Of a DNA stretch of 64,000 nt, positions 1-64,000 are shown in pieces (the stretch's first letter is position 1; every line of letters starts with the position of its first letter). This DNA is from Povalibacter uvarum (GTDB taxonomy: Bacteria > Pseudomonadota > Gammaproteobacteria > Steroidobacterales > Steroidobacteraceae): positions 124,001 to 188,000 of the forward strand of contig NZ_JACHHZ010000003.1 of assembly GCF_014202975.1 (NCBI RefSeq). The letters run 5' to 3'. The translations under genes and the position numbers were made by a program. The notes below the pieces were generated by a model. It did not search any database, was not told the origin of the DNA, and was given only the letters and a program-made list of their open reading frames with translations.

Positions 1-1145
1 ATACACAGGATTCCCTCCGCCGAAGACTCGACCACGCTGCGAAGCAGCGCATCGCGACGCTTGAGCCCGAGTGAATAGATCATCGCGCGCCACGTTTCCC
101 GATCGAGACTGCGCAGGGTGATCACCGCGAACGTCACCACTGCAATCAACGCAAGCGGTACGAACTCGATCGAGAGACCGGTGCCGGCGGACAGCCAAGT
201 CCACGCAAGCGCTGCAACCAGCAGTCCACCTGCGAGCGCGATGAGATTGTGACGCCATCGATGCGCGGCGAAGTACGCGGCGCTGCCCGTGGCCACCAGG
301 GCGAGCACGAGCAATTCAACCCAGGCGGGAGTGGAGATCGGCACGCCGCTGCGCACCGACTGAATGGCGAGCGCCTGAACGACAACGCCGGGCAACGACC
401 GGTACACAGGGACCGGGACCATGTCGTTCAATTCGACCGCGGTTGCGCCAACGAGCACGGTCTTGTCCTTCAGCGCGGAGGCAGGTACGCGTCCCGCGAG
501 CAGATCGACGTATGAGATGAACTCGAAGGAGGAGGGCGAGAGCGAGAAGTCGATCGGGATCGTGCTCTGCGGGGGCAGATCGACATTCGCCATGAATGCG
601 ACGGCGGAAGGCACTTCGCTATCCAGCATCGACCAGGTTGTCTTCACTCCGCGAACGAGACTGTCGGCACCCGGTTCCGCGAGATTGACTCCCGCCAGTG
701 TCGCGTGACGCGAGAATCGCTCGAGCGGTGTCGTGATCGCGAGCGTGTCGTCGTCAGCTGTGCGCTGAATGAAGGTGGGCAGCACGATGTGCCGCTTGTC
801 GAACCGCGAGAGCGCGGCTTCGAGCAGAGCGTCGTCTTCGGGATCCGAGTGGGCGCTGAAGTCGATGTCGATGAATACCGCCTTCGGCTGCGCGTCAGCG
901 ATGCGCTCCAGTAGCCGCGCGTGATAGCGCCGCGGCCAGGGCCACTGCTGCAGATCGGCGAGGCTCTCTGGATCGATGCCGACGACGACGATGTCAGAGT
1001 CGACTTCGTGCTGCAGGACCTGCGAGCGCGCGTCCCGGGCGGCATTCTCCAGCGGCTCCAGGTAACCGCTGGCTCGCAGCAGCAGTACGGCTGCGAGAAC
1101 CACAGGGGCGATCAGCCACCAGCCGTGTTCCCGCAGACGGTTCAT
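1..1145 (-). CDS. CHASE2 domain sensor protein with PAS start, 3' end outside window
   Basis: Reading the minus strand from an ATG at 1145 gives an open frame of 381 codons that runs off the left edge. It has one N-terminal membrane segment (about residues 9-22, 'WWLIAPVVLAAVLLL'), an extracytoplasmic CHASE2-type domain ('VVVGIDPESLADL', 'VFIDIDFS', 'KTVLVGATA'), three closely spaced membrane segments (about 270-345), then 'LLRSVVESSAEGILC', which looks like the start of a PAS domain. The output domain (kinase, cyclase or GGDEF) is not in the window. The start overlaps the stop of the upstream FecR gene by one base (TGATG), so the two are surely co-translated. Family knowledge: CHASE2 senses extracytoplasmic signals. 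The pairing with FecR and a ShlB-type transporter suggests envelope signalling (inference). Confidence 0.85.
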   Translation of the reverse strand, partial: MNRLREHGWWLIAPVVLAAVLLLRASGYLEPLENAARDARSQVLQHEVDSDIVVVGIDPESLADLQQWPWPRRYHARLLERIADAQPKAVFIDIDFSAHSDPEDDALLEAALSRFDKRHIVLPTFIQRTADDDTLAITTPLERFSRHATLAGVNLAEPGADSLVRGVKTTWSMLDSEVPSAVAFMANVDLPPQSTIPIDFSLSPSSFEFISYVDLLAGRVPASALKDKTVLVGATAVELNDMVPVPVYRSLPGVVVQALAIQSVRSGVPISTPAWVELLVLALVATGSAAYFAAHRWRHNLIALAGGLLVAALAWTWLSAGTGLSIEFVPLALIAVVTFAVITLRSLDRETWRAMIYSLGLKRRDALLRSVVESSAEGILC

Positions 1146-2668
1146 CAGTTCTTGCCGCGGTTGAGCAAGCCGTTGAGAAGGCCGCCGCCCGTGTCGCCGC
1201 CTCCGATATCGAGGTCAATCGTGCCAGTGCCGAGATCGACACCGACGTCGACTACGCCGCCGACGTCGACGTCAACGCCCACGTCGCCCGCACCGACATC
1301 GACAGTCGCGCCCGCATCGACGATTGCAGTATCGATGCTCGTGTCGACACCGACGGATGTGTCAGGGCCCGCGGCGGCGTCGAGTCCGAGGGAGACGTCA
1401 GAGCCGGCCGCTGCAACGCCAGAATCGAGGCTGACGCCTGCACCGCCGCTGTCGAGGCCGACGTCAGTTGCAAGGCCAACATCCGTTGCGCCGGGTCCCT
1501 GCGCGCCGATATCAATCGCAGCGCTCGCACCGGATGTGGCGCTGAGATCGATGGCTGCGCCGGCGGAAGCAACGGTGTCCACAACTGGCAGTGCAGTGCT
1601 CGTTTCAACTGTCGCAGCGACGCTGCCGCTACCGAGATCAACTGCCGCGCCGATATTCGCGCCTGCTTCGATTCCGCCGAGACTTACACTGGCGTCCACA
1701 GCCGCTGAAGCGTTCCCGCCGCCGAGACCCACGTCGGCACCGACGGAGGCGGTTGCGCCGCCCGCAGTGAGTTCAACACTCGTGCCGGCTGCAACGGCGT
1801 TGCCGACATCGATTCCCGCAGAGACTTCGGCGGTGACTGCTTTGCCCGCACCAACAGCCACTGTCGCATCGACAGCACTGCTCCCCTTGCTGCCCGAATC
1901 CCCGAGGGCGGGAATTTCAGTTGAATCGCTGCCAGCTCCGTCGGCCGTTGCGGATGAAGGCAGGGACGACACAATGTCGACCGTACCCGCGGCGCCAGAT
2001 TGCGCGGGCTGGTTCGCGGCAGCCGCGTCACTTACGCCAGTGGCACCCGGTTGGCCCTGAAGATTGCGAACGGCAGTCATGCGCAGCACACGAATGCTCA
2101 CGTCATTGCGATTGCGAATGGCGATCTCGCCCGCGTTCAGGTCGATCACGTCGCTTTCGTCGTCGGCGCGCACTTCGAGACGACCTTCGAACAGCGCGAT
2201 GGTTGTGCCGCTCTCCTGCGAAGCGACGTTGAACTGCGTGCCCTTGATGACGGCTACGAGGTACGGCGTCTCGACGCGCAGCCGTGTCTTCTCGCGTTTC
2301 GCCACGTTGTAGAAAGCGTTGCCGCGGATCTGGATGACACGCTCGATCAGTCCTTCGTTGGCGGCGCTCTGCGGGATCTCGAGTTCGGTACTTGCGGCTG
2401 CGGCGATGGTGGTCGCGCCCTGGCGCAATTCAACTGCGCCGTCCGCGCCCGTACGAATCGTCGCGGGCAGTTGCAGGATTGAGCCGACGGCCAGAGGCGC
2501 AGTCGAGCCGGCCATCGTTGCAGTGGCCGTGCCGTGCACGGCGCCGACGACAATGTCGCCTCCGGATTGCGCGTGCGTGACATTGCAAAGCGCGAGCAGC
2601 GCGAAGAACGCAAACGCATGCGATCGCAGAGTGCCGCCCGGCGCTCCGCGACGAAAGAACGAAATCAT
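1145..2668 (-). CDS. FecR domain protein with long Ala/Val/Asp/Gly-rich repeat tail
   Basis: 507 residues. Residues 1-33 are a signal peptide ending THA. About residues 60-190 resemble a FecR periplasmic domain ('GSILQLPATIRTGADGAVEL', 'VIKGTQFNV', 'ALFEGRLEVRA', 'LNAGEIA'). From about 215 to 495 the chain is low-complexity, built from Ala, Val, Asp, Gly, Thr and Ser with a strong alternation such as 'VDVGAGDVGVDVDVGG', ending 'GGGLLNGLLNRGKN'. A good Shine-Dalgarno (TGAGGGG) precedes the ATG at 2668. It is translationally coupled to the downstream CHASE2 gene and divergent from a TpsB-type transporter gene. There is no partner FecI sigma factor here, so it is probably not a classical FecR anti-sigma; the exported tail suggests a surface or secreted role (inference). 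Confidence 0.8.
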   Translation of the reverse strand: MISFFRRGAPGGTLRSHAFAFFALLALCNVTHAQSGGDIVVGAVHGTATATMAGSTAPLAVGSILQLPATIRTGADGAVELRQGATTIAAAASTELEIPQSAANEGLIERVIQIRGNAFYNVAKREKTRLRVETPYLVAVIKGTQFNVASQESGTTIALFEGRLEVRADDESDVIDLNAGEIAIRNRNDVSIRVLRMTAVRNLQGQPGATGVSDAAAANQPAQSGAAGTVDIVSSLPSSATADGAGSDSTEIPALGDSGSKGSSAVDATVAVGAGKAVTAEVSAGIDVGNAVAAGTSVELTAGGATASVGADVGLGGGNASAAVDASVSLGGIEAGANIGAAVDLGSGSVAATVETSTALPVVDTVASAGAAIDLSATSGASAAIDIGAQGPGATDVGLATDVGLDSGGAGVSLDSGVAAAGSDVSLGLDAAAGPDTSVGVDTSIDTAIVDAGATVDVGAGDVGVDVDVGGVVDVGVDLGTGTIDLDIGGGDTGGGLLNGLLNRGKN

Positions 2669-2802
2669 GTGTGCCCCTCATTCCCCGGTCAGCAAACGCC
2701 GCTTAGAGTAATGAGCGCGCGGCTGAGCGGATGTGAGGGTCATCGCAGCATCGCAGCGAAGTTTCGTCGACGATGCGCGTCCTTCAACACGATGCGCCCG
2801 CC

Positions 2803-4356
2803 ATGATCTTGCATAACTCTCGTCGCCGAGAGCTTCCGTCAAATCGCGTGACCACGCTTGTCATAATGGCGTGTGCGTTGTGGACGCATTCCTCACACGC
2901 CGAAAATCCAGCACTCTCCGCAGCCGTGATCGACGGCGTCACTGCCTATTCACCCGCCGCATTGTTTCCGGTGTATCGCGAGCAGCTGGGTCAGCCGATC
3001 AGCAGCGAGAGTGCCCGCAACATCATCGCCGAGATCGAAGCGATGTATATGCGCGATGGCTATTCGCGCCCTGAGTTCCGGTTGCAGAACGATCTCATCG
3101 GTTCAGGCGTGCTGCAGATCGAGGTCTTCGAAGCGAGACTGAGCGGCATCGAAGTTGAAGGCAATGCGGGGCCGTACGTGCGGACGATCGAGCAGCTCGT
3201 CGATGAGTTGCGCAGCCGGGTTCCGTTGCGGTCGGACCAGCTGCAGCGGGCTTTGCAGCGGATGCGTGAACTGCCGGGGCTCGAATTCCGTGCCAGCATG
3301 CGCCGCGACAAGGAGCGGCCGAACACGTTCGCTCTCGTGATCGATGCGCAGTACAAACCGCTCGAAGCAACGGTACAGCTCACGAATCGGGGCACGCGAC
3401 AGATCGGACCGGAGTTCGCGCTCGCGCAGCTGACGGCCAACAACCTTCTCGGGCGCAACGAGCGACTCGGCCTGTTCGCTTCTTCGGCGACCGACTACGA
3501 GGAGTACCACGGCGGCGGTTTGTTCATGGACCTGCCGATCGGTGAGCAGGGCACGCATCTGACCGGCAGCACGTTTGCATCGCGATCCAATCCGCACGAA
3601 CAGCCGGATCGTCCCGACGTCTACGATCGGGACCGAACATCGATGCGTGTGAATCATCCGCTGAGCTCGACCCAGCGCCGCACGCTGACGGTCAGCGGCG
3701 GCTTCGACGTCGACAATCTCGAGATCACTCGCGAGGGCGAGTGGCTGCGCGACGAGCAGCTGCGTGTTCTGGAAATCGGTGGCCGCTCATCGACGCGCAG
3801 CAGCGCGACGACTCAGCGCCTGCTCTCCATGCAATTTCGGCAGGGGCTCGATGCATTCGGGAGCCACCTCGAAGCGCGCAACCCACAGACCGACCAGCGT
3901 CGCCTCGATTTCCTGTTGATGCGCATGCAGTACACGCAGCTCACCCGATTCGCCGATCAATGGACGGTGCGCGTCGATGCCCTCGGCCAGCAGTCGGCGT
4001 ACGTCCTTCCCGATACCGAGCGCTACAAGATCGGCGGCGAGCGGCTCGGGCGCGGCTTCGAAGTGACGGAGATCGCGGGCGATCAGGGCATCGGCGCGAA
4101 ACTGGAACTGCGCCGCGACTTGACCGGCCCGAGCGCCGCGATCGGCAAGACGTCGCTCTATGGCTTCTACGATTTCGGAGCCGCCTGGAAGCAGGATCAG
4201 TCGGGCCGTGAATCCGCTGCTACGACTGGCCTGGGATTCGCACTCGAATGGGGGCGGGTGGCGGGTTATCTGGAAGTGGCCAAACCCCTGACGCATACCG
4301 ACGTCGAGGGTGAGCGGGAAACGAAGGTTTTCGCGGAAGTGAGCCTGCGGCTGTGA
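2803..4356 (+). CDS. ShlB/FhaC/HecB-type outer-membrane transporter (TpsB)
   Basis: From ATG 2803 the product is 517 residues: signal peptide ending 'HSSHA', a POTRA-like region (about 40-190: 'NIIAEIEAMYMRDGYSRPEF', 'LQIEVFEARLSGIEVEGNAG', 'LQRALQRMRELPG') and a C-terminal beta barrel ending in Leu ('VFAEVSLRL'). The ShlB signature region is visible as 'QLTANNLLGRNERLGLF', and the barrel carries 'YKIGGERLGRGFE'. Such proteins export a TpsA partner by two-partner secretion; no TpsA with a haemagglutination-activity domain is present nearby. An in-frame ATG at 2773 would add ten residues; 2803 gives the better signal peptide, and neither has a clear Shine-Dalgarno. It is divergent from the FecR gene with about 130 bases between. 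Confidence 0.82.
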   Translation: MILHNSRRRELPSNRVTTLVIMACALWTHSSHAENPALSAAVIDGVTAYSPAALFPVYREQLGQPISSESARNIIAEIEAMYMRDGYSRPEFRLQNDLIGSGVLQIEVFEARLSGIEVEGNAGPYVRTIEQLVDELRSRVPLRSDQLQRALQRMRELPGLEFRASMRRDKERPNTFALVIDAQYKPLEATVQLTNRGTRQIGPEFALAQLTANNLLGRNERLGLFASSATDYEEYHGGGLFMDLPIGEQGTHLTGSTFASRSNPHEQPDRPDVYDRDRTSMRVNHPLSSTQRRTLTVSGGFDVDNLEITREGEWLRDEQLRVLEIGGRSSTRSSATTQRLLSMQFRQGLDAFGSHLEARNPQTDQRRLDFLLMRMQYTQLTRFADQWTVRVDALGQQSAYVLPDTERYKIGGERLGRGFEVTEIAGDQGIGAKLELRRDLTGPSAAIGKTSLYGFYDFGAAWKQDQSGRESAATTGLGFALEWGRVAGYLEVAKPLTHTDVEGERETKVFAEVSLRL

Positions 4357-4380
4357 TCCGACGGTCGGAGGGTAATGTTT

Positions 4381-4434
4381 GTCACTCCCGCGAAAGCGGG
4401 AGTCCAGATGGATTCCCGCCTGCGCGGGAATGAC
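4381..4434. repeat. Family A palindromic repeat, two-hairpin form
   Basis: Two inverted units: a GTCACTCCCGCGAAAGCGGG hairpin arm followed by an ATTCCCGC-N-GCGGGAAT hairpin ending in TGAC. It lies just past the stop of the TpsB gene and may stop or stabilise that transcript. Similar copies are at 6620, 8897, 19256, 20722, 43784 and 55610. Confidence 0.9.
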
Positions 4435-4471
4435 CAGAGCCGTCTCCCCGCGACGCGGAAGCGTTTGCTCG

Positions 4472-4479
4472 TATAGAAT
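4472..4479 (+). promoter_or_regulatory. Candidate -10 element of the ferredoxin reductase gene
   Basis: TATAGAAT lies 56 bases upstream of the TTG start at 4535, in a gap after the repeat. A convincing -35 is not visible, so this is a weak call. Confidence 0.35.
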
Positions 4480-4534
4480 CCCGCCGCGTCTTGCGCTGCA
4501 ATAGCGCGGAAAATCCCTCTGACGGAGACGATTC

Positions 4535-5593
4535 TTGAGCGAAGCTGCTGTACCGGCCGCCGTCGACGGCGCCATTCAGGCCGACGTTGTCATCGTCGGC
4601 GCGGGGCCCTGCGGGCTGTTCCAGATCTTCGAGCTGGGGCTCCTGGGGATTCGGGCTCACATCATCGATTCGCTCAAGCATCCGGGCGGTCAGTGCAGTG
4701 AGCTGTATCCGGAGAAGCCGATCTACGACATTCCAGCGCTGCCCGTCTGCGGTGCGCAGGAGCTCGTCGATCGCCTGCTGCAGCAGGCGAAGCCCTTCAA
4801 TGCCCAGTTTCATCTCGGCGAAGAAGTGGTCGAACTGAGAATTCTCGAAGACCACACGTTCCTGCTGCGCACTTCGCAGGACACGCGCTTCCACGCCCGC
4901 ACGGTGATCATTGCAGGCGGCCTCGGCTCGTTCCAGCCGCGCCGGCTCGGTGTCGAAGGCGGTGAAGCATTCGAAGGCACGCGCATTCATTACAAGGTGA
5001 AGAGCGCGGCTGAGTTCACCGGCAAGCGTCTCGTGATCTTCGGCGGCGGCGATTCCGCACTCGACTGGACGCTCGAGTTCGCAGGCAAGGCGCGCAGCGT
5101 GACGCTCGTACATCGCCGCCCGGAGTTCCGCGCTGCGCCGGCATCTGTTTCCCGCATGCGCGATCTCGTCGAGCACGGCAGCATCAAGTACGTGGAAGCG
5201 ATTGCGCAGTCGGTAATCGCGACGGATGGTCAGTTCCAGGGCGTACGCGTCAAGCGCAACGATGGTGAGATCGTGGACCTCGAAGCCGATCACGCACTGG
5301 TGTTCTTCGGCCTGCATCCGAAGCTCGGTCCCATCGCGGAGTGGGGCCTGAACATCGACAAGCGCGCGATCCTGGTCGACACGGAAAAATTCCAGACGAA
5401 CATTCCCGGCGTCTTCGCGATCGGCGACATCAACACGTATCCCGGCAAGAAGAAGCTGATCCTCTCCGGCTTCCACGAGGCCGCACTCGCTGCGTTCGCC
5501 GTCGCGCACCACCTGAACCCGGCGAAGAAAGTGCCGCTGCAATACACGACGACGAGCCCGATCATGCACAAAAGACTGGGAGTTCCGGACTAA
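4535..5593 (+). CDS. Ferredoxin--NADP reductase, thioredoxin-reductase-like type (copy 1)
   Basis: 352 residues from a TTG start; GGAG at 4524-4527 sits seven bases upstream and decides this start. The FAD-binding motif '[13 protein letters not shown]' is at the N-terminus and the NADPH-binding motif '[13 protein letters not shown]' is in the middle. The C-terminal '[16 protein letters not shown]' and 'QYTTTSPIMHKRLGV' are typical of the TrxR-like ferredoxin reductases. There is no CxxC redox pair, which argues against a true thioredoxin reductase. It moves electrons between NADPH and ferredoxin or flavodoxin. A close paralogue is encoded at 17671-18783 in the cys operon. This copy stands upstream of tesB and cysI but is separated from them by repeats. 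Confidence 0.88.
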   Translation: MSEAAVPAAVDGAIQADVVIVGAGPCGLFQIFELGLLGIRAHIIDSLKHPGGQCSELYPEKPIYDIPALPVCGAQELVDRLLQQAKPFNAQFHLGEEVVELRILEDHTFLLRTSQDTRFHARTVIIAGGLGSFQPRRLGVEGGEAFEGTRIHYKVKSAAEFTGKRLVIFGGGDSALDWTLEFAGKARSVTLVHRRPEFRAAPASVSRMRDLVEHGSIKYVEAIAQSVIATDGQFQGVRVKRNDGEIVDLEADHALVFFGLHPKLGPIAEWGLNIDKRAILVDTEKFQTNIPGVFAIGDINTYPGKKKLILSGFHEAALAAFAVAHHLNPAKKVPLQYTTTSPIMHKRLGVPD

Positions 5594-5738
5594 GACAGCA
5601 GCGGTTGGCGGTTGGCGGTCAGCGGTTAGTTCAGAATCGGAAAGGCAGCAGCCGCATGCTGCACGGTCACCGCATTCCACCGGTCGCGAGTTGCATCCCT
5701 CTTTCTCGCCAACCGCCAACCGCTAACCGCTTCCTCCT
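5594..5738. repeat. Word-repeat intergenic linker with inverted ends
   Basis: The left side repeats GCGGTTGGCGGTTGGCGGTC and the right side carries the complement (CGCCAACCGCCAACCGCTAACC), so a transcript could fold into a long imperfect hairpin. It fills the whole gap between the ferredoxin reductase and tesB. tesB has no Shine-Dalgarno just upstream of its ATG; instead CCTCC precedes it. Confidence 0.75.
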
Positions 5739-5739
5739 T

Positions 5740-6612
5740 ATGAATCCCCTTCTAGCCGATCTTCTTCAGGTCCTGCGGCTCGAGCGTCTCGAGCTCGATC
5801 TGTTTCGCGGTGAGAGTCGCGATCCGGGGCACCATCGCGTCTTCGGCGGGCAAGTGCTCGGGCAGGCGCTTGCGGCTGCGTATGCGACGATCGAAAACCG
5901 CGGTGTGCATTCGCTGCATGCGTACTTCCTGCGGGCGGGAGATCCGGATCATCCGATCGTTTACGAAGTCGACCGCAGTCGCGACGGGGCGAGCTTCACC
6001 AGCCGCCGCGTCGTCGCGATCCAGCACGGCGAGCAGATCTTTCACATGTCGGCTTCTTTCCAGGTGCAGGAGGAGGGCGTCGATCGCCAGGGCGTGATGC
6101 CGGACGTGCCGGGTCCTGAATCGCTTCCAGATATGGCAGTCGCGGTCGAAGAGATGAAGAAGAAGGCTCCGGATCGGCCGCGACCTTTCATCGCGCACGA
6201 TCGGCCTTTCGAATTCCGGCCGGCCCTGCTGCCCGATCCGACGGCGGAAGTCCCCCGCGAGCCGAGCATGCGCATCTGGTTCCGGGCGGTCGACCGGGTC
6301 CCCGACGACGAGGTCCTGCACCGCTGCCTGCTGGCCTACGCCTCGGACTACTACCTCCTGGGCACGGCCGTCATGGACGCCCGCCTGGCTGTGGGCCCCA
6401 AAAATCTCCAGATGGCCAGCATCGACCACGCCATGTGGTTCCACCGCCCCGCCCGGGCGGATGAGTGGCTGCTCTACGTGCTCGACAGCCCGACTTCGAG
6501 CAGCTCCCGGGGCTTCGCCCGCGGCAGTATTTTCAGTCGGGACGGGACGTTAGTGGCGTCGACGGCCCAGGAAGGGCTGGTTCGCCGCCGCAAGCCCGAG
6601 CCAGCCGCCTGA
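5740..6612 (+). CDS. tesB: Acyl-CoA thioesterase II
   Basis: 290 residues beginning MNPLLADLLQ. The double hot-dog TesB fold is recognised from 'RVFGGQVLGQALAAAYATI', 'LHAYFLRAGDPDHPIVYEV', 'FHMSASFQV' in the first half and 'CLLAYASDYYLLGTA', 'SIDHAMWFHRP', 'SSRGFARGSIF' in the second. Length matches the family (about 285-290). It hydrolyses medium- and long-chain acyl-CoA to free acid and CoA in the cytoplasm. The ATG at 5740 is chosen because the open frame upstream runs through the repeat linker and the previous gene. A family A repeat follows eight bases after the stop. Confidence 0.92.
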   Translation: MNPLLADLLQVLRLERLELDLFRGESRDPGHHRVFGGQVLGQALAAAYATIENRGVHSLHAYFLRAGDPDHPIVYEVDRSRDGASFTSRRVVAIQHGEQIFHMSASFQVQEEGVDRQGVMPDVPGPESLPDMAVAVEEMKKKAPDRPRPFIAHDRPFEFRPALLPDPTAEVPREPSMRIWFRAVDRVPDDEVLHRCLLAYASDYYLLGTAVMDARLAVGPKNLQMASIDHAMWFHRPARADEWLLYVLDSPTSSSSRGFARGSIFSRDGTLVASTAQEGLVRRRKPEPAA

Positions 6613-6619
6613 CCTGCTC

Positions 6620-6686
6620 GTCATTCCCGCGAAAGCGGGAATCCATGCCCTTCAGCAAGGTGGATCCCCGCGTTCGCGGGGATGAC
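6620..6686. repeat. Family A palindromic repeat, two-hairpin form
   Basis: GTCATTCCCGCGAAAGCGGG arm followed by a second hairpin, GGATCCCCGC-N-GCGGGGATGAC. It sits between tesB and the cysI promoter and could end the tesB transcript. Confidence 0.9.
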
Positions 6687-6753
6687 GGCCGCCGGGGTGA
6701 CATCCCGGTATCAGCACATATCCAAACCATATTTCTAGGCCGTCGGGGCGGGG

Positions 6754-6770
6754 GCTAGAGTCCTGCGCCT
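6754..6770 (+). promoter_or_regulatory. cysI promoter, near-leaderless, with 11-mer shared with cysH
   Basis: GCTAGAGTCCT at 6754-6764 is identical to 14274-14284 upstream of cysH and contains TAGAGT, a plausible -10. The cysI ATG follows nine bases after it and no Shine-Dalgarno is present, so the mRNA would start at or within about three bases of the ATG. A TTTCT run about 23 bases upstream, matched by TTTCCCT before cysH, may mark a CysB contact near -35 (inference). Confidence 0.5.
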
Positions 6771-8429
6771 ATGTATCAGTACGACCAGATCGATCAACGA
6801 CTTGTGGACGAGCGCGTCGCCCAGTTCCGGGACCAGACGCGACGGTTTCTCGCCGGTGAGCTGAGCGACGACGATTTCCGGTCGCTGCGCCTTCGCAACG
6901 GCCTGTACATCCAGAAGTACGCACCGATGCTGCGTGTTTCCGTCCCTTACGGGCTGTTGTCGAGCCGCCAGGTGCGCATGTTCGCGCGCATCGCGCGTGA
7001 GTACGACAAGGGCTACGGTCATTTCACGACGCGCCAGAACCTGCAGTACAACTGGCCGAAGCTCGAATTGGTGCCAGACATTCTCGCGTTGCTCGCGAGC
7101 GTCGAGATGCACGCGATCCAGACCAGCGGCAACTGCATTCGCAACGTGACGGCGGATCATCTCGCCGGCATTGCGCCCGATGAAGTCGAAGATCCGCGTC
7201 CGTGGTGCGAATACATCCGCCAGTGGGCGACGCTGCATCCAGAGTTCTCGTACCTGCCGCGCAAGTTCAAGATCGCTGTGACGGGCTCGCCGCAGGATCG
7301 CGCCGCATCGAAGGTGCACGACATCGGTCTGCATCTCGTGCGCAACGATCAGGGCGAAGTCGGTTTCGAAGTGCTCGTTGGCGGTGGCCTCGGCCGCATG
7401 CCGATGATCGGGCACGTCATCCGCAAGTTCCTGCCGAAGCATGAACTGCTCAGCTATCTCGAAGCGATCCTGCGCGTCTACAACCTCGAAGGCCGTCGCG
7501 ACAACATTCACAAGGCACGCATCAAGGTGCTCGTGAAAGCCGTCGGGCCGGAGAAGTTCGCCGAGATGGTGGAAGCAGAGTGGCAGGCATCGCGCGATTT
7601 CGCCCCGGTGCATGACGCCGAGGGTTTTGCGCGCATCTCCGCGTTCTTCACGCCGCCGAAGTACGAAACGCTCGCCGATGAAGATGTGCTTTCCGGCAAG
7701 CCCACCGAATTCCGTGCTTGGTATCAGCGCAATACGAAGCGTCACAAGGTCCCGGGCTACCGCGCCGTTTTCCTTTCGCTCAAGTCGCCGAACCGTCCAC
7801 CCGGCGATATCACCGAAGCCGAAATGGACCGCGTCGCCGATCTGTCCGATCAGTATTCGCTCGGCATGGTGCGCGCGACGCACGACCAGAACCTGATCTT
7901 CGCGGACGTGCGCCAGCGCGATCTCTACAGCTTGTGGCAGTCGCTCAAGCTGCTCGATCTTGCGACACCGAACATCGGCACGCTGACCGACATGATCTGC
8001 TGCCCGGGTCTCGATTTCTGCTCGCTCGCGAATGCGCGCTCGATCCCGATCGCGAAGCAGATCAACGAGCGCTTCGACAACTTCGACTATCTCTACGATC
8101 TCGGCGACATCGAGCTGAAGATGTCGGGCTGCATGAACGCCTGCGGCCATCACCACGTCGGCCACATCGGCATTCTCGGCGTCGACAAGAACGGCGAGGA
8201 GTGGTACCAGATCACGCTCGGCGGTTCCGCGTCGGGTCCCGATGCGGCCCTCGGCCAGGTGATCGGACCGTCCGTCGCGTATGACGACGTCGCCGAAACG
8301 ATCGACCGCATTCTCAATGTCTACATCAGCGAACGCGAAGAGGGTGAGCGCTTCATCGACACCTTCCGCCGCGTTGGCGTCAAACCTTTCAAGGCCCGTG
8401 TGTATGCGCCGTCTCATCAAGCAGCGTGA
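6771..8429 (+). CDS. cysI: Sulfite reductase hemoprotein (nitrite/sulfite reductase family)
   Basis: 552 residues. Two ferredoxin-like and two siroheme/4Fe-4S half-domains are recognisable: 'YGHFTTRQNLQYNWP' and 'IQTSGNCIRNVTADH' in the first half. In the second half the four cluster cysteines are C411, C417 ('CCPGLDFC') and C454, C458 ('CMNACG'). The enzyme reduces sulfite to sulfide with six electrons using siroheme and a 4Fe-4S cluster. No CysJ flavoprotein is encoded nearby, so electrons probably come from ferredoxin via the TrxR-like reductases in this window (inference). Its end overlaps the DUF934 gene by 26 bases. The upstream 11-mer shared with cysH suggests joint control by CysB. 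Confidence 0.93.
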   Translation: MYQYDQIDQRLVDERVAQFRDQTRRFLAGELSDDDFRSLRLRNGLYIQKYAPMLRVSVPYGLLSSRQVRMFARIAREYDKGYGHFTTRQNLQYNWPKLELVPDILALLASVEMHAIQTSGNCIRNVTADHLAGIAPDEVEDPRPWCEYIRQWATLHPEFSYLPRKFKIAVTGSPQDRAASKVHDIGLHLVRNDQGEVGFEVLVGGGLGRMPMIGHVIRKFLPKHELLSYLEAILRVYNLEGRRDNIHKARIKVLVKAVGPEKFAEMVEAEWQASRDFAPVHDAEGFARISAFFTPPKYETLADEDVLSGKPTEFRAWYQRNTKRHKVPGYRAVFLSLKSPNRPPGDITEAEMDRVADLSDQYSLGMVRATHDQNLIFADVRQRDLYSLWQSLKLLDLATPNIGTLTDMICCPGLDFCSLANARSIPIAKQINERFDNFDYLYDLGDIELKMSGCMNACGHHHVGHIGILGVDKNGEEWYQITLGGSASGPDAALGQVIGPSVAYDDVAETIDRILNVYISEREEGERFIDTFRRVGVKPFKARVYAPSHQAA

Positions 8430-8889
8430 AGTCATCGTCGACGAGTGGCGCTACGCGGACGAAGATCCCGTCGGCCGTCAGCGCGCCCTGATCCTGCCGT
8501 TCGCCCGCTGGAAGGAAGAGCGTGATCGCTGGTGGCTGTGGGACGGCAAGCTCGGCGTCCGCCTCGGACCGACCGATCCCGTCGCGGCCCTGGAGCACGA
8601 TTTCCTGAGGGTCTCGCTCGTCGCACTCGAGTTCGGCGGCCTCGCCGAAGGGCGCGGGTACAGCCAGGCGCAGCTCCTGCGCAAGCGCTACAAGTTCACG
8701 GGCGAACTGCGTGCGGTCGGCAAGATCCAGCGCGACCAGTTCTTCTACATGGCCCGTTGCGGTTTCGATGCGTTCGAGCTGCCGGAAACGGCGAACTTCG
8801 AAGACGCGATCAAGGCGTTCGATGATTTCTCGGTGGCCTACCAGGGCGCTGTCGATTCGGGGTTGAGCCTCGCGCGTCGCGCGGGCTGA
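8404..8889 (+). CDS. DUF934 protein, partner of sulfite reductase
   Basis: 161 residues from ATG 8404, inside the last 26 bases of cysI. The start is chosen because the protein then begins 'MRRLIKQREVIVDEW', as in the family. Conserved features: 'LGVRLGPTDPVAALEHD', 'VALEFGGLAEGRGYSQAQLL', 'RAVGKIQRDQFFYMARCGFD'. DUF934 genes are regularly found directly after ferredoxin-type cysI in proteobacteria; a biochemical role is not settled. The overlap indicates translational coupling and a fixed ratio to CysI. Confidence 0.9.
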   Translation: MRRLIKQREVIVDEWRYADEDPVGRQRALILPFARWKEERDRWWLWDGKLGVRLGPTDPVAALEHDFLRVSLVALEFGGLAEGRGYSQAQLLRKRYKFTGELRAVGKIQRDQFFYMARCGFDAFELPETANFEDAIKAFDDFSVAYQGAVDSGLSLARRAG

Positions 8890-8896
8890 ACCCTCT

Positions 8897-8963
8897 GTCA
8901 TTCCCGCGCACGCGGGAATCCATCTTGTTCCAGGGCATGGATCCCCGCTTTCGCGGGGATGAC
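8897..8963. repeat. Family A palindromic repeat, two-hairpin form
   Basis: GTCATTCCCGCGCACGCGGG arm and a second hairpin GGATCCCCGC-N-GCGGGGATGAC. It starts seven bases after the DUF934 stop and its end contains an ATG that makes the next open frame look longer than it is. Confidence 0.9.
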
Positions 8964-9036
8964 GAGCTGGCTAGTTGCTTGCTGGGTTCCCCTCAATGCA
9001 TCCTCCCCCCAAGAAGAACGACTCCGGGGGACCCGC

Positions 9037-9852
9037 GTGCCATCACTCCTCGACACCTCTCTGCCCGGCTTCCGTGCCGATGCCGCGTCGCCCAGGGCGA
9101 TCCTCATCATCGTTCATGGTCTTGCCGAATACGCCGGCCGCTATCGTCCGATCATGGAAGAGCTGGCGAGGCGTGGGATTTCGAGCTTGGCGTACGACCA
9201 GCGGGGCCATGGCGAAGTTGCAGGCACGCGCACGCACGTCGATCGCTTCGACGACTTCGTCGACGATCTGAACCTGCTGATTCGCGCCGTCCGGGCCGCG
9301 CATCCGCAACTGCCTCTTTTTCTCTGGGGCCACAGCATGGGAACGCTCGTGGCACTGCTGGCGGCGTCCGATCCGCAGATTCCCGTGCGAGGCGTCATCA
9401 CGACGAGCAACTCGCTCGAGATCTTTCGTCGCGGCACGAATCCGCTGAATCCCTTCTTCAGGTTCCTCTCGTGGCTGGTGCCGCGCGTGCGCATCCCATT
9501 GGGTCTCGACAGCACTAGGATCTCGACGGACGAAAGCGTGCAGCGAGCCTACGCCTCGGATCCGCGAATTCCGCCGACCGCGAGTTTGCGTCTCATCGTG
9601 GAGTTCGCCGCTGCTTGTGAAGACGCGCGTGAAGCCGCCGCAACCATCACGTTGCCTTCGCTGGTGGTCCATGGAGAGGAAGATGCCATTGCACCCGCGG
9701 AGGGATCGCGCGCGTTGTTCGGGCTTCTCGCTGCGACGGACAAGAAGCTGCAGATCTACCCCGGATTGAGGCACGAGGTGCACAACGAAGTCCCGGCCGC
9801 ACGACAGCAGTTCGTGGATCTGCTTACGGGGTGGATTCTGCAGCGGAGCTGA
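9037..9852 (+). CDS. Alpha/beta hydrolase, monoacylglycerol-lipase-like (S33 type)
   Basis: 271 residues from GTG 9037, which has GGGGG six bases upstream. The longer frame from ATG 8959 starts inside the repeat and is rejected. Hydrolase features: 'IIVHGLAEYAGRY' (oxyanion region), 'AYDQRGHGEVAGTRTHVDRF', nucleophile Ser in 'LWGHSMGTL', late Asp in 'VVHGEEDAIAPAEGS' and His in 'GLRHEVHNE'. This arrangement is that of the lysophospholipase/monoacylglycerol lipase group, cytoplasmic and without a signal peptide. The real substrate cannot be told from sequence. Confidence 0.85.
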   Translation: MPSLLDTSLPGFRADAASPRAILIIVHGLAEYAGRYRPIMEELARRGISSLAYDQRGHGEVAGTRTHVDRFDDFVDDLNLLIRAVRAAHPQLPLFLWGHSMGTLVALLAASDPQIPVRGVITTSNSLEIFRRGTNPLNPFFRFLSWLVPRVRIPLGLDSTRISTDESVQRAYASDPRIPPTASLRLIVEFAAACEDAREAAATITLPSLVVHGEEDAIAPAEGSRALFGLLAATDKKLQIYPGLRHEVHNEVPAARQQFVDLLTGWILQRS

Positions 9853-9941
9853 GGTCCGCGCCGAGGGAAGGCCGCGTCCTACGCGGAACCTTGCCTGTTC
9901 CCTGCGCGCTTACTGCATGTCACTCCCATGCAGCACTGGTC

Positions 9942-10418
9942 ATGTCGAGTATTGCTCTCAAGCGCAGCCGTCTGCCCTCGTTGCTGGTCTTCATCGTGCT
10001 CGTCGCCGTCGCCGCGTCGACTGGTGCGTTGTTCGAGCCGGGCAGCTGGTACGCACACCTCGAAAAACCGTCGTGGAATCCACCGAACGAAGTGTTCGGT
10101 CCGGTGTGGACGGTGCTGTATGTGCTGATCGCCATCGCAGGATGGCTCGTGTGGCGTGCGAGCGGCCGGATGGCGCTCGCCGTGCAATTCTGGTTCGCGC
10201 AGTTGCTGCTCAACTGGATGTGGTCGTTCCTGTTCTTCGGCGTGCATCGGCCAGGCCTCGCGCTGGTCGACATCGCGTTGCTGCTGGCGACGATCTTTGC
10301 ATTCATTGTCACCGCGCGCCGCTACAGCACAGTGGCGAGCTGGCTGTTCGTCCCGTACGCTGCGTGGGTCGGTTTTGCGACCGCGCTGAACTTCATGATC
10401 TGGCGCCTGAACGGATAG
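9942..10418 (+). CDS. tspO: TspO/MBR family membrane protein
   Basis: 158 residues, five hydrophobic segments. Typical TspO motifs are visible: 'WYAHLEKPSWNPPNEVFGPV', 'WTVLYVLIAIAGWLVWR', 'QLLLNWMWSFLFFG', 'PYAAWVGFATALNFMIW'. The length is normal for the family (150-170). TspO binds porphyrins and other hydrophobic ligands in the inner membrane and is often tied to tetrapyrrole or stress metabolism; a link to the siroheme pathway nearby is only a guess. ATG 9942 is chosen because it gives the usual N-terminus just before the first membrane helix. Confidence 0.92.
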   Translation: MSSIALKRSRLPSLLVFIVLVAVAASTGALFEPGSWYAHLEKPSWNPPNEVFGPVWTVLYVLIAIAGWLVWRASGRMALAVQFWFAQLLLNWMWSFLFFGVHRPGLALVDIALLLATIFAFIVTARRYSTVASWLFVPYAAWVGFATALNFMIWRLNG

Positions 10419-10491
10419 CGTGAACGTCTGACAGTGGGCGGACAGATCCTGCCGGTCGCAGCAGAGAATCAACGCGGACCCGGGGGATCTG

Positions 10492-11262
10492 ATGAGTGCA
10501 GCAGTCTGTATCGTGACGGGATCGGCGACGGGTATCGGCGCCGCATGTGCCATCGAGCTTGCGCGTCGCGGCTGGCGCACCGTCATCAACTACACCAAGA
10601 GCGAATCCGAGGCGAAGGCGACTGCCGCCGGGTGCGAGAAGGCGGGCGGCGAAGCGCTGCTGGTGAAAGCCAGCGTGGCGGAGGACGCCGATTGCCGCCG
10701 CATGGCGGATGCCGCACTCGAGAAGTGGGGCCGCATCGATGGCCTCATCAACAATGCCGGGACGACCAAAGTCGTTTTCAATCACTCCGACCTGAATGCG
10801 CTGAGCGCAGCCGATTTCCAGAGCATTTATGCGGTCAACGTAGTGGGTGCGTTCCAGATGATCCGTGCCGTGGAGCCAGCGATGCGCAAGCAGGGCAGCG
10901 GCTCCATCGTCAATGTCTCGTCGCGTGCCGGCATCGACAGCATCGGCACTTCGATCGCCTACGCCGCATCGAAAGGCGCGATGAACACGATGACCATCGG
11001 TCTTGCGCGGGCGCTCGGTCCGCAGATCCGCGTCAACGCCGTGTGCCCGGGTTTCGTGGAAACGCGTTGGCTCGCAGGCGCGATCGGCGATCGCTACGAA
11101 GAAGCCCGCGCCCGCTACGCCGGCAACTCGGCGCTGCAGACGACGAGCACGCCGGAGGATGTGGCGGATGTGGTGATCAGCTTGCTCACCGGGATGCGGA
11201 CGGTCACAGGCGAGTTCGTGATCGTCGACGGAGGGAATCGGTTGGGGGCGGGGAGGAGATGA
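10492..11262 (+). CDS. SDR family oxidoreductase, 3-oxoacyl-ACP-reductase-like
   Basis: 256 residues with the classical SDR motifs: nucleotide site 'TGSATGIGAACAIEL', 'NNAGTTK', active-site Ser in 'IVNVSSRAG' and 'YAASKGAMN', and 'NAVCPGFVETRW'. A C-terminal 'MRTVTGEFVIVDGG' completes the fold. NAD(P)-dependent reduction or oxidation of a keto/alcohol substrate is expected; the substrate is not evident. A GGGGGAT Shine-Dalgarno precedes the ATG. Downstream lies a word-repeat linker and the convergent ABC exporter gene. Confidence 0.9.
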   Translation: MSAAVCIVTGSATGIGAACAIELARRGWRTVINYTKSESEAKATAAGCEKAGGEALLVKASVAEDADCRRMADAALEKWGRIDGLINNAGTTKVVFNHSDLNALSAADFQSIYAVNVVGAFQMIRAVEPAMRKQGSGSIVNVSSRAGIDSIGTSIAYAASKGAMNTMTIGLARALGPQIRVNAVCPGFVETRWLAGAIGDRYEEARARYAGNSALQTTSTPEDVADVVISLLTGMRTVTGEFVIVDGGNRLGAGRR

Positions 11263-11346
11263 AGAGGAGCTACGAGCGGCGAGCGATGAGGCGGCAATGT
11301 TGCCTACCCCCCGAGCCCCTGGCTCACAGCTCGCAGCTCACCGCTT
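11263..11346. repeat. Word-repeat linker reaching into the end of the ABC exporter gene
   Basis: Left part GAGCTACGAGCGGCGAGCGA and right part CTCACAGCTCGCAGCTCACC are near complements. The right part codes for the last residues of the ABC exporter ('SGELRAVSQGLGG'), so the repeat forms both the intergenic space and that protein's C-terminus. Confidence 0.65.
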
Positions 11347-13115
11347 CCTGGCTCAAAATCCGCAAACTGCAGCGCCGCCAGTCTCGCGTACAGCTCATTT
11401 GTCGCCAGCAATTGCGCATGCGTGCCGATCGCGGTGATCCGGCCGTGGTCCAGCACCACAATGCGGTCGGCCTTCAGAATCGTTGCGAGCCGGTGCGCGA
11501 TGATGATCGTCGTGCGGTGTTCCATCAGCCGCTCGAGAGCTTCCTGCACGTAGCGTTCGCTCTCCGCATCGAGTGAGCTCGTCGCTTCGTCGAGCAGCAG
11601 GATGGGCGGGTCCTTGAGCAGTGCGCGTGCAATGGCGATTCGCTGGCGCTGACCGCCGGAGAGTCGCGTGCCGCGTTCGCCCAGGAACGTGTCGTAGCCT
11701 TCGGGCAGCTGCCGAATGAACGTGTCCGCGCCCGCGGCTCGCGCAGCGGCTTCGATCTCTTCGCTCGTCGCGTTCGGGCGGCCGTAGCGGATGTTCTCCC
11801 GCGCGCTCGCGCCGAACAGCACTGTTTCCTGCGGCACGAGACCGATGCGCTGACGAACGTCCTCAGGCTTCGCGTCCGCAATGTTCACGCCATCGACGAC
11901 GATTCGCCCGGCGGCGGGATCATAGAACCTCAGCAGCAACTGGAATGTCGTGCTCTTGCCCGCGCCGGACGGGCCGACGAACGCCACGTTCTCGCCCGGC
12001 TGGATATCGAGCGTGAAATTCTCCAGCGCCTGCGTGTCCGGTCGCGAAGGATAGCGGAACGAAACATGATCGAAGCGGATGTGGCCGGTGGCCGCCGCGG
12101 GAAATGGTTGCGGGTTGGCCGGTGCGACGATGGCAGGTGTCGCGTTCTTGAGCTCGACGAGGCGTTCCATCGCGCCCGCCGCGCGCTGCACTTCACCCCA
12201 CATTTCGCTGAGCGATGCCGCCGAGATGGCGACGTACACCGCGTAGATCAGGAACTGGCTCAGTTCGCCACCGGTCATGCTGTTCGCAAGCACGCGGTGC
12301 GCGCCTTGCCACAGCACGAACGTGACCGCACCGAAGATCATCATCGTTCCGACTGCGGTGAGGACTGCGCGAACCTTCGTGCGCTTGATTGCGACGACGA
12401 ACGATTCCTCGACTGCTTTCCCGTATCGCGCGCTGTTGAGCTGCTCGAGCGTGAATGCCTGCACGGTCTGGATCGCGTTGAGCGTTTCTCCCGCGAGCCC
12501 GCTGGTATCGGCAACCTTGTCCTGAGCCTGGCGAGAGAGTGTTCGCAGCTTCCGCCCGACGACGATGAGCGGCACGATCACGAAGGGAATCAGCAACAGG
12601 ATCATGCCCGCGAGCGATGGGCTGGTTGCGACCAGGAGCACGAGTGCCCCCACGAGCTGGATCGACGATCGCAGCGTGATCGACAGGTTCACGCCGGCGA
12701 TTGATTGCACCAGCGTCGTATCCGTCGTCAGTCGCGAAAGCACTTCGCCCGTGCGCGTGACTTCAAAGAACGTCGGGTCCATCCGGATCACGCGCTGATA
12801 GATATCGGAACGCAGATCCGCGACGACGCGTTCGCCGAGCCACGTCACCAGATAAAAGCGCAGCGCCGCGAAAAGCCCGAACACGGCCGCCGCACCCAGG
12901 AACGCGATGAAGTAGAGATCGATCGTCGCGCGATCCTGAACGACCATGCCCTGGTCGATGACGCCGCGGAACGCGAGCGGCAGCACAAGCATCGCGCCCG
13001 ACGCAATCAACAACGCTCCAAGCGCCAGCGCCAGCGTCTTCTTGTAAGCGCGCAGGTATGGCCACAGCGAGCGCAGTGGTTTGAGTGATCGAGACTTTGG
13101 ACGATCTGGTTCCAT
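11304..13115 (-). CDS. ABC exporter, fused membrane and ATPase domains (MsbA/LmrA type)
   Basis: 603 residues. Six-helix transmembrane domain (about 25-310) followed by an ATPase domain: Walker A 'GPSGAGKSTT' at about 381, Q-loop 'GLVPQETVLF', signature 'LSGGQRQRIAIARAL', Walker B 'ILLLDEATSSLD' and H-loop 'IIIAHRLATI'. It functions as a homodimer in the inner membrane exporting a lipid, peptide or drug. The substrate is not predictable. The gene follows cysB on the same strand with 87 bases between, partly occupied by a word-repeat. The last residues are encoded by repeat DNA and probably dispensable. Confidence 0.92.
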   Translation of the reverse strand: MEPDRPKSRSLKPLRSLWPYLRAYKKTLALALGALLIASGAMLVLPLAFRGVIDQGMVVQDRATIDLYFIAFLGAAAVFGLFAALRFYLVTWLGERVVADLRSDIYQRVIRMDPTFFEVTRTGEVLSRLTTDTTLVQSIAGVNLSITLRSSIQLVGALVLLVATSPSLAGMILLLIPFVIVPLIVVGRKLRTLSRQAQDKVADTSGLAGETLNAIQTVQAFTLEQLNSARYGKAVEESFVVAIKRTKVRAVLTAVGTMMIFGAVTFVLWQGAHRVLANSMTGGELSQFLIYAVYVAISAASLSEMWGEVQRAAGAMERLVELKNATPAIVAPANPQPFPAAATGHIRFDHVSFRYPSRPDTQALENFTLDIQPGENVAFVGPSGAGKSTTFQLLLRFYDPAAGRIVVDGVNIADAKPEDVRQRIGLVPQETVLFGASARENIRYGRPNATSEEIEAAARAAGADTFIRQLPEGYDTFLGERGTRLSGGQRQRIAIARALLKDPPILLLDEATSSLDAESERYVQEALERLMEHRTTIIIAHRLATILKADRIVVLDHGRITAIGTHAQLLATNELYARLAALQFADFEPGSGELRAVSQGLGG

Positions 13116-13142
13116 GGACGTAGCTCAGCTGATGGTCAGAAT

Positions 13143-13203
13143 CTTCCGGAGGCGACAGCCGATCCGGCTATCCGCCATCCGCTATCCGCCATCTCCTTCC
13201 TCT
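13143..13203. repeat. Word-repeat intergenic linker
   Basis: Tandem variants of CCGCTATCCGCCATC (CCGGCTATCCGCCATCCGCT and following) fill the gap between the cysB stop and the start region of the ABC exporter gene. Confidence 0.65.
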
Positions 13204-14180
13204 CATCGATATACCGGCAACTCCACATCCGCGAACAGCCCTTCGACATCCTGCGGGGTTGCCGCGTTACCGGCCCGGTCCACGAGTCGCTTGCTGAGAT
13301 GCGGTGCGAGCAGTTGCAGGAACTCATACATGTAGCCACGCAGCAGGGCGCCCTGCGGATAGCCGGCCCAGGTGACGTGCCATGGGAAGAGGTGTGAAGC
13401 GTCGATCGACACGAGATCCGCGTCTTCGCGCGGATCGACGGCCATGCTGGCGACGATGCCCACGCCGAAGCCGAGGCGCACGTAGGTCTTGATGACGTCG
13501 GCGTCACGTGCGGTGAGCGCGACATGCGGCGTGATGCCCGCGCGTGCGAAGATCTGTTGCAATGAAGAGGGTCCACTGAATCCAAAGACGTACGTGACGA
13601 TCGGATATTTGCCGAGCGTTTCGATCGTGATTTTCGACTCGTTCGCCAGTGGGTGGCCGTAGGGCACGACGATGCGACGATGCCAGCGGTAGCACGGCAG
13701 CAGGACGAGGTTGGAGAAGAGGTCCTGGGAACCCGTGTTGATCGCGAAATCGATGCGATCGCGGGCCGCCATATCGGCGATCTGCTCGGATGTGCCCTGG
13801 TGCAGGTGCAGCTCGACGTCGGGATAGCGCTCGCGGAATTTACGAATCACGGGTGGCAGGACGTACCGCGCCTGCGTGTGGGTCGTTCCGATGGACAGCG
13901 AGCCCCGGCCGTCGCCCTTCTGCTCGTCGGCGAGGCGCTTGATGCTCTGGACCTCTTTCAGGATCCGCTGGGCCCGCTCGATCACCCGTTTTCCGGCCGG
14001 TGTGACCCGGGTCAGATTGCGCCCCTGGCGCAGGAAGATCGGGAATCCGAGCTCGTCCTCGAGTTGCTTCAATTGCTTCGAGACGCCCGGCTGGGAAGTG
14101 TGCAGCCGTTCCGCCGCCGCGGTGATGTTCAGGTCGTTTTCGGCGATCGCCGCCAGGTAGCGTAATTGTTGTAATTTCAT
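13203..14180 (-). CDS. cysB: CysB-type LysR transcriptional regulator
   Basis: 325 residues. N-terminal winged helix 'MKLQQLRYLAAIAENDLNIT' with 'LHTSQPGVSKQLKQLEDELG' as recognition helix, then the LysR effector domain ('LSIGTTHTQARYVLPPVI' is the CysB/Cbl hallmark; 'LHLHQGTSEQIADMAARDRI', 'YVFGFSGPSSL'). Length equals E. coli CysB (324). It activates sulfate-assimilation genes with O-acetylserine or N-acetylserine as inducer. It is divergent from cysH, with 177 bases between, as expected for a local regulator. No Shine-Dalgarno precedes the ATG; TAGATT lies seven bases upstream, so its mRNA may be leaderless. Confidence 0.95.
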   Translation of the reverse strand: MKLQQLRYLAAIAENDLNITAAAERLHTSQPGVSKQLKQLEDELGFPIFLRQGRNLTRVTPAGKRVIERAQRILKEVQSIKRLADEQKGDGRGSLSIGTTHTQARYVLPPVIRKFRERYPDVELHLHQGTSEQIADMAARDRIDFAINTGSQDLFSNLVLLPCYRWHRRIVVPYGHPLANESKITIETLGKYPIVTYVFGFSGPSSLQQIFARAGITPHVALTARDADVIKTYVRLGFGVGIVASMAVDPREDADLVSIDASHLFPWHVTWAGYPQGALLRGYMYEFLQLLAPHLSKRLVDRAGNAATPQDVEGLFADVELPVYR

Positions 14181-14193
14181 GGACTTGAATCTA
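14181..14193 (-). promoter_or_regulatory. cysB -10-like hexamer at leaderless spacing
   Basis: On the minus strand TAGATT is followed by seven bases and the cysB ATG. With normal -10 to start-site distance, transcription would begin at the A of ATG. There is no Shine-Dalgarno. Confidence 0.45.
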
Positions 14194-14273
14194 CCCGAAG
14201 GGGCGTCGAAAAGTCATAACGCGCCCGCATCATGACAGAACAAATGGGTCTTTCCCTGGTTATAAGCCGGTTA

Positions 14274-14345
14274 GCTAGAGTCCTTGGCGACGGTGATAGC
14301 CGGGCATCCGGTTTTTCCCGCCAGACCCTACTTAAGGACCGTCGC
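14274..14345 (+). promoter_or_regulatory. cysH promoter and structured 5' leader
   Basis: GCTAGAGTCCT (14274-14284) matches the cysI promoter exactly; TAGAGT would be the -10, giving a start near 14288 and a leader of about 70 bases. The leader begins with GCGACGG (14287-14293), which can pair with CCGTCGC (14339-14345) directly before the AAGAAGAAG ribosome site; between them lie CCGGGCATCCGG and a TTTTT run. Function of this fold is unknown. Confidence 0.45.
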
Positions 14346-14357
14346 AAGAAGAAGTTC

Positions 14358-15137
14358 ATGACCACCGTCAGTTCAAACGCCAACACGCTCGCCAGCGCCG
14401 ACGAATTGTCGCCGCGTCTCGAAGCGCTGGTGCAGGGCACGCGGGCGCTCCTCGAGCGCGCAGTGCTCGATTACAAGGACGTCGTCTACTCGAACAGCCT
14501 CGGTGCCGAAGCGATGGTGCTCACGGACATCATGGCGACCTATGCCCCCGAGATAGAGATCTTCACGCTCGACACGGGCCGCCTTCCCGACGAGACGCTG
14601 GCGCTGCTGGATCGTCTCGAGCGCCGCTACCAGCGTCGCATCCAGGTTTTCTCTCCCGATGCATCGCAGATCGAGCAGTACGTGCGCGAGAACGGCATCA
14701 ACGGTTTCTACCTCGGTCTCGAAGAGCGCCAGTCGTGCTGCCACATCCGCAAGATCGAGCCGTTCCGGCGCGCGGTCGCGGGTCACAAGGCCTGGGTGAC
14801 GGGCGTTCGCCGCGAACAATCGGCTGAGCGCGCTCACGGCGAACAGATCGCGTGGGACGATCGCTACGGTCTCTGGAAAGTGAGCCCGATGCTCGAATGG
14901 AAGGAAGAAGACGTCTGGGCCTACATCAAGGCGCGCAATCTTCCGTACAACCCGCTGCACGACAAAGGCTATCCCAGCATCGGCTGCGCACCCTGCACGC
15001 GTGCCGTCGAGCCCGGTGCCGATCCGCGCTCCGGCCGCTGGTGGTGGGAGAATCCGGAGTCGCGTGAATGCGGTTTGCAGCCGCGTCGCCGCGTGATCCC
15101 GATCAAGGTCGAGCCTCGACGCGCTGTGGCGCCTTAG
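14358..15137 (+). CDS. cysH: Adenylyl-sulfate (APS) reductase, 4Fe-4S type
   Basis: 259 residues of the PAPS/APS reductase family. It carries the cysteine pairs C127-C128 ('RQSCCHIRK') and C210/C213 ('GCAPCTR') that bind a 4Fe-4S cluster in APS reductases, besides the catalytic C238 in 'RECGL'. E. coli-type PAPS reductases lack the two pairs, so the substrate is most likely APS directly, using thioredoxin, and yielding sulfite. The ATG at 14358 follows an AAGAAGAAG ribosome site; an upstream ATG at 14232 would extend into the promoter. It is the first gene of cysH-cysG-cysteine synthase-reductase. No ATP sulfurylase gene is in the window. Confidence 0.93.
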   Translation: MTTVSSNANTLASADELSPRLEALVQGTRALLERAVLDYKDVVYSNSLGAEAMVLTDIMATYAPEIEIFTLDTGRLPDETLALLDRLERRYQRRIQVFSPDASQIEQYVRENGINGFYLGLEERQSCCHIRKIEPFRRAVAGHKAWVTGVRREQSAERAHGEQIAWDDRYGLWKVSPMLEWKEEDVWAYIKARNLPYNPLHDKGYPSIGCAPCTRAVEPGADPRSGRWWWENPESRECGLQPRRRVIPIKVEPRRAVAP

Positions 15138-15162
15138 CGCTGCTCGCGGCCGGTTGAGTTCC

Positions 15163-16617
15163 ATGGACTACTTCCCGATCTTCCTGAAACTCGCAGACGA
15201 GCCCGTCGTGGTCGTCGGCGGCGGGGAGGTCGCGGCCCGCAAGATCGATCTGCTCCTTCGGACCGGCGCGAAAGTCACGGTCGTCGCTCCCGAGCTGATC
15301 GAGTCCCTTGCCAGCCTGGCGGCCGCGGGGTCGATCGTGCACCTCGCCGCTGAATTTCAGCCCGAACACCTGAACGGCGCCCGCATCGCGATCGCGGCGA
15401 CGGACAAGCATTCGATCAACGCGTGGGTCGCGCACCAGGCCGAGCGCCGCAACATTCCTGTGAACGTCGTCGACGATCGTGAGCTGTCGCGGTTCATCGT
15501 GCCTGCCATTGTCGATCGCTCACCGGTCGTGGTCGCGGTTGCAAGCAGCGGCGATGCACCGGTGCTCACTCGCCGGCTGCGAGAGAAGCTGGAGACGTTC
15601 CTTCCGCAACGTCTTGGCGTGCTCGCGAAGCTCGCTGGCAAATTACGGCCGGCGGTGAAGGCGCGTGTGGAGGAGCCCGCTGCGCGACGTCGCTTCTGGG
15701 AAAGATTCTTCGATGGTCCGCTGGCGTCCGATCTGCTCGCGGGGCGCAGCGATGCGGCTACTGTCGAAGCACGAGTCGAGGAATCGCTGCGTGCCGCGAG
15801 CGAAAGCGCCAAGCCCGTAGGCGAAGTCGTGCTGGTCGGCGCCGGTCCCGGCGATCCGGGCCTGCTCACGTTGCGTGCGCTGCGCGCACTCCAGAATGCC
15901 GATGTCGTTCTCTACGACCGGCTCGTGTCGACGCAGATCGTCGATCTCGCACGCCGCGACGCCGAGCGCATCTATGTCGGCAAGGCACCCGGCGATGCGC
16001 ACGCGTCGCAGGAGCAGATCAATGCATTGCTCGTGAAGCTCGCCCGCCAGGGCAAGCGCGTTTGCCGGCTGAAGGGCGGCGATCCTTTCATTTTTGGTCG
16101 CGGCGGCGAGGAGCTCGAAACGCTGGCAGCCGAAGGCATTCGCTTCGAAGTCGTGCCTGGAATCACAGCAGCCGCAGGTTGCGCAGCCTACGCGGGCATC
16201 CCGCTCACGCATCGCGATTACGCCCAGTCACTCACGTTCGTCACCGGCCACTGCAAGGGCGAGACGGACAAGGTCGATTGGGATCTGCTCGCCCGTCCCG
16301 GCCAGACAGTCGTGTTCTACATGGGCCTCGGCCATCTCGAGAGCATCGTTGCCCGGCTGCGCGAGCGCGGCGTTCCCGCCGAACGTGCCGCGGCGATCAT
16401 CGAGCACGGCACTCAGGCCACGCAGCGCGTCGTGACCGGCACGCTTGCGGACCTGGTCCACAAGGCAGGGGAAGCCCGTATCGAATCGCCGGCTCTCCTG
16501 ATCGTCGGCGAAGTCACGCGTCTGCATGATGCGCTGCATTGGTTCAATGCGAACGGTCAGCGCGGCGATGAGATCTCGGCACTTGCATTTACCAACGAGG
16601 GGAGGCTTTCGGCATGA
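15163..16617 (+). CDS. cysG: Siroheme synthase (precorrin-2 dehydrogenase/ferrochelatase plus uroporphyrinogen methyltransferase)
   Basis: 484 residues from the ATG beginning 'MDYFPIFLKLADEPVVVVGG', the usual CysG N-terminus; a TTG nine bases earlier is possible but less likely. The N-terminal part (1-200) holds the NAD-binding 'VVVVGGGEVAARK' of the dehydrogenase/ferrochelatase; the C-terminal part (from about 215) is the SAM-dependent methyltransferase ('VVLVGAGPGDPGLLTLRALR', 'CRLKGGDPFIFGRGGEE', 'VVPGITAAAGCAAYAGIPLT'). Together they convert uroporphyrinogen III to siroheme, the cofactor of CysI. It lies 25 bases after cysH and overlaps the next gene by four bases (ATGA). Confidence 0.96.
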   Translation: MDYFPIFLKLADEPVVVVGGGEVAARKIDLLLRTGAKVTVVAPELIESLASLAAAGSIVHLAAEFQPEHLNGARIAIAATDKHSINAWVAHQAERRNIPVNVVDDRELSRFIVPAIVDRSPVVVAVASSGDAPVLTRRLREKLETFLPQRLGVLAKLAGKLRPAVKARVEEPAARRRFWERFFDGPLASDLLAGRSDAATVEARVEESLRAASESAKPVGEVVLVGAGPGDPGLLTLRALRALQNADVVLYDRLVSTQIVDLARRDAERIYVGKAPGDAHASQEQINALLVKLARQGKRVCRLKGGDPFIFGRGGEELETLAAEGIRFEVVPGITAAAGCAAYAGIPLTHRDYAQSLTFVTGHCKGETDKVDWDLLARPGQTVVFYMGLGHLESIVARLRERGVPAERAAAIIEHGTQATQRVVTGTLADLVHKAGEARIESPALLIVGEVTRLHDALHWFNANGQRGDEISALAFTNEGRLSA

Positions 16618-17708
16618 GCATCCGCAACGGATTCGCCGACGCCATCGGTAACACGCCGCTCATCCGTCTCAACAAGCTGAGCGAAGAGACGGGCTGCGAG
16701 ATTCTGGGCAAAGCCGAGTTCATGAACCCTGGCGGTTCCGTCAAGGACCGCGCTGCTCGCGCGATCATCGACGAAGCCGAGCGCAGCGGCCGGCTGAAGC
16801 CCGGCGGCACCGTCGTCGAAGGCACGGCCGGCAATACCGGCATCGGCCTCGCCCATGTCTGCAACACGCGCGGCTATCGCTGCATCATCGTGATGCCGGA
16901 CAACCAGTCGAACGAGAAGTACCAGATGATCGAAACGCTCGGCGCTGAAGTGCTGCGCGTGAAGACGGTGCCCTACTCGGATCCGAATCACTACCAGAAG
17001 GTCGCGGCGCGTCTCGCGGCGGAATTGCCCGATGCGATCTGGGCCAACCAGTTCGACAACACCGCGAATCGCGACGCCCACGAACAGACCACCGGCCCGG
17101 AGATCTGGCAGCAGACCGGCGGGCGCATCGATGCATTCGTGGCAGCGACCGGGACGGGCGGCACGCTCGGCGGCATTTCCCGCTTCCTGAAGAAGCAGCT
17201 GAACGATCGCGGCCGCAAAGTGAGCATCACGCTCGCCGATCCGCAAGGCAGCTCGCTGTATCACTGGCTCCGCAATGGCGAACTGAAAGCCACGGGACCA
17301 GGTTCGATCACCGAAGGCATCGGTATCGGCCGCGTCACCGCGAATCTCGAAGGCGCACCGATCGACGATGCGATCCACGTCACCGACGTCGAATGCGTAC
17401 GCACTGTGTATCGCTTGCTGCGCGATGAAGGTCTTTTCCTCGGCAGCACGAGCGGCGTCAACGTCGCTGCGGCGCTGCAGATCGCCCGTCGCCTCGGGCC
17501 AGGCCACACGATCGTGACGATCCTGTGCGACACCGGCGCGAAGTATCAGTCCCGCTTGTTCAACCGGAAGTGGCTCGCGGAGAAAGATCTGCTCGATGCC
17601 GCCGGCTTCACCCCGACTCTGGGCCAGCCCGCCGCCGGCCAGGCCCCTGTTTCAATCATGGAGATTCCCCGTGTCGTCGACGGCTACCCACAGCGACTCC
17701 GCGCTTAA
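16614..17708 (+). CDS. Cysteine synthase (O-acetylserine sulfhydrylase)
   Basis: 364 residues of the PLP-dependent cysteine synthase/cystathionine beta-synthase family. The PLP lysine is in '[16 protein letters not shown]'; the phosphate-binding loop is '[14 protein letters not shown]', and '[18 protein letters not shown]' and '[12 protein letters not shown]' complete the site. It joins sulfide with O-acetylserine to give cysteine. At 364 residues it is longer than CysK or CysM of E. coli, mostly through an extended C-terminus ('[16 protein letters not shown]'). It starts within the cysG stop (ATGA) and its last 38 bases overlap the start of the next gene, in another frame. Confidence 0.93.
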
Positions 17709-18783
17709 GTTCGAGCGTCATCCGATCCACACCGACGTCGTGATCGTCGGTGCCGGCCCGTGCGGCCTGTTCCAGGTTTTCGAACTCGGCCTGCTCGGTC
17801 TCAAGGCGCATGTCGTCGATTCGTTGAAAGCACCGGGCGGACAGTGCGTCGAGCTCTATCCGGACAAACCCATCTACGACATTCCCGCCGTGCCGGTGTG
17901 CACCGGCCAGGAACTCACTGATCGCCTGCTCGAACAGATCAAGCCATTCGGCGCGGGTCTGCATCTCGGCCAGGAAGTCACGCAGGTCGAACGCCAGGAG
18001 AATGGCCGGTTCCGCGTCGTGACGAGCGCCGCAACTGTGTTCGATGCTGGTGCTGTCGTAGTTGCAGGCGGCGTGGGATCGTTCCAGCCGCGCCGGCTCG
18101 ATGTGCCGGGCGCAGCGGAGCTCGAGGGCAAGTACCTCCACTACCGCGTGAAGGATCCTCGCGCGTTCGCCGATCAGGACGTGCTGATCCTCGGCGGCGG
18201 CGACTCGGCGCTCGACTGGGCACTGACGCTCGTCGATCACGCTCGCAGCGTCGTCCTCGTGCATCGTCGTCCGGAGTTCCGTGGTGCGCCTGCATCGGTC
18301 GCGAAGCTCTACGCATTGCGCGACGAGCATCGTGCGGACGTGCTGATCGGCACCGTCAAGGAATGTACGCACGTCGACGGCGTGCTCAAGTCAGTGAGCG
18401 TGCAGGGCGGCGACAGCGTGGTTCGTCGCGTGGATGCCGACCAGGCGCTCGCCTTCTTCGGTTTGAGCCCGAAGCTTGGGCCCATCGCCGAATGGGGCCT
18501 CGATCTGCAGAAGAAGCAGATCAACGTCGACACGGAAAAATTCCAGACGAATATCCCGGGCATCTATGCCGTCGGCGACGTGAACACGTATCCCGGCAAG
18601 AAGAAGCTGATCCTGTCGGGCTTCCACGAGGGCGCGCTCGCCGCGTTCGCGATCAAGGAATATCTGGAGCCGGGCAAGAAGGTCCACCTGCAATACACGA
18701 CGACGAGCCCGCTCATGCACAAGCGTCTCGGCGTGGCCGACGAACCCGCCGCCGACGAGCGCAAGGTCGCGGGCAGCAGGTAA
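17671..18783 (+). CDS. Ferredoxin--NADP reductase, thioredoxin-reductase-like type (copy 2)
   Basis: 370 residues from GTG 17671, selected because GGAG at 17660-17663 lies seven bases upstream and because it leaves '[20 protein letters not shown]' close to the N-terminus; the frame itself is open further up to 17596. NADPH motif '[17 protein letters not shown]'. It closely resembles the protein at 4535-5593 ('[10 protein letters not shown]', '[16 protein letters not shown]'), with an extra C-terminal tail. Lacking CxxC it is a ferredoxin reductase, not a thioredoxin reductase. Being last in the cysH-cysG-cysteine synthase operon, it probably supplies reduced ferredoxin to sulfite reductase (inference). 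Confidence 0.88.
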
Positions 18784-18803
18784 GGGATCGGCAAATCATT
18801 GCG

Positions 18804-18830
18804 AGAAGGGCGGCTCCGGGCCGCCCTTCT
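18804..18830 (+). terminator. Intrinsic terminator of the cysH operon
   Basis: Stem AGAAGGGCGGC / GCCGCCCTTCT with a five-base loop, followed by TCATTCT. The T-tract is weak but the position, 20 bases after the last stop, is right. Confidence 0.75.
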
Positions 18831-18866
18831 TCATTCTGAGGGTTCAAAAGGCGGTCGGGGGCGGCG

Positions 18867-18878
18867 TAGTATCGGCCC
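18867..18878 (+). promoter_or_regulatory. -10-like hexamer at leaderless spacing before the lipoprotein gene
   Basis: TAGTAT (18867-18872) is followed by six bases and then the ATG at 18879; TTCAAA at 18843-18848 is a possible -35 with an 18-base spacer. There is no Shine-Dalgarno. Confidence 0.5.
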
Positions 18879-19232
18879 ATGCGCATTACAGCCCCTGCAC
18901 TCCGTTCGCTCATGGCCGTGTCGACGCTCGCCGTCGGCCTGACGGCCTGTCAGTCGGTGCCTGAAAAGTCCGCCTTCCCTCAATCCGACCTGAAGCTGAT
19001 TCGCTCGGCACCGCTCCAGTTGCCGGCGACGTGCACGGCGACCAGCAGCGTCGTCGTCGACTTCACGGTGCTTGAAAGCGGACAGACAGACAACATCCGG
19101 CCCGCCGAGGGGCCCGAGTGTCTGCAACAGGCGCTGACGGCCTGGGTCGCGTCGTTCCGTTATGCGCCGGTGACGGCTGAAACTCCTGCGAGCGTCGAGT
19201 GGCTGCTCGTCGAGGCCAGGAAGGGTTCCTAG
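18879..19232 (+). CDS. Small lipoprotein with TonB-C-terminal-like domain
   Basis: 117 residues. Residues 1-24 are a lipoprotein signal ending in the lipobox 'LTAC' with Cys24 as lipidation site. The rest ('VVVDFTVLESGQTDNIRPAE', 'LQQALTAWVASFRYAPV') follows the pattern of the TonB C-terminal fold (strand, 'G.. .ir', helix, 'wRf.PA'). Two further cysteines may form a disulfide. It would sit on the periplasmic face of a membrane. The gene stands alone between the cys operon terminator and a repeat. Function unknown; it cannot work as a standard TonB because the N-terminal anchor and proline region are absent. Confidence 0.75.
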   Translation: MRITAPALRSLMAVSTLAVGLTACQSVPEKSAFPQSDLKLIRSAPLQLPATCTATSSVVVDFTVLESGQTDNIRPAEGPECLQQALTAWVASFRYAPVTAETPASVEWLLVEARKGS

Positions 19233-19255
19233 TGTCTCTGCGAAGGCGTTTACTC

Positions 19256-19324
19256 GTCACTCCCGCGTACGCGGGAGTCCATGTCTCTTGAGCAAAGATG
19301 GATCCCCGCCTGCGCGGGGATGAC
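19256..19324. repeat. Family A palindromic repeat, two-hairpin form
   Basis: GTCACTCCCGCGTACGCGGG arm and a second hairpin GGATCCCCGC-N-GCGGGGATGAC, in the short gap between the lipoprotein gene and the next hydrolase gene. Confidence 0.9.
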
Positions 19325-19347
19325 GCCCCCCAACAAGTCGCCCGCGC

Positions 19348-20712
19348 ATGCGCAAGAAAACCCTCTGGTCGATAGTGGCGTTGATGATCATCGGCGGTGT
19401 AGTCGCCTGGGTCACGACTCGTCCCGAGCCCGCGGATACACGCTACAGCGGCGCTTACTCTCTCGATGACGGTTCCTTCGTCTTCATCGCGCCCCGCGAT
19501 GGCGGCGTGCTGCGCTATCGAACGATGTCTGGTGAAAGCGGAGCGCTCTGGCCCACGGGCGTGAATCTCTTCGAAGGCGGGCGCGGCTGGGCCGAACGCG
19601 AACCGCCGTATAACAAGTTCACGTTCGAAATGGATGCCCAGGATCATCCGGTAGCGTTGCTCTGGGAGCAGACGGGCCTCGAGCCCCGGCGCGCACCGAT
19701 CGTGAAGCTTCCGGAGCAGATCGTCGAGTTCACGAGCGGCGAGCTCACGCTGCGCGGAAAGCTCGTCACGCCTGCCGCGCAGTGTCCGTGTCCCTCAGTC
19801 GTCGTCGTTCACGGCTCCGAGGACTACAGTGCTGTCGACTTCTACGCCGAGCCGTACATCTACGCCGCGAACGGTTTCGCTTCACTCGTGTTCGACAAGC
19901 GCGGCACGGGCGAATCGGAAGGCGAGTACTCGCAGAACTTCCGTGTGCTCGCAGGCGATGTGCTCGCTGCGGTGAAATGGCTTCGCGACCAGCCGGGCAT
20001 CGACGGCGGACGCGTTCATCTCGCGGGATTCAGCCAGGGTGGCTGGATCGCCCCGCTCGCCGCTGCACGCGACGCGCACATTCGCAGCGTGCTGATCGGA
20101 TACGGGCCCATGGTGCCGGTGACCGGCGAAGATCGCTGGGGGTACGTGTACGCCCTGCAGCAGAAGGGTTTCGGTGCCGACGCGATCGCCGAGGTCGACA
20201 AGATCGATGCGGTCGTCTCCGACATCTACGACCGTGGACAGAATCGCTGGAGCGAGCTCGGCCGGATGCTCGATGAAGCGCGTGACCGGCCCTGGTACGA
20301 CGTGGTCAAGGGCAGCGATTCGCAGATCGGATTCCTCACCGAGACGAAGATGCCGCTGTGGTTCGTGCGATTGCACTTCTGGTGGAAGTTCGGCCGGCTC
20401 GAGACGCCATTCATCGACCGTCTCTACGACCCGGTGCCGACGCTCGCTGCCCTGGAATCACCGAGCTTCTGGATCTTCGGCGGTGCCGATTCGAGTATGC
20501 CGACCGAATGGACGATCGAGGAACTGCAGAAGCTGCAGCGACGCGGCAAGCCGGTCGACTACCTGATCTATCCCGACGCCGATCACGGCATCCTGAGATT
20601 CGAAACCGACAAAGACGGCCATCGCCGCGTGATCGGCTACGAGCCCGACTACTTCAAGATGCAGATCGACTGGCTGCGCCGGCACAGCGATCCGGCGACG
20701 CCGTCGTCGTAG
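19348..20712 (+). CDS. Membrane-anchored alpha/beta hydrolase (acyl-transferase/peptidase-like)
   Basis: 454 residues. An N-terminal membrane segment ('TLWSIVALMIIGGVVAWVT') is followed by a domain of about 110 residues of unclear fold, then a hydrolase domain: 'VVVHGSEDYSAVD', 'LVFDKRGTGESEGEYSQNF', nucleophile Ser in 'LAGFSQGGWIAPLAA', late Asp in 'IFGGADSSMPTEW' and His in 'YPDADHGILRF'. The family includes dienelactone-hydrolase-like and BAAT-like esterases. The catalytic part is predicted to be periplasmic. The substrate is unknown. Its start is very close to the preceding repeat. Confidence 0.82.
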   Translation: MRKKTLWSIVALMIIGGVVAWVTTRPEPADTRYSGAYSLDDGSFVFIAPRDGGVLRYRTMSGESGALWPTGVNLFEGGRGWAEREPPYNKFTFEMDAQDHPVALLWEQTGLEPRRAPIVKLPEQIVEFTSGELTLRGKLVTPAAQCPCPSVVVVHGSEDYSAVDFYAEPYIYAANGFASLVFDKRGTGESEGEYSQNFRVLAGDVLAAVKWLRDQPGIDGGRVHLAGFSQGGWIAPLAAARDAHIRSVLIGYGPMVPVTGEDRWGYVYALQQKGFGADAIAEVDKIDAVVSDIYDRGQNRWSELGRMLDEARDRPWYDVVKGSDSQIGFLTETKMPLWFVRLHFWWKFGRLETPFIDRLYDPVPTLAALESPSFWIFGGADSSMPTEWTIEELQKLQRRGKPVDYLIYPDADHGILRFETDKDGHRRVIGYEPDYFKMQIDWLRRHSDPATPSS

Positions 20713-20721
20713 CGTGTCACT

Positions 20722-20748
20722 GTCATTCCCGCGAAAGCGGGAATCCAT
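20722..20748. repeat. Family A palindromic repeat, single hairpin
   Basis: GTCATTCCCGCGAAAGCGGG and AATCC, nine bases after the hydrolase stop, directly followed by family B repeats. Confidence 0.85.
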
Positions 20749-20753
20749 CCGGC

Positions 20754-20854
20754 TGTGGGTCCGGCTTTAGCCGGACGTTACGCCGGTAGGCGCTGGCCGG
20801 ACGCAGTCCGGCCGGAGTGCTTCGCATGACGTCCGACTAAAGTCGGACCCACAC
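20754..20854. repeat. Family B palindromic repeat cluster
   Basis: TGTGGGTCCGGCTTTAGCCG opens the block and its inverted partner GTCCGACTAAAGTCGGACCC ends it; a third palindrome GGCCGGACGCAGTCCGGCC lies between. Transcribed from either side the block could fold into a cruciform-like structure and act as a bidirectional terminator between the convergent hydrolase and deacetylase genes. Another copy is at 26452. Confidence 0.85.
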
Positions 20855-20859
20855 CCGCA

Positions 20860-21786
20860 TCACATGCAGATCGCCGCCAGCTCCTTGCGCGCCTTCGGCG
20901 GAATGCGCGGGTACTGAAGCTTCTTCGCATCCATATGCTGCTCGAGCAGCGTGCCGGTGTTGGTCGAAACGTAATCCGGATCACTGCGGTAAGCCGCGTC
21001 GCTCTGCGCCTCTTCGAGCGTCGCGGGTTCAAAGCCTTTTGCACGCAGCAGATCGAACAGCGAAGGCAGGATCTCCGGGCTGAACGCGCCGAGATGCAAC
21101 AGCAGCACGTGGCTGATCTCGCGCCCGAACACGATCCTCGCCATCTCACGGTTCGCATCCAGGTACGCCGATGCCGTTTCGATGTAGCTCGATCGCAGCC
21201 ACGCAACCGCCTTGTCGTCCTTCTTGTCGACGCAGCGTGCGTAAGCGCTGTTCCACAGGTAGTCCTCGTAGTCGAGCGTCGTCTGCGCGATCGTGTAGTT
21301 GCGTCGCTGGAGGTAGTCGCGCACGGCACGACGCTTCTCGGTCGTGTCGCCCTCATGCAGGTACGGGTAGCGAAACCAGCGCCACTGCGTATCCGCAGCG
21401 AGCAGTAGCAGGGCAGGTTCGTTCTGATCGATCTCGCGCTGGAAAGCCTCGGGGGAATTCGTCGTCAGATCGATATGGCCGTACGTGTGATTTCCAACGC
21501 GCTGCCCGCCGGCCATCCAGAGTTGCAGCGCCTCCGCACCCGCAGGATTGCCCTCGAGCTTCCTTGCGTTGATGAAGCCGACCATCGGCGGCAGCCCGCG
21601 CTCCGCGAAGATCGGCAGAACGCGACGAACGATGTCTGCCTCCGTGACGCCCGCCGGCAACGATCCGTTCACCGGCAGATCATCGAAGGTGATCGCCACC
21701 TTCTCCGCATCTGCCAAGTGGGGAAGCAACGCGAGCAGCGCCAGCACTGCGCGGCTCGCGTGGCGCAAGGAACCGAACGCCCTCAT
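20860..21786 (-). CDS. Polysaccharide deacetylase family protein (NodB-like), exported
   Basis: 308 residues from the ATG at 21786, which overlaps the stop of the upstream VOC gene by four bases (ATGA); an ATG 24 bases earlier is possible. A signal peptide (ends 'LADA') leads into the NodB domain: 'VAITFDDLPVNG' with the catalytic/metal Asp pair, the metal His pair in 'GNHTYGHIDLT', and 'WRWFRYPYLHEGD'. It is expected to remove N- or O-acetyl groups from an extracellular polysaccharide or peptidoglycan. Second gene of a minus-strand pair with VOC. It converges on the hydrolase with repeats in the gap. Confidence 0.88.
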   Translation of the reverse strand: MRAFGSLRHASRAVLALLALLPHLADAEKVAITFDDLPVNGSLPAGVTEADIVRRVLPIFAERGLPPMVGFINARKLEGNPAGAEALQLWMAGGQRVGNHTYGHIDLTTNSPEAFQREIDQNEPALLLLAADTQWRWFRYPYLHEGDTTEKRRAVRDYLQRRNYTIAQTTLDYEDYLWNSAYARCVDKKDDKAVAWLRSSYIETASAYLDANREMARIVFGREISHVLLLHLGAFSPEILPSLFDLLRAKGFEPATLEEAQSDAAYRSDPDYVSTNTGTLLEQHMDAKKLQYPRIPPKARKELAAICM

Positions 21787-22160
21787 TCCTTGACCATGCA
21801 GAAGACGCACAGCTTGTTGCCGTCGAGATCGCGGAAGTAGGCGCCGTAGAAACCGCCGCCACGCGAACCGGGTTTGCCTTCATCAGCGCCACCGAGTTCG
21901 AGCGCCTTGGCGTGGAACTGATCCACGACCGCAGGTCCATCGACGCTCAGAGCCACCATCGTGCCGTTGCCCGATGATGCAGCTTTGTCGTCGTAAGGTT
22001 TGATGACGCCGAGACGCGGGCGGCCGGGCTTCGGCGATGCCCACAGCACCATGCGATCGGTGCTGAATGCACGCTTCGCTTCGATGACGCCGAGCAACTG
22101 GTCGTAAAAGCCCGTGGCGCGCTGGAAATCGTTGGTGCCGAGCGTGACGTAGCCGATCAT
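21783..22160 (-). CDS. VOC family (glyoxalase-like) protein
   Basis: 125 residues from the ATG at 22160, preceded by GGGGGA. A single vicinal-oxygen-chelate domain: 'MIGYVTLGTNDFQRATGFYD' at the start and 'GAYFRDLDGNKLCVFC' at the end, the usual beta-alpha-beta-beta-beta module with Glu/His metal ligand positions partly replaced. Members range from dioxygenases to antibiotic-binding proteins, so the function stays open. The longer open frame up to 22358 is not supported by any start signal. Confidence 0.85.
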   Translation of the reverse strand: MIGYVTLGTNDFQRATGFYDQLLGVIEAKRAFSTDRMVLWASPKPGRPRLGVIKPYDDKAASSGNGTMVALSVDGPAVVDQFHAKALELGGADEGKPGSRGGGFYGAYFRDLDGNKLCVFCMVKE

Positions 22161-22240
22161 GACTGTCCCCCTCAATGAAATGATGGTCGGAAAGGGCGTC
22201 ATTGTAGCCGGGAAACGCCCGGCGCCAGGCGGTGGAACGA

Positions 22241-22597
22241 CTACTGCCGCAGAATCTTCTCCATCGCCTTTCCCTTCGCGAGCTCGTCGATCAGTTTGTC
22301 CAGATAGCGGACCTTCTGCATCAGCGGATCGTCGATCTCTTCCACGCGAATGCCGCACACCACGCCCTTGATGAGGGAGGTGTTCGGATTCATCGCGGGC
22401 GCCTGCGCGAAGAAGGTCTCGATGTCGTTTTCCTTGTCGAGCTGCTTCTGCAGGCCCGCCTGCGTATAGCCGGTCAGCCAGCGGATGATTTCGTCGACTT
22501 CATCCTTCGTCCGGCTCTTGCGCTCCGCCTTCTGGACGTACATCGGATAAACCTTGGAGAACTTCATCGCGAAGATACGGTGTCCGGACATCGTCAT
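22241..22597 (-). CDS. DUF2200 family protein
   Basis: 118 residues. The whole chain matches the DUF2200 pattern: '[20 protein letters not shown]', '[18 protein letters not shown]', '[20 protein letters not shown]', '[19 protein letters not shown]'. Cytoplasmic, no known activity. It lies between the NTF2-like gene (17 bases upstream) and the VOC gene (80 bases downstream) on the same strand, so the three may be co-transcribed. Confidence 0.85.
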
Positions 22598-22614
22598 TCC
22601 TCCACGCGCGGCGC

Positions 22615-23013
22615 TCAGGTCCAGTACTCATCGACCAGCCGCTGGTCTTCATCGTAGATCCAGCACTCCGCCAGCTTGCCGTCCCGCACGCGGTACTTGA
22701 GCAGTCTCTCGATCTCGACGGACGACCCGTTGCGCTCGAATCGTTCGACGGCGATGACCAGGCCGAAGTGGTTTCCCGCAAGAACGTCCCTGATGGACAC
22801 GAGTCGCCGATTGGTCTTCTCGCGCACCTGCTTCAGGACCGCCAGGCAGGCTGTTTTGCCTCGATGAATGCCCGCGAGCGGGCTGCGGCCAAAGTAGTGG
22901 AACACCACGTCGTCGTGATAGCTCGCGACGATGCCTTGGAGGTCGTTCGCGGCCCAGGCATCGGCGTAGCGTTGGACGACGGAGTAGATGTCGTTGTCGG
23001 GATTCGAAGTCAT
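22615..23013 (-). CDS. NTF2-like (SnoaL/ketosteroid-isomerase-type) protein
   Basis: 132 residues from the ATG at 23013. The cone-shaped NTF2 fold is indicated by '[20 protein letters not shown]', '[20 protein letters not shown]' and '[20 protein letters not shown]'. Such proteins bind small hydrophobic ligands or act as isomerases or hydratases; this one cannot be assigned further. The open frame continues upstream to 23229 without a credible start. It heads the minus-strand group NTF2-DUF2200-VOC-deacetylase and is divergent from phoX. Confidence 0.82.
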
Positions 23014-23129
23014 CGGCTCTCCGTTTGGGCGCTCATTCTTCTCTCGCCAACATAAGCCTTGCCGCGGCCAGGTGGCAACGGTTGGCGACAACAGGCTACC
23101 CTGCGCGGGCGTTTTCCAGGCGACGATCC

Positions 23130-25133
23130 ATGGCAGATTCATTCCAGGACCTTCTCGAGCAGCGTCTTTCCCGTCGGCAGGTATTGAATGGCGCAGCAGC
23201 ACTGATCCCGCTTGCCGCGGCGCCAGCACTCTTCACGAGCGACCCAGTCGCCGCAGCCACGCGCAATACACTGAGATTCGCGGCGATCGATCGCTCCCGC
23301 GACGATGTCGTGCTTCCTGACGGCTACACGTACGACCTGGTCGCGCGCTGGGGCGATAGCCTCTTCACGGGCACGCCTGATATCGACATGGCGATGCTCG
23401 CTGAAGGTGGTCTCCTGAAGTCCGGTATCGCCGAGCAGCAGACGCGGCAGTTCGGCCAGAACTGCGATGCGATTCGCTACTTCCCGCTCGATTCGCGCGG
23501 CAAGCGCGGTCTGCTGTGCGTGAACCACGAGTACACATCCGACGAATTGATGTTCGCGAGTCATGACGGCTTCGATGCAAAGAAGGGTGCGATCCGCGGC
23601 TACATCGAGAAGCATCCGCAGGTCGTTCCGGTGACGCAGGCGGCGCAGGGGGTTTCGGTCATCGAGATCGCCCTGGGGCGCGACGGCTGGCGGCTCGTGA
23701 AGGACTCGCGTTTCAATCGCCGCATCACTGCGCACACGCCGGCCGAGATTCGCGGTCCCGCGCGTGGCACTTCACTCGTGCGGACGAAAGGAGACCCGAC
23801 GGGAACGCGCGTCTTCGGAACATTCGCGGGTTGCGCGGGCGGCGAGACTCCCTGGGGCACGTATCTCAGCGCCGAAGAAAACATCCAGGACTACTTCGGC
23901 AACCTCCGTCGATTGAAGGAGATGCCGGACGTCGATCCATTCGTCATCGACGCGCATCGACGCTTCCGCATGCGACAGGAGTCGGCTTACGGGTGGGACG
24001 TCACTGACCCACGCTTCGATCTGGTGAACGAGCCTTGCGAGCCGTTCCGCTTCGGCTGGATCGTGGAGATCGATCCGCGTGATCCGCAGCGTCCGCCCGT
24101 GAAGCGCACCGCGCTCGGTCGGTTCGCACACGAAGGGGCGGGTACGGTCGTTGCGAAGAGCGGGCACGTCGCCGTCTACATGGGCGATGACGACAAGTTC
24201 GAGCACATCTACAAGTTCGTGACGTCAGGTCGTTTCGACAAGGACGATCTCGCGGCGAATCGTGACCTGCTCGATGCGGGCGCGCTGTACGTCGCGCGAT
24301 TCGACGCGGATGGAACCGGTCGCTGGCTGCCGATGGTGTTCGACTCCAGGGGACCGCTGAATGAACGCGCCGGGTTTCGGCATCAGGGCGATGTGGTGAT
24401 CAAGGCGCGGGCCGCCGCGACGGTGCTCGGCGCGACGCCGATGGATCGCCCCGAGGACATGGAGGTGAACCCGGTCACCGGCCGCATCTACGTCTCGTGC
24501 ACCAACAACGCGGAGCGCACCGCGCTGCCGGTGACGAAGATGTACGCGGGTCGCGAGGTCGAGGCCGGTCCCGACGCCGCCAATCCACGCGGCAAGAATC
24601 CATGGGGCCACATCATCGAGATTCACGAGAACGACGACGATCACACATCGCTCGAGTTTCGATGGGAGGTCTTCATTCTCGCGGGTGATCCGCGCGGCAA
24701 GCTCATCACCGACATCAAGGACGTCCGGCCCGGCATCGACCGCAACAGCGCGTACTTCGCCGGCTATGCGAATGCCGCTGACCTGAGTCCCATCGGATCG
24801 CCCGACAACCTCGGCTTCGACCCCGATGGCAATCTCTGGGTCGTCACGGATGGCCCGCAGCCCCGGAACGACAACAACGGATGCTGGGTCTGCCCGACGA
24901 CTGGCCCGGATCGCGGGCGTCTGCGCCAGTTCATGAGCGGTCCGATCGGCGCCGAGATCTGCGGCTGCCAGTTCACGCCTGACGGCGAAACGTTCTTCCT
25001 CAGCATCCAGCATCCCGGCGAAGGCGGCAGCGTACTGAAGCCGAGGAGCCACTGGCCCGATGGTCCGGGCACGCAGCCGAGGTCGTCGGTGATCGCGGTG
25101 AGGAAGAAGGGCGGCGGCAGGGTCGGGACGTGA
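23130..25133 (+). CDS. PhoX-family alkaline phosphatase (DUF839), Tat-exported
   Basis: 667 residues from ATG 23130. The N-terminus carries a twin-arginine signal ('LSRRQVLNGAAALIPLAAAP'). Family features: 'GKRGLLCVNHEYTSDELMF', 'GCAGGETPWGTYLSAEENIQ', 'RFAHEGAGTVVAKSGHVAVY', 'MDRPEDMEVNPVTGRIYVSC', 'NLWVVTDGPQ'. PhoX enzymes are periplasmic Ca/Fe-dependent phosphomonoesterases that need Tat export of the folded, metal-loaded protein. It may serve phosphate scavenging, perhaps including inositol phosphates given the inositol genes further right (speculative). No Shine-Dalgarno; TACCCT at 23096 may be a -10, giving a leader of about 20 bases. Convergent with the DUF3187 gene without spacer. 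Confidence 0.9.
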   Translation: MADSFQDLLEQRLSRRQVLNGAAALIPLAAAPALFTSDPVAAATRNTLRFAAIDRSRDDVVLPDGYTYDLVARWGDSLFTGTPDIDMAMLAEGGLLKSGIAEQQTRQFGQNCDAIRYFPLDSRGKRGLLCVNHEYTSDELMFASHDGFDAKKGAIRGYIEKHPQVVPVTQAAQGVSVIEIALGRDGWRLVKDSRFNRRITAHTPAEIRGPARGTSLVRTKGDPTGTRVFGTFAGCAGGETPWGTYLSAEENIQDYFGNLRRLKEMPDVDPFVIDAHRRFRMRQESAYGWDVTDPRFDLVNEPCEPFRFGWIVEIDPRDPQRPPVKRTALGRFAHEGAGTVVAKSGHVAVYMGDDDKFEHIYKFVTSGRFDKDDLAANRDLLDAGALYVARFDADGTGRWLPMVFDSRGPLNERAGFRHQGDVVIKARAAATVLGATPMDRPEDMEVNPVTGRIYVSCTNNAERTALPVTKMYAGREVEAGPDAANPRGKNPWGHIIEIHENDDDHTSLEFRWEVFILAGDPRGKLITDIKDVRPGIDRNSAYFAGYANAADLSPIGSPDNLGFDPDGNLWVVTDGPQPRNDNNGCWVCPTTGPDRGRLRQFMSGPIGAEICGCQFTPDGETFFLSIQHPGEGGSVLKPRSHWPDGPGTQPRSSVIAVRKKGGGRVGT

Positions 25134-26321
25134 TCACTTCGCCTTCGGCATATACGCAATCCCGATCTGTCCCCCGAAATCCGGAGTGTTCGAGAAGTTG
25201 CTGATGTTCTCCGTCAGCGCGAAGCTCCAGAGGATGTTCTTCGTGCGCGACTGCAGTCCCAGGCTCAGCTGGTACTTGTCGTCCCTCAGTTCGTCGATGC
25301 TCGTGTCCTGCACGACGCTCCTGCTCGCGTAAGCCTGGAGAATGAAGCTCGTCGTCGGCGTGATCCCGACGCTGTAGCCTGCGATCAGCGTCGGGATCAC
25401 TTCGGATTCGTCGCCGGGAATCTCCGGGCCGCCGGCGTAATAGACGGCGCTGCCGCTCAAGTACACGGCGTGACGACCGGTCGCGCCGAATCGGCGCTGC
25501 ATCGTGAGCTGTGCGCCGTAGTCGTTCTCGCCCGTCGAGAGCAGGAATCGTTCGCCATCCACTGCGATTTTCGCGGCGAGCTCGACGACCAGGTCCCAGC
25601 CGAAGCGCGGCTCGGGCAACGAATAGCGGATGCCGAAGACCGGATCGCCGAAGCCGCCCTTGGTGCTGCGATCGAGCTGTGCGAAGGCAGTGCCGCCGAT
25701 GTCGTAGATGAACTGGAAGCGGTTGCGTGCGACGAGATCGCGACCCTGCTGGCTGAATCCGGTGGCGTCGTGGAACCACTCGACCGTGTTGTCCATGACG
25801 CCTTCGCCGTAGTGGATGTACGGCACGGTGAGGTATGCGCTCCAGTATTCGTTCATGCGCCGTTGAACGATGAGGTCGGCGAGGCCGACTTCGCCATCGA
25901 CGTAGTACGCATCGCCCGGCAGCGCCAGAATCGCCGCCGCATCCTGCGGTCGCAGCGGTTCCCGGCCGACGTTGCGTCTCTCGAGGTAGTCCTGCACGTT
26001 CTCGCTCATGATGAACGTGTTCTGGTACGCGAGCTGGATCTCGAACGTCCAGGTCCCTTCCTTCGCGTCCGCCGTGTGCGCGGGCAGCATGTCGAGACGC
26101 AGGAGTCCGAACGGTGTGAGATCGCGAGCGCGCAGCAGGCCGGTGTGACTCCATGCCTGCTCGATCTCCACTTCCTTGCCGGAGGCATCCTCGACGCGTT
26201 CGGTGACTTCTTGCGAAAGCGCGGGTGCAGTGATCGTTGCGGCAGAAAAAGCCGTGATCAACAGCAGCCGAATGTGTCGTCGCAGGGGATGAGAAGTGGG
26301 GCAGGCGTCGAAAGAAGCCAT
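25134..26321 (-). CDS. DUF3187-like outer-membrane barrel protein
   Basis: 395 residues with a signal peptide ending 'APALSQ'. The start of the mature part, 'GLLRARDLTPFGLLRLDMLP', follows the DUF3187 pattern, and the rest is a series of amphipathic strands with aromatic girdles ('RFQFIYDIGGTAFAQLD', 'FGDPVFGIRYSLP', 'TTSFILQAYASRS', 'GQIGIAYMPKAK'). Predicted outer-membrane barrel without plug; function unknown. Its stop abuts the phoX stop (25133/25134). Confidence 0.75.
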   Translation of the reverse strand: MASFDACPTSHPLRRHIRLLLITAFSAATITAPALSQEVTERVEDASGKEVEIEQAWSHTGLLRARDLTPFGLLRLDMLPAHTADAKEGTWTFEIQLAYQNTFIMSENVQDYLERRNVGREPLRPQDAAAILALPGDAYYVDGEVGLADLIVQRRMNEYWSAYLTVPYIHYGEGVMDNTVEWFHDATGFSQQGRDLVARNRFQFIYDIGGTAFAQLDRSTKGGFGDPVFGIRYSLPEPRFGWDLVVELAAKIAVDGERFLLSTGENDYGAQLTMQRRFGATGRHAVYLSGSAVYYAGGPEIPGDESEVIPTLIAGYSVGITPTTSFILQAYASRSVVQDTSIDELRDDKYQLSLGLQSRTKNILWSFALTENISNFSNTPDFGGQIGIAYMPKAK

Positions 26322-26451
26322 CGGGTACGTTCACTCGTCGCGGATTGCGATCGTGAACGCTTTGCGGATCGGGCCAGTTCCCGCACTGGTGATTGTAGGA
26401 GAAGGCGCACTGCATCGGCCGGAGCGAGCAGAGCGCGACATTCCTTCCGCT

Positions 26452-26479
26452 TGTGGGTCCGGCTTTAGTCGGACGTCAT
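26452..26479. repeat. Family B palindromic repeat
   Basis: TGTGGGTCCGGCTTTAGTCG followed by GACGTCAT, the same unit as at 20754, in the space between the DUF3187 promoter region and the end of the GlcD-like gene. Confidence 0.85.
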
Positions 26480-26515
26480 CGCCGGGGGCGACGCTTCGCT
26501 CGCCAAGGCAGTGCC

Positions 26516-27946
26516 CTAAAGCACCTTCCCCGGATTCATGATCCCCTTCGGATCCAGTGCCTGCTTGATCGTCCGCATGACGCTCAGCGCCACCGGGTTC
26601 TTGTAGCGCTGCAGTTCGCTGCGCTTCAGCTGCCCGATTCCATGCTCCGCGCTGAAGCTCCCGCCGTAGCGAGCGATGAGGTCATGGACGGCGCGGTTGA
26701 TGCGCGGGGCCAGAGATTCGAACTGCGATGCATCGCCTTGAGCGGGCTGGCTTGCATTGAAGTGGAGATTGCCGTCACCGAGATGCCCGTAGGCAATGAT
26801 GCGTGCCTCCGGAGAAATCTGCTGGATCGCGGCCGACGCTTCGATGATGAACCGCGGCAGCTCGCTGCTCGTCACTGACACATCATGCTTGATGCTGGCC
26901 CCTTCGCGCCGCTGCGCTTCGGGGATCGTTTCACGCAAGCGCCAGAATTTTTCGCGCTGCGCCTCGCTCTCGGCGATCACGGCGTTGAGCACGATGCCTT
27001 GTTCCATCGCAGCCGCGAGATCGGCTTCGACACCGGCGCGCATGCCGGTGTCGTAACGGCCGCTGCCGATTTCGAGCAGCACGTACCAGTTGTGGCGCTC
27101 TTCGAAAGGATCCTGCGTCTGGCCCACGTGCTTCAGCACGAGGTCGAGCGCGAAGCGCGGCATCAGTTCGAAAGTGCTCACGCAATCGCCGCTCGCGGAA
27201 CGCATACGCGACAGCAGAGCTACCGCGGATTGCGGCTCAGGCACTGCGACAACGGCAGTCACTTGAGACGTCGGTCGCGAGAACAGCTTGCAGGACGCCG
27301 CTGTGATGATGCCGAGCGTTCCTTCGGCCCCGATGAACAGATCGCGCAGGTCGTAACCCGTGTTGTCCTTGCGCAGGGAGTTGAGGGATTCGAGCACGCG
27401 GCCATCCGGCAGCACGACCTCGAGGCCGAGAATGAGGTCGCGCATCATTCCGTAGCGAAGGACGGCGGTGCCGCCGGCATTCGTCGAAAGATTGCCGCCG
27501 ATCTGGCACGAACCCTCCGAGCCCAGGCTCAGCGGGAAGAGGCGATCGACCGAGCTTGCGGCGGCCTGGGCCTCCGCGAGGACGCAGCCGGCTTCGACGA
27601 TCATGGTGTAGTTCAGCGGATCGACCGACCGGACGCGCCGCATCCGCGACAGTGACACGACGACCTGCGATCCATCACTGCTGGGCGTGGCGCCGCCGCA
27701 ATAGCTCGTGTTGCCGCCGACCGGGACGACGCCGATGCCGGCTTCATTACATAGTCTCAGGATCGCGGCCACCTCCTCGGTCGACTCCGGCCGCAGCACG
27801 AGAGGCGTCGTGCCCCTATACAGCTTGCGATGGTCGACGACGAAGGGTTCGACGTCACCCGCCTGGTCCAGGAATCCCTGGGGGCCGACGATGCCTCGCA
27901 ACCGGTCGAGTGCGCCGGCGGGCGGTTTTTGTGTGGAGGCGGTCAT
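26516..27946 (-). CDS. FAD-binding 2-hydroxyacid dehydrogenase, GlcD/D-2-hydroxyglutarate type
   Basis: 476 residues. N-terminal FAD-binding domain of the vanillyl-alcohol-oxidase type ('VPVGGNTSYCGGATPSSDG', 'LGSEGSCQIGGNLSTNAGG', 'DLRDLFIGAEGTLGIITAAS') and C-terminal FAD-oxidase domain ('AYGHLGDGNLHFN' with the metal/substrate His residues, 'FSAEHGIGQLKRSEL'). Single-subunit form as in D-lactate or D-2-hydroxyglutarate dehydrogenases; electrons pass to quinone or an ETF. The exact hydroxyacid is not determined. The start codon has no Shine-Dalgarno and is preceded by TAGAAT at six bases, suggesting a leaderless transcript. Confidence 0.9.
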   Translation of the reverse strand: MTASTQKPPAGALDRLRGIVGPQGFLDQAGDVEPFVVDHRKLYRGTTPLVLRPESTEEVAAILRLCNEAGIGVVPVGGNTSYCGGATPSSDGSQVVVSLSRMRRVRSVDPLNYTMIVEAGCVLAEAQAAASSVDRLFPLSLGSEGSCQIGGNLSTNAGGTAVLRYGMMRDLILGLEVVLPDGRVLESLNSLRKDNTGYDLRDLFIGAEGTLGIITAASCKLFSRPTSQVTAVVAVPEPQSAVALLSRMRSASGDCVSTFELMPRFALDLVLKHVGQTQDPFEERHNWYVLLEIGSGRYDTGMRAGVEADLAAAMEQGIVLNAVIAESEAQREKFWRLRETIPEAQRREGASIKHDVSVTSSELPRFIIEASAAIQQISPEARIIAYGHLGDGNLHFNASQPAQGDASQFESLAPRINRAVHDLIARYGGSFSAEHGIGQLKRSELQRYKNPVALSVMRTIKQALDPKGIMNPGKVL

Positions 27947-27958
27947 GGCGCGATTCTA
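27947..27958 (-). promoter_or_regulatory. -10-like hexamer at leaderless spacing before the GlcD-like gene
   Basis: On the minus strand TAGAAT, then six bases (CGCGCC), then the ATG at 27946. No Shine-Dalgarno. Confidence 0.5.
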
Positions 27959-28040
27959 GTCGCGTGCGCGACACTGCGTGTTGCGGTTGCACGCATTCGC
28001 ATAGCGTAGAATCGCGTGCGTTCAGGGAGGGAGGGGAGTC

Positions 28041-28787
28041 ATGCCGGTTTTCATTGCATCGATCCTGCTGCAGGTAGCGCTGGTCGTTCACGTCATCCGC
28101 ACCGGTCGTAATTCGTTGTGGATCTGGATCCTGGTCCTGATGCCGGTCGCGGGTCCGATCGCGTACCTGCTCGTCGAAGTGCTCCCCGAGTTTCTGGGCG
28201 GGCGGACGGCGCGGCGTGCGGTGTCGAGCGTTCGTAAGACACTCGACCCGAATCGTGACCTGCGCGAGGCGCACAAGGTCGCGCGCCTGACCAACAGCAT
28301 CGACGCCAAGCGCCGTCTCGCGGATGAACAGCTCGCGAGCGGGCAATACGACGACGCGATCGTCAGTTACCGCGCGACGCTGACCGGCCTCTACGAAAAA
28401 GATCCGCACCTGATGCTGGGCCTGGCCCGTGCACTGTTCGCGAACGGCGATGCATCCGGCGCGCGCCAGACGCTGGACGATCTCATTGCCGCGAATCCGG
28501 ATTTCCGTTCGATCGATGGCCATATCCTCTACGCGCGAGCGCTCGAGGCAGAGGGCCACCTTCAGAAAGCGGCCGATGAATATGAAGCGCTGGTCAGATA
28601 TGACGCCGGCGCCGAAGCCCGCTATCGCCAGGCCGCGCTGCTCAAGCAGATGGGCCAGACTGGCCGGGCGCGTGAGTTGTTTCGCAAACTCGTCGAGGAT
28701 TCCGAGCTGACATCGCGCCACGCGCGGCAGTTGCAGAAGGAATGGCTGGAGCTGGCGAAGAAGGAGATGACGGACCAGAGCACGTGA
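28041..28787 (+). CDS. TPR-repeat protein with N-terminal membrane anchor
   Basis: 248 residues. Two hydrophobic segments at the start (about 2-18 and 26-46) match the small PLD-nuclease-N-type membrane hairpin ('SLWIWILVLMPVAGPIAYLL'). The remainder is helical with TPR-like repeats ('QLASGQYDDAIVSYRATLTG', 'LGLARALFANGDASGARQTL', 'ARALEAEGHLQKAADEYEAL'). It is probably an inner-membrane scaffold with a cytoplasmic TPR domain. A strong Shine-Dalgarno (GGGAGGGAGGGG) and a TAGAAT about 30 bases upstream suggest its own normal promoter. It converges on the gene at 28788 with no gap. Confidence 0.75.
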   Translation: MPVFIASILLQVALVVHVIRTGRNSLWIWILVLMPVAGPIAYLLVEVLPEFLGGRTARRAVSSVRKTLDPNRDLREAHKVARLTNSIDAKRRLADEQLASGQYDDAIVSYRATLTGLYEKDPHLMLGLARALFANGDASGARQTLDDLIAANPDFRSIDGHILYARALEAEGHLQKAADEYEALVRYDAGAEARYRQAALLKQMGQTGRARELFRKLVEDSELTSRHARQLQKEWLELAKKEMTDQST

Positions 28788-29153
28788 TCATTCGATCACG
28801 CTCGCATCAGTCACCTTGGTGCCCTTCAGTTCGCACGCGACATCGATCGTCTGTTGCCCGTCCGTGACTCGCCCCTCGATCAGGCGCTCGTTGTCCTCAT
28901 AGCTTTCATCGAGCGTCAGTTCGAAGTGGCCCGTGAGGGGCATGATCTTCGCGTCGATCAGGGCTTTCTGACAGAAGAACGACGGGCACTGCTCGCGTGC
29001 TTGCTCCGAATCGAGCGAATCGCAGCCTTTCACGACCGCGGCTTTCTCAGTACGCAGCAGCCCGGGCTCCTTCAGCGAGTCCAGCAGCGAGAACAGTCCC
29101 CAGAGCGATATGGCGCTGAGGCCGGCAACGACGCCGAGGCGCAGGGGAAGCAT
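28788..29153 (-). CDS. Small membrane-anchored protein, unknown function
   Basis: 121 residues from the ATG at 29153 (the frame is open to 29210, overlapping the photolyase stop). One N-terminal membrane helix ('LGVVAGLSAISLWGLFSLL') and a periplasmic part with four cysteines ('KGCDSLDSEQAREQCPSFFC', and 'VACELKG'), plausibly two disulfides. I do not recognise the family. It lies 53 bases after the photolyase gene on the same strand. Confidence 0.6.
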   Translation of the reverse strand: MLPLRLGVVAGLSAISLWGLFSLLDSLKEPGLLRTEKAAVVKGCDSLDSEQAREQCPSFFCQKALIDAKIMPLTGHFELTLDESYEDNERLIEGRVTDGQQTIDVACELKGTKVTDASVIE

Positions 29154-29206
29154 GTCAGTCGACGAGGCGGCTTCGCATGGATGCAGCGTAGCGCATCCCG
29201 TACCCG

Positions 29207-30643
29207 TCACGGCAACGTCTTCATCGCTTCGTAGGCTGCAAGGGCCTGCTCACGGCTTTCCCTGAGATCGACGATCGGTTTCGGATAGCTCTTGCCCAGC
29301 TTTACGCCCGACTGTTCGAGCACCGGCTCGGGCGCGGACCAGGGTTGATGAACGAAGCGATCGGGCAGCGCTGCGATCTCCGGCACCCAGCGGCGAATGT
29401 AGTGACGGTGCGGATCGAATTTCTCGGCCTGCAGCACCGGATTGAAGATCCGGTAGTAGGGCGCTGCGTCGGCACCGCAGCCGGCGGTCCATTGCCAGCC
29501 CAGCGTGTTGTTGGCGAGATCGGCATCCACGAGCGTGTCCCAGAACCAGCGTGCGCCCTGCAGCCAGTGCGTCTGCAGGTTCTTGGTCAGGAACGACGCG
29601 ACGATCATCCGCACGCGGTTGTGCATCCAGCCGGTGTGCCACAGCTCGCGCATGCCTGCATCGACGATGGGAATGCCCGTCAGGCCGCGTTGCCACGCAG
29701 CCAGCGGCTTGCGACTGCGTTGCCACGACCACCGCTCGAATCGTACGTCGAGCGGCTTCGTGGCCGTGTGCGGAAAATGAAAGAGCAGGTGATGTGCGAA
29801 CTCGCGCCAGCCGATCTCACGCGCGTACGTCGCCAAGGAATCCGACGAAGGCGACAGCAGATGCAGTTGCGCGAAAATCTGCCTCGGTCCGATTTCGCCG
29901 AAGTGCAGGTGCGGCGAAAGCGACGACGTTCCTGATTCATCAGGCCGGTCGCGCGCGGTGCTGTAACGATCGGCCTCGTCCGCAAAACTATCGAGTTGCT
30001 CCAGCGCTCCCGCTTCGCCCGGCTGCCAGCGTTCGGCGAGACCCGCGTCCCAGCGAATCTTTGGCAGCAGGTCCAGTTTCGATAGCGGTGTCGAAGCGGG
30101 CCAGTCTTCCGGGCCGGGAATGCGTCGAGGCGCGGGTCGCGGCGACGGGAGGCCATCGAGCTTCGCGACCGCAGCGCGCCAGAAGGGAGTGAACACGCGA
30201 TAAGGCTGCTGCTGGACGTTCTTGATCGCCCAGGGTTCGAGCAGGAGCGCCGCGTTGTGACTTTCGGCTTCGATGCCGGAATCGCCGAGCGCGGTTTTGA
30301 TCGCAGTATCTCGCGCAACGATCGCGGGTTCGTACAACCGGTTCCACGTCACGAGCGTCGCGCCGGTGTCGCGAATCAGTTGTCGGAGCGACGACAGCGC
30401 AGACCCTTGGCGAACGATGAGTCGGCTTCCGCGGCCACGCAGATCTGCGTCGAGCGCGCTGAGGCTGTGATGCAGCCACCAGCAGCTTGCAGCACCCGGC
30501 GCCCACTCGCCCTCTTCGTCGGGCGAATGAATGAACACCGGAATGACGTGTGTCGCCTGTTCGGCGGCGCAGCGTAGCGCCGGGTTGTCCGTGAGCCGCA
30601 GGTCGCGCCGGAACCAGACGATGGCCGTGCGGTGTGACTTCAT
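29207..30643 (-). CDS. phrB: Deoxyribodipyrimidine photolyase
   Basis: 478 residues of the photolyase/cryptochrome family. N-terminal antenna-binding domain ('AIVWFRRDLRLTDNPALRCA') and C-terminal FAD domain ('SPHLHFGEIGPRQIFAQLHL', 'EIGWREFAHHLLFHFPH', 'GLTGIPIVDAGMRELWHTGW', 'HNRVRMIVASFLTKNL', 'DAAPYYRIFNPVLQAEKFDP'). It repairs cyclobutane pyrimidine dimers with blue light. The sequence pattern is that of class I CPD photolyases, including the Trp chain region. The gene stands alone; the terminator of htpX lies just upstream of its start. Confidence 0.95.
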   Translation of the reverse strand: MKSHRTAIVWFRRDLRLTDNPALRCAAEQATHVIPVFIHSPDEEGEWAPGAASCWWLHHSLSALDADLRGRGSRLIVRQGSALSSLRQLIRDTGATLVTWNRLYEPAIVARDTAIKTALGDSGIEAESHNAALLLEPWAIKNVQQQPYRVFTPFWRAAVAKLDGLPSPRPAPRRIPGPEDWPASTPLSKLDLLPKIRWDAGLAERWQPGEAGALEQLDSFADEADRYSTARDRPDESGTSSLSPHLHFGEIGPRQIFAQLHLLSPSSDSLATYAREIGWREFAHHLLFHFPHTATKPLDVRFERWSWQRSRKPLAAWQRGLTGIPIVDAGMRELWHTGWMHNRVRMIVASFLTKNLQTHWLQGARWFWDTLVDADLANNTLGWQWTAGCGADAAPYYRIFNPVLQAEKFDPHRHYIRRWVPEIAALPDRFVHQPWSAPEPVLEQSGVKLGKSYPKPIVDLRESREQALAAYEAMKTLP

Positions 30644-30663
30644 GCTGTGCGATCCGCGGAAAT

Positions 30664-30697
30664 GAAAAAGCCCGGGCTCAATGTGATGAGCCCGGGC
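30664..30697 (-). terminator. Intrinsic terminator of htpX
   Basis: On the minus strand GCCCGGGCTCA, a six-base loop, TGAGCCCGGGC and then TTTTT. A perfect 11-bp stem with T-tract, 22 bases after the htpX stop. Confidence 0.93.
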
Positions 30698-30719
30698 CCG
30701 GGTTCCGAACGAAGATCGC

Positions 30720-31601
30720 TCAGGCCGCGTTACGCAGCGCCGCGATGCGCTCTTCCAGCGGCGGATGAGTCATGAACAGGCGCTTCAGGCCATCACCCAG
30801 CCCGCCGGTGATGCCGAACGCGGCCATCTTGTCGGGCAGGGCAGGCGGGTGCGCCTGACGCAGGCGCTCGAGCGCGCTGATCATCGACTGGCGGCCGGCG
30901 AGAGTGGCGCCGCCGCTATCGGCACGGAATTCACGCTGCCGCGAGAACCACATGACGATCATGCTCGCCAGGATGCCGAGCACGAGCTGCGCGACGATCA
31001 CCGTGATCATGAAGGCGGGCCCATGACCGCGCTCGGTCTTGAAGACCACCTTGTCGACGGTGTAGCCGATCACCCGTGACAGGAAGATGACGAACGTGTT
31101 CACGACGCCCTGGATCAGCGTCAGGGTCACCATGTCGCCGTTCGCGACGTGGCTGACTTCGTGGCCGAGGACGGCCTCCGCCTCCTGGCGCGACATCCCG
31201 CGCAACAGGCCGGTGCTCACGGCCACCAGCGCTGCGTTACGGCGGGCGCCGGTCGCGAACGCGTTCATCTCGGGAGCATTGAAAATGCCGACTTCAGGCA
31301 TGCCGATGCCGGCTGCCTGGGCCTGGCGGCGGACAGTCTCGACCAGCCACTGTTCGTCGGCCGTGCGCGGCTGTTCGATGACCTGCACGCCCATCATCCG
31401 CTTGGCGCTCCACTTGGAAATCGCCAGCGAGAACAGGGAGCCTGCAAAGCCCAGCACCGCCGAGAAGATCAGCAGGTTGTTGATGTCGAGCCCCGTACCC
31501 TGTTCGTTCAGGATGCGGTCGACGCCGAACAGTCGCAACGTCACGCTCAGCACGAGCAGGATGGCGACGTTGGTCGCGAGGAACAGGAAAATTCGCTTCA
31601 T
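30720..31601 (-). CDS. htpX: Membrane zinc protease HtpX
   Basis: 293 residues, the family's usual length. Membrane helices at the N-terminus ('[20 protein letters not shown]'; '[20 protein letters not shown]') and in the middle, with the zinc site '[16 protein letters not shown]' and the third ligand Glu in '[18 protein letters not shown]'. It degrades misfolded inner-membrane proteins on the cytoplasmic side, and is commonly induced by envelope or heat stress. Single gene with its own strong terminator. Confidence 0.96.
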
Positions 31602-31787
31602 TGAAGGCCCCGTTGGATCAGTCCGCGAAAAGGTGCGGATTGCTGGTGCATGTATGGGTCGGGCGGGGGGATTTCAAGCACCGCCGGCAGGGCGGCTGCC
31701 GACGTCGGGAGGCGGGCGCCGGACTCGAGGGACTCACGGTTCGGTCCCCGGGTGTGCTACAGGGCGCACCCGGGATCACGCGCCGCG

Positions 31788-32138
31788 TCAGTTGTCGTCG
31801 CGGTCGCTGTAATCGTCGTCCATGTCCTCGTCGTCATCGTCGTCCCAGTCGTCATCATCATCGTCGTCTTCGTCCCAGTCGTCTTCCTCGTCGTCCTCGA
31901 GGTCCTCGTCGCCTTCCTCTTCTTCCTCGCCGTCGGCGCTCGCCCAGCCCTCGGGCTCGGTGGTGCGCTCGAGGTCGAGCTCGTGCCAGGTGTCTAGATC
32001 GATCTCCTCGATGTCGCCGTTCTCGTACTGAATCTCGACCAGTTCGGTGTCGGGATCGACGGACAACACCAGGAAGATCTCGTTCTCTTCCAGATCTTCA
32101 AACCACTGCCCTTTGACCGGGTCGTAGTCTCTACCCAC
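31788..32138 (-). CDS. Small protein with very acidic tail (DUF6763-like N-terminus)
   Basis: 116 residues from a GTG start preceded by GAGGT. Residues 1-55 form a compact beta-rich unit ('GQWFEDLEENEIFLVLSVDP', 'VEIQYENGDIEEIDLDTWHE') resembling DUF6763 (from memory). The last 46 residues contain 37 Asp or Glu with two Trp. On the DNA level this is an imperfect GAC/GAG/GAT codon repeat, prone to slippage. Such tails occur in DNA-mimic or chaperone-like proteins, but no function is known here. It stands alone between htpX and proB. Confidence 0.75.
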   Translation of the reverse strand: MGRDYDPVKGQWFEDLEENEIFLVLSVDPDTELVEIQYENGDIEEIDLDTWHELDLERTTEPEGWASADGEEEEEGDEDLEDDEEDDWDEDDDDDDDWDDDDDEDMDDDYSDRDDN

Positions 32139-32505
32139 GTGACACCTCAGACGGAAAACGCACGGAACTTCGATGAAAGGCGGCGCCGGACGGCCAGGCC
32201 GACCGGCGGCAGAATATTAGGGGGTCCGGCCGGTGGCAGGCAACAGAACAAATGCGTTGTAAGTCGCACACAGTGAGGGTGAAGCGGAGCGACTCGTGCA
32301 TGTCGGCGGGACGGTGAGCACCTTCTGTTAGACTCGCCCGCGTCATCAAAAGCTACTGTGATTGTCCGCACTTGCATCGGTATGGGGCGCTGCCGGGGCG
32401 GGCTGCCGCGGACCAGGGCCACCTGGCGCCACGCGTCGTGACGCAAGCGGCAGCTAACGTGCAACAGACAATGATCGAGTCATCGGCCGCAGGCATCCGT
32501 CGAAC
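32139..32505. other. Gene-free stretch upstream of proB
   Basis: About 370 bases between the divergent acidic-tail gene and proB. I see no credible coding frame, repeat or stable hairpin. TAGACT at 32329-32334 is a possible -10 for proB with a leader of about 165 bases, but no -35 is clear. proB itself has no obvious Shine-Dalgarno. Confidence 0.4.
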
Positions 32506-33654
32506 ATGACCAAGAGGGAAAACAGAGCCTCTGCCGATCCGCTCCGGCAGGCGCGGCGAGTCGTCATCAAAGTCGGCTCCGCGCTGCTCGTGGACGCCGC
32601 GACCGGACAACTGAATCGGGAATGGCTCGAAACCCTCGCCCAGGACATCGCCGCTCTGCGCGCACGCGGGCAGGACGTGCTCCTGGTTTCATCCGGCGCG
32701 ATCGCGCTGGGTCGCCGGCACCTGAAGCTCGAAGCCGGCAAGCTGCGGCTGGAGGAAAGCCAGGCGGCCGCGGCGGTCGGGCAGATCCGGCTCGCGCATG
32801 CCTGGAAGGATGTGCTCGAACGGCATGACCTCACGGTTGCCCAGATTCTCCTGACATTCGGGGACACAGAGGAGCGCCGCCGCTATCTCAATGCCCGCAG
32901 CACGCTCGGTACGCTGCTCAAGCTGGGTGCCATCCCCGTCATCAACGAGAACGACACTGTCGCCACCGCGGAAATCCGCTACGGCGACAACGACAGGCTG
33001 GCTGCCCGCGTCGCACAGATGATGAGTGCCGACTGCCTCGTGCTCCTGTCGGATGTCGACGGGCTCTATACCGCCGATCCGACGAAAGATCCGTCCGCCC
33101 AGTTCATTCCGGAAGTGCCGCGGATCACCCCCGAGATCGAACGCATGGCGGGCGGTGCCGCTTCGTCCGTGGGATCGGGCGGCATGGCCACCAAGATCGC
33201 GGCCGCCAAGATTGCGGTGACCGCGGGTTGTCATATGTGCGTGGCTGCGGGCCGCGAGATGCATCCGCTGCGACGGATCGAAGAAGGTGCGCGCTGCAGC
33301 TGGTTCTATCCCGCCGCCAGTCCCGCAACTGTTCGCAAGCAATGGATCGCCGGCACGCTCAAGGCTGCTGGTGAAATTTACGTGGATGACGGCGCCGCGT
33401 CGGCGCTGCGGCACGGCAAGAGCCTGTTGCCGGCGGGTGTCACTCGCGTCGCAGGGAAATTTGAACGCGGTGACGCACTCGTCGTGCGTGACCGCGAAGG
33501 TCTCGAAATCGCGCGTGGGCTGTCGGCTTACTCCAGCGACGACGCCGAGCGTCTCGCCGGCCGGAAATCCGCGGAGATCGAGGCGTTGCTCGGATTTCGG
33601 GGCCGCGATGAGCTCATTCATCGGGACGACCTCGTCATCACGGTCGGCGCATAG
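32506..33654 (+). CDS. proB: Glutamate 5-kinase
   Basis: 382 residues. Amino-acid-kinase domain ('[12 protein letters not shown]', '[14 protein letters not shown]', '[19 protein letters not shown]', '[13 protein letters not shown]', '[15 protein letters not shown]') and a C-terminal PUA domain ('[20 protein letters not shown]'). It phosphorylates glutamate to glutamyl-5-phosphate, the first step of proline synthesis, and is normally feedback-inhibited by proline. The partner proA is not adjacent but 7.3 kb further on, at 40941. A histidine kinase gene follows after 15 bases. Confidence 0.95.
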
Positions 33655-33669
33655 TCGCGCGATCATAGA

Positions 33670-35088
33670 ATGCAGGAACTAGGCAAGAAGGCAACGCGGA
33701 TCAGCCGGGCCCTCGTGGTCACGGTCGTCCTGTGCTTCCTGATGCTGCTCGTGTCGACGGTCGTGCTCGTCGGTATGTCGCGCACGGCTGTACGGACGGA
33801 TGAATGGATCGCGCACACGCTCGACGTCAAACAGGCGCTCGACGTGCTGCTGACGACGATCGGCGATGCGGAAGCCGGACAGCGAGGGTATCTCATCACC
33901 GGCCAGGCACAGTTCCTCGTCGACTTTCGCGCGGCGCATGACTCCGTACCTGCGCTGGTGCAGAAGCTGCGCGGCCTCGTGGCCGAAGATCCCGTTCAGT
34001 TGGCGCGTGTCGATGCCCTCACGCCCGCCATCGACCGGCGCTTCGAAGCCATTCGCGAGACGCTCGATCTGGTTGCCACGAACGATCGCGCGCAGATCGC
34101 GCGGATCGTAAGCACACGCGGCGCTGCGGCGATGCGCGAAATCCGCGAGCGGATCTCCCAGATGGACGCCAGCGAGAATCGCCTGCTGCTCGAACGACGC
34201 CGGCAGGCCGCGGTGATTCGGGATCAGTTCGTCCGCGCCGTCAGTGCAATGGTGATCGTGGCCGGCATCTTCGCGGTCATGGCGCTGCTCAGCGTGCGGG
34301 CCTACATGCAGGGCCTCGATCAGAGCCAGCGTCGTCTCGCCGCCCATCACGCCGAGCTCGAAGCCAAGGTCGCGGAGCGAACCGCGGAACTCAGTCGCTC
34401 GACCGAGCTCGCCGAGCGCGAACGCGGCCGTGCCGAAGCGCTTCTGACCGATGTGAATCATCGCGTCGGCAACAACCTTGCCCTCGTGTCCTCGTTCCTC
34501 ACGATGCAGCAGCGTGCGGTGACGAGTCCCGAGGCGGTGAAGGCGTTGAGCGCGGCAAGGGCGCGTGTGCAGGCCGTCGCGTCCGCGCACCGCAAGCTGA
34601 GACTCGGAGCGGATTTCGCGACGGTGCGGGCGGACGAGGTCCTGGGCGCGGTCCTCGACGATATCTGCGCAGGCTTTCCGGCGGATGGGCGGATTCAGGT
34701 TCGGTACGAACTATCCCCGCTGGAGATCCACGCTCGCGATGCCGTCTCGCTGGGAGTGCTGACCAGCGAGCTGGTGATGAATGCGGTCAAGCACGGTTTT
34801 CGGGGCGACGATTCGGGCGAGGTGAGGGTAGTCTTCTCCGGGCAGGGCGAAGCACCCTTTCTAGAAGTGATCGACGACGGGGTGGGCTATGAAAGTAACA
34901 ACAATTCACAGGGCAGCGATCGATCGACGGGAACGGATGGCGGCGGTCTGGGCACCCGCATCATCGACATGGTGGCGCGGCAGTTCGGCAGCCAGTCGCA
35001 GAAATCGCCGGCACGAGACGACGCACATCGTCCCGGCACGCGAGTCCGCGTCGATCTGCCACGGCTACAACTCATGCAGCAGGCGTGA
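33670..35088 (+). CDS. CHASE3-type sensor histidine kinase, HisKA_2/HWE class
   Basis: 472 residues. First membrane helix about 14-36, periplasmic CHASE3-like helical domain about 40-185 ('DAEAGQRGYLITGQAQFLVD' is the typical motif), second membrane helix about 189-209, a coiled coil (215-255), then the phospho-acceptor region with H264 in 'LLTDVNHRVGNNLALVSSF'. The ATPase domain is of the HWE-like type ('LGVLTSELVMNAVKHGF', 'VIDDGVGYE', 'GGGLGTRIIDMVARQFG'). Such kinases signal to unlinked or adjacent receivers. It may be co-transcribed with proB (15-base gap, no Shine-Dalgarno). A receiver domain follows at once in another frame. Confidence 0.88.
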   Translation: MQELGKKATRISRALVVTVVLCFLMLLVSTVVLVGMSRTAVRTDEWIAHTLDVKQALDVLLTTIGDAEAGQRGYLITGQAQFLVDFRAAHDSVPALVQKLRGLVAEDPVQLARVDALTPAIDRRFEAIRETLDLVATNDRAQIARIVSTRGAAAMREIRERISQMDASENRLLLERRRQAAVIRDQFVRAVSAMVIVAGIFAVMALLSVRAYMQGLDQSQRRLAAHHAELEAKVAERTAELSRSTELAERERGRAEALLTDVNHRVGNNLALVSSFLTMQQRAVTSPEAVKALSAARARVQAVASAHRKLRLGADFATVRADEVLGAVLDDICAGFPADGRIQVRYELSPLEIHARDAVSLGVLTSELVMNAVKHGFRGDDSGEVRVVFSGQGEAPFLEVIDDGVGYESNNNSQGSDRSTGTDGGGLGTRIIDMVARQFGSQSQKSPARDDAHRPGTRVRVDLPRLQLMQQA

Positions 35089-35089
35089 A

Positions 35090-35530
35090 TGCGCGCCGGC
35101 GGAGTCGGCGCCGCCGGATCACGCGTCGGATCACGCTTCAGGGGGCAGCGCGGCCGCTGAGCGGGATCTCTTCCGCGGTCTGAGGATCTTGCTGGTCGAA
35201 GACGATTTCATCGTCGCGTACGACATGCAGACGCTGCTGGAGGAGCGCGGCGCGCAAGTGCTCGGTCCGGCATCGAGCCTCGCCGAGACACACGCGTTCA
35301 TCCAGGCGGCGTCCCCGCATGTCGCCATCCTCGATGTGAATCTCAACGGCGAGCTCGTCTTCTCGGCCGCAGAGCAGTTGCGCGCTCGCGGGATTCCGTT
35401 CGCATTCGCGACCGCGTATGCGGACGACGACCGGATATTTCCGGCAGCGATGCGAGATGTGCCGAGGCTGGCGAAACCGGTGCTGCCGGTAGTGCTGGTG
35501 GGGCAACTGAGGAAACTGGTGGGGAGATGA
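35090..35530 (+). CDS. Receiver-only response regulator, start codon unresolved
   Basis: The receiver domain is complete: 'RILLVEDDFIVAYDMQTLLE' with the acidic pair, phospho-acceptor Asp in 'VAILDVNLNGELVF', Thr/Ala in 'FAFATAYADDDRI' and the conserved Lys in 'VPRLAKPVLPVV'. In this frame there is no ATG, GTG or TTG between the kinase stop at 35088 and the domain itself; the first candidates are CTG 35180 and TTG 35189. ATGs at 34889 and 34934 lie deep inside the kinase gene. The frame is +1 relative to the kinase. Either the start is rare, or the two form a hybrid kinase by frameshift or through a sequence error. Coordinates give the in-frame segment after the kinase stop. Confidence 0.7.
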   Translation, partial: CAPAESAPPDHASDHASGGSAAAERDLFRGLRILLVEDDFIVAYDMQTLLEERGAQVLGPASSLAETHAFIQAASPHVAILDVNLNGELVFSAAEQLRARGIPFAFATAYADDDRIFPAAMRDVPRLAKPVLPVVLVGQLRKLVGR

Positions 35531-35572
35531 CAAGAAGCCAGCTAGCCGGCTGGTAGCTGGCTTGCCGCCTCT
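35531..35572. repeat. Word-repeat intergenic linker
   Basis: GCCAGCTAGCCGGCTGGTAG and CTGGCTTGCC form self-complementary words in the gap between the receiver and the convergent small gene. Similar wording recurs at 42240-42272. Confidence 0.6.
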
Positions 35573-35573
35573 C

Positions 35574-35819
35574 TCATCCTTTCCTGTTCTCCGGAATATC
35601 GACGAACCTGCCCGCCGGCGGATCGCTCGCGGGGAACGTGTCTTCCAGCGATTCGTCGATGGCTTCTTCGCTCGAAGCGGAAGGATTGCGGAGGCGCCAG
35701 CGGTAGGCGATTCCTTTCAGGGCCGGCGCGACGATGAGTCCCAGTGCGCCGATCAGCGCCAGCGTCTCGAGCGCATCCAAAGCGGAGGATCGGCGGGGTT
35801 CGTCGTGGTTGCGGCGCAT
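35574..35819 (-). CDS. Small membrane protein with 'TFPASDPPAG' motif
   Basis: 81 residues from the ATG at 35819, with GGAG eight bases upstream. One hydrophobic helix ('ALETLALIGALGLIVAPAL') and a C-terminal acidic motif 'DESLEDTFPASDPPAGRF'. That motif recurs in many small proteobacterial proteins of unknown function. The frame is open to 35894, but the start with the ribosome site is preferred. Confidence 0.7.
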   Translation of the reverse strand: MRRNHDEPRRSSALDALETLALIGALGLIVAPALKGIAYRWRLRNPSASSEEAIDESLEDTFPASDPPAGRFVDIPENRKG

Positions 35820-35925
35820 GAAATTCTCCGGCAGTAGATCGAAGTCAGCAGGATGACGCAGCGGAAGACGGACGGCTTGGATGCGAGTGCTCACGCGTCC
35901 GGCGGCCGCCGATTCCGCTACGGCA

Positions 35926-36711
35926 TCAGGCCTTCGGCGGCACGATCGGGTGCGACGTGCTCAGTCCGCCATCGACCGGGAACGCCTGTCCGTTGACGTA
36001 CGAGGCGTCGTCGGATGCAAGGAACAATGCCATCTGTGCGATCTCGATCGGGGCGCCGGCCCGGCGCATGGGATTCAACTGCCCGATCTTGTGATCGGTT
36101 CCGCGCGCCCTGGCCTGTTCGAAGATCGGGCGGGTCATGCCGGTCTCGATGAGGCCAGGACAGATCGCGTTGATGCGCACGCCGCTGCCGCTCAGTTGCC
36201 ACGCCGTGGTCTGCACCAGGCTGATGACGCCAGCCTTGCTGGCGCTGTAAGGAGAACCGCCCGCGCCCGAGCGCAGGCCGGCGACAGAAGCCGTGCAGAT
36301 GATCGATCCACGGTTGCGCGGCGTCATCACGCGCGATGCGTGCTTCACGGCGAGAAAAGTGCCGATGAGATTGATCTTGAGGATCTCGGCCCAGTGCTCG
36401 GGGGTCTGCTCCTGCATCGGGACCCAGCCGCCGCTGACGCCAGCGTTGGCGAAGCACACATCGAGCCCGCCGAATTCCTTCACGACGGTGTCGATCGCAG
36501 CCGCCACGTTCGACTCCTCGGAGGAATCCTTCACGAGTGCGATCGCTTTGCCGCCCGCGCTGCGAATCGCCTGCGCCGTCTCTTCGACCGCGGGCGCGCG
36601 ATCGAGGACCACGACGTTCGCGCCTTCAGCCGCGAACAGAATGGCGCTTGCGCGACCGATGCCGCTCGCTGCTCCGCTGACCAGCGCGTTTTTCCCTTCG
36701 AGTCGTTTCAT
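35926..36711 (-). CDS. SDR family oxidoreductase (glucose 1-dehydrogenase-like)
   Basis: 261 residues with 'VSGAASGIGRASAILFAAEG' (NAD(P) site), 'CFANAGVSGGW', active site Ser/Tyr/Lys in 'IICTASVAGLRSG' and 'YSASKAGVISLVQTTA', and 'AICPGLIETGM'. Substrate unknown. It follows the hydrolase gene by 33 bases on the same strand, and the pair is divergent from an acyl-CoA ligase gene; together with the MFS gene beyond, they look like a small module for breakdown of an acid or ester (inference). Confidence 0.9.
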   Translation of the reverse strand: MKRLEGKNALVSGAASGIGRASAILFAAEGANVVVLDRAPAVEETAQAIRSAGGKAIALVKDSSEESNVAAAIDTVVKEFGGLDVCFANAGVSGGWVPMQEQTPEHWAEILKINLIGTFLAVKHASRVMTPRNRGSIICTASVAGLRSGAGGSPYSASKAGVISLVQTTAWQLSGSGVRINAICPGLIETGMTRPIFEQARARGTDHKIGQLNPMRRAGAPIEIAQMALFLASDDASYVNGQAFPVDGGLSTSHPIVPPKA

Positions 36712-36744
36712 GACGGATACCCGCGGTTTTCTTGGTGGAATGGT

Positions 36745-37653
36745 TCAGGCGACGGCATTCTTCGCGCCCGCGCGGCGCGCTGCGCTTTCGATCGCGTCGA
36801 CGATCTGATCGTAGAACTGCGGCGGAATGTCGTGACCCATTCCAGGGATGACGCGCAGCTCGGCATTGGGAATGTTCTCCGCGGTGTCGCGACCGCCTGC
36901 GAGCGGCACGAGCGGATCGTCTGCTCCATGCACGACGACAGTCGGTGCCTTGATTCTTCGGATGCGCTCACGGCGATCGCCGGTCGCAGTCACAGCCGCA
37001 ATCTGGCGACCGAATCCTGGCGGGTTGTAGCTGCGCTTCACATCGGTGATCAGGCGCTCACGCGCCGCGGCTTCATCGAAGGGCACAGCAGGACTCGCGA
37101 GCACTCGCAATGTGTTGAGGCCATGTTTCACATACGCCTCGAGATCGCTGGGATTCGGACTGCGCGACATCAGTACCGCGCTTGCGGCTGGTGTCGGCGG
37201 AGGCAGTGCGGGATTGCCGGTTGTCGACATGATCGACGTCAGCGAAAGCACCCGCTGCGGATAGTCGGCCGCGACGAGCTGCGCAATCATTCCGCCCATC
37301 GATGCGCCGACGATGTGGGCCGCATCGATCTTCAATCCATCCAGCAAGCCGACGGCGTCCGCTGCCATGTCATGCAGCGTGTAGGGAACGTGCACGGGGA
37401 GACCCGTCATGCGCGCAGCGATCACTGTCGCGAGTTCCGGAACGGGTGCGCCATCCAGCTTCGTCGACAGACCGATATCGCGATTGTCGAAACGGATGAC
37501 CCGGAAACCGCGCGCGACGAGTTTGTCGCAGAAGGGCAGGGGCCAGCGAGTGAGCTGCGCTCCGAGGCCCATGATCAGCAGCAGCGGCGGGTGGGACGCT
37601 GAGCCGAATGATTCGTACTCGAGGGTGATGCCGTTGGCGCTGAGCTGGGGCAC
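36745..37653 (-). CDS. Alpha/beta hydrolase, carboxylesterase-like
   Basis: 302 residues from the GTG at 37653 ('VPQLSANGITLEYESFGS'); the frame is open from an ATG at 37731 but the added N-terminus is Cys-rich and unlike the family. Features: 'LLLIMGLGAQLTRWPLPFCD', 'FDNRDIGLS', nucleophile Ser in 'IVGASMGGMIAQLVA', Asp in 'VHGADDPLVPLAGG' and His in 'IPGMGHDIPPQ'. It resembles the TAP-like/3-oxoadipate enol-lactonase branch. The substrate is unknown. Confidence 0.82.
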   Translation of the reverse strand: MPQLSANGITLEYESFGSASHPPLLLIMGLGAQLTRWPLPFCDKLVARGFRVIRFDNRDIGLSTKLDGAPVPELATVIAARMTGLPVHVPYTLHDMAADAVGLLDGLKIDAAHIVGASMGGMIAQLVAADYPQRVLSLTSIMSTTGNPALPPPTPAASAVLMSRSPNPSDLEAYVKHGLNTLRVLASPAVPFDEAAARERLITDVKRSYNPPGFGRQIAAVTATGDRRERIRRIKAPTVVVHGADDPLVPLAGGRDTAENIPNAELRVIPGMGHDIPPQFYDQIVDAIESAARRAGAKNAVA

Positions 37654-37833
37654 GAGACGGTCCGTCTTGAACTGCGGGGCGTGGCAGTTTGCAGCGCAGG
37701 CAGAGGGGCCGCAACTGCCGACTGTGCGCATCGACAGAACGGGATTCGAGCCGGGCGCGTTTACACTTTTACACGTTCCCTTGTGGCATTGTGCCTGCGT
37801 CCTCGGCTCCCCTTTGCGGCCCCCTCACGACTC

Positions 37834-39381
37834 ATGACGTCCCAGGAAATTCTCCAGCAGGAATTCGGGCTGATTGCCGATCTGATTCGCGCGCATGCGC
37901 AGGAACGTCCGCGGCATCCCGCGTTGATCAAGGATGATTCCGTTCTCGACTACGGCACGCTGGATTCCATGATGGATCGCGTGGCGGCGTCGCTGCAGCG
38001 CGACGGTATTGCGGCAGGCAGTTCGATTGCGATCTGCGCGACGGCAGGGATCGAGTATGGCGTGGTGTTTCTCGGCGCGTTGCGGGCGGGGGTCGTGGTC
38101 GCGCCGCTGGCTCCGTCGTCGACGCCGGAGAGCCTGGCGCTCATGGTGCGGGACTGCGGTGCGAAATTGCTGTTTCTCGATCAATCGGTCGCCGCCGCGA
38201 TCGATGCCGCTGGGATTCCCGCAGCGGTGGGGCGAATCAGCCTCGATGATTCGAGTGTCGGCAAGCCGCTGCAGGCATGGCTCGCGGCAACGGAGTCGAA
38301 ACCCGCACCGGTCGCGATCGAGCCGGATGCAGCATTCAACATTATCTATTCATCAGGAACAACGGGTGCGCCGAAAGGCATCGTGCAGCCGCACCGCATG
38401 CGCTGGCAGCACGTTCGCCGCGCATCCGGATCGGGATACGACGTGAGCGCCGTAACGATCTGCTCCACGCCGCTTTATTCGAACACGACGCTGGTGAGTT
38501 TCTTCCCGGCGCTGGCCGGCGGCGGCGCCGTGGTCCTGATGTCGAAGTTCGATGCCGCGAAGTTCGTGGCGCTCGCCGAGAAGTATCGTGCGACTCACGC
38601 GATGCTCGTACCCGTCCAGTATCAGCGCATCATGGATCTGCCGGACTTCGATCGTCATGACCTGAAGAGCTTCCGCATGAAGTTCTGTACCAGCGCGCCG
38701 TTCTCCGCGGCGTTGAAGGGCGACATCCTGAACCGCTGGCCCGGCGGATTGATCGAGTACTACGGAATGACCGAGGGCGGAGGTACCTGCGTGCTTCAGG
38801 CGCACGAGCATCCGACGAAGCTGCACACAGTTGGTCGCCCGGCGCCGGGGCACGACATTCGTCTCATCGACGAGCAGGGCAACGAAGTCGCGCAGGGCGA
38901 GATCGGCGAAGTCGTCGGCCGCTCGCCCGCGATGATGAGGGGTTATTTCAATCAGCCAGCCAAGACGTCGGAAGCCGAGTGGTACGACCGCGAAGGCAAT
39001 CGCTTCATCCGCACCGGCGACGTGGGCCGATTCGACGCGGAGGGTTTCCTCACGCTGATGGATCGCAAGAAGGACATGATCATCTCGGGCGGCTTCAACG
39101 TGTACCCGTCCGATCTCGAAGCGGTTCTGTTCCAGCACGATGCAGTTGCGGACGCCGCGGTCGTCGGCGTGCAGTCACGGCAATGGGGCGAGACTCCCGT
39201 CGCATTCATTCAACTGCGACCCGGCAGCAGTGAAACCGCGGATTCGATCCAGCGCTGGGCAAACGAGCGTCTCGGGAAGACCCAGCGCCTGACTGCCGTG
39301 CAGATTCTTCCGAGCCTGCCCCGCAGCGCGATCGGGAAAGTTCTCAAGCGCGAGCTGCGGGACCGGTACGTCCGGTCCTAG
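37834..39381 (+). CDS. Acyl-CoA synthetase / AMP-dependent ligase
   Basis: 515 residues from ATG 37834; the open frame further upstream lacks a start signal. ANL superfamily motifs: 'IIYSSGTTGAPKGIVQPHR' (phosphate loop), 'EYYGMTEGGGTCV', 'FIRTGDVGRFDAEGFLTLMD' and 'SGGFNVYPSDLEAVL', with the catalytic Lys in 'RSAIGKVLKRELR'. It activates a carboxylic acid to its CoA thioester via an acyl-adenylate. Long-chain or aromatic acids are both possible. The last four bases overlap the convergent MFS gene. Confidence 0.92.
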   Translation: MTSQEILQQEFGLIADLIRAHAQERPRHPALIKDDSVLDYGTLDSMMDRVAASLQRDGIAAGSSIAICATAGIEYGVVFLGALRAGVVVAPLAPSSTPESLALMVRDCGAKLLFLDQSVAAAIDAAGIPAAVGRISLDDSSVGKPLQAWLAATESKPAPVAIEPDAAFNIIYSSGTTGAPKGIVQPHRMRWQHVRRASGSGYDVSAVTICSTPLYSNTTLVSFFPALAGGGAVVLMSKFDAAKFVALAEKYRATHAMLVPVQYQRIMDLPDFDRHDLKSFRMKFCTSAPFSAALKGDILNRWPGGLIEYYGMTEGGGTCVLQAHEHPTKLHTVGRPAPGHDIRLIDEQGNEVAQGEIGEVVGRSPAMMRGYFNQPAKTSEAEWYDREGNRFIRTGDVGRFDAEGFLTLMDRKKDMIISGGFNVYPSDLEAVLFQHDAVADAAVVGVQSRQWGETPVAFIQLRPGSSETADSIQRWANERLGKTQRLTAVQILPSLPRSAIGKVLKRELRDRYVRS

Positions 39382-40724
39382 CGGTACTCCTCTTCCCGCA
39401 GAGTCCGCATCGCCCGGTAGTAGTGGAACGTCGACCAGGCGAACACGAAGACGATGAATGACAGTGCGTACCGCAAGCCGTCCGCAGTCGCCTGTGCCGC
39501 AGTCTCGCCCTGGCTGACGAAGAATTCCTTGAACGTCTCGCTGATCAGGCCGGTCAGCGATGGGCCGACGCCCATGCCGATGAAGTTGAGCACCAGGAAC
39601 AGCAGTGCGCTCGCGAGCGCGCGTTCGCGCGGACCGACGAGGCGATAGGTGCCCGAGATCGACGGTGCGAGATACATCGTGCCGAAGCAGATGTATATGA
39701 ACAGGCAGATGAGGGCGACGGCGGTGTTGCCCGTCATGAACGCGACGGCAGCGAAGGGCAGCGCAATCATGTTGGAGACCGCTGGAACCCTGAGCAGATA
39801 ACGCGTGTCGTTGTGCTTCTGCGAAAGCTTGTCGGCGAACGTGCCGCCGAAGTACGTACCGGCGAGCCCGCCGATGCCGACGATGAAGGCGAGCCAGATG
39901 CCTGCTTCCGCGACCGTGAAGCCGTGCGAGCGGATCAGGTACGAGTTGTAGAAGGCGCTGACGCCGTAGCTCACGAACGCATGCAGGCCCGACGCGACGG
40001 ACAGGTGTTTGAAGGTCTTCTTGGCCCAGAGCGTCTTCAGCACGGTCATCATCGGGGGCGGTTCTTTGACCGTATGCGCGCCGCCTTCCGAATAGCCACG
40101 CGGCGGTTCACGCAGCGTCAGCTTCATGATCAATGCGAGTGCGAGGCCCGGCAGGCCGACGAGCAGGAACGCCGTGCGCCAGCCGTACTCGTGCGCAACC
40201 ACGCCGCCCATCAGCAGTCCGAGGAAGCTGCCGCCGTAAACGCCCATTGAATAGATCGACAGGGCAGTCGCGCGACGCTTGGGTTCGAAGTAGTCGCTGA
40301 TGAGCGAATGAGCCGGCGGACTGCAGCCTGCTTCGCCGATGCCGACGACGATGCGGCACAGGAACAGATGCGTGAAATTCTTCGCGAATGCGGTCGCGGC
40401 GGTTGCCGCGCTCCAGATCAGAAGCGATATCGCGATGATGTTCACGCGATTGCTCTTGTCCGCGAGGCGCGCGATCGGAATGCCGACAGTGGTGTAGAAG
40501 ACGGCGAACGCCAGGCCGCTGAGCAGGCCAAGCTGGGTGTCGGTGAGCTTGAACTCCGCCTTGATCGGCTCCATCAGCGTCGCAAGGATCTGCCGGTCGA
40601 CGAAGTTGAAGACGTAGACGATGAACAGGAACCAGACGACGTATTGGCGGTAGGCTTCGGTGACCTTGAATTCTTCTGCGCGGGCGGGCGCGGACGCCGC
40701 CATCTCGTTCACTTCAGCCGACAT
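39378..40724 (-). CDS. MFS transporter (spinster/hexuronate-type)
   Basis: 448 residues, twelve membrane segments. N-terminal 'FLFIVYVFNFVDRQILATLM' and 'GLLSGLAFAVFYTTVGIPIA' with the MFS loop 'ARLADKSNRVNIIA' are typical of the spinster-like group found beside aromatic, steroid and lipid degradation genes. The ATG has an AAGGGG ribosome site. It converges with the acyl-CoA ligase gene, so it may import the acid that the ligase activates (inference). Confidence 0.9.
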   Translation of the reverse strand: MSAEVNEMAASAPARAEEFKVTEAYRQYVVWFLFIVYVFNFVDRQILATLMEPIKAEFKLTDTQLGLLSGLAFAVFYTTVGIPIARLADKSNRVNIIAISLLIWSAATAATAFAKNFTHLFLCRIVVGIGEAGCSPPAHSLISDYFEPKRRATALSIYSMGVYGGSFLGLLMGGVVAHEYGWRTAFLLVGLPGLALALIMKLTLREPPRGYSEGGAHTVKEPPPMMTVLKTLWAKKTFKHLSVASGLHAFVSYGVSAFYNSYLIRSHGFTVAEAGIWLAFIVGIGGLAGTYFGGTFADKLSQKHNDTRYLLRVPAVSNMIALPFAAVAFMTGNTAVALICLFIYICFGTMYLAPSISGTYRLVGPRERALASALLFLVLNFIGMGVGPSLTGLISETFKEFFVSQGETAAQATADGLRYALSFIVFVFAWSTFHYYRAMRTLREEEYR

Positions 40725-40906
40725 CCGTAATACCCCTTGAGAATCTGCGGCGGCATTGTGTCATCGGGACCCCCGAATGCAACGACGCTCAAGCTTTCCT
40801 TGCAGTCGACGCTTCGCTCAGTTTGCGCGAGGTTCGCTCCGAGTCTGGAATTTCCGATGAATCTGGCGTATTTCACGCGGCAGAATGTCGTAATGATTGA
40901 CAATTC

Positions 40907-40940
40907 TTTACTGACCGAAGGCCGTTGCTAGAATGGCCGC
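40907..40940 (+). promoter_or_regulatory. proA promoter, leaderless arrangement
   Basis: TTTACT (40907-40912), a 16-base spacer, TAGAAT (40929-40934), six bases (GGCCGC) and then ATG at 40941. A TTGACA at 40897 is too far from the -10. No Shine-Dalgarno precedes proA, so transcription should begin at the start codon. Confidence 0.6.
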
Positions 40941-42239
40941 ATGAACGCAATCAGCGCATCGAGCATGAATTCAGCAGCTACCGACATCGCCGCGACCATG
41001 GAGCCGATCGGCCGTGCGGCCGTGGACGCGGCGCGATTGCTCGCGACCTCGAATGCCGCGACGCGCAATGCCGCGTTGCATGCCGCGGCGCATGCGTTGC
41101 GAACGAATCGCGAGGCTATCCTCGCTGCGAATCGAACAGATCTCGAACAAGCCCGCGCACGCGATCTGTCGGCGGCGCTTCTGGACCGGCTGGAGCTCGA
41201 CGACAAGCGCATCGAGTCGATGGCGGCGGGCGTCGAGGAGATCGCGGCGCTCGCCGATCCGCTCGGTGTCGTCACGGCCGAGTGGACGCGACCGAACGGC
41301 ATGCGCATTCAGAGGGTCCGCGTACCGCTCGGCGTCATCGGGATCATCTACGAAAGCCGTCCGAACGTGACCGCTGATGCAGGCGCGCTCTGTCTCAAGT
41401 CGGGCAACGCCGTCATCCTGCGCGGCGGATCGGAGAGCGCGAACTCCAGCCGCGCGATTCACGCGTGTCTCGTGGACGGACTGCGCTCAGCCGGATTGCC
41501 CGAAGCGGCGATCCAGATCGTGCCGACGACGGATCGTGCAGCGGTCGGTTACATGCTGGGATCGATGACTGATTTCATCGATGTGATCGTTCCACGCGGA
41601 GGCAAGAGCCTGGTTGCTCGCGTGCAGCAGGAAGCGCGCGTGCCGGTGATCGGGCATCTCGAGGGTGTCTGTCACGTGTACGTCGATCGCGACGCCGACC
41701 TGACCATGGCGCGCGACATCGTTCTCAACGCGAAGCTGCGTCGCACGGGGGTCTGCGGTGCTGCGGAGACGCTGCTCGTGGATCGCGCATGCGTTGCGAC
41801 TCATCTCACGCCGGTTGTGCAGGCGTTGCTCGATGCAGGCTGTGAAGTGCGCGGCGACGAGACAGTTCGAAGCATCGACGCACGCGTGAAGCAGGCGACC
41901 GAGGAGGATTGGTACGCCGAGTATCTCGACCGGATCATCGCCGCCCGTGTGGTCGATGGCGTCGACGCCGCTGCGGCCCATATCGCGAAGTACGGTTCCG
42001 CCCACACGGAATCGATCGTGACCGGCAACGCACAGACCGCCGAACGATTCCTCTCGACCGTGGACAGCGCCATCGTCCTGCACAACGCCTCCACCCAGTT
42101 CGCCGACGGCGGCGAGTTCGGGATGGGCGCCGAGATCGGCATCTCCACCGACAAATTCCACGCACGCGGACCAGTGGGAGTGGAGCAGCTGACGAGTTAC
42201 AAGTACGTGGTGAGGGGGAGTGGGCAGACGAGGGCGTGA
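40941..42239 (+). CDS. proA: Glutamate-5-semialdehyde dehydrogenase
   Basis: 432 residues. Aldehyde-dehydrogenase fold with the ProA hallmarks '[17 protein letters not shown]', '[20 protein letters not shown]', '[20 protein letters not shown]' and the catalytic Cys in '[15 protein letters not shown]'. The chain ends with '[20 protein letters not shown]'. It reduces glutamyl-5-phosphate with NADPH to the semialdehyde, the second step of proline synthesis. It is unlinked to proB here. Its promoter gives an apparently leaderless mRNA. Confidence 0.96.
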
Positions 42240-42272
42240 GCGGAGCCAGCTAGCCAGCTAGCTGGCCGCCTT
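42240..42272. repeat. Word-repeat intergenic linker
   Basis: Overlapping copies of CAGCTAGC/GCTAGCTGG just after the proA stop; self-complementary and able to form a hairpin. Confidence 0.6.
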
Positions 42273-42306
42273 GATCCGGTTCACATTCCGGCCAGAAATC
42301 GGCCCT

Positions 42307-42318
42307 TATACTCGCTGC
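42307..42318 (+). promoter_or_regulatory. -10-like hexamer at leaderless spacing before the OmpA-like gene
   Basis: TATACT (42307-42312), six bases (CGCTGC), then the ATG at 42319. No Shine-Dalgarno; the -35 is not clear. Confidence 0.55.
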
Positions 42319-43767
42319 ATGCTCAAACCCATTTCGTCGCTCTTCGGTCTCCTTGCCGGCTCGTTGCTGGCTGTCTCGGCCTTCGGCCAGTCGCAGATGT
42401 CCCAGGCGCAACTGGCGGCTGCGATCGACAAGGCCCGTCAGGAGCAGGTCGATGCGCTCGCTCCCGGGAATTTCGCCGATGCGGCCGAAGCCCTCGCGAC
42501 TGCGACACGCGATGCGGAGAAGGGCCGCAATCCGGACAAGGTCCGGGCGCAGTTGAGCGCGGGTGCCGCAGCCCTGCAGCGTGCAAACACAGCTGCTGCC
42601 GCAGCCCGCGAGACGCTGCAGTCGCTCGTTGCAACACGCACTGATGCTCTGAGCGCGAATGCGCCGAAGTTCGCGCCTGAGCCGTGGCAGAAGGCCGAGC
42701 AACGGTTTCGTGAGGCGACCTCGGCGCTCGAGCGCAACGACACGAACGGTGCGCAGAAGCGTTCGGCCGAGGCCAACGTCTTGCTGCGCGAAGCCGAGAT
42801 GACCGCGATTCGCAATGGAGTGCTGAACGAGGCGCGGGCCGTGATCGCACAGGCCGATGCCGCGAAGGTAGAAAAGTTCGCGCCGCGCACCCTCGCTGCC
42901 GCAAAACGCAACCTCTCGCAGGCCGAGCAGGAGATCAATCGCAATCGGTATGAGCCGGCGGCTGCCGCGAAGCTCGCTGCGCAGGCAGGGTACGAAGCGC
43001 GTCATTCGATCCATCTGGCGCAGCTCATCCAGGCGACGCTCGACAAGAAGGGCGACGAAGCAGGGCTCGAAGAGCTGCTGCTGTCATGGGAGAGCTCGAT
43101 CGGGGAGATCGCCCACGCGGCCGAGATCGAATCGCGATTCGACAAGGGCATCCAGCCGGTCACGCAGCAACTGCTCAAGCAGACGCAGGACCAGCGCCAG
43201 GAAGCGCAGCGGCTCGCCCGTGAGCTCGAAGATCGCAACGAACAGATCACCGCGCTCAATGCGGAGATGACCAAGCTCGAAGCCCGGCTCGGCGGCGTAT
43301 CGCAAGAGCGCATCGCGTTGCAGCGGCGGGTGGATGCGCAAGAGCGCGTGCGTGCGAATGTCGCCGCCATCGAAGGCTCCTTTGGCTCGACAGAAGCGCG
43401 CGTCGTGCGACAGGGCGACGATATCGTGATCTCCCTGCTGGGTATCCGCTTTCCTTCGGGTCGCAGCACGATCGACGGGTCGAACACTGCTCTCATGAAC
43501 AAAGTCCGCGACGCTCTCAAGCTGTTCCCGGATTCATCGATCGCCGTCGAAGGCCACACCGACTCGAACGGCAGCGATTCCGCCAACCTGATTCTCTCGC
43601 AGGATCGCGCCGACGCCGTGCGCCAGTACCTCGTGACGAACTTCGGCACCAACCCCGAAAAGATCAGCTCGATCGGCTATGGAGAAGCGCGCCCCGTGGC
43701 GACGAATGAGACGGCGGATGGAAGGACGAGGAACCGCAGGATTGATCTGGTGATTCACGGGCAGTGA
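42319..43767 (+). CDS. OmpA-family protein with long coiled-coil N-terminal part
   Basis: 482 residues from ATG 42319. Signal peptide ending 'VSAFGQ', then some 300 residues of Ala/Glu/Arg-rich helix with heptad character (DUF4398-like repeats: 'AAEALATATRDAEKGRNPDK', 'WQKAEQRFREATSALERND'), and a C-terminal OmpA peptidoglycan-binding domain (about 370-480: 'IAVEGHTDSNGSDSANLILS', 'QDRADAVRQYLV', 'GYGEARPVATNETADGRTRN'). It probably bridges the outer membrane or periplasm and the cell wall; no barrel is present, so it is soluble or lipid-free in the periplasm. An upstream ATG at 42271 is not compatible with the signal peptide. Confidence 0.87.
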   Translation: MLKPISSLFGLLAGSLLAVSAFGQSQMSQAQLAAAIDKARQEQVDALAPGNFADAAEALATATRDAEKGRNPDKVRAQLSAGAAALQRANTAAAAARETLQSLVATRTDALSANAPKFAPEPWQKAEQRFREATSALERNDTNGAQKRSAEANVLLREAEMTAIRNGVLNEARAVIAQADAAKVEKFAPRTLAAAKRNLSQAEQEINRNRYEPAAAAKLAAQAGYEARHSIHLAQLIQATLDKKGDEAGLEELLLSWESSIGEIAHAAEIESRFDKGIQPVTQQLLKQTQDQRQEAQRLARELEDRNEQITALNAEMTKLEARLGGVSQERIALQRRVDAQERVRANVAAIEGSFGSTEARVVRQGDDIVISLLGIRFPSGRSTIDGSNTALMNKVRDALKLFPDSSIAVEGHTDSNGSDSANLILSQDRADAVRQYLVTNFGTNPEKISSIGYGEARPVATNETADGRTRNRRIDLVIHGQ

Positions 43768-43783
43768 GGGAAGCCGACAGTCC

Positions 43784-43809
43784 GTCACTCCCGCGTTCGC
43801 GGGAATGAC
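43784..43809. repeat. Family A palindromic repeat, single hairpin
   Basis: GTCACTCCCGCGTTCGCGGG followed by AATGAC between two convergent genes; likely a shared transcription end. Confidence 0.85.
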
Positions 43810-43815
43810 GCGGTG

Positions 43816-45399
43816 CTAGCGGCTCAGCCCTTCCACTCCGCCTCGCAACGAATACGCCCTCGCAAACCCCTGTGCCCGTAGATGCTCTGCGGCCGCCTTG
43901 CTGCGTGCGCCACGGGCGCAGATCAGCAGGTACTTTTCTTCGGGATCGAGCGCACTCGAGTCCGCGAGCAGCACGGCCAGGGGAATGTGCTGCGCCGCCT
44001 GCGGAATCGGGGCATCGCGCACTTCGCGCAGCTCGCGGACGTCGATGAGCGAATATCCGTTCACTGTTGCCGGGGTGAGTTCGTGAAGCGCGACTTCGAG
44101 GTCGGCTGGGGGCACTTCGATCGATCTCGAGGCGTCATGAACGCACGCACTGCGTCGAGACGTCTTCAGCTTCCGCTGTTCGAGCGTCAGCAGATCGATC
44201 AACAGCATCTCGTTGCGTAACTGGCCCGGCAGGTTGAGCAACAGCTTCAGGGCTTCGAGCGCCTGCAGCGTTCCGAGCACACCGGGCACGGGCCCGAGAA
44301 CGCCGGCTTCGGCGCAGTTGCCGACGATCCCGTCGCGAGTTGCGTCAGGCCAGAGGCAGCGCAGGCATGCGCCATCCGCGTCCGGCCGATACACCTGCAG
44401 CTGGCCCTCGTACTGGTAAACGCTCGCGAAGATCGCCGGCTTCGACGTTTTCACGGCGGCATCGTTCACGAGGAACTTCGTGGCGAAGTTGTCGCTGCAT
44501 TCGATGACGAGGTCATAGTTCGAGAGCAGGGCGACCGCGTTGTTCGCGCCGATGCGCTCATGCGTATGCACGTGCACGTCGGGATTGAGCTCGTTCAGTC
44601 GCCGCGCGGCGAGTTGTGCCTTCGGCAGACCGACGTCATCGATAGCGTAGAGCGGCTGGCGGTGAAGGTTGCTGGCAGCCAGCATGTCGGATTCCGCAAT
44701 GCCGATCGTACCGATGCCTGCTCCGGCGAGATAGTTGAGTACTGGAACACCGAGGCCGCCTGCACCGATGACGAGGACGCGCGCGGCTCGGAGCTTTTCC
44801 TGGCCGGCGGCGCCGACTTCGCGCAGCGTGATCTGGCGGGAGTAGTCCGGAGAGGCGTGAGGCTTGAGGCGTGAGGCATGAGCCAGAGAAGACGGGGCTG
44901 TGTCTTCTTTCCCGTTCTGGCTCGAGCCTCGAGCCTCGAGCCTCGAGCCCTCATGCTCATGCTCATGTGCATGGTCCGCGCACCGCTCGCAGTTCACCCA
45001 GCCCGAGTCCCCATTGACGTAGTGCTCCTTCTTCCAGATCGGCACGCGATGCTTCACTTCGTCGATGATGAAGCGGCAGGCGGCGAAGGCTTCGGCACGA
45101 TGGCGTGAGCTGACGCCTACCCACACGGCCATGTCGCCGATCTCGAGCGATCCGACACGATGCACGCAGGCGGCATTGATCACGCCGAAGCGGCGGATGG
45201 CTTCGGCGACGATGCGTTCGCCTTCCTTGTTGGCGAGGGCTTCGAACGCTTCGTATTCCAGTCGCGTGACGGCCAGCCCTTCGTTGTGGTTTCGCACCCA
45301 GCCTTCGAAGGACGCATAGCCGCCGGCAGCCGGATCGGCGAGCGCTTCGCGATACCGATCGACGGTGAGTGCCGTGTTGCTGAAAGAGAAGGGCTTCAT
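43816..45399 (-). CDS. MoaE-MoeB-rhodanese triple fusion (molybdopterin synthase large subunit plus MoaD-activating enzyme)
   Basis: 527 residues from the ATG at 45399. Residues 1-140: MoaE, with 'GYASFEGWVRNHNEG' and the catalytic Lys region 'RVPIWKKEHYVNGDSGWVN'. Residues 141-186: a His/Glu- and Ser-rich linker encoded by repeat DNA. Residues 187-430: ThiF/MoeB E1-like adenylyltransferase ('ARVLVIGAGGLGVPVLNYLA', 'ASNLHRQPLY', zinc pair 'CLRC' at 345-348; the second zinc pair is reduced to one Cys, C419). Residues 435-527: rhodanese with active Cys494 in 'LLICARGARSKAA'. It should adenylate and perhaps sulfurate the MoaD domain encoded by the gene before it, and form molybdopterin synthase with it. 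Overlaps that gene by four bases (ATGA). Confidence 0.9.
   Translation of the reverse strand: MKPFSFSNTALTVDRYREALADPAAGGYASFEGWVRNHNEGLAVTRLEYEAFEALANKEGERIVAEAIRRFGVINAACVHRVGSLEIGDMAVWVGVSSRHRAEAFAACRFIIDEVKHRVPIWKKEHYVNGDSGWVNCERCADHAHEHEHEGSRLEARGSSQNGKEDTAPSSLAHASRLKPHASPDYSRQITLREVGAAGQEKLRAARVLVIGAGGLGVPVLNYLAGAGIGTIGIAESDMLAASNLHRQPLYAIDDVGLPKAQLAARRLNELNPDVHVHTHERIGANNAVALLSNYDLVIECSDNFATKFLVNDAAVKTSKPAIFASVYQYEGQLQVYRPDADGACLRCLWPDATRDGIVGNCAEAGVLGPVPGVLGTLQALEALKLLLNLPGQLRNEMLLIDLLTLEQRKLKTSRRSACVHDASRSIEVPPADLEVALHELTPATVNGYSLIDVRELREVRDAPIPQAAQHIPLAVLLADSSALDPEEKYLLICARGARSKAAAEHLRAQGFARAYSLRGGVEGLSR
44853..44955. repeat. Word-repeat DNA inside the MoaE-MoeB fusion gene
   Basis: GGCGTGAGGCTTGAGGCGTG on one side and a fourfold CTCGAGC(CT) run, then CTCATGCTCATGCTCATG, on the other. 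It codes for the interdomain linker, residues about 143-183. The style equals the intergenic linkers at 11263, 13143 and 46745. Confidence 0.7.
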
Positions 45400-46253
45400 C
45401 CGCCTGCAACCGGTGGAATGAACACAATGGTGTCGCCGTTCTTCAGGCGCGCATCCCAACCCGAGAATTCATCGTTGATCGCGACCTTCAGCTGTTCGCG
45501 CGTGAGCTTGAACGGATAGCGTGACTGAAGCTCACGGTACAGATCGCCAGGCGTCGCGGCCGGCGTATCGAGCGTCTCTTCGCTGCGGCCGGCCTGTTCG
45601 CGGAACAGCGCGAAATACTGCACGCGCAGCGATCTGCTCTCACCTGCGGGTGCGGTGCGTTCCGGGCTCGCGCCATGCAGCGTCTTGCTGGCTGCGTCGA
45701 ACTCGTCGGTTGTATTGATGTTGTCCAGCGCACTGGCCTGCGGAAGGTCGAGCAGCAGCGTGTTCGCATTGATGAGGAACTTGCGCGGGCACTGCTTGCC
45801 GGCGTCCACGTACGCCTGCAATGGTTCTCGAGCTGCAGGTTCCCAGATCGCGCATAAGGGTTCAGGAAGGGAATCGTGCGCGCTGCGATACGCCGTGGCG
45901 ATCCGGTTCGGATCGCGATGAGCGATGAGCTGCTCAAGCGTCTCGCGGGTCAGGAACGGAAGATCGCAGGCCACGATGAGCCATGCAGCTTTCGGGTGCT
46001 GCGCAAGCGCGGCAGAGATGCCGGCGATGGGGCCGATGCCGGGCTGGCGATCGACGACCTGCGGAAACGCTGCGCGAGTAGTCTCATCGCGTTGATCCGG
46101 CCGCACCGACACGAAGGTGGCCGCGCAGACATCAGAGACAAGTTCGTATGTCCATTGAAGTTGCGACTTGCCGTGGTACGTGAGCGCAGCCTTGTCGCGC
46201 TTCATCCGCGTGCTGGCACCGCCAGCGAGAATCAGGCCGAAGAGAGCGCTCAT
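45396..46253 (-). CDS. MobA-MoaD fusion (Mo-cofactor guanylyltransferase plus molybdopterin synthase small subunit)
   Basis: 285 residues from the ATG at 46253. Residues 1-190: MobA, nucleotidyltransferase motif '[18 protein letters not shown]' (the usual Gly after RM is Lys here), '[12 protein letters not shown]' and '[12 protein letters not shown]'. Residues 208-285: MoaD, ubiquitin-like ('[20 protein letters not shown]', 'VAINDEF', '[13 protein letters not shown]') with the C-terminal Gly-Gly exposed as required for thiocarboxylation. MobA adds GMP to Mo-molybdopterin; MoaD carries sulfur for molybdopterin synthase. The join is in one frame without stop over a linker of about 17 residues. 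It overlaps moaC upstream and the MoaE fusion downstream by four bases each. Confidence 0.9.
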
Positions 46254-46741
46254 CGCTCCTCCGCGTCCGCTGCGTTGAACGGGCCGCTGCGTCCGCCGGA
46301 CTTCTCGACGAGCTTGGTGCTGCGGATCTCGATGCTGTGCGACAAAGCCTTGCACATGTCGTAGATCGTGAGTGCCGCGACGCTCGCGCCGGTGAGCGCC
46401 TCCATTTCGACACCCGTCTTGTGATGCAGCGACACGGTGCAACGAATCAGCGCATCGTCGCCATCCATCTCGATATGCACCTTGCAGTTCTCGATACCGA
46501 GCGGATGACAGAACGGAATCAGTTCATGAGTCCGCTTCGCCGCCATCACACCCGCAATGATCGCCGTCTGAAACACAGGCCCCTTCGCCGTGTTGAATCC
46601 CTGCGCCCGCAACGCGTTGGCCACTTCAGCCGGGAATCGCACGCGCGACTCCGCAACCGCCATACGCTTGGTAACGGATTTGTCGCCCACGTCGACCATG
46701 GTCGGAAGGTTGGCGGAATCGATGTGGGAGAAGGAGGGCAT
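46250..46741 (-). CDS. moaC: Cyclic pyranopterin monophosphate synthase
   Basis: 163 residues, normal for MoaC. Conserved: '[20 protein letters not shown]', '[17 protein letters not shown]', '[20 protein letters not shown]' and '[16 protein letters not shown]'. It converts the MoaA product to cyclic pyranopterin monophosphate in the first stage of Mo-cofactor synthesis. The ATGA overlap couples it to mobA-moaD. A word-repeat linker of about 120 bases separates it from moaA upstream. Confidence 0.96.
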
Positions 46742-46744
46742 GGG

Positions 46745-46868
46745 CAGGGAGGGGTTGCTGGCAACTGGCTACTGGCCAGAGCAAGAATAGCGCGAAGCGG
46801 GTGAAAGGTCTTTGACCGGGTTTCCTCTGGCCGGCGGCCAGCAGCCAGTCGCCAGCGGCCCATCGGCG
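46745..46868. repeat. Word-repeat linker between moaA and moaC
   Basis: Inverted words TTGCTGGCAACTGGCTACTG and GGCCGGCGGCCAGCAGCCAG, then GGCGGCTTCAGCCGCC as a hairpin reaching the moaA stop codon. May weaken transcription or protect mRNA inside the operon. Confidence 0.65.
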
Positions 46869-46871
46869 GCT

Positions 46872-47927
46872 TCAGCCGCCGATGTAGTACATCTCAATCT
46901 TCCGCAACGGCTGCTCTCCCGCGTGCAGCGAGGCGCGCATTTCGCTGTAGCGATCGCCGCGGTTCTGCCAGGTATTCGAGATCAGATCGCGCAGTTCGTC
47001 GTCGCTTGCGCCTGCGCGCAACGGTGCGCGCAGGTCGGTGCCCTGGGTTGCGAACAGGCATGTATAGAACACGCCTTCGGAGGAGAGGCGTGCACGTGTG
47101 CAGGCGCCGCAGAACGGATTCGTGACGGAAGAGATGAAGCCGATTTCGCCGCCGCCGTCGTCGAACGCGTAACGCTCGGCGACTTCGCCGTGATAGTTCT
47201 CCTCGACGGGATGCAGCGGCCACCGTGCGCCGATGCGATCGACGAGCTCGCGTGACGACACGACTCGCTCGAGGCTCCAGTGATTGCGGTTGCCCACATC
47301 CATGTACTCGATGAAGCGGACGATCACGGGCGTGTTGCGGAAACGTTCGACGAGATCGAGCACCGTGTGGTCGTTGAGCCCGCGCTGCACGACGGCGTTG
47401 ATCTTGATCGGCGTGAGTCCGGCATCGAGTGCGGCCTGGATGCCTTCGAGCACGCGATCGCGCTCGGCAAAGCCGCCGCTCATCTGGCGAAAGATCTCCG
47501 GGTCGATCGAGTCGAGGCTGACAGTGATGCGATGCAGGCCGTTGGCCTTCAGTTCGGCAGCATGCTGCGCGAGCAGCACTGCATTGGTCGTGAGAGCGAC
47601 GTCCTGCACCCCTTCGATCGCTGTGAGATCGCCGACCAGTTCCGACAGGCTCGGCCGCAGCAGCGGCTCACCGCCCGTGAGACGGACTTTCTTCACGCCG
47701 AGATCGACGAAGAGTCGCGTGAGCCGAGTGATTTCCTCGAACGACAGGCGCTCGCTCGACTTGAGAAACCGGTAGTGCTCGTGGAATGTTTCCTTCGGCA
47801 TGCAGTACGGGCAACGGAAGTTGCACCGGTCCATCACCGAAATGCGCAGGTCGTGCAGAGGCCGGCCCAGCGTGTCGCGCGGGCGGGGAACGACAGGCAG
47901 TTTGCGGACGTCGGCCATGCTCACCAC
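46872..47927 (-). CDS. moaA: GTP 3',8-cyclase (radical SAM)
   Basis: 351 residues. Radical-SAM motif 'CNFRCPYC' near residue 35, 'VRLTGGEPLLRPSLSELV', the second 4Fe-4S site with 'NPFCGACTRARLSSEGVFYTC', and the conserved C-terminal Gly-Gly ('MYYIGG'). It rearranges GTP to 3',8-cyclo-dihydro-GTP, the first step of Mo-cofactor synthesis. It overlaps moeA by seven bases when started at 47927; the ATG three codons later at 47918 would leave two bases. Same strand as the other moa/mob/moe genes. Confidence 0.96.
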   Translation of the reverse strand: MVSMADVRKLPVVPRPRDTLGRPLHDLRISVMDRCNFRCPYCMPKETFHEHYRFLKSSERLSFEEITRLTRLFVDLGVKKVRLTGGEPLLRPSLSELVGDLTAIEGVQDVALTTNAVLLAQHAAELKANGLHRITVSLDSIDPEIFRQMSGGFAERDRVLEGIQAALDAGLTPIKINAVVQRGLNDHTVLDLVERFRNTPVIVRFIEYMDVGNRNHWSLERVVSSRELVDRIGARWPLHPVEENYHGEVAERYAFDDGGGEIGFISSVTNPFCGACTRARLSSEGVFYTCLFATQGTDLRAPLRAGASDDELRDLISNTWQNRGDRYSEMRASLHAGEQPLRKIEMYYIGG

Positions 47928-49120
47928 CGATAAAGGGGCACGGCGGTGCCGCGTCCTACAGTGACCGGCCCCGCCGGCAGTTCGACGAACCCGTCAGTGC
48001 CGATCAGCGAGGTGAAATCGCCCGAGCCTTTCGTCGGGCGCAGATGCGCGCGACGTTCTCCGGTCGCGTCAGCGACGATTTCCACCGGGATGAAGACTGT
48101 CAGCGCGGGTTTCACGTCGAAAGCGTCTGCGAGTGCGATTTTCTCGGGCTCCGCGGGGGCTTCGCCCAAAGCGGCCGTTAATCCCGGATAGACATAGCGC
48201 ATCAGGCATACCAGTGTCGATACCGGATTGCCTGGCAGAGCGTAAACGGTCCGTCGCTGACCCCCGGATTCCCCTACGCCGAACCACATCGGCTTGCCGG
48301 GCTTCTGCGCAATCTTGTGGAAGACCTGGCGGATGCCAAGCTCCGTCAGGACCTGCGGGACGAAGTCGAATTTTCCCATCGAAACGCCGCCGCTCAGGAT
48401 CAGCACGTCGTGCGTATCGAGATGGGCGCGCAGCCGCTCGCGCAGCACATCGAGATCGTCCGGGATGTGATCGTGAGCGAGGAACATCTGGCCGCGGCGC
48501 TGCAGCGCCGCTAGGACGCCGTACGCATTCGAGCGATAGATCTGCACATCGTTCGCGGGCTCACCGGGCTCTACGAGCTCGTCGCCGGTCGAGATCACGA
48601 TGATTCGTGGGCAGCGGCTCACCTGCGCGCGTGACAGCCCGGCCGAAGCAATTACTGCGACTTCGGGCGGACCGAGCCGTACACCAGGCTCCAGCAACAC
48701 GTCGCCGGCGCGAGAATCGAGTCCACGCGGGTGGATGTTCATTCCCGGCGTCGCGACGACATCGTCGGCGAGTTTCGCCACACCCTCTTTGACCGCAATG
48801 CGCTCGACGGGAACGACGCAGTCGCAGCCGGTGGGCACGACAGCTCCCGTCATGACCTCGAAACAAGCGTCGGTGCTGGCCAGCACCATGCGATGGCCGC
48901 CCGCGGCCTGCGTGCCGGCGATCCGGAATTCACGGCGCCCCGAGTCGCTGGCGAATGCGATGCCATCCATCGTGACGCGATCGAACGGCGGCTGGTCGCG
49001 GGAAGCGGCGATCGGTTCGCGCAGAACGGCGCCGGTCAGATGCACCAGGTCGTGCGATTCGGGCTCCAGGAGCCCTGCATGGGCGCGGATCGCGGCTTCG
49101 GCTTCGGAAGGGGAGATCAT
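47921..49120 (-). CDS. moeA: Molybdopterin molybdenumtransferase
   Basis: 399 residues. Motifs: 'PPFDRVTMDGIAFA', 'VMTGAVVPTGCDCVVPVERI', 'IVISTGDELVEPGEPANDVQ', 'VLILSGGVSMGKFDFVPQVL' and 'VYALPGNPVSTLVCLMRYV'. It inserts molybdate into adenylated molybdopterin. First gene of the five-gene minus-strand Moco operon. No Shine-Dalgarno; CACAAT lies six bases upstream of the ATG and could be a weak -10 of a leaderless mRNA. Confidence 0.94.
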   Translation of the reverse strand: MISPSEAEAAIRAHAGLLEPESHDLVHLTGAVLREPIAASRDQPPFDRVTMDGIAFASDSGRREFRIAGTQAAGGHRMVLASTDACFEVMTGAVVPTGCDCVVPVERIAVKEGVAKLADDVVATPGMNIHPRGLDSRAGDVLLEPGVRLGPPEVAVIASAGLSRAQVSRCPRIIVISTGDELVEPGEPANDVQIYRSNAYGVLAALQRRGQMFLAHDHIPDDLDVLRERLRAHLDTHDVLILSGGVSMGKFDFVPQVLTELGIRQVFHKIAQKPGKPMWFGVGESGGQRRTVYALPGNPVSTLVCLMRYVYPGLTAALGEAPAEPEKIALADAFDVKPALTVFIPVEIVADATGERRAHLRPTKGSGDFTSLIGTDGFVELPAGPVTVGRGTAVPLYRW

Positions 49121-49132
49121 CCGGCCATTGTG
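49121..49132 (-). promoter_or_regulatory. Weak -10-like hexamer at leaderless spacing before moeA
   Basis: On the minus strand CACAAT, six bases (GGCCGG), then the moeA ATG. Only four of six bases match the -10 consensus. Confidence 0.3.
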
Positions 49133-49164
49133 GCAGATGAGCCCGGTTCCGGGAGCGAGGAGGG

Positions 49165-49262
49165 GAGGAGAGGGGGATTCACGGAGTGCACGGAGGCCCG
49201 GAAGAGATTCTGAAGATCTCTTGCTCCGTGTTCTCCGTGAACTCCGTGTGAAACTCCGGTTC
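49165..49262. repeat. Word-repeat intergenic linker
   Basis: TTCACGGAGTGCACGGAGG on the left is complementary to CTCCGTGTTCTCCGTGAACT on the right. The end, GTGAACTCCGTGTGAAA, recurs near 52848-52864. Confidence 0.7.
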
Positions 49263-49295
49263 TCCCGGATTGACCGGGAGGGGCGGTTTCCGGCT

Positions 49296-49646
49296 TCAGC
49301 CGCGCGCCTTGAACACGCGAACCTGCTCGTTGAACTCCTTGGCCTTGCTCTGCAGTTCTTCGACAGCTGCGTTGAGCTTCTTGGACTGCATCGTCTTGAG
49401 CTGCATCAGCTGGGCAGAGCCCGCGGCCTTGGCCTTGGTCTCGTCATCCAGGCACGAACCGAACGCCTTCACTTCGGCGTCGTAGGCCTTGAACGCGTTC
49501 ATCGCGCCGACCATCTCGGCTTCCGTGGCGGTGGCGCCGTTCGGGATGCTGGCCGGAGCCTTCGGGTAGGAGCAGTCGGCATGGGCCGAGAGCGACAGCG
49601 AGGCGAGGGCGAGGGCGGCGGCGAGCTTGAGCTGAATCCGTTTCAT
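49296..49646 (-). CDS. Small periplasmic helical protein, paralogue 1 of 3
   Basis: 116 residues from the ATG at 49646. Signal peptide ending 'SAHA', then a short chain starting 'DCSYPKAPASIPNGATATEA' and a helical region with 'MNAFKAYDAEVKAFGSCLDD' and 'LNAAVEELQSKAKEFNEQVR'. Two cysteines (after the signal and in 'GSCLD') are conserved in all three copies and may form a disulfide. I do not know an assigned function. It is third and last in a minus-strand tandem with 49849 and 50406. Confidence 0.75.
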   Translation of the reverse strand: MKRIQLKLAAALALASLSLSAHADCSYPKAPASIPNGATATEAEMVGAMNAFKAYDAEVKAFGSCLDDETKAKAAGSAQLMQLKTMQSKKLNAAVEELQSKAKEFNEQVRVFKARG

Positions 49647-49812
49647 CGAAAAAGTCTCCACTGTGGATACGCTTGGGAACCGTGGCGGATCGCCTGGGCG
49701 ATCGCGCCGGACGGGCAAGGAAATCGGCAGGGAAACGACCGACTTAACGGCCAGGAGCGTCGGGATTTGTGCAGGTGCGACGAGCGTCGCAATGTGCAGC
49801 CGCGGCTTTCAG

Positions 49813-49838
49813 GAAAACCCTGCGCCGAAGCGCAGGGT
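49813..49838 (-). terminator. Intrinsic terminator after small paralogue 2
   Basis: On the minus strand ACCCTGCGC, loop TTCG, GCGCAGGGT followed by TTTCC; ten bases after the stop of the gene at 49849. Confidence 0.85.
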
Positions 49839-49848
49839 GTGCGCTGCT

Positions 49849-50193
49849 TTATCCGCGTGCCTTGAAGATACGGACCTGTTCGTTGAACAGCTTGGCCTTG
49901 GCCTGCAGTTCCTCGACGGCCGCATTCAGCTTCTTCGTCTTCATCGTCTTCAGCTGCATCATCTGGGCGCTGCCGGCTTTGGCATTCACTTCGTCGTCCA
50001 GGCAGTTGCCGAAGGCAGTGACTTCTTCGTTGTAGGCCTTGAACGCGTTCATCGCGGAGACCATTTCGGCCTCGCTCGCGGTCTTGCCATCAGGGATCGC
50101 GTCCGGCGCCTTGGGAAACGCGCAATCGGCCTGGGCGGCGAACCCGAAGGCCAGCGAAAGGACGGCGACCGCAGTCGTCAGTGAGGTTTTCAT
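49849..50193 (-). CDS. Small periplasmic helical protein, paralogue 2 of 3
   Basis: 114 residues from the ATG at 50193. Signal peptide ending 'FAAQA', mature start 'DCAFPKAPDAIPDGKTASEA', then 'MNAFKAYNEEVTAFGNCLDD' and 'LNAAVEELQAKAKLFNEQVR', ending 'FKARG' like paralogue 1. Clearly the closest relative of paralogue 1. It has its own terminator and about 200 bases to each neighbour, so it is probably expressed as a single gene. Function unknown. Confidence 0.75.
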   Translation of the reverse strand: MKTSLTTAVAVLSLAFGFAAQADCAFPKAPDAIPDGKTASEAEMVSAMNAFKAYNEEVTAFGNCLDDEVNAKAGSAQMMQLKTMKTKKLNAAVEELQAKAKLFNEQVRIFKARG

Positions 50194-50349
50194 CGTTTCG
50201 AGTTCTCTTGCGGATGTCGGACTCTTCCCGGAATTCTCCGGGGGCTTCGGTCCGGGCATCGGCAAGGGCGCCCCGGTCTTGAGGCGCGGAACGGCGCGTT
50301 TTTCACATAAGCGCGACCGGATTCATCGAATCGTGAAGGGGTGCGCAAA

Positions 50350-50390
50350 TGAAAACGCCCGGCCGCCCCCGAGCGGGCGCGGCCGGGCGT
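50350..50390 (-). terminator. Intrinsic terminator after small paralogue 3
   Basis: On the minus strand ACGCCCGGCCGC, a 12-base loop, GCGGCCGGGCGT and TTTCATTT; 16 bases after the stop of the gene at 50406. Confidence 0.85.
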
Positions 50391-50405
50391 CGTGCAGGGC
50401 GCAGA

Positions 50406-50780
50406 TCAGCTCTTCTTCGAGCGGGCCTTGTAGAGCTTGACCTGTTCGTTGAAGCGGCTGGCGTGGGACTCGAGCTCCTCGACGGCGGCGTTGTGGCGCT
50501 TCGCCTGGATCGCCTTGATCTGCGCGATCTGGTCCGGCGGTGCCTCGGCGCCAGCCGCGTCGATGCGGGCCTGCATTTCCATGTCGAGGCAGCTCAGGTA
50601 CGCGGTGACCTGGGCGTTGTATTCCTTCACGGCCTTCATGCCGTCGATCATTTCCTGCTCGGTTGCGGTCGAGCCGTCTGGGATCGAGCCCGGGGCCTTC
50701 GGATAGATGCATTCCGCTTGCGCGAAGCCCGCGCTCAGCAGGCCCGTGAGCAGGATGCTCGAGAGAATCCGAATCTTCAT
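50406..50780 (-). CDS. Small periplasmic helical protein, paralogue 3 of 3
   Basis: 124 residues from the ATG at 50780 (AAGGGG ribosome site). Signal peptide ending 'GFAQA', mature start 'ECIYPKAPGSIPDGSTATEQ', then 'MKAVKEYNAQVTAYLSCLDM', a 10-residue insertion relative to the other two copies ('GAEAPPDQIA' region), and 'HNAAVEELESHASRFNEQVK'. More diverged than the other two, with a basic end 'ARSKKS'. It is the promoter-proximal member of the tandem and has its own terminator. Confidence 0.75.
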   Translation of the reverse strand: MKIRILSSILLTGLLSAGFAQAECIYPKAPGSIPDGSTATEQEMIDGMKAVKEYNAQVTAYLSCLDMEMQARIDAAGAEAPPDQIAQIKAIQAKRHNAAVEELESHASRFNEQVKLYKARSKKS

Positions 50781-51049
50781 AGACAACCCCTTCCGAGAAT
50801 GTTTTCTGTCGCGGCGACGGATCGGCCGTCCGACGGGATCGGCTCGCGTCGGGCGTCAATATATGACGGCCCGCGGGCGAGGGGAAAGGGGGAATGCGAC
50901 CCGCCGGCTTACGTGTCCGTCATCCGTGGACCGCCGGAAGGCGGCACGCCCCCCTATACTTGCTTCATCCAAATGCCGTGTCCCCTGAAGGCCGCGAATT
51001 TCGTCGGATACCCGATGCACCTGAATCGTCGAGCCCCTCTTTCCTGCCC

Positions 51050-51733
51050 ATGACCGCAGCCGAACTCGACGCCGTTCAGCTCAGTCTGTCTGTTGCATTG
51101 CGCAGCGTGCTGTTCGGCCTGCCGCTCGCTGTCCTCGTCGCGTGGATCCTCGCGCGACGCCGGGTGGCGGGCCGGATTTTTCTCGACGCCTTCGTTCATC
51201 TGCCGCTCGTTCTGCCGCCGGTGGTCGTGGGCTACCTGCTGCTTCTGTTGTTCGGAACACGCGGCCCGATCGGCGGGTGGCTGTACGACACGTTCGGTGT
51301 TCAGCTGATCTTCACGAGTGCAGGCGCCGCGCTCGCAACGACGATCATGACGTTCCCGCTGATGGTCCGCGCCATTCGCATCTCTCTCGAGGATGTCGAT
51401 GCCGGATTGGAGGACGCTGCGCGAACGCTCGGCGCCGGTGCGTGGGATCGGTTCTGGACCATCACTCTGCCATTGATGCTGCCCGGCATCCTGGCCGGAG
51501 CTGTCACGGCCTTTGCGGCGGGGCTCGGCGAATTCGGCGCAGTGATCACGTTCGTGTCGAACATTCCCGGTGAAACGCGAACGCTGCCGCTGGCGCTCTA
51601 CACAGCACTGCAGACGCCAGGCGGCGATGCACTCGCTGCGCGCCTCGCAACGATTTCCTTTTCGCTCGGGCTCGCCGGATTGCTTGCGGCCGAGTTCATT
51701 GCGCGGCGTCTGCGCCGGATGCTGGGACGGTAG
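51050..51733 (+). CDS. modB: Molybdate ABC transporter permease
   Basis: 227 residues from ATG 51050. Five or six membrane helices ('ALRSVLFGLPLAVLVAWILA', 'LPLVLPPVVVGYLLLLLFG') and the permease EAA-type loop 'EDVDAGLEDAARTLGAGAWD'. 'GLGEFGAVITFVSNIPGETR' is the ModB signature. It forms the inner-membrane channel for molybdate. modA, encoding the binding protein, is not in the expected place just upstream. No Shine-Dalgarno; TATACT at 50955-50960 is a possible -10. Confidence 0.93.
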   Translation: MTAAELDAVQLSLSVALRSVLFGLPLAVLVAWILARRRVAGRIFLDAFVHLPLVLPPVVVGYLLLLLFGTRGPIGGWLYDTFGVQLIFTSAGAALATTIMTFPLMVRAIRISLEDVDAGLEDAARTLGAGAWDRFWTITLPLMLPGILAGAVTAFAAGLGEFGAVITFVSNIPGETRTLPLALYTALQTPGGDALAARLATISFSLGLAGLLAAEFIARRLRRMLGR

Positions 51734-51735
51734 GC

Positions 51736-52851
51736 GTGAAGATCGCAGCAACGCACCGCCGCAACGGCTTCCTCCTCGATATCGCCATCGATGTGCCGAC
51801 TCCCGGCACCGTGGCGCTCTTCGGCCGCTCAGGCTGCGGCAAGACGACGCTGGCGAACATCATCGCGGGATTGATTCAGCCTGAACAGGCGGCGATCGAA
51901 GTCGATGGTGTCGTGCTCGAGGACACGCGCTCCGGGCATCGCGTTCCGACCGAGCGGCGTCGCATCGGCTACGTCTTCCAAGACGCACGCCTGTTTCCTC
52001 ATCGCAGCGTCCTCGGGAATCTGCGGTATGGCGAGCATCGTGCGCCGCCGACCGAGCGCAAGATCACGCTCGATCACGTCGTGGCGTTGCTGGGGCTCGA
52101 GCGGCTGCTCGATCGGCGTCCGCGAGAGTTGTCAGGCGGCGAGCGCCAGCGCGTCGCGCTGGGCAGGGCGCTGCTCTCTCAGCCGCGATTGCTGCTTCTC
52201 GATGAGCCTCTGGCGTCGCTCGATGTCGCCCGCCGCGAAGAAGTGCTGCCGTATCTCGAAGCGCTGCGCGACGATCTCGCAGTGCCGATCATCTATGTGA
52301 GCCATCAGTTCGACGAAGTGATGCGCCTCGCAACGCACGTCGTACTGATGGACAACGGACGCGTCGTCACGCAGGGCGCTGTCGAGCAGGTCAGCTTGCA
52401 CCCGCAGTTGCGCGCGATCGTCGGCGCTGAATCCGTGGGTTCAGTGCTGGGTGGAACGATCGTCGCAGCCGATCCGCACACGGGACTTGCAGCAGTCGCG
52501 GTCGGGAATGGCACGTTGAACGTTACGCTGCGCACTGCGCGGCCAGGTGCGGCGGTTCGTGTTCAGGTACTGGCGCGCGATGTCATTCTCGCGACACATC
52601 CTCCCGAGGGATTGAGTGTCCGCAACATGCTCGAAGGACGGATCGCGTACATCGTGGAAGACGATCCCGACGCCGATCTCGTCCACGTCGACGTGGGCGG
52701 TGCGACCGTTCTTGCGCGCGTAACCCGCGCTGCGCTCCAGTCGCTCTCCCTGCGAGTCGGAATGCAGATCTGGGTACTGGTGAAGGCGGTGTCGATTCGC
52801 GGACACGCGTTTCTCGCTCCTCGCCCGCCTCTGCAGATTTTCTCTTCGTGA
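51736..52851 (+). CDS. modC: Molybdate ABC transporter ATPase
   Basis: 371 residues from the GTG at 51736, two bases after the modB stop. ATPase domain with Walker A 'LFGRSGCGKTTLANIIAG', signature 'LSGGERQRVALGRALLSQPR' and Walker B 'LLLLDEPLASLD'; then the ModC-type sequence 'LPYLEALRDDLAVPIIYVSH'. A C-terminal MOP/TOBE domain (about 290-365: 'SVRNMLEGRIAYIVEDDPDA', 'LSLRVGMQIWVLVKAVSIRG') binds molybdate. It powers uptake of the metal used by the Moco operon next door. Confidence 0.94.
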   Translation: MKIAATHRRNGFLLDIAIDVPTPGTVALFGRSGCGKTTLANIIAGLIQPEQAAIEVDGVVLEDTRSGHRVPTERRRIGYVFQDARLFPHRSVLGNLRYGEHRAPPTERKITLDHVVALLGLERLLDRRPRELSGGERQRVALGRALLSQPRLLLLDEPLASLDVARREEVLPYLEALRDDLAVPIIYVSHQFDEVMRLATHVVLMDNGRVVTQGAVEQVSLHPQLRAIVGAESVGSVLGGTIVAADPHTGLAAVAVGNGTLNVTLRTARPGAAVRVQVLARDVILATHPPEGLSVRNMLEGRIAYIVEDDPDADLVHVDVGGATVLARVTRAALQSLSLRVGMQIWVLVKAVSIRGHAFLAPRPPLQIFSS

Positions 52852-52875
52852 ACTCCGTGTGAAATCTCGTTCTCT
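52845..52875. repeat. Word-repeat fragment shared with 49165-49262
   Basis: GTGAACTCCGTGTGAAATCT just at and after the modC stop repeats the end of the linker before the small paralogue genes. Confidence 0.55.
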
Positions 52876-52878
52876 TAC

Positions 52879-54219
52879 TTACGCAGGCCAGTGGACGGAA
52901 ATGTGCAGGCCGCCGAGTTCCGAGCGCTCGAGCGCGATGCGGCCGCGAGTGGCTTCGGCGAGATCATGAGCGATCGCGAGGCCGAGGCCGTGTCCGCCGC
53001 CGGCCTCATCGAGGCGCGCGCCGCGCAGCAATGCTTCCGCCATCTGCGCCGGCTCGATACCGGGGCCATCGTCTTCGACGACGAGTGCGCAGCCCTGATC
53101 GGACTTGTTCCCGCTGATCCGGATGCGACGGCGAGCGAAGCGCGCTGCGTTTTCGATCAGCGCGCCCATGAGTTCGAGCAGATCTTCCGCGGCGACCGGG
53201 ATGTCGAGCGATTCCGGGACCGCGATATCGAACACGAGCTGCGAGCCGGCCTCGGTGCGTTCGACGACACCGACGATCGACTCCACGACTGGTAACGCCT
53301 TGCTGCTCGAATTCGCCGAGGCGCGAATCATCGCCGCGCGACTGCGCGCGAGTTCGCCTTCGACTGCGGAGCTCGCTGCGGCGATCGCGCGATCGAGTCC
53401 ATCCGCCGCCTGCGTTGCACCAGCGAGTCTTGCCTGGCGGCTCTGCGCTGCCAATGCCGCGAGCGGCGTCTTGAGGGCATGAGCTAGGTCGGCGGCGCGG
53501 CGGCGTGCCCGTCCCAAATCTTTCTCGCGCGCGTCTGCAAGATCATTGATCGCGTTCACGAGCGGTTCGATTTCCTGCGCATGCGCCGAGCTGAGTCGCT
53601 CGCGCGGATTGCTATGGAGCACTGCGACCTCATCACGAACCCGTCGCAGCGGACGCAATCCGAGCTCGACCTGCATCCACGCGGCCGCCGACAGGATCAC
53701 CCAGAGCAACAGCAGGAACAGTGCGAGCTCGTTGCCGAACTCGACGCGGGCTTCATGCAGTGGGCGATTCTCGAAGCCGAGTTGCAGGAGAACGTCGGCA
53801 CTGCCGCTGTCCGGCTTGACGATGCGTTCGACGAGCAGCAGGTCTTCGTTGAAGGGGCCGGCGATCGATCGCACCGACCAGTTGCGGGTTTTCGCGACCG
53901 TCGACGCGGGCAGCGTTTCGTCCCACAACGAGCGCGAGCGCAAGCTGCCGCCGGGTGTCGACACCTGCCAGTAAAGGCCGCTTGCCGGTTCTGCGAAACG
54001 CGTGTCACCGGGATCGCGATCGAGCTGAGGTTGGCCATCCGCCGTGATGGAGACGTGTGCTGCGAGCTGCAGCCCCTCGCGAATCAAGTCGTCCGTGACG
54101 CGGCGCTCTATGTGGCGCTCGAACAGGAAGGTCATGCCGACCCAGGCCGCCGCGAGCGCGACGAAGATCGCGACAGTGGCAGCGACGAGCAGGCGGACGC
54201 GAAGTGATCGCGGCGTCAA
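52879..54219 (-). CDS. Sensor histidine kinase (PhoQ/QseC-like)
   Basis: 446 residues. First membrane helix about 8-30, a periplasmic domain to about 165, second helix ('LALFLLLLWVILSAAAWMQV'), HAMP-like linker, HisKA with the phospho-His in 'DLAHALKTPLAALAAQSRQA', and an ATPase domain ('LMGALIENAARFARRRI', 'LVVEDDGPGIEPAQMAEAL', 'GHGLGLAIAHDLAEAT'). It overlaps its response regulator gene by four bases (ATGA). The signal is unknown; the linked PepSY genes suggest an envelope or metal/cation stress (inference). Confidence 0.92.
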   Translation of the reverse strand: MTPRSLRVRLLVAATVAIFVALAAAWVGMTFLFERHIERRVTDDLIREGLQLAAHVSITADGQPQLDRDPGDTRFAEPASGLYWQVSTPGGSLRSRSLWDETLPASTVAKTRNWSVRSIAGPFNEDLLLVERIVKPDSGSADVLLQLGFENRPLHEARVEFGNELALFLLLLWVILSAAAWMQVELGLRPLRRVRDEVAVLHSNPRERLSSAHAQEIEPLVNAINDLADAREKDLGRARRRAADLAHALKTPLAALAAQSRQARLAGATQAADGLDRAIAAASSAVEGELARSRAAMIRASANSSSKALPVVESIVGVVERTEAGSQLVFDIAVPESLDIPVAAEDLLELMGALIENAARFARRRIRISGNKSDQGCALVVEDDGPGIEPAQMAEALLRGARLDEAGGGHGLGLAIAHDLAEATRGRIALERSELGGLHISVHWPA

Positions 54220-54881
54220 GGCGGTTGGCCTGGAAGCAGATAGCCGAAGCCGCGACGCGTTTCGATCGCTTGCGCGCCGAGTTTGCGGCGCAATCGCAGG
54301 ACCAGTGCCTCGATTGCATTGGCGTCGCCGGATTCGGTGGCGCCGTAAAGATGCTCAGCGAGCTCGCCCGCCGGCACGGCTCGACCACCCTGATGAGCGA
54401 GGTAGTGCAGAAAGCGAAACTCGAGCTGCGACAGATGCACAGGCCGCCCGGCGTAGATCGCGGACATGCGGTGAGTGTCGAGCGTCAGGTTGCCGACCTC
54501 GATGGATGAGCTCGTGTGGCCAGCGGCCCGGCGAATCAGGCCGCGAACGCGTGCGACGAGCTCGCCGATTTCGAACGGCTTGCCGAGATAGTCATCGGCA
54601 CCCGCCTCGATGCCGGTTACCCGCTCGGTCCAGTCGTTGCGCGCGGAAACGATGATGACGGGAAAATCACGCTGCGCATTGCGCCAGCGACGCAGCACCG
54701 ACAGCCCGTCCATTCGCGGCAGGCCGAGATCGAGGATCACGATGTCGTAGTCCTCGGTGTCACCCTTGAACCACGCGTCCTCGCCGTCGCTCGAGAAGTC
54801 GACGACGAAGCCGGCGGCCTGCAGTGCGACGGCCAGGTCTTCGGCGACGCCGGGCTCATCTTCTACGACCAGCGCTCGCAA
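54216..54881 (-). CDS. OmpR/PhoP-family response regulator
   Basis: 221 residues. Receiver domain with 'RALVVEDEPGVAEDLAVALQ', phospho-acceptor Asp in 'DIVILDLGLPRMDGLSVL' and Lys in 'YLGKPFEIGELVAR', then a winged-helix DNA-binding domain ('LSQLEFRFLHYLAHQGGRAV', 'NAIEALVLRLRRKLG'). It is the partner of the kinase encoded directly downstream. Its start abuts the stop of a PepSY gene. Confidence 0.94.
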   Translation of the reverse strand: MRALVVEDEPGVAEDLAVALQAAGFVVDFSSDGEDAWFKGDTEDYDIVILDLGLPRMDGLSVLRRWRNAQRDFPVIIVSARNDWTERVTGIEAGADDYLGKPFEIGELVARVRGLIRRAAGHTSSSIEVGNLTLDTHRMSAIYAGRPVHLSQLEFRFLHYLAHQGGRAVPAGELAEHLYGATESGDANAIEALVLRLRRKLGAQAIETRRGFGYLLPGQPP

Positions 54882-55220
54882 TCAGTCGTCCTCGATCTTG
54901 AGGATCGAACCGGTGCGGGCATCGATCTTTACTTCGCGCACCCGCCCGTTCGCGGTCAGCACCTTGATCTCATAGATGAGAGCGTCTTTCTTGGTCTCGA
55001 TCTCTACTTCGATCACGTCGCCCGGCACGGCTTGCTGCGCGATGGAAAGGATGCGCGTGAGCGGCAGCGCCTCGCCGCGCTGCAAGGCGCTGCGAATCGC
55101 ATCGTGCTCCCGCTTCTTGTCGTCGGAGTCGGCGAGGCCCGCTGCCGCGCCAAGCGCGATGGCGACGCAGACGATCCCACGCAACAGCAGCGAACCCGCA
55201 TTCATACGGCCGATTTTCAT
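54882..55220 (-). CDS. PepSY-domain periplasmic protein (linked to two-component genes)
   Basis: 112 residues; signal peptide ending 'AAAGLADS', then a PepSY-like unit ('AIRSALQRGEALPLTRILSI', 'DVIEVEIETKKDALIYEIKV', 'VREVKIDARTGSILKIEDD'). The domain is a small inhibitory or ligand-binding module. First gene of the PepSY-regulator-kinase operon (stop at 54882 directly next to the regulator start at 54881). A start five codons later, at 55205, is possible. Confidence 0.85.
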   Translation of the reverse strand: MKIGRMNAGSLLLRGIVCVAIALGAAAGLADSDDKKREHDAIRSALQRGEALPLTRILSIAQQAVPGDVIEVEIETKKDALIYEIKVLTANGRVREVKIDARTGSILKIEDD

Positions 55221-55334
55221 GGGGAAAGCGTGCCCTGCGCAACCTGACGCGAATCTGACGGCCGCCGTGAGGGCCGTGTCAGCGCGGCCCGCCTAAGCTT
55301 TCCCCCGTAGCATTTCAGACGAAGGAGTTTTCCG

Positions 55335-55595
55335 ATGAACCGTTTCAAAGTTCCAGTGCTGGCCGCAATTCTCGCGGTGTTGTCGGGTGCCGCCGTTCTT
55401 GCAGCCGAGACGACCCCGAACCTGCTGAGCCTCGGCGATCTCGAGCAGCGCATGACGGCGCAGGGCATCACGATCAAGGAGATCGAGCTGAAGCAGCTCG
55501 TGGCGGAGATCGAAGGCAAGGACGCGCAGGGGCGCAAGGTGGAGCTGGTTGTCGATCGGCGCAGCGGCGAAGTGCTGGCGAGGAAGCCGGACTAG
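55335..55595 (+). CDS. Small PepSY-domain protein, divergent
   Basis: 86 residues, signal peptide ending 'AAVLAAET' and one PepSY half ('LSLGDLEQRMTAQGITIKEI', 'KQLVAEIEGKDAQGRKVELV', 'VDRRSGEVLARKPD'). The ATG has a GAAGGAG ribosome site. It is divergent from the other PepSY gene with 114 bases between, and probably controlled by the same regulator. Confidence 0.85.
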   Translation: MNRFKVPVLAAILAVLSGAAVLAAETTPNLLSLGDLEQRMTAQGITIKEIELKQLVAEIEGKDAQGRKVELVVDRRSGEVLARKPD

Positions 55596-55609
55596 CAGAA
55601 CGGTGGTTC

Positions 55610-55634
55610 GTCATTCCCGCCTTCGCGGGAATGA
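55610..55634. repeat. Family A palindromic repeat, single hairpin
   Basis: GTCATTCCCGCCTTCGCGGG then AATGAC, between the convergent PepSY and TonB-receptor genes. Confidence 0.85.
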
Positions 55635-55694
55635 CGGACTGAGACGACGAAGCCACCCGAAGGTGGCTTCGCCGCCGCTCGCAGGAGGGGGAGG

Positions 55695-58526
55695 TCAGAA
55701 CTTGAAGCTCATGCCCGCAAGCGCATTCCAGGAATAGATCTCGTTTTCGGCCAGGCGCGACTTGTCGCCGCTGTAGAACCGCAACGGTTCGTCGTTGATG
55801 TTCTGCACCTGGAAGAACGTCGAGAGCTGTTTCGAGAACTCGTAGCTCGCCTTGAAGTCGAGCTGGCCGTGCGTGTCGACGTAGAGATCCTGCGCCGCCG
55901 AATCGCCGAGCGAGTCGAGGTATTCGCTGCGGTAGGAATAGGCGAGACGCAGCTCGACGCCGTGCTGCTCCCAGAACAGAGCCGCATTGCCGACGTGTTC
56001 CGACTGCATGAAGAAGGGGACCTTCTCGTCGCGGTCGAACACCGTTGCCTCGCTGTCCGTCCAGGTGTAGCTGATCGAAACACCGAAGCCGCTCAGGAAG
56101 CTCGGCAGGCTGGTGAATTGCTGCTGGAAGCCGAGTTCGACGCCGAGGATTTCGCCGGTCTGCGCGTTCTGCGGCTGCTGGATTTCGAGCTCCGAGTAGC
56201 GGCGGCCCTCGAAATCCTCGTCCTCCAGAATCTGGATGCGATTGAAGATCGGATTCTCGATGTCCTTGTAGAAGAGACCCGCCGACAGCAGGCCCGCCGG
56301 TTGCAGGTACCACTCGACGGCGACGTCGTAGTTCGTGGACTCCAGCGGATCGAGATCGGAGTTGCCGGCCTCGATGGCGCCTTCGTAGAAGACAATGCCG
56401 GTGTCGTCGTCGACGAAATCCTCTTCGATCTCGAAGATGCGGAAGGGGACATTCTGTTCGTACGAGGGGCGACCGATCGTGTTGGTCCAAGCGGCACGTA
56501 CCAGAACGTCGTCTCTCACCGCCCAGGTCATCAGCAAGTCGGGCAGGACGTTCGTGTACTTCTTGCTGCCTGTGACCTGCGGTGGCGGATTGGGTGCGTC
56601 GCCATCCAGGAAGACGATGTCGTACGCATCGAAGTCGGTGTCCGTCTGTTCGACGCGAACGCCACCGATGAACGTGGCGCTTCCGATCTCGAGCTGTCCC
56701 ATGATGTAGCCGGCGGTCACGTCCTCTTTGACGCGATAGTCGACGCCATAGGAATTCGCGATCGTGTCCGCATCGTCGATCTCGAACTGGTCTTCGTTGT
56801 CGCGGAAGAAGCGATCGGCGAGGTCGTAGTCCGGGTACGGACCGAACGTGTAGTAGTTGCGCTCGCTGCGATAGAAATCGGGGTCGCCCTGGCGCATCAC
56901 CTGCGACAGGAGGTAGTCGTCCTCGCCGTCGAAGCCGTCGTACACGATCATGTCCTGGTCCGAAGTATTCTCGCGGGAAATGTACTTCGCGCCGAACTTG
57001 AGGAAACCCGACTTGTCGCTCCAGTCGAAGTCGCGCTTGAAGTCGAGCTGGGCGATCCGCAGCTCTTCTTCGATCAGCTGGTGGCCGCGCGCCGCCTGGT
57101 TGAACTCGAAGTTGTCCGGATCCTGGAACTCAGGGCCCGCGTCGACGACCCAGAAGTAGTCGGACGTGTCGTACGACATCGGGATCTCATCGCCGAGCTC
57201 GAAGTTGTACTCGTTGTCGTACGGCGTGTCCTGCTCGGTCTTGCCGTAGGTGCCCGAGAAGGCGATGTTCCAGTCGCCGATCTGCACATCGCCGCCCAGC
57301 GACGACGACAGGATCGACTGGATCTCGAAGCGCTTGGTGTTGAGCCGCTCGCCTTCGCCTTCGGTGAACGTGCCGGACGTCGCCGTCTGGTTCTCGAGAT
57401 CGCCGTTGCGATAGTCGTAGACGACTTCCGGCTGTTCTTCCGTGTCTTCGTAGCGGTTGTACAGATTGCGCCAGTGCAGCTTCACGTTGTCGTTGGGACG
57501 GAACTCGAGGTTCGCAACGAAACCCTTGCGGACGCGACGGATCAGGTAGTCGCGCAGGCCCATCTCGTCGGGGATCAGGGCGCTGCCTTCATCGTCCGAT
57601 TCGACCCACGGATCGCCGCCCTGCAGGTTGTGCGAGTTGAACTCGCGGTCCGAGTAGCTGGCCGAGAGCACGATGCCGAAGCGGTCGTTGAACACGTTGC
57701 CCCAGCCCACGCTGCCGCCCCAGGGATTCTGACCGCCGAGGTCGTAGTAGCCGTAGTCGGCGGTTGCCGAGAAGAAGCGGCCATCGGGATCGTCGAACAC
57801 GCTGGGCGTCACGAGGTTGACCGTTCCGCCGATGGCATTGCCATCGAGATCCGGTGTAGCGGACTTGATGACTTCGAGCTTCGACAGGATGTTCGCGGGA
57901 ACGGTATCGAGCGCGACGCGGCGGGTATCGCCTTCCGGTGAGCCGATGAGCTGGCCGTCGATCGTTACGTTGCTCAGTGCGGCGTCGATGCCGCGGATCG
58001 TTACGTAGCGGCCTTCACCCTGGTCGGTCGAGACCGCGACGCCCACGACACGGGCCAGCGTTTCGCCGGCGTTCTGGTCGGGCAGCTTGCCGGCGTCGTC
58101 GGCGGTGACGGATTCCTTGAGCGTCTTCGAAGACTTCTTGTCCTGCAGAGCTGTGATCTGCGCGAGACGGTAGCCGGTGACTGTCACTTCTTCGAGGTCG
58201 CCAACAGCTGCGCCGAGGGCGAAGGCCTGCCGGGCTTCACCCGTGTCGGCGACCGTCACGTCCTGTTTGACGGTGCCGAAGCCGACGTACTCGACTTCGA
58301 CGGTGTACGAGCCCGCCGGCAGGTCAGCAATCCGGTAGTCGCCGGATCGATCGGCTTGTACGGTGCGCCCCAGTTGAGGCACACGCACAGTGGCATTGGG
58401 CAGCGCCCGGCCGGTGGCGGCTTCGGTGACGCGGCCGACGATTTCGCCGGCCCAGGCTGAGGAAAGAGGCGCGGCCAGCGCAGCCGCGACCGCCGCTGCA
58501 ACGAACGGGTAATGGTGACGCTTCAT
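55695..58526 (-). CDS. TonB-dependent receptor with carboxypeptidase-regulatory-like domain
   Basis: 943 residues from the ATG at 58526. Signal peptide ending 'SSAWAG', then a CarboxypepD_reg domain (about 27-110: 'GRVTEAATGRALPNATVRVP', 'GSYTVEVEYVGFGTVKQDVT'). The plug domain includes 'KTLKESVTADDAGKLPDQNA' and 'GEGRYVTIRGIDAALSNVTI', and the barrel ends in Phe ('LAGMSFKF'). This large subtype is common for sugar and glycoconjugate uptake. Next to the inositol genes it probably takes up inositol, an inositol glycoside or inositol phosphate (inference). A promoter and operator-like site lie about 240-290 bases upstream. Confidence 0.93.
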   Translation of the reverse strand: MKRHHYPFVAAAVAAALAAPLSSAWAGEIVGRVTEAATGRALPNATVRVPQLGRTVQADRSGDYRIADLPAGSYTVEVEYVGFGTVKQDVTVADTGEARQAFALGAAVGDLEEVTVTGYRLAQITALQDKKSSKTLKESVTADDAGKLPDQNAGETLARVVGVAVSTDQGEGRYVTIRGIDAALSNVTIDGQLIGSPEGDTRRVALDTVPANILSKLEVIKSATPDLDGNAIGGTVNLVTPSVFDDPDGRFFSATADYGYYDLGGQNPWGGSVGWGNVFNDRFGIVLSASYSDREFNSHNLQGGDPWVESDDEGSALIPDEMGLRDYLIRRVRKGFVANLEFRPNDNVKLHWRNLYNRYEDTEEQPEVVYDYRNGDLENQTATSGTFTEGEGERLNTKRFEIQSILSSSLGGDVQIGDWNIAFSGTYGKTEQDTPYDNEYNFELGDEIPMSYDTSDYFWVVDAGPEFQDPDNFEFNQAARGHQLIEEELRIAQLDFKRDFDWSDKSGFLKFGAKYISRENTSDQDMIVYDGFDGEDDYLLSQVMRQGDPDFYRSERNYYTFGPYPDYDLADRFFRDNEDQFEIDDADTIANSYGVDYRVKEDVTAGYIMGQLEIGSATFIGGVRVEQTDTDFDAYDIVFLDGDAPNPPPQVTGSKKYTNVLPDLLMTWAVRDDVLVRAAWTNTIGRPSYEQNVPFRIFEIEEDFVDDDTGIVFYEGAIEAGNSDLDPLESTNYDVAVEWYLQPAGLLSAGLFYKDIENPIFNRIQILEDEDFEGRRYSELEIQQPQNAQTGEILGVELGFQQQFTSLPSFLSGFGVSISYTWTDSEATVFDRDEKVPFFMQSEHVGNAALFWEQHGVELRLAYSYRSEYLDSLGDSAAQDLYVDTHGQLDFKASYEFSKQLSTFFQVQNINDEPLRFYSGDKSRLAENEIYSWNALAGMSFKF

Positions 58527-58764
58527 GATTTTTGCCCTGAACGTGGGTAAGAGTGACGGACGCGAAGGCCACGCGCCTGATGCGCTGGCCCGGATACGGA
58601 TGAGGCACACACGAGGTGCACGGGCAGGGGGTGCAGGCGCACGACGCGCCCATGCGATGTTCCGCGCTCGACGAAGAGCAGCATCACGCGAACCCCCTTG
58701 TCCGAAACCGGCCGCAGCCTGGCCGGCCGCTCGTGCGTGGAATTCCAGATTCCATCTGCGGCCG

Positions 58765-58794
58765 AGTATAGAACGAATATTTCGCGTAGAACAA
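58765..58794 (-). promoter_or_regulatory. Promoter of the TonB-receptor gene
   Basis: On the minus strand TTGTTC, an 18-base spacer and TATACT. The start would be near 58758. A CGAA-TAT-TTCG palindrome lies in the spacer, and operator 1 directly upstream of the -35. Confidence 0.55.
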
Positions 58795-58798
58795 GTAT

Positions 58799-58814
58799 TG
58801 TAATAAATATTCCA
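58799..58814. promoter_or_regulatory. Candidate RpiR operator 1
   Basis: TGTAATAAATATTCCA, an imperfect palindrome matching TGnAAnAWWTnTTnCA. Together with the TT that follows it shares 14 of 18 bases with operator 3. It lies four bases upstream of the receptor gene's -35. Confidence 0.6.
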
Positions 58815-58930
58815 TTTCTTCTATCGTGTACCGCGGCGATGGCTGATCGAATTTCAGTAATTTTCTGGGCGAAGCGTTCTTCGGAGTCGCCGGGGGCGTT
58901 CCAAAGGCTGCGCACTATGCCGGTCGTATT

Positions 58931-58946
58931 TGAAATATCTGTTACA
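58931..58946. promoter_or_regulatory. Candidate RpiR operator 2
   Basis: TGAAATATCTGTTACA fits the same consensus except for one centre base. It overlaps TTGAAA (58930-58935), which with GATAGC (58952-58957) forms the likely regulator promoter, so binding would repress the regulator gene. Confidence 0.6.
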
Positions 58947-58992
58947 ACATCGATAGCATCCGCCGGTTTGACTTGAAGGAGTTGAGATCACC

Positions 58993-59841
58993 GTGACTGC
59001 GCCAACCGACCCCGAAAAGCTGCGCGCTGAGATCGTCAGGAACTACGACCAGCTCAGCCCGCGTCTGCAGCAGGTCGCCAAGTACGTGCTCGAGAATCCC
59101 AACGACATGGCGTTGCAGACGCTGGCGGTCATTGCGGAGCGGTCGAACGTGCAGCCGTCGACGATCGTGCGATTCGCGAAAACCTTCGGCTACGACGGCG
59201 CGAGCCAGATGCAGGAGCTGTTTCGCGACGAGATGCTCACGCAGCCGCCGAGCCCGAGCTACGCCGAGCGGATCCGGCAGTTCAACCGGCGGGCGGGGGC
59301 GGCCGGCGCGCTCGCGCCGCACGATGTGATGCAGGAGTTCGCGGACAGCAACATCCTGGCGCTAGAGCATCTGAAGAACAGCGTACGCAAGGCGGATCTG
59401 GATCGGGCGATCGAGCTGATCCGTGCTGCGAATGCGGTGTACATCATCGGTCTGCGCCGCTCCTTCCCTGTTGCTTCCTATCTGGCCTACGCGCTTCGGC
59501 ACGTGGACAAGCGCGCGTATCTGCTCGACGGCGTGGCGGGCATGCTGGCGGAGCAGAGCAGCATGTTGACGTCCAAGGACCTGCTGATTGCCATCAGCTT
59601 CCATCCTTATGCGCCGGAAACGGCGGAGATCGCGACGGTCAGCAAGGAGCAGAAGGCGCGGATCATCGCCATCACCGACAGCCGCCTGAGCCCGATCGCA
59701 GGCGCTGCCGATCTTTGTTTCGAGATCAAGGATGCAGAGGTGCGCCAGTTCCGGTCGCTGACTGCATCGCTGTGTCTCGCCCAGACACTCGTCATCAGCT
59801 ACGCATTTGAAATGGAAGGCCGCGCGCGTTCGCAGCGCTGA
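58993..59841 (+). CDS. MurR/RpiR-family transcriptional regulator of inositol genes
   Basis: 282 residues from a GTG preceded by AAGGAG. N-terminal HTH_6 domain (about 1-80: 'LRAEIVRNYDQLSPRLQQVA', 'VIAERSNVQPSTIVRFAKTF') and a C-terminal sugar-isomerase SIS domain (about 125-260: 'AVYIIGLRRSFPVASYLAYA', 'LLIAISFHPYAPETAEIATV'). SIS domains bind phosphosugars; in this context perhaps a phosphorylated inositol intermediate. iolG follows after 18 bases, so it heads the inositol operon. Three matching palindromes in the region are its probable sites. Confidence 0.9.
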   Translation: MTAPTDPEKLRAEIVRNYDQLSPRLQQVAKYVLENPNDMALQTLAVIAERSNVQPSTIVRFAKTFGYDGASQMQELFRDEMLTQPPSPSYAERIRQFNRRAGAAGALAPHDVMQEFADSNILALEHLKNSVRKADLDRAIELIRAANAVYIIGLRRSFPVASYLAYALRHVDKRAYLLDGVAGMLAEQSSMLTSKDLLIAISFHPYAPETAEIATVSKEQKARIIAITDSRLSPIAGAADLCFEIKDAEVRQFRSLTASLCLAQTLVISYAFEMEGRARSQR

Positions 59842-59859
59842 GGAATTCCTGGAGACATC

Positions 59860-60849
59860 ATGATCAGATTCACGCTCATCGGTGCGGGCCGCATCGGCAA
59901 GATCCATGCGGAGAACATCGCGCGGCATCCCAAGGCAACGCTGGCGTATGTCGCGGATGCCGATGCAGGCGCGGCGCGTACGCTTGCCGAACAATGGTCG
60001 GCGAAGCCGATCGCGCTGGAGTCCGCGGTCACTGCTCAAGACGTCGATGCGGTGCTCATCGCGAGCTCGACCGATACGCATGCGGACTGGATCGAGCGCT
60101 GCGCTGCCGCAGGCAAGCCGGTCTTCTGCGAGAAGCCGCTGGATCTCGACATGGTCCGTGCAAGCGCGTGCCTGAAGACGGCGCAACAAGCAGGTATCGC
60201 GCTCTATCTCGGCTTCAATCGTCGCTACGACCCGTCGTTCATGCGTCTGAAGCAGGAAATCGTCGCGGGCACGATCGGCCGCCTGGAAACGCTGCACATC
60301 ATCAGCCGCGATCCGTCGCCGCCGCCGGTCGAGTATGTGAAGCGTTCGGGTGGCCTGTTTCGCGACATGATGATTCACGACCTCGACATGGCGCGCTGGC
60401 TGCTCGGCAGCGAACCCGTTGAAGTGTTCGCTCGTGGCAGCGCACTGGTGGATCCGGCGATCGGTGCAGCAGGCGACGTGGACACCGCGATGGTCATGCT
60501 GCGAACAGCCGACGGCAAGCTTTGCCAGATCGCGAACAGCCGTCGCTGCAGCTTCGGTTACGACCAGCGCATCGAGGCGTTCGGATCGGACGGGATGGTC
60601 CGGGCTGACAATCACACCGCAACCAGCGTGACGGTGGCGGGAAGCAGTGGCTACAACACCGAGCCCGCATTACCGTTCTTCCTCGAACGCTACGCCGACG
60701 CGTATCGGCTCGAGCTCCAGGACTTCATCGCGGCGCTGGAAAAGCAGAAAGTGGAGCTGGCGACGGGTGAGGATGGGCGCAAAGCGCTGCAGCTTGCGGA
60801 CGCTGCTCAACGCTCCCTGACCAGCGGCCAGCCGGTGGCTGTCGGGTGA
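59860..60849 (+). CDS. iolG: myo-Inositol 2-dehydrogenase
   Basis: 329 residues of the Gfo/Idh/MocA family. N-terminal Rossmann motif 'LIGAGRIGKIHAENIARHP', the active-site Lys in 'KPVFCEKPLDLD', and the C-terminal IolG signature 'SGGLFRDMMIHDLDMARWLL' with 'YNTEPALPFFLERYADAYRL'. It oxidises myo-inositol to 2-keto-myo-inositol with NAD. Good ribosome site (GGAGACATC). Co-transcribed with the RpiR gene; a separate promoter with operator 3 follows in the gap to the next gene. Confidence 0.92.
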   Translation: MIRFTLIGAGRIGKIHAENIARHPKATLAYVADADAGAARTLAEQWSAKPIALESAVTAQDVDAVLIASSTDTHADWIERCAAAGKPVFCEKPLDLDMVRASACLKTAQQAGIALYLGFNRRYDPSFMRLKQEIVAGTIGRLETLHIISRDPSPPPVEYVKRSGGLFRDMMIHDLDMARWLLGSEPVEVFARGSALVDPAIGAAGDVDTAMVMLRTADGKLCQIANSRRCSFGYDQRIEAFGSDGMVRADNHTATSVTVAGSSGYNTEPALPFFLERYADAYRLELQDFIAALEKQKVELATGEDGRKALQLADAAQRSLTSGQPVAVG

Positions 60850-60885
60850 GCGAGATAGAACGCAAGTTTCACGAATCGTAGTGAT

Positions 60886-60901
60886 TGAAAAATTTATTCC
60901 A
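60886..60901. promoter_or_regulatory. Candidate RpiR operator 3
   Basis: TGAAAAATTTATTCCA overlaps TTGAAA (60885-60890), which together with GATAGC (60906-60911) mirrors the regulator promoter. It would control the second dehydrogenase-iolB-iolC transcript. Confidence 0.6.
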
Positions 60902-60967
60902 TTACGATAGCGTACGTTCCGCCGCAGGAATCCGCTTGCGGCGACTACCCAAGAACGTCGCACGACA

Positions 60968-62104
60968 ATGGCAACAGGGCTGAAATTCGGACTGATCGGC
61001 AGCGGCTTCATGGGCCGCGCACATGCCATCGCACTGCACGGTGTGGCGCCGACCTTCGGCGCGGACTACGCGGTCGAATGTACGGTCCTCGCGGATCAGC
61101 CGCTCGACCGGGCGCAGAAGGCCGCTGACTCGCTGAGATTCCAGCGGGCGTCGGGCGACTGGCGTGACCTCGTCGCGGATCCGTCGATCGACGTGATCGA
61201 TATCTGTACGCCGAACTACCTTCATGCCGAGATGGCGCTGGCTGCGGTCGAGGCGGGCAAGCACGTCTATTGCGAGAAGCCCCTCGCACTCGACATCAAG
61301 CAATCCATTGCAGTGACCGAGGCGGCACAGCGCGCCGGCGTGTGCAACGCAGTCGGATTCAACTACATCTGCAATCCGATGATGCAGGTCGCGCGCGAGA
61401 TGATCCTCGCGGGCGAGATCGGCGAGGTCGTCAACTTTCGCGGCAGCTACCTCGAGGACTACATGGGCGATCCTCGCGTGCCTTTCAGTTGGCGCTGCGA
61501 GCGGCGTTTCGCGGGCGCAGGCGCGCTGGCTGACCTGGGTTCGCATCTCATCAATATGGCGCACTTCCTTCTCGGACCCATTGGGCGCGTATGTGGCGTC
61601 ACGAGGACAGTGCACAAGCAGCGCCAGCAGCCGGACGGCATCGTGAGGACTGTCGAGAACGAAGACGTGGCGCAGGCGCTGGTGGAGTTCAACTCTGGCG
61701 TACCTGGCACGATGGAGATCAGTCGCATCGCGACGGGTTACAAATGCGGCCTGGCGGTTCAGATCCAGGGGTCGCGCGGCACGCTGGTGTTCGACCAGGA
61801 GCGCATGAACGAGCTCAAGCTCTATCGCACCGACGATACGAGCGGACGCCGTGGCTTTCGCACGATTCTCGCGGGTCCCGAGCATCCGGACTACGCGGCC
61901 TTCTGTCCGGCATCCGGCCATGGTCTCGGCATCAACGACCTCAAAGTGATCGAAGTGCGCAATCTCATCCGCGCGATCCGGACACGAACGAACGCATCGC
62001 CCGATTTCGCCGAGGGATTGCGCGTGCAGAAAGTCATGACGGCCATCGAGCTCGCGGCACAGCAGGGCGGCTGGATCGTTCCCGAGCGGATCACTGCGTC
62101 ATGA
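60968..62104 (+). CDS. Second Gfo/Idh/MocA-family dehydrogenase of the inositol operon
   Basis: 378 residues. Rossmann start 'LKFGLIGSGFMGRAHAIALH', active-site Lys in 'KHVYCEKPLALDIKQ', and C-terminal 'GAGALADLGSHLINMAHFLL' with the His typical of the family. It is longer than IolG and differs in the substrate part. Candidates are scyllo-inositol or another inositol stereoisomer, or an oxidised inositol glycoside, bringing it into the myo-inositol path (inference). ATG at 60968 follows a weak ribosome site; it overlaps iolB by four bases (ATGA). Confidence 0.85.
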   Translation: MATGLKFGLIGSGFMGRAHAIALHGVAPTFGADYAVECTVLADQPLDRAQKAADSLRFQRASGDWRDLVADPSIDVIDICTPNYLHAEMALAAVEAGKHVYCEKPLALDIKQSIAVTEAAQRAGVCNAVGFNYICNPMMQVAREMILAGEIGEVVNFRGSYLEDYMGDPRVPFSWRCERRFAGAGALADLGSHLINMAHFLLGPIGRVCGVTRTVHKQRQQPDGIVRTVENEDVAQALVEFNSGVPGTMEISRIATGYKCGLAVQIQGSRGTLVFDQERMNELKLYRTDDTSGRRGFRTILAGPEHPDYAAFCPASGHGLGINDLKVIEVRNLIRAIRTRTNASPDFAEGLRVQKVMTAIELAAQQGGWIVPERITAS

Positions 62105-62934
62105 GCGATCACATCACGGCGCATCGGGATGGCTTCGATCCCGGATACACCTCAGTCACGCAATACGATGCAGCCGACAATCCCTCCGGGATCGGGTTCG
62201 GCGTGCTTCGGCTGAAGGCGGGTGAGAAAGTCTCGGTGAAAGCCGAACGCGAAACCGCCTGGCTGCTGATGAGCGGATCGCTGACAGGATCGGTGGGCGA
62301 CGACCCGTTCTCCTTCAGCCGGACGTCGCTGTTCGATGAATCGGCGAGTTGTGTTCACGTGCCCGCCGGCACGCAGGTCAACTTCGCCGCGACCGCTGAC
62401 ACCGAGCTCACCGTTTACGATTGCATCAACACGCGTCAGTTCGCTGCGCGTGTCTTCCTGCCGCGTCACGTGCCGAACGAGCCGCGCGGACGCGGATTGG
62501 TCGGCGAGCGGTCATTGCGCTACGTGCGGACGATCTTCGATCGCACCAACTCTCCCGTCGAAGTCGAGCTGGTGCTCGGCGAAGTCGTGACTTTTCCCGG
62601 CGGCTGGTCGAGCTATCCGCCGCATCATCATCCGCAGCACGAGATCTATCACTACCGGTTCACGGAACCGCAAGGCTACGGCCATGCGGAACTCGGTGAA
62701 GAAGTCGTGAAGGTGCGGCAGTACGACACAGTGAAGATTCCAGCGGGTTTCGATCATGCCCAGTGCGCTGCGCCTGGCTATGGAATGTACTACTCGTGGG
62801 TCATCCGGCATCTGCCCGACAACCCGTACACCGTGCCCGAGTTCACCGCGGAGCATGCGTGGACCCTCAAGCCCGACGCTGCGTTCTGGCGACCCGGCGA
62901 ATTCGATCGGACCGGCGGATTCAAGAAATCATGA
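62101..62934 (+). CDS. iolB: 5-Deoxy-glucuronate isomerase
   Basis: 277 residues from ATG 62101, coupled to the gene before it. KduI/IolB fold: two cupin halves with the metal site 'SSYPPHHHPQHEIYHYRF' and 'GFDHAQCAAPGYGMYYSWVI'. It isomerises 5-deoxy-glucuronate to 5-dehydro-2-deoxy-gluconate in inositol breakdown. The stop overlaps the iolC start by four bases. The ORF continues upstream in this frame inside the previous gene, but the ATGA start is clearly preferred. Confidence 0.93.
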   Translation: MSDHITAHRDGFDPGYTSVTQYDAADNPSGIGFGVLRLKAGEKVSVKAERETAWLLMSGSLTGSVGDDPFSFSRTSLFDESASCVHVPAGTQVNFAATADTELTVYDCINTRQFAARVFLPRHVPNEPRGRGLVGERSLRYVRTIFDRTNSPVEVELVLGEVVTFPGGWSSYPPHHHPQHEIYHYRFTEPQGYGHAELGEEVVKVRQYDTVKIPAGFDHAQCAAPGYGMYYSWVIRHLPDNPYTVPEFTAEHAWTLKPDAAFWRPGEFDRTGGFKKS

Positions 62935-64000
62935 GCAGAAAGTTCGATCTGATCTGTCTCGGGCGCGCCGCCGTCGATCTCTACGGCCAGCAGATCGGCG
63001 GCCGGCTCGAAGACATGCAGACCTTCGCGAAGTACCTGGGCGGTTCCTCAGCCAATCTCGCAGCGGGGACTGCGCGCCTTGGCGTCCGCTCGTCGATGCT
63101 CACGCGTGTTGGCGATGAACAGATGGGGCGTTTCGTGCGCGAAGCGCTCGCGAAGGAAGGCGTCGACACGAGTCATGTCGCAACGGACCCGGACCGGCTG
63201 ACAGGTCTCGTCGTCCTCGGTATCGACGGCCACTCGTATCCGCACATTTTCTTTCGCGAACGCTGCGCCGACATGGGGTTGTCGGTCGGCGATTTCGACC
63301 AGGCATACATCGCATCGAGCAATGCAATCTCGGTCACGGGCACGCATCTGTCGACGCCCTCGACTCGCGCAGCGGTCGAGCAGGCCTTCAAGTGGGCCCG
63401 CGCGAGCGGGACCAGAACGATCCTCGATATCGACTATCGCCCCGTGCTCTGGAAGCTCACGTCCGCCGGCGAAGGGGAGTCGCGATTCATCGCTTCCGAT
63501 CAGGTCACCGCGGTGCTGCAGAGCTTGCTGCCTCTGTGCGATCTCGTCGTCGGTACCGAGGAGGAAATCCAGATTGCTGGCGGCTCCCCGGACGTGCTGA
63601 CCGCAGTGCGCGCGATTCGCGCGTTGACGCCAGCGCCCATCGTCGTGAAGCGAGGTGCCGCAGGCTGCACAGTGATCGCCGACGCTGTGCCCGCGAGTCT
63701 CGATCGTGCCGAGAACGTGCCGGGCTTTCCGGTCGAAGTGCTCAACGTCCTCGGCGCGGGCGATGCGTTCCTGAGCGGCTTCCTCTACGGCTGGCTCAGC
63801 GGCAAGTCGTTGGGTGACAGCGGTCGCCTCGGCAACGCGTGCGGCGCGCTGGTCGTCAGCCGTCATGGCTGTACGCCCGCGATGCCGAGCCGCATCGAGC
63901 TCGACGAATTCCTGAGCCGCGCCGCGACGATCCGCCGGCCGGACCTCGACGATCGGCTCGAACACATCCATCACGCGACGACGGTCCGGCGTTCTCGCGA
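62931..64000 (+). CDS. iolC: 5-Dehydro-2-deoxygluconokinase, 3' end outside window
   Basis: The first 356 residues are present. PfkB-type sugar kinase: 'FDLICLGRAAVDLYGQQIGG', 'KYLGGSSANLAAGTARLGV', 'DIDYRPVLWK', 'VVGTEEEIQIAGG' and the C-terminal signature with catalytic Asp 'NVLGAGDAFLSGFLYGWL'. It phosphorylates 5-dehydro-2-deoxygluconate. The frame continues past the kinase domain ('DDRLEHIHHATTVRR') to the window end, so the gene may be the longer form with a C-terminal DUF2090 domain. Remaining iol genes (iolE, iolD, iolA) are expected to the right. Confidence 0.93.
   Translation, partial: MSRKFDLICLGRAAVDLYGQQIGGRLEDMQTFAKYLGGSSANLAAGTARLGVRSSMLTRVGDEQMGRFVREALAKEGVDTSHVATDPDRLTGLVVLGIDGHSYPHIFFRERCADMGLSVGDFDQAYIASSNAISVTGTHLSTPSTRAAVEQAFKWARASGTRTILDIDYRPVLWKLTSAGEGESRFIASDQVTAVLQSLLPLCDLVVGTEEEIQIAGGSPDVLTAVRAIRALTPAPIVVKRGAAGCTVIADAVPASLDRAENVPGFPVEVLNVLGAGDAFLSGFLYGWLSGKSLGDSGRLGNACGALVVSRHGCTPAMPSRIELDEFLSRAATIRRPDLDDRLEHIHHATTVRRSR

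Follow-up and report, generated by a model that had tools for sequence, protein, structure and literature searches.

Two fusion genes, mobA-moaD and moaE-moeB-rhodanese, in a molybdenum cofactor operon of Povalibacter uvarum

Introduction

The molybdenum cofactor (Moco) operon of Povalibacter uvarum raises the question of what follows when proteins of one pathway are joined in pairs. In the window analysed here (the whole stretch of 64,000 nucleotides from contig NZ_JACHHZ010000003.1, within which all positions are counted unless another sequence is named) MoaD is attached to MobA, and MoaE to MoeB and a rhodanese domain. An earlier note, made from the letters of this DNA, read these fusions as implying a metabolon in which MobA and molybdopterin synthase are held together. 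We ask here whether the fusions are real, whether they are the copies that do the work, where else they occur, and whether they call for such an assembly.

Results and Discussion

Two fusion genes in a Moco operon

On the minus strand the genes are ordered moeA-moaA-moaC-mobA/moaD-moaE/moeB/rhd, a Moco operon (Table 1). All five domains of the two fusion proteins score above their Pfam cut-offs, which bears out the domain calls and fusion boundaries first proposed for them. The MoaE-MoeB-rhodanese protein matches MoaE (PF02391; 1.1e-35, 122.6 bits against a cut-off of 23.4), ThiF/MoeB (PF00899; 3.8e-71, 239.4 bits) and rhodanese (PF00581; 1.4e-07), and the MobA-MoaD protein matches the MobA-like NTP_transf_3 family (PF12804; 1.5e-34) and ThiS/MoaD (PF02597; 4.1e-16, 59.7 bits against a cut-off of 22.5). 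Among the NCBIfam models, MoaD scores 62.8 bits with TIGR01682, just below the cut-off of 66.15, and MobA, MoaE and MoeB fall below the equivalog cut-offs. The MobA domain appears to be of the MobA rather than the MocA type: it scores 95.3 bits with TIGR02665 against 47.4 with TIGR03310, both below cut-off, and its matches in the PDB are MobA.

Table 1. Positions in the window of the Moco operon genes, their domains and the features of the linkers.
Feature	Positions	Strand	Basis or remark
moeA	47921-49120	-	Pfam PF03453, PF00994, PF03454
moaA	46872-47927	-	Pfam PF04055, PF06463
moaC	46250-46741	-	Pfam PF01967; stop overlaps mobA start via ATGA
mobA-moaD fusion gene, 285 aa	45396-46253	-	model mean pLDDT 88.9, pTM 0.68
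MobA domain, residues 1-195	45669-46253	-	PF12804 at residues 6-160; MobA-type NCBIfam models and PDB MobA chains best
MobA-MoaD linker, residues 196-207	45633-45668	-	pLDDT <50 at 196-201
MoaD domain, residues 208-285, free C-terminal Gly-Gly	45399-45632	-	PF02597 at residues 211-285; PDB MoaD chains
ATGA overlap of moaD stop and moaE start, 4 bases	45396-45399	-	sequence
moaE-moeB-rhodanese fusion gene, 527 aa, start codon at 45399	43816-45399	-	model mean pLDDT 84.9, pTM 0.66
MoaE domain, residues 1-136, PIWKKE stretch	44992-45399	-	PF02391; aligned to MoaE of solved MPT synthases
MoaE-MoeB linker, residues 137-185	44845-44991	-	pLDDT <50
CERC (CxxC), start of MoaE tail	44980-44991	-	CERCA opens 61/72 intact fused linkers
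HAHEHEH, what remains of a His-rich stretch	44953-44973	-	relatives likewise His-rich
Inverted repeat, 7-bp-periodic arms 44852-44882 and 44921-44949	44850-44951	.	in frame, later part of linker
MoeB/ThiF-type adenylyltransferase domain, residues 186-420	44140-44844	-	PF00899; invariant motifs
Rhodanese domain, residues 450-526, CARGARS loop	43822-44052	-	PF00581

The motifs expected of the MoaE, MoeB and rhodanese domains are largely in place. In alignment A1, residues W122, K123, K124 and E125 of MoaE are invariant; this WKKE lysine stretch is part of the MoaE active site. Also invariant are GxGGLG, NLHR-Q, K260, C345 and C348 of MoeB, and C494, G497, R499 and S500 of the rhodanese, whose loop pattern was matched in 65 of 71 fused relatives. 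MoeB/ThiF E1 enzymes typically carry two CxxC zinc pairs. Here the first pair, CLRC, is intact and the second is down to one Cys; among the 71 fused sequences the second pair reads CxxC in 5, C-x(3-5)-C in 35, one Cys in 28 and none in 3. PDB relatives of the MoaE-MoeB-rhodanese protein include Uba4.

The mobA-moaD gene ends GGC GGA TGA, and this TGA overlaps the moaE start codon within ATGA, giving the four-base overlap already noted between the two genes. Both linkers keep the frame open, and neither a stop nor a frameshift, either of which would have spoken against the fusions as first described, is found in them. A palindromic repeat such as occupies one linker is a place where assemblies can fail, but the architecture is common to other assemblies and the frame is unbroken through both linkers, so an assembly or annotation artefact has a negligible probability; an assembly error was rejected because relatives in other assemblies have the same two fusions. 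The two fusion genes, MobA-MoaD and MoaE-MoeB-rhodanese, are thus confirmed. New details are the stop that invariably follows MoaD, the tail of MoaE and the palindrome lying in frame. Elsewhere on the minus strand, 49296-49718 and 49849-50265 encode adjacent small proteins that resemble each other and have signal-like starts; by eye they are a tandem duplication.

Copies in the source genome

The source genome (G000), which is 98.3% complete, gave one match each for PF02391, PF02597 and PF00899. The MobA-MoaD protein as query likewise gave a single match, a search outside which remote MobA kin may remain. Free copies of MoaD, MoaE and MobA, which the earlier note had named as possible workers in place of the fusions, were therefore sought and no second copies found in G000, and the explanation that free duplicates do the work is rejected. 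Three MGD-binding domains are encoded in the genome, so MobA has customers. ThiG was not found in G000 by a search whose control rang in 14 of 14; with neither ThiG nor a second carrier or E1 detected, MoaD and MoeB form the sole carrier/E1 pair seen in the genome, and a role shared with thiamine synthesis is rejected on the absence of ThiG and of a second carrier. Since ThiG and further ThiS- or ThiF-type matches were not found, the thiamine thiazole in this genome may be imported or made another way. As far as the genome shows, the fused genes are the working copies.

Distribution of the fusions

The closest named relatives of G000 are Steroidobacter and metagenome-assembled genomes (MAGs) of the Steroidobacteraceae. 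We compared 60 relatives, comprising 37 genomes of the host family, 35 of them scorable, and 23 from other families of the order. The unscored family genomes were G004, whose contig ends within MoeB, and G007, in which no MoaE row was seen; G006 was scored as MobA-MoaD fused across Ns, and G018 and G012 from contig-end pieces. MoaE and MoeB share one ORF in 18 of the 35 scorable family genomes, and MobA and MoaD in 26. These domain orders depart from the separate genes of most bacteria, as the earlier note had pointed out, and are not rare in this lineage. Both fusions occur in 11 of the 35, MoaE-MoeB only in 7, MobA-MoaD only in 15 and neither in 2, a co-occurrence with a Fisher p of 0.12 and an odds ratio of 0.21. 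In the order's other families MoaE-MoeB was found in 2 of 23 genomes (G039 and G058).

A second set consists of 80 named loci, the best among 462 retrieved using the MoaE-MoeB protein as query, and is for that reason biased to the fused form; it overlaps the 60 relatives (L094, for example, is G002). Here 72 loci have MoaE and MoeB in one intact ORF and 8 have them as split neighbours. MobA and MoaD share an ORF in 50 loci and lie side by side as separate genes in 24; MobA is elsewhere in the locus in 2 and was unseen in 4. Rhodanobacter and Dyella records are among the 80. Across the class, where the best 4-6 candidates per genome were scored in 369 genomes, just two genomes among the matches listed have a complete MoaE-MoeB-rhodanese (G000 and G027) and just two a complete MobA-MoaD (G000 and G013). 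From these comparisons the fusions look like a lineage trait, not a one-off.

In another order, at G099:C13:1713894-1715386, a MoeB-rhodanese match comes immediately after MoaE, in the same orientation, a possible unfused forerunner. Among matches in the open-access PMC literature no title or abstract opening describes the two fusions, four hyphenated fusion names gave no match there, and the fusions are not described in excerpts of PMC6147048, PMC1779556, PMC4326299, PMC11237513 and PMC9370521.

The junction between MoaD and MoaE

Three junctions, mobA|moaD, moaE|moeB and moeB|rhd, are erased in this operon, and moaD|moaE is open. The free Gly-Gly end ascribed to MoaD is found here and throughout the 80 loci, which were selected without regard to MoaD: Gly-Gly is followed by an immediate stop in 80/80, and MoaD and MoaE share an ORF in 0/80. 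MoaD would need its free carboxylate in order to be charged, and this would be the reason for keeping the junction. Known MoaD-MoaE fusions need cleavage after Gly-Gly, according to excerpts of PMC4326299. Read from sequence, the invariant Gly-Gly-stop is the clearest functional statement that these genes make: the fusions would show which boundaries between pathway genes can be lost, and the one boundary retained would mark where the chemistry requires a free carboxylate.

Origin of the fused MoeB

In a MoeB tree, which excluded fused_G018 and the split neighbours, a 100/100 branch separates 27 fused from 19 free rows; in the trees the contig-end MoeB of G004 is labelled fused, its link to MoaE being unseen. 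With the eight split-neighbour loci included (L105, L116, L123, L124, L132, L140, L160 and L161), these eight group in a single clade (100/99) that falls with the fused type. In each of them the MoaE tail runs into a stop codon, with an in-frame start codon no more than a few bases further on. This pattern fits one fusion followed by one later split, in a direction that the tree leaves unproven, and a single origin is possible.

Within the host genus (n = 14), counting MoeB matches above 200 bits, 2 genomes have the fused form only (G000 and G002), 11 the free form only and 1 both (G004). G004 has three matches above 200 bits, and G002, G004 and G006 also have weaker ones above cut-off. The fused MoeB is a type apart from the free MoeB used by most congeners, and MoaE evidently works either way, fused or with a free MoeB.

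These observations bear on another account of the fusions, in which co-translated neighbours lost their stops where free termini were dispensable, with an outcome that was neutral or stoichiometry-fixing and no special function. The split MoaE/MoeB neighbours (8/80 loci) are consistent with it, as are MobA and MoaD genes that are adjacent yet separate (24/80) and the recurrence of Moco-gene fusions elsewhere (excerpts of PMC11237513). On the other hand the fused form is retained in many genera, and because the eight split neighbours form one clade the changes must have been few. We regard the case for this account as evenly balanced.

The MoaE tail

In this order MoaE often ends in WVNCERCA and a His-rich stretch, whether or not it is fused to MoeB (L053-L173, L220-L239). 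Histidine makes up 18.7% of the 72 intact MoaE-MoeB linkers; 63 of the 72 contain at least 10% His and 61 open with CERCA. Control linkers from the same loci gave 2.6% His for 50 MobA-MoaD linkers (8/50 with at least 10%) and 3.2% for 78 MoeB-rhodanese linkers (4/78). Tails with at least three His are carried by 14 of 16 unfused MoaE in the family and by 7 of 17 in the order's other families, the latter count including G048, whose tail ends without His. The comparison with other orders covered 28 MoaE, chosen as the top-scoring loci from 80 matching genomes and not at random; these have 0-2 His and lack CxxC. Separately, the MobA-MoaD linker of L055 and L057 (G001 and G003) is about 120 residues long and contains tandem repeats such as SPDQAGGNTSHRS.

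A possible though doubtful explanation is that the tail is a metal-handling module for Cu, Zn or Ni at the dithiolene site, and that the fusion is incidental to it. The His content lies above that of both linker controls, the His-rich tail is present on unfused MoaE too, and the 28 MoaE of other orders lack both this tail and CxxC, all of which would suit such a module. In G000 and G002, however, the His stretch is short and the repeat occupies the remainder; G013 and G028 have 0-1 His and L163 has none, seven Rhodanobacteraceae-like linkers are His-rich yet without CxxC, His-Asp/Glu runs can expand by slippage, and the 28 controls were not randomly drawn. The more specific suggestion, that the tail would place a metal such as copper on the newly made dithiolene or protect it in this way, and that fusion simply made the tail a tether, is a long shot. 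Kuper in 2004 reportedly found copper on molybdopterin in plant Cnx1G. If true, the suggestion would offer a testable bacterial answer to where the molybdopterin copper of plant Cnx1G could be added, and the His-rich MoaE tail makes metal handling in cofactor synthesis testable in one small protein. A search of the open-access PMC literature for a His-rich MoaE gave papers unrelated by title.

An inverted repeat within the MoaE-MoeB linker

The inverted repeat of the linker is well above chance, with z of -5.83 and 0/200 shuffles as low. The linker matches 11 other places in G000 at E ≤1e-3, and the window holds a further inverted repeat with 7-bp tandem arms (5599-5732) and an unpaired tract (13165-13194). 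Paired elements numbered 10 in 464 kb of G000, which is no density because 10 of the 20 G000 stretches were chosen on linker matches, 5 in 300 kb of G002, 0 in 100 kb of G022 and 0 in six congeners with one 20-kb stretch each. Unpaired tracts in the same stretches numbered 30, 9, 0 and 1, respectively. Among fused genomes the period-7 scan covered G000, G002 and the 100 kb of G022. In the G000 set, period 7 accounts for 29 tracts, period 9 for 6 and other periods for 0-1; period 9 gave 5 tracts against 2 for period 7 in 80 unselected kb of G000, and 12 against 10 in G002.

In G002, too, the linker carries a paired element at this position, in frame and built on a different heptamer (L206:18383-18490). 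The linker elements of G000 and G002 align in register, the AGGC of each 7-mer being common by eye, and they represent either one insertion with homogenised arms or two insertions at one site. The Moco operon region of G002 contains another repeat with heptamer arms (L207:245-346), placed by eye between moaA and moaC.

Two roles for the repeat were considered and rejected. It did not make the fusion, given that of 21 linkers only those of G000 and G002 look repeat-built by eye. Nor are such repeats generally protein-coding, most frames across them lying, by eye, opposite or beside real genes. The sole match for heptamer repeats in the open-access literature was Beggiatoaceae, and a plasmid search with the linker repeat gave no match.

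How the fused proteins would work

We consider it highly probable that two pairs of adjacent genes have been joined in an otherwise ordinary Moco operon, and that the products act like their separate counterparts, flexibly tethered. By the chemistry of these families, the MoeB domain would adenylate the free Gly-Gly carboxylate of MoaD on the MobA-MoaD chain, and the rhodanese persulfide (on Cys494) would give the MoaD thiocarboxylate. The same MoaD end would enter MoaE, where the PIWKKE lysines would act on cPMP to yield molybdopterin, and MobA would later guanylate Mo-MPT. The MoaE-MoeB tether resembles the CxxC and His-rich MoaE tail of the order, with the inverted repeat apparently set in frame partway along it. 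AlphaFold2 models made from family alignments (27 and 34 sequences) predict folded domains and linkers with pLDDT below 50. As the linkers are both low in predicted confidence and variable in sequence, a reading of them as tethers fits better than one of a rigid machine.

The contrasting proposal is a metabolon, a lasting assembly of molybdopterin synthase, its activator and MobA that channels oxygen-sensitive intermediates. Plant enzymes of the pathway assemble in vivo (excerpts of PMC5694649), structures of MoaD with MoaE and with MoeB have been solved (1fm0 and 1jw9), and the two fusion genes overlap. Yet the fusions are not coupled, the 11/7/15/2 division of the 35 family genomes giving a non-significant Fisher test and an odds ratio below 1; the MobA step comes after MoeA, later than MoaD; the linkers are variable and of low confidence; and most congeners use a free MoeB. 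The statement in the earlier note that the fusions imply a metabolon is thus unsupported, and we think such an assembly unlikely. It is not favoured here: as judged from sequence, the two chains would be linked by ordinary MoaD-MoaE and MoaD-MoeB contacts and by nothing more.

Comparison with known systems

Several known proteins share part of this organisation. In MoeBR, MoeZR, Cnx5, MOCS3 and Uba4, MoeB is followed by rhodanese as it is here; unlike them, the present protein has an N-terminal MoaE and belongs to a group in which the second zinc CxxC is mostly altered, and its MoeB type is distinct from the free MoeB-rhodanese found in congeners. The MoaD-MoeB and MoaD-MoeBR proteins of Archaea and a few bacteria also place an E1 and a sulfur-transfer partner on one chain, according to excerpts of PMC11237513, but there it is the carrier MoaD that is joined to MoeB and here the catalytic subunit MoaE. 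MobA-MobB and MoaC-MobA (NF011059 and NF011070), the top-scoring models on the MobA part, are two-domain Moco proteins with MobA, whereas the partner in this case is a C-terminal MoaD with its Gly-Gly free.

The linker repeat recalls the Rickettsia palindromic elements, palindromes of ~100-150 bp lying in frame within protein genes (excerpts of PMC10969869). It differs in that its arms are 7-bp tandem arrays whose heptamers differ between the two species seen, and in that other copies here lie, by eye, mostly outside real genes.

The MoaX or MoaD-MoaE fusions of Mycobacterium tuberculosis and of some Archaea and bacteria are likewise Moco sulfur-transfer fusions that draw on the MoaD and MoaE families. 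In these, as excerpts of PMC4326299 describe them, MoaD comes first on a single chain that is cut after Gly-Gly; in the loci compared here the place of that cut is taken by a stop codon, in 80 of 80.
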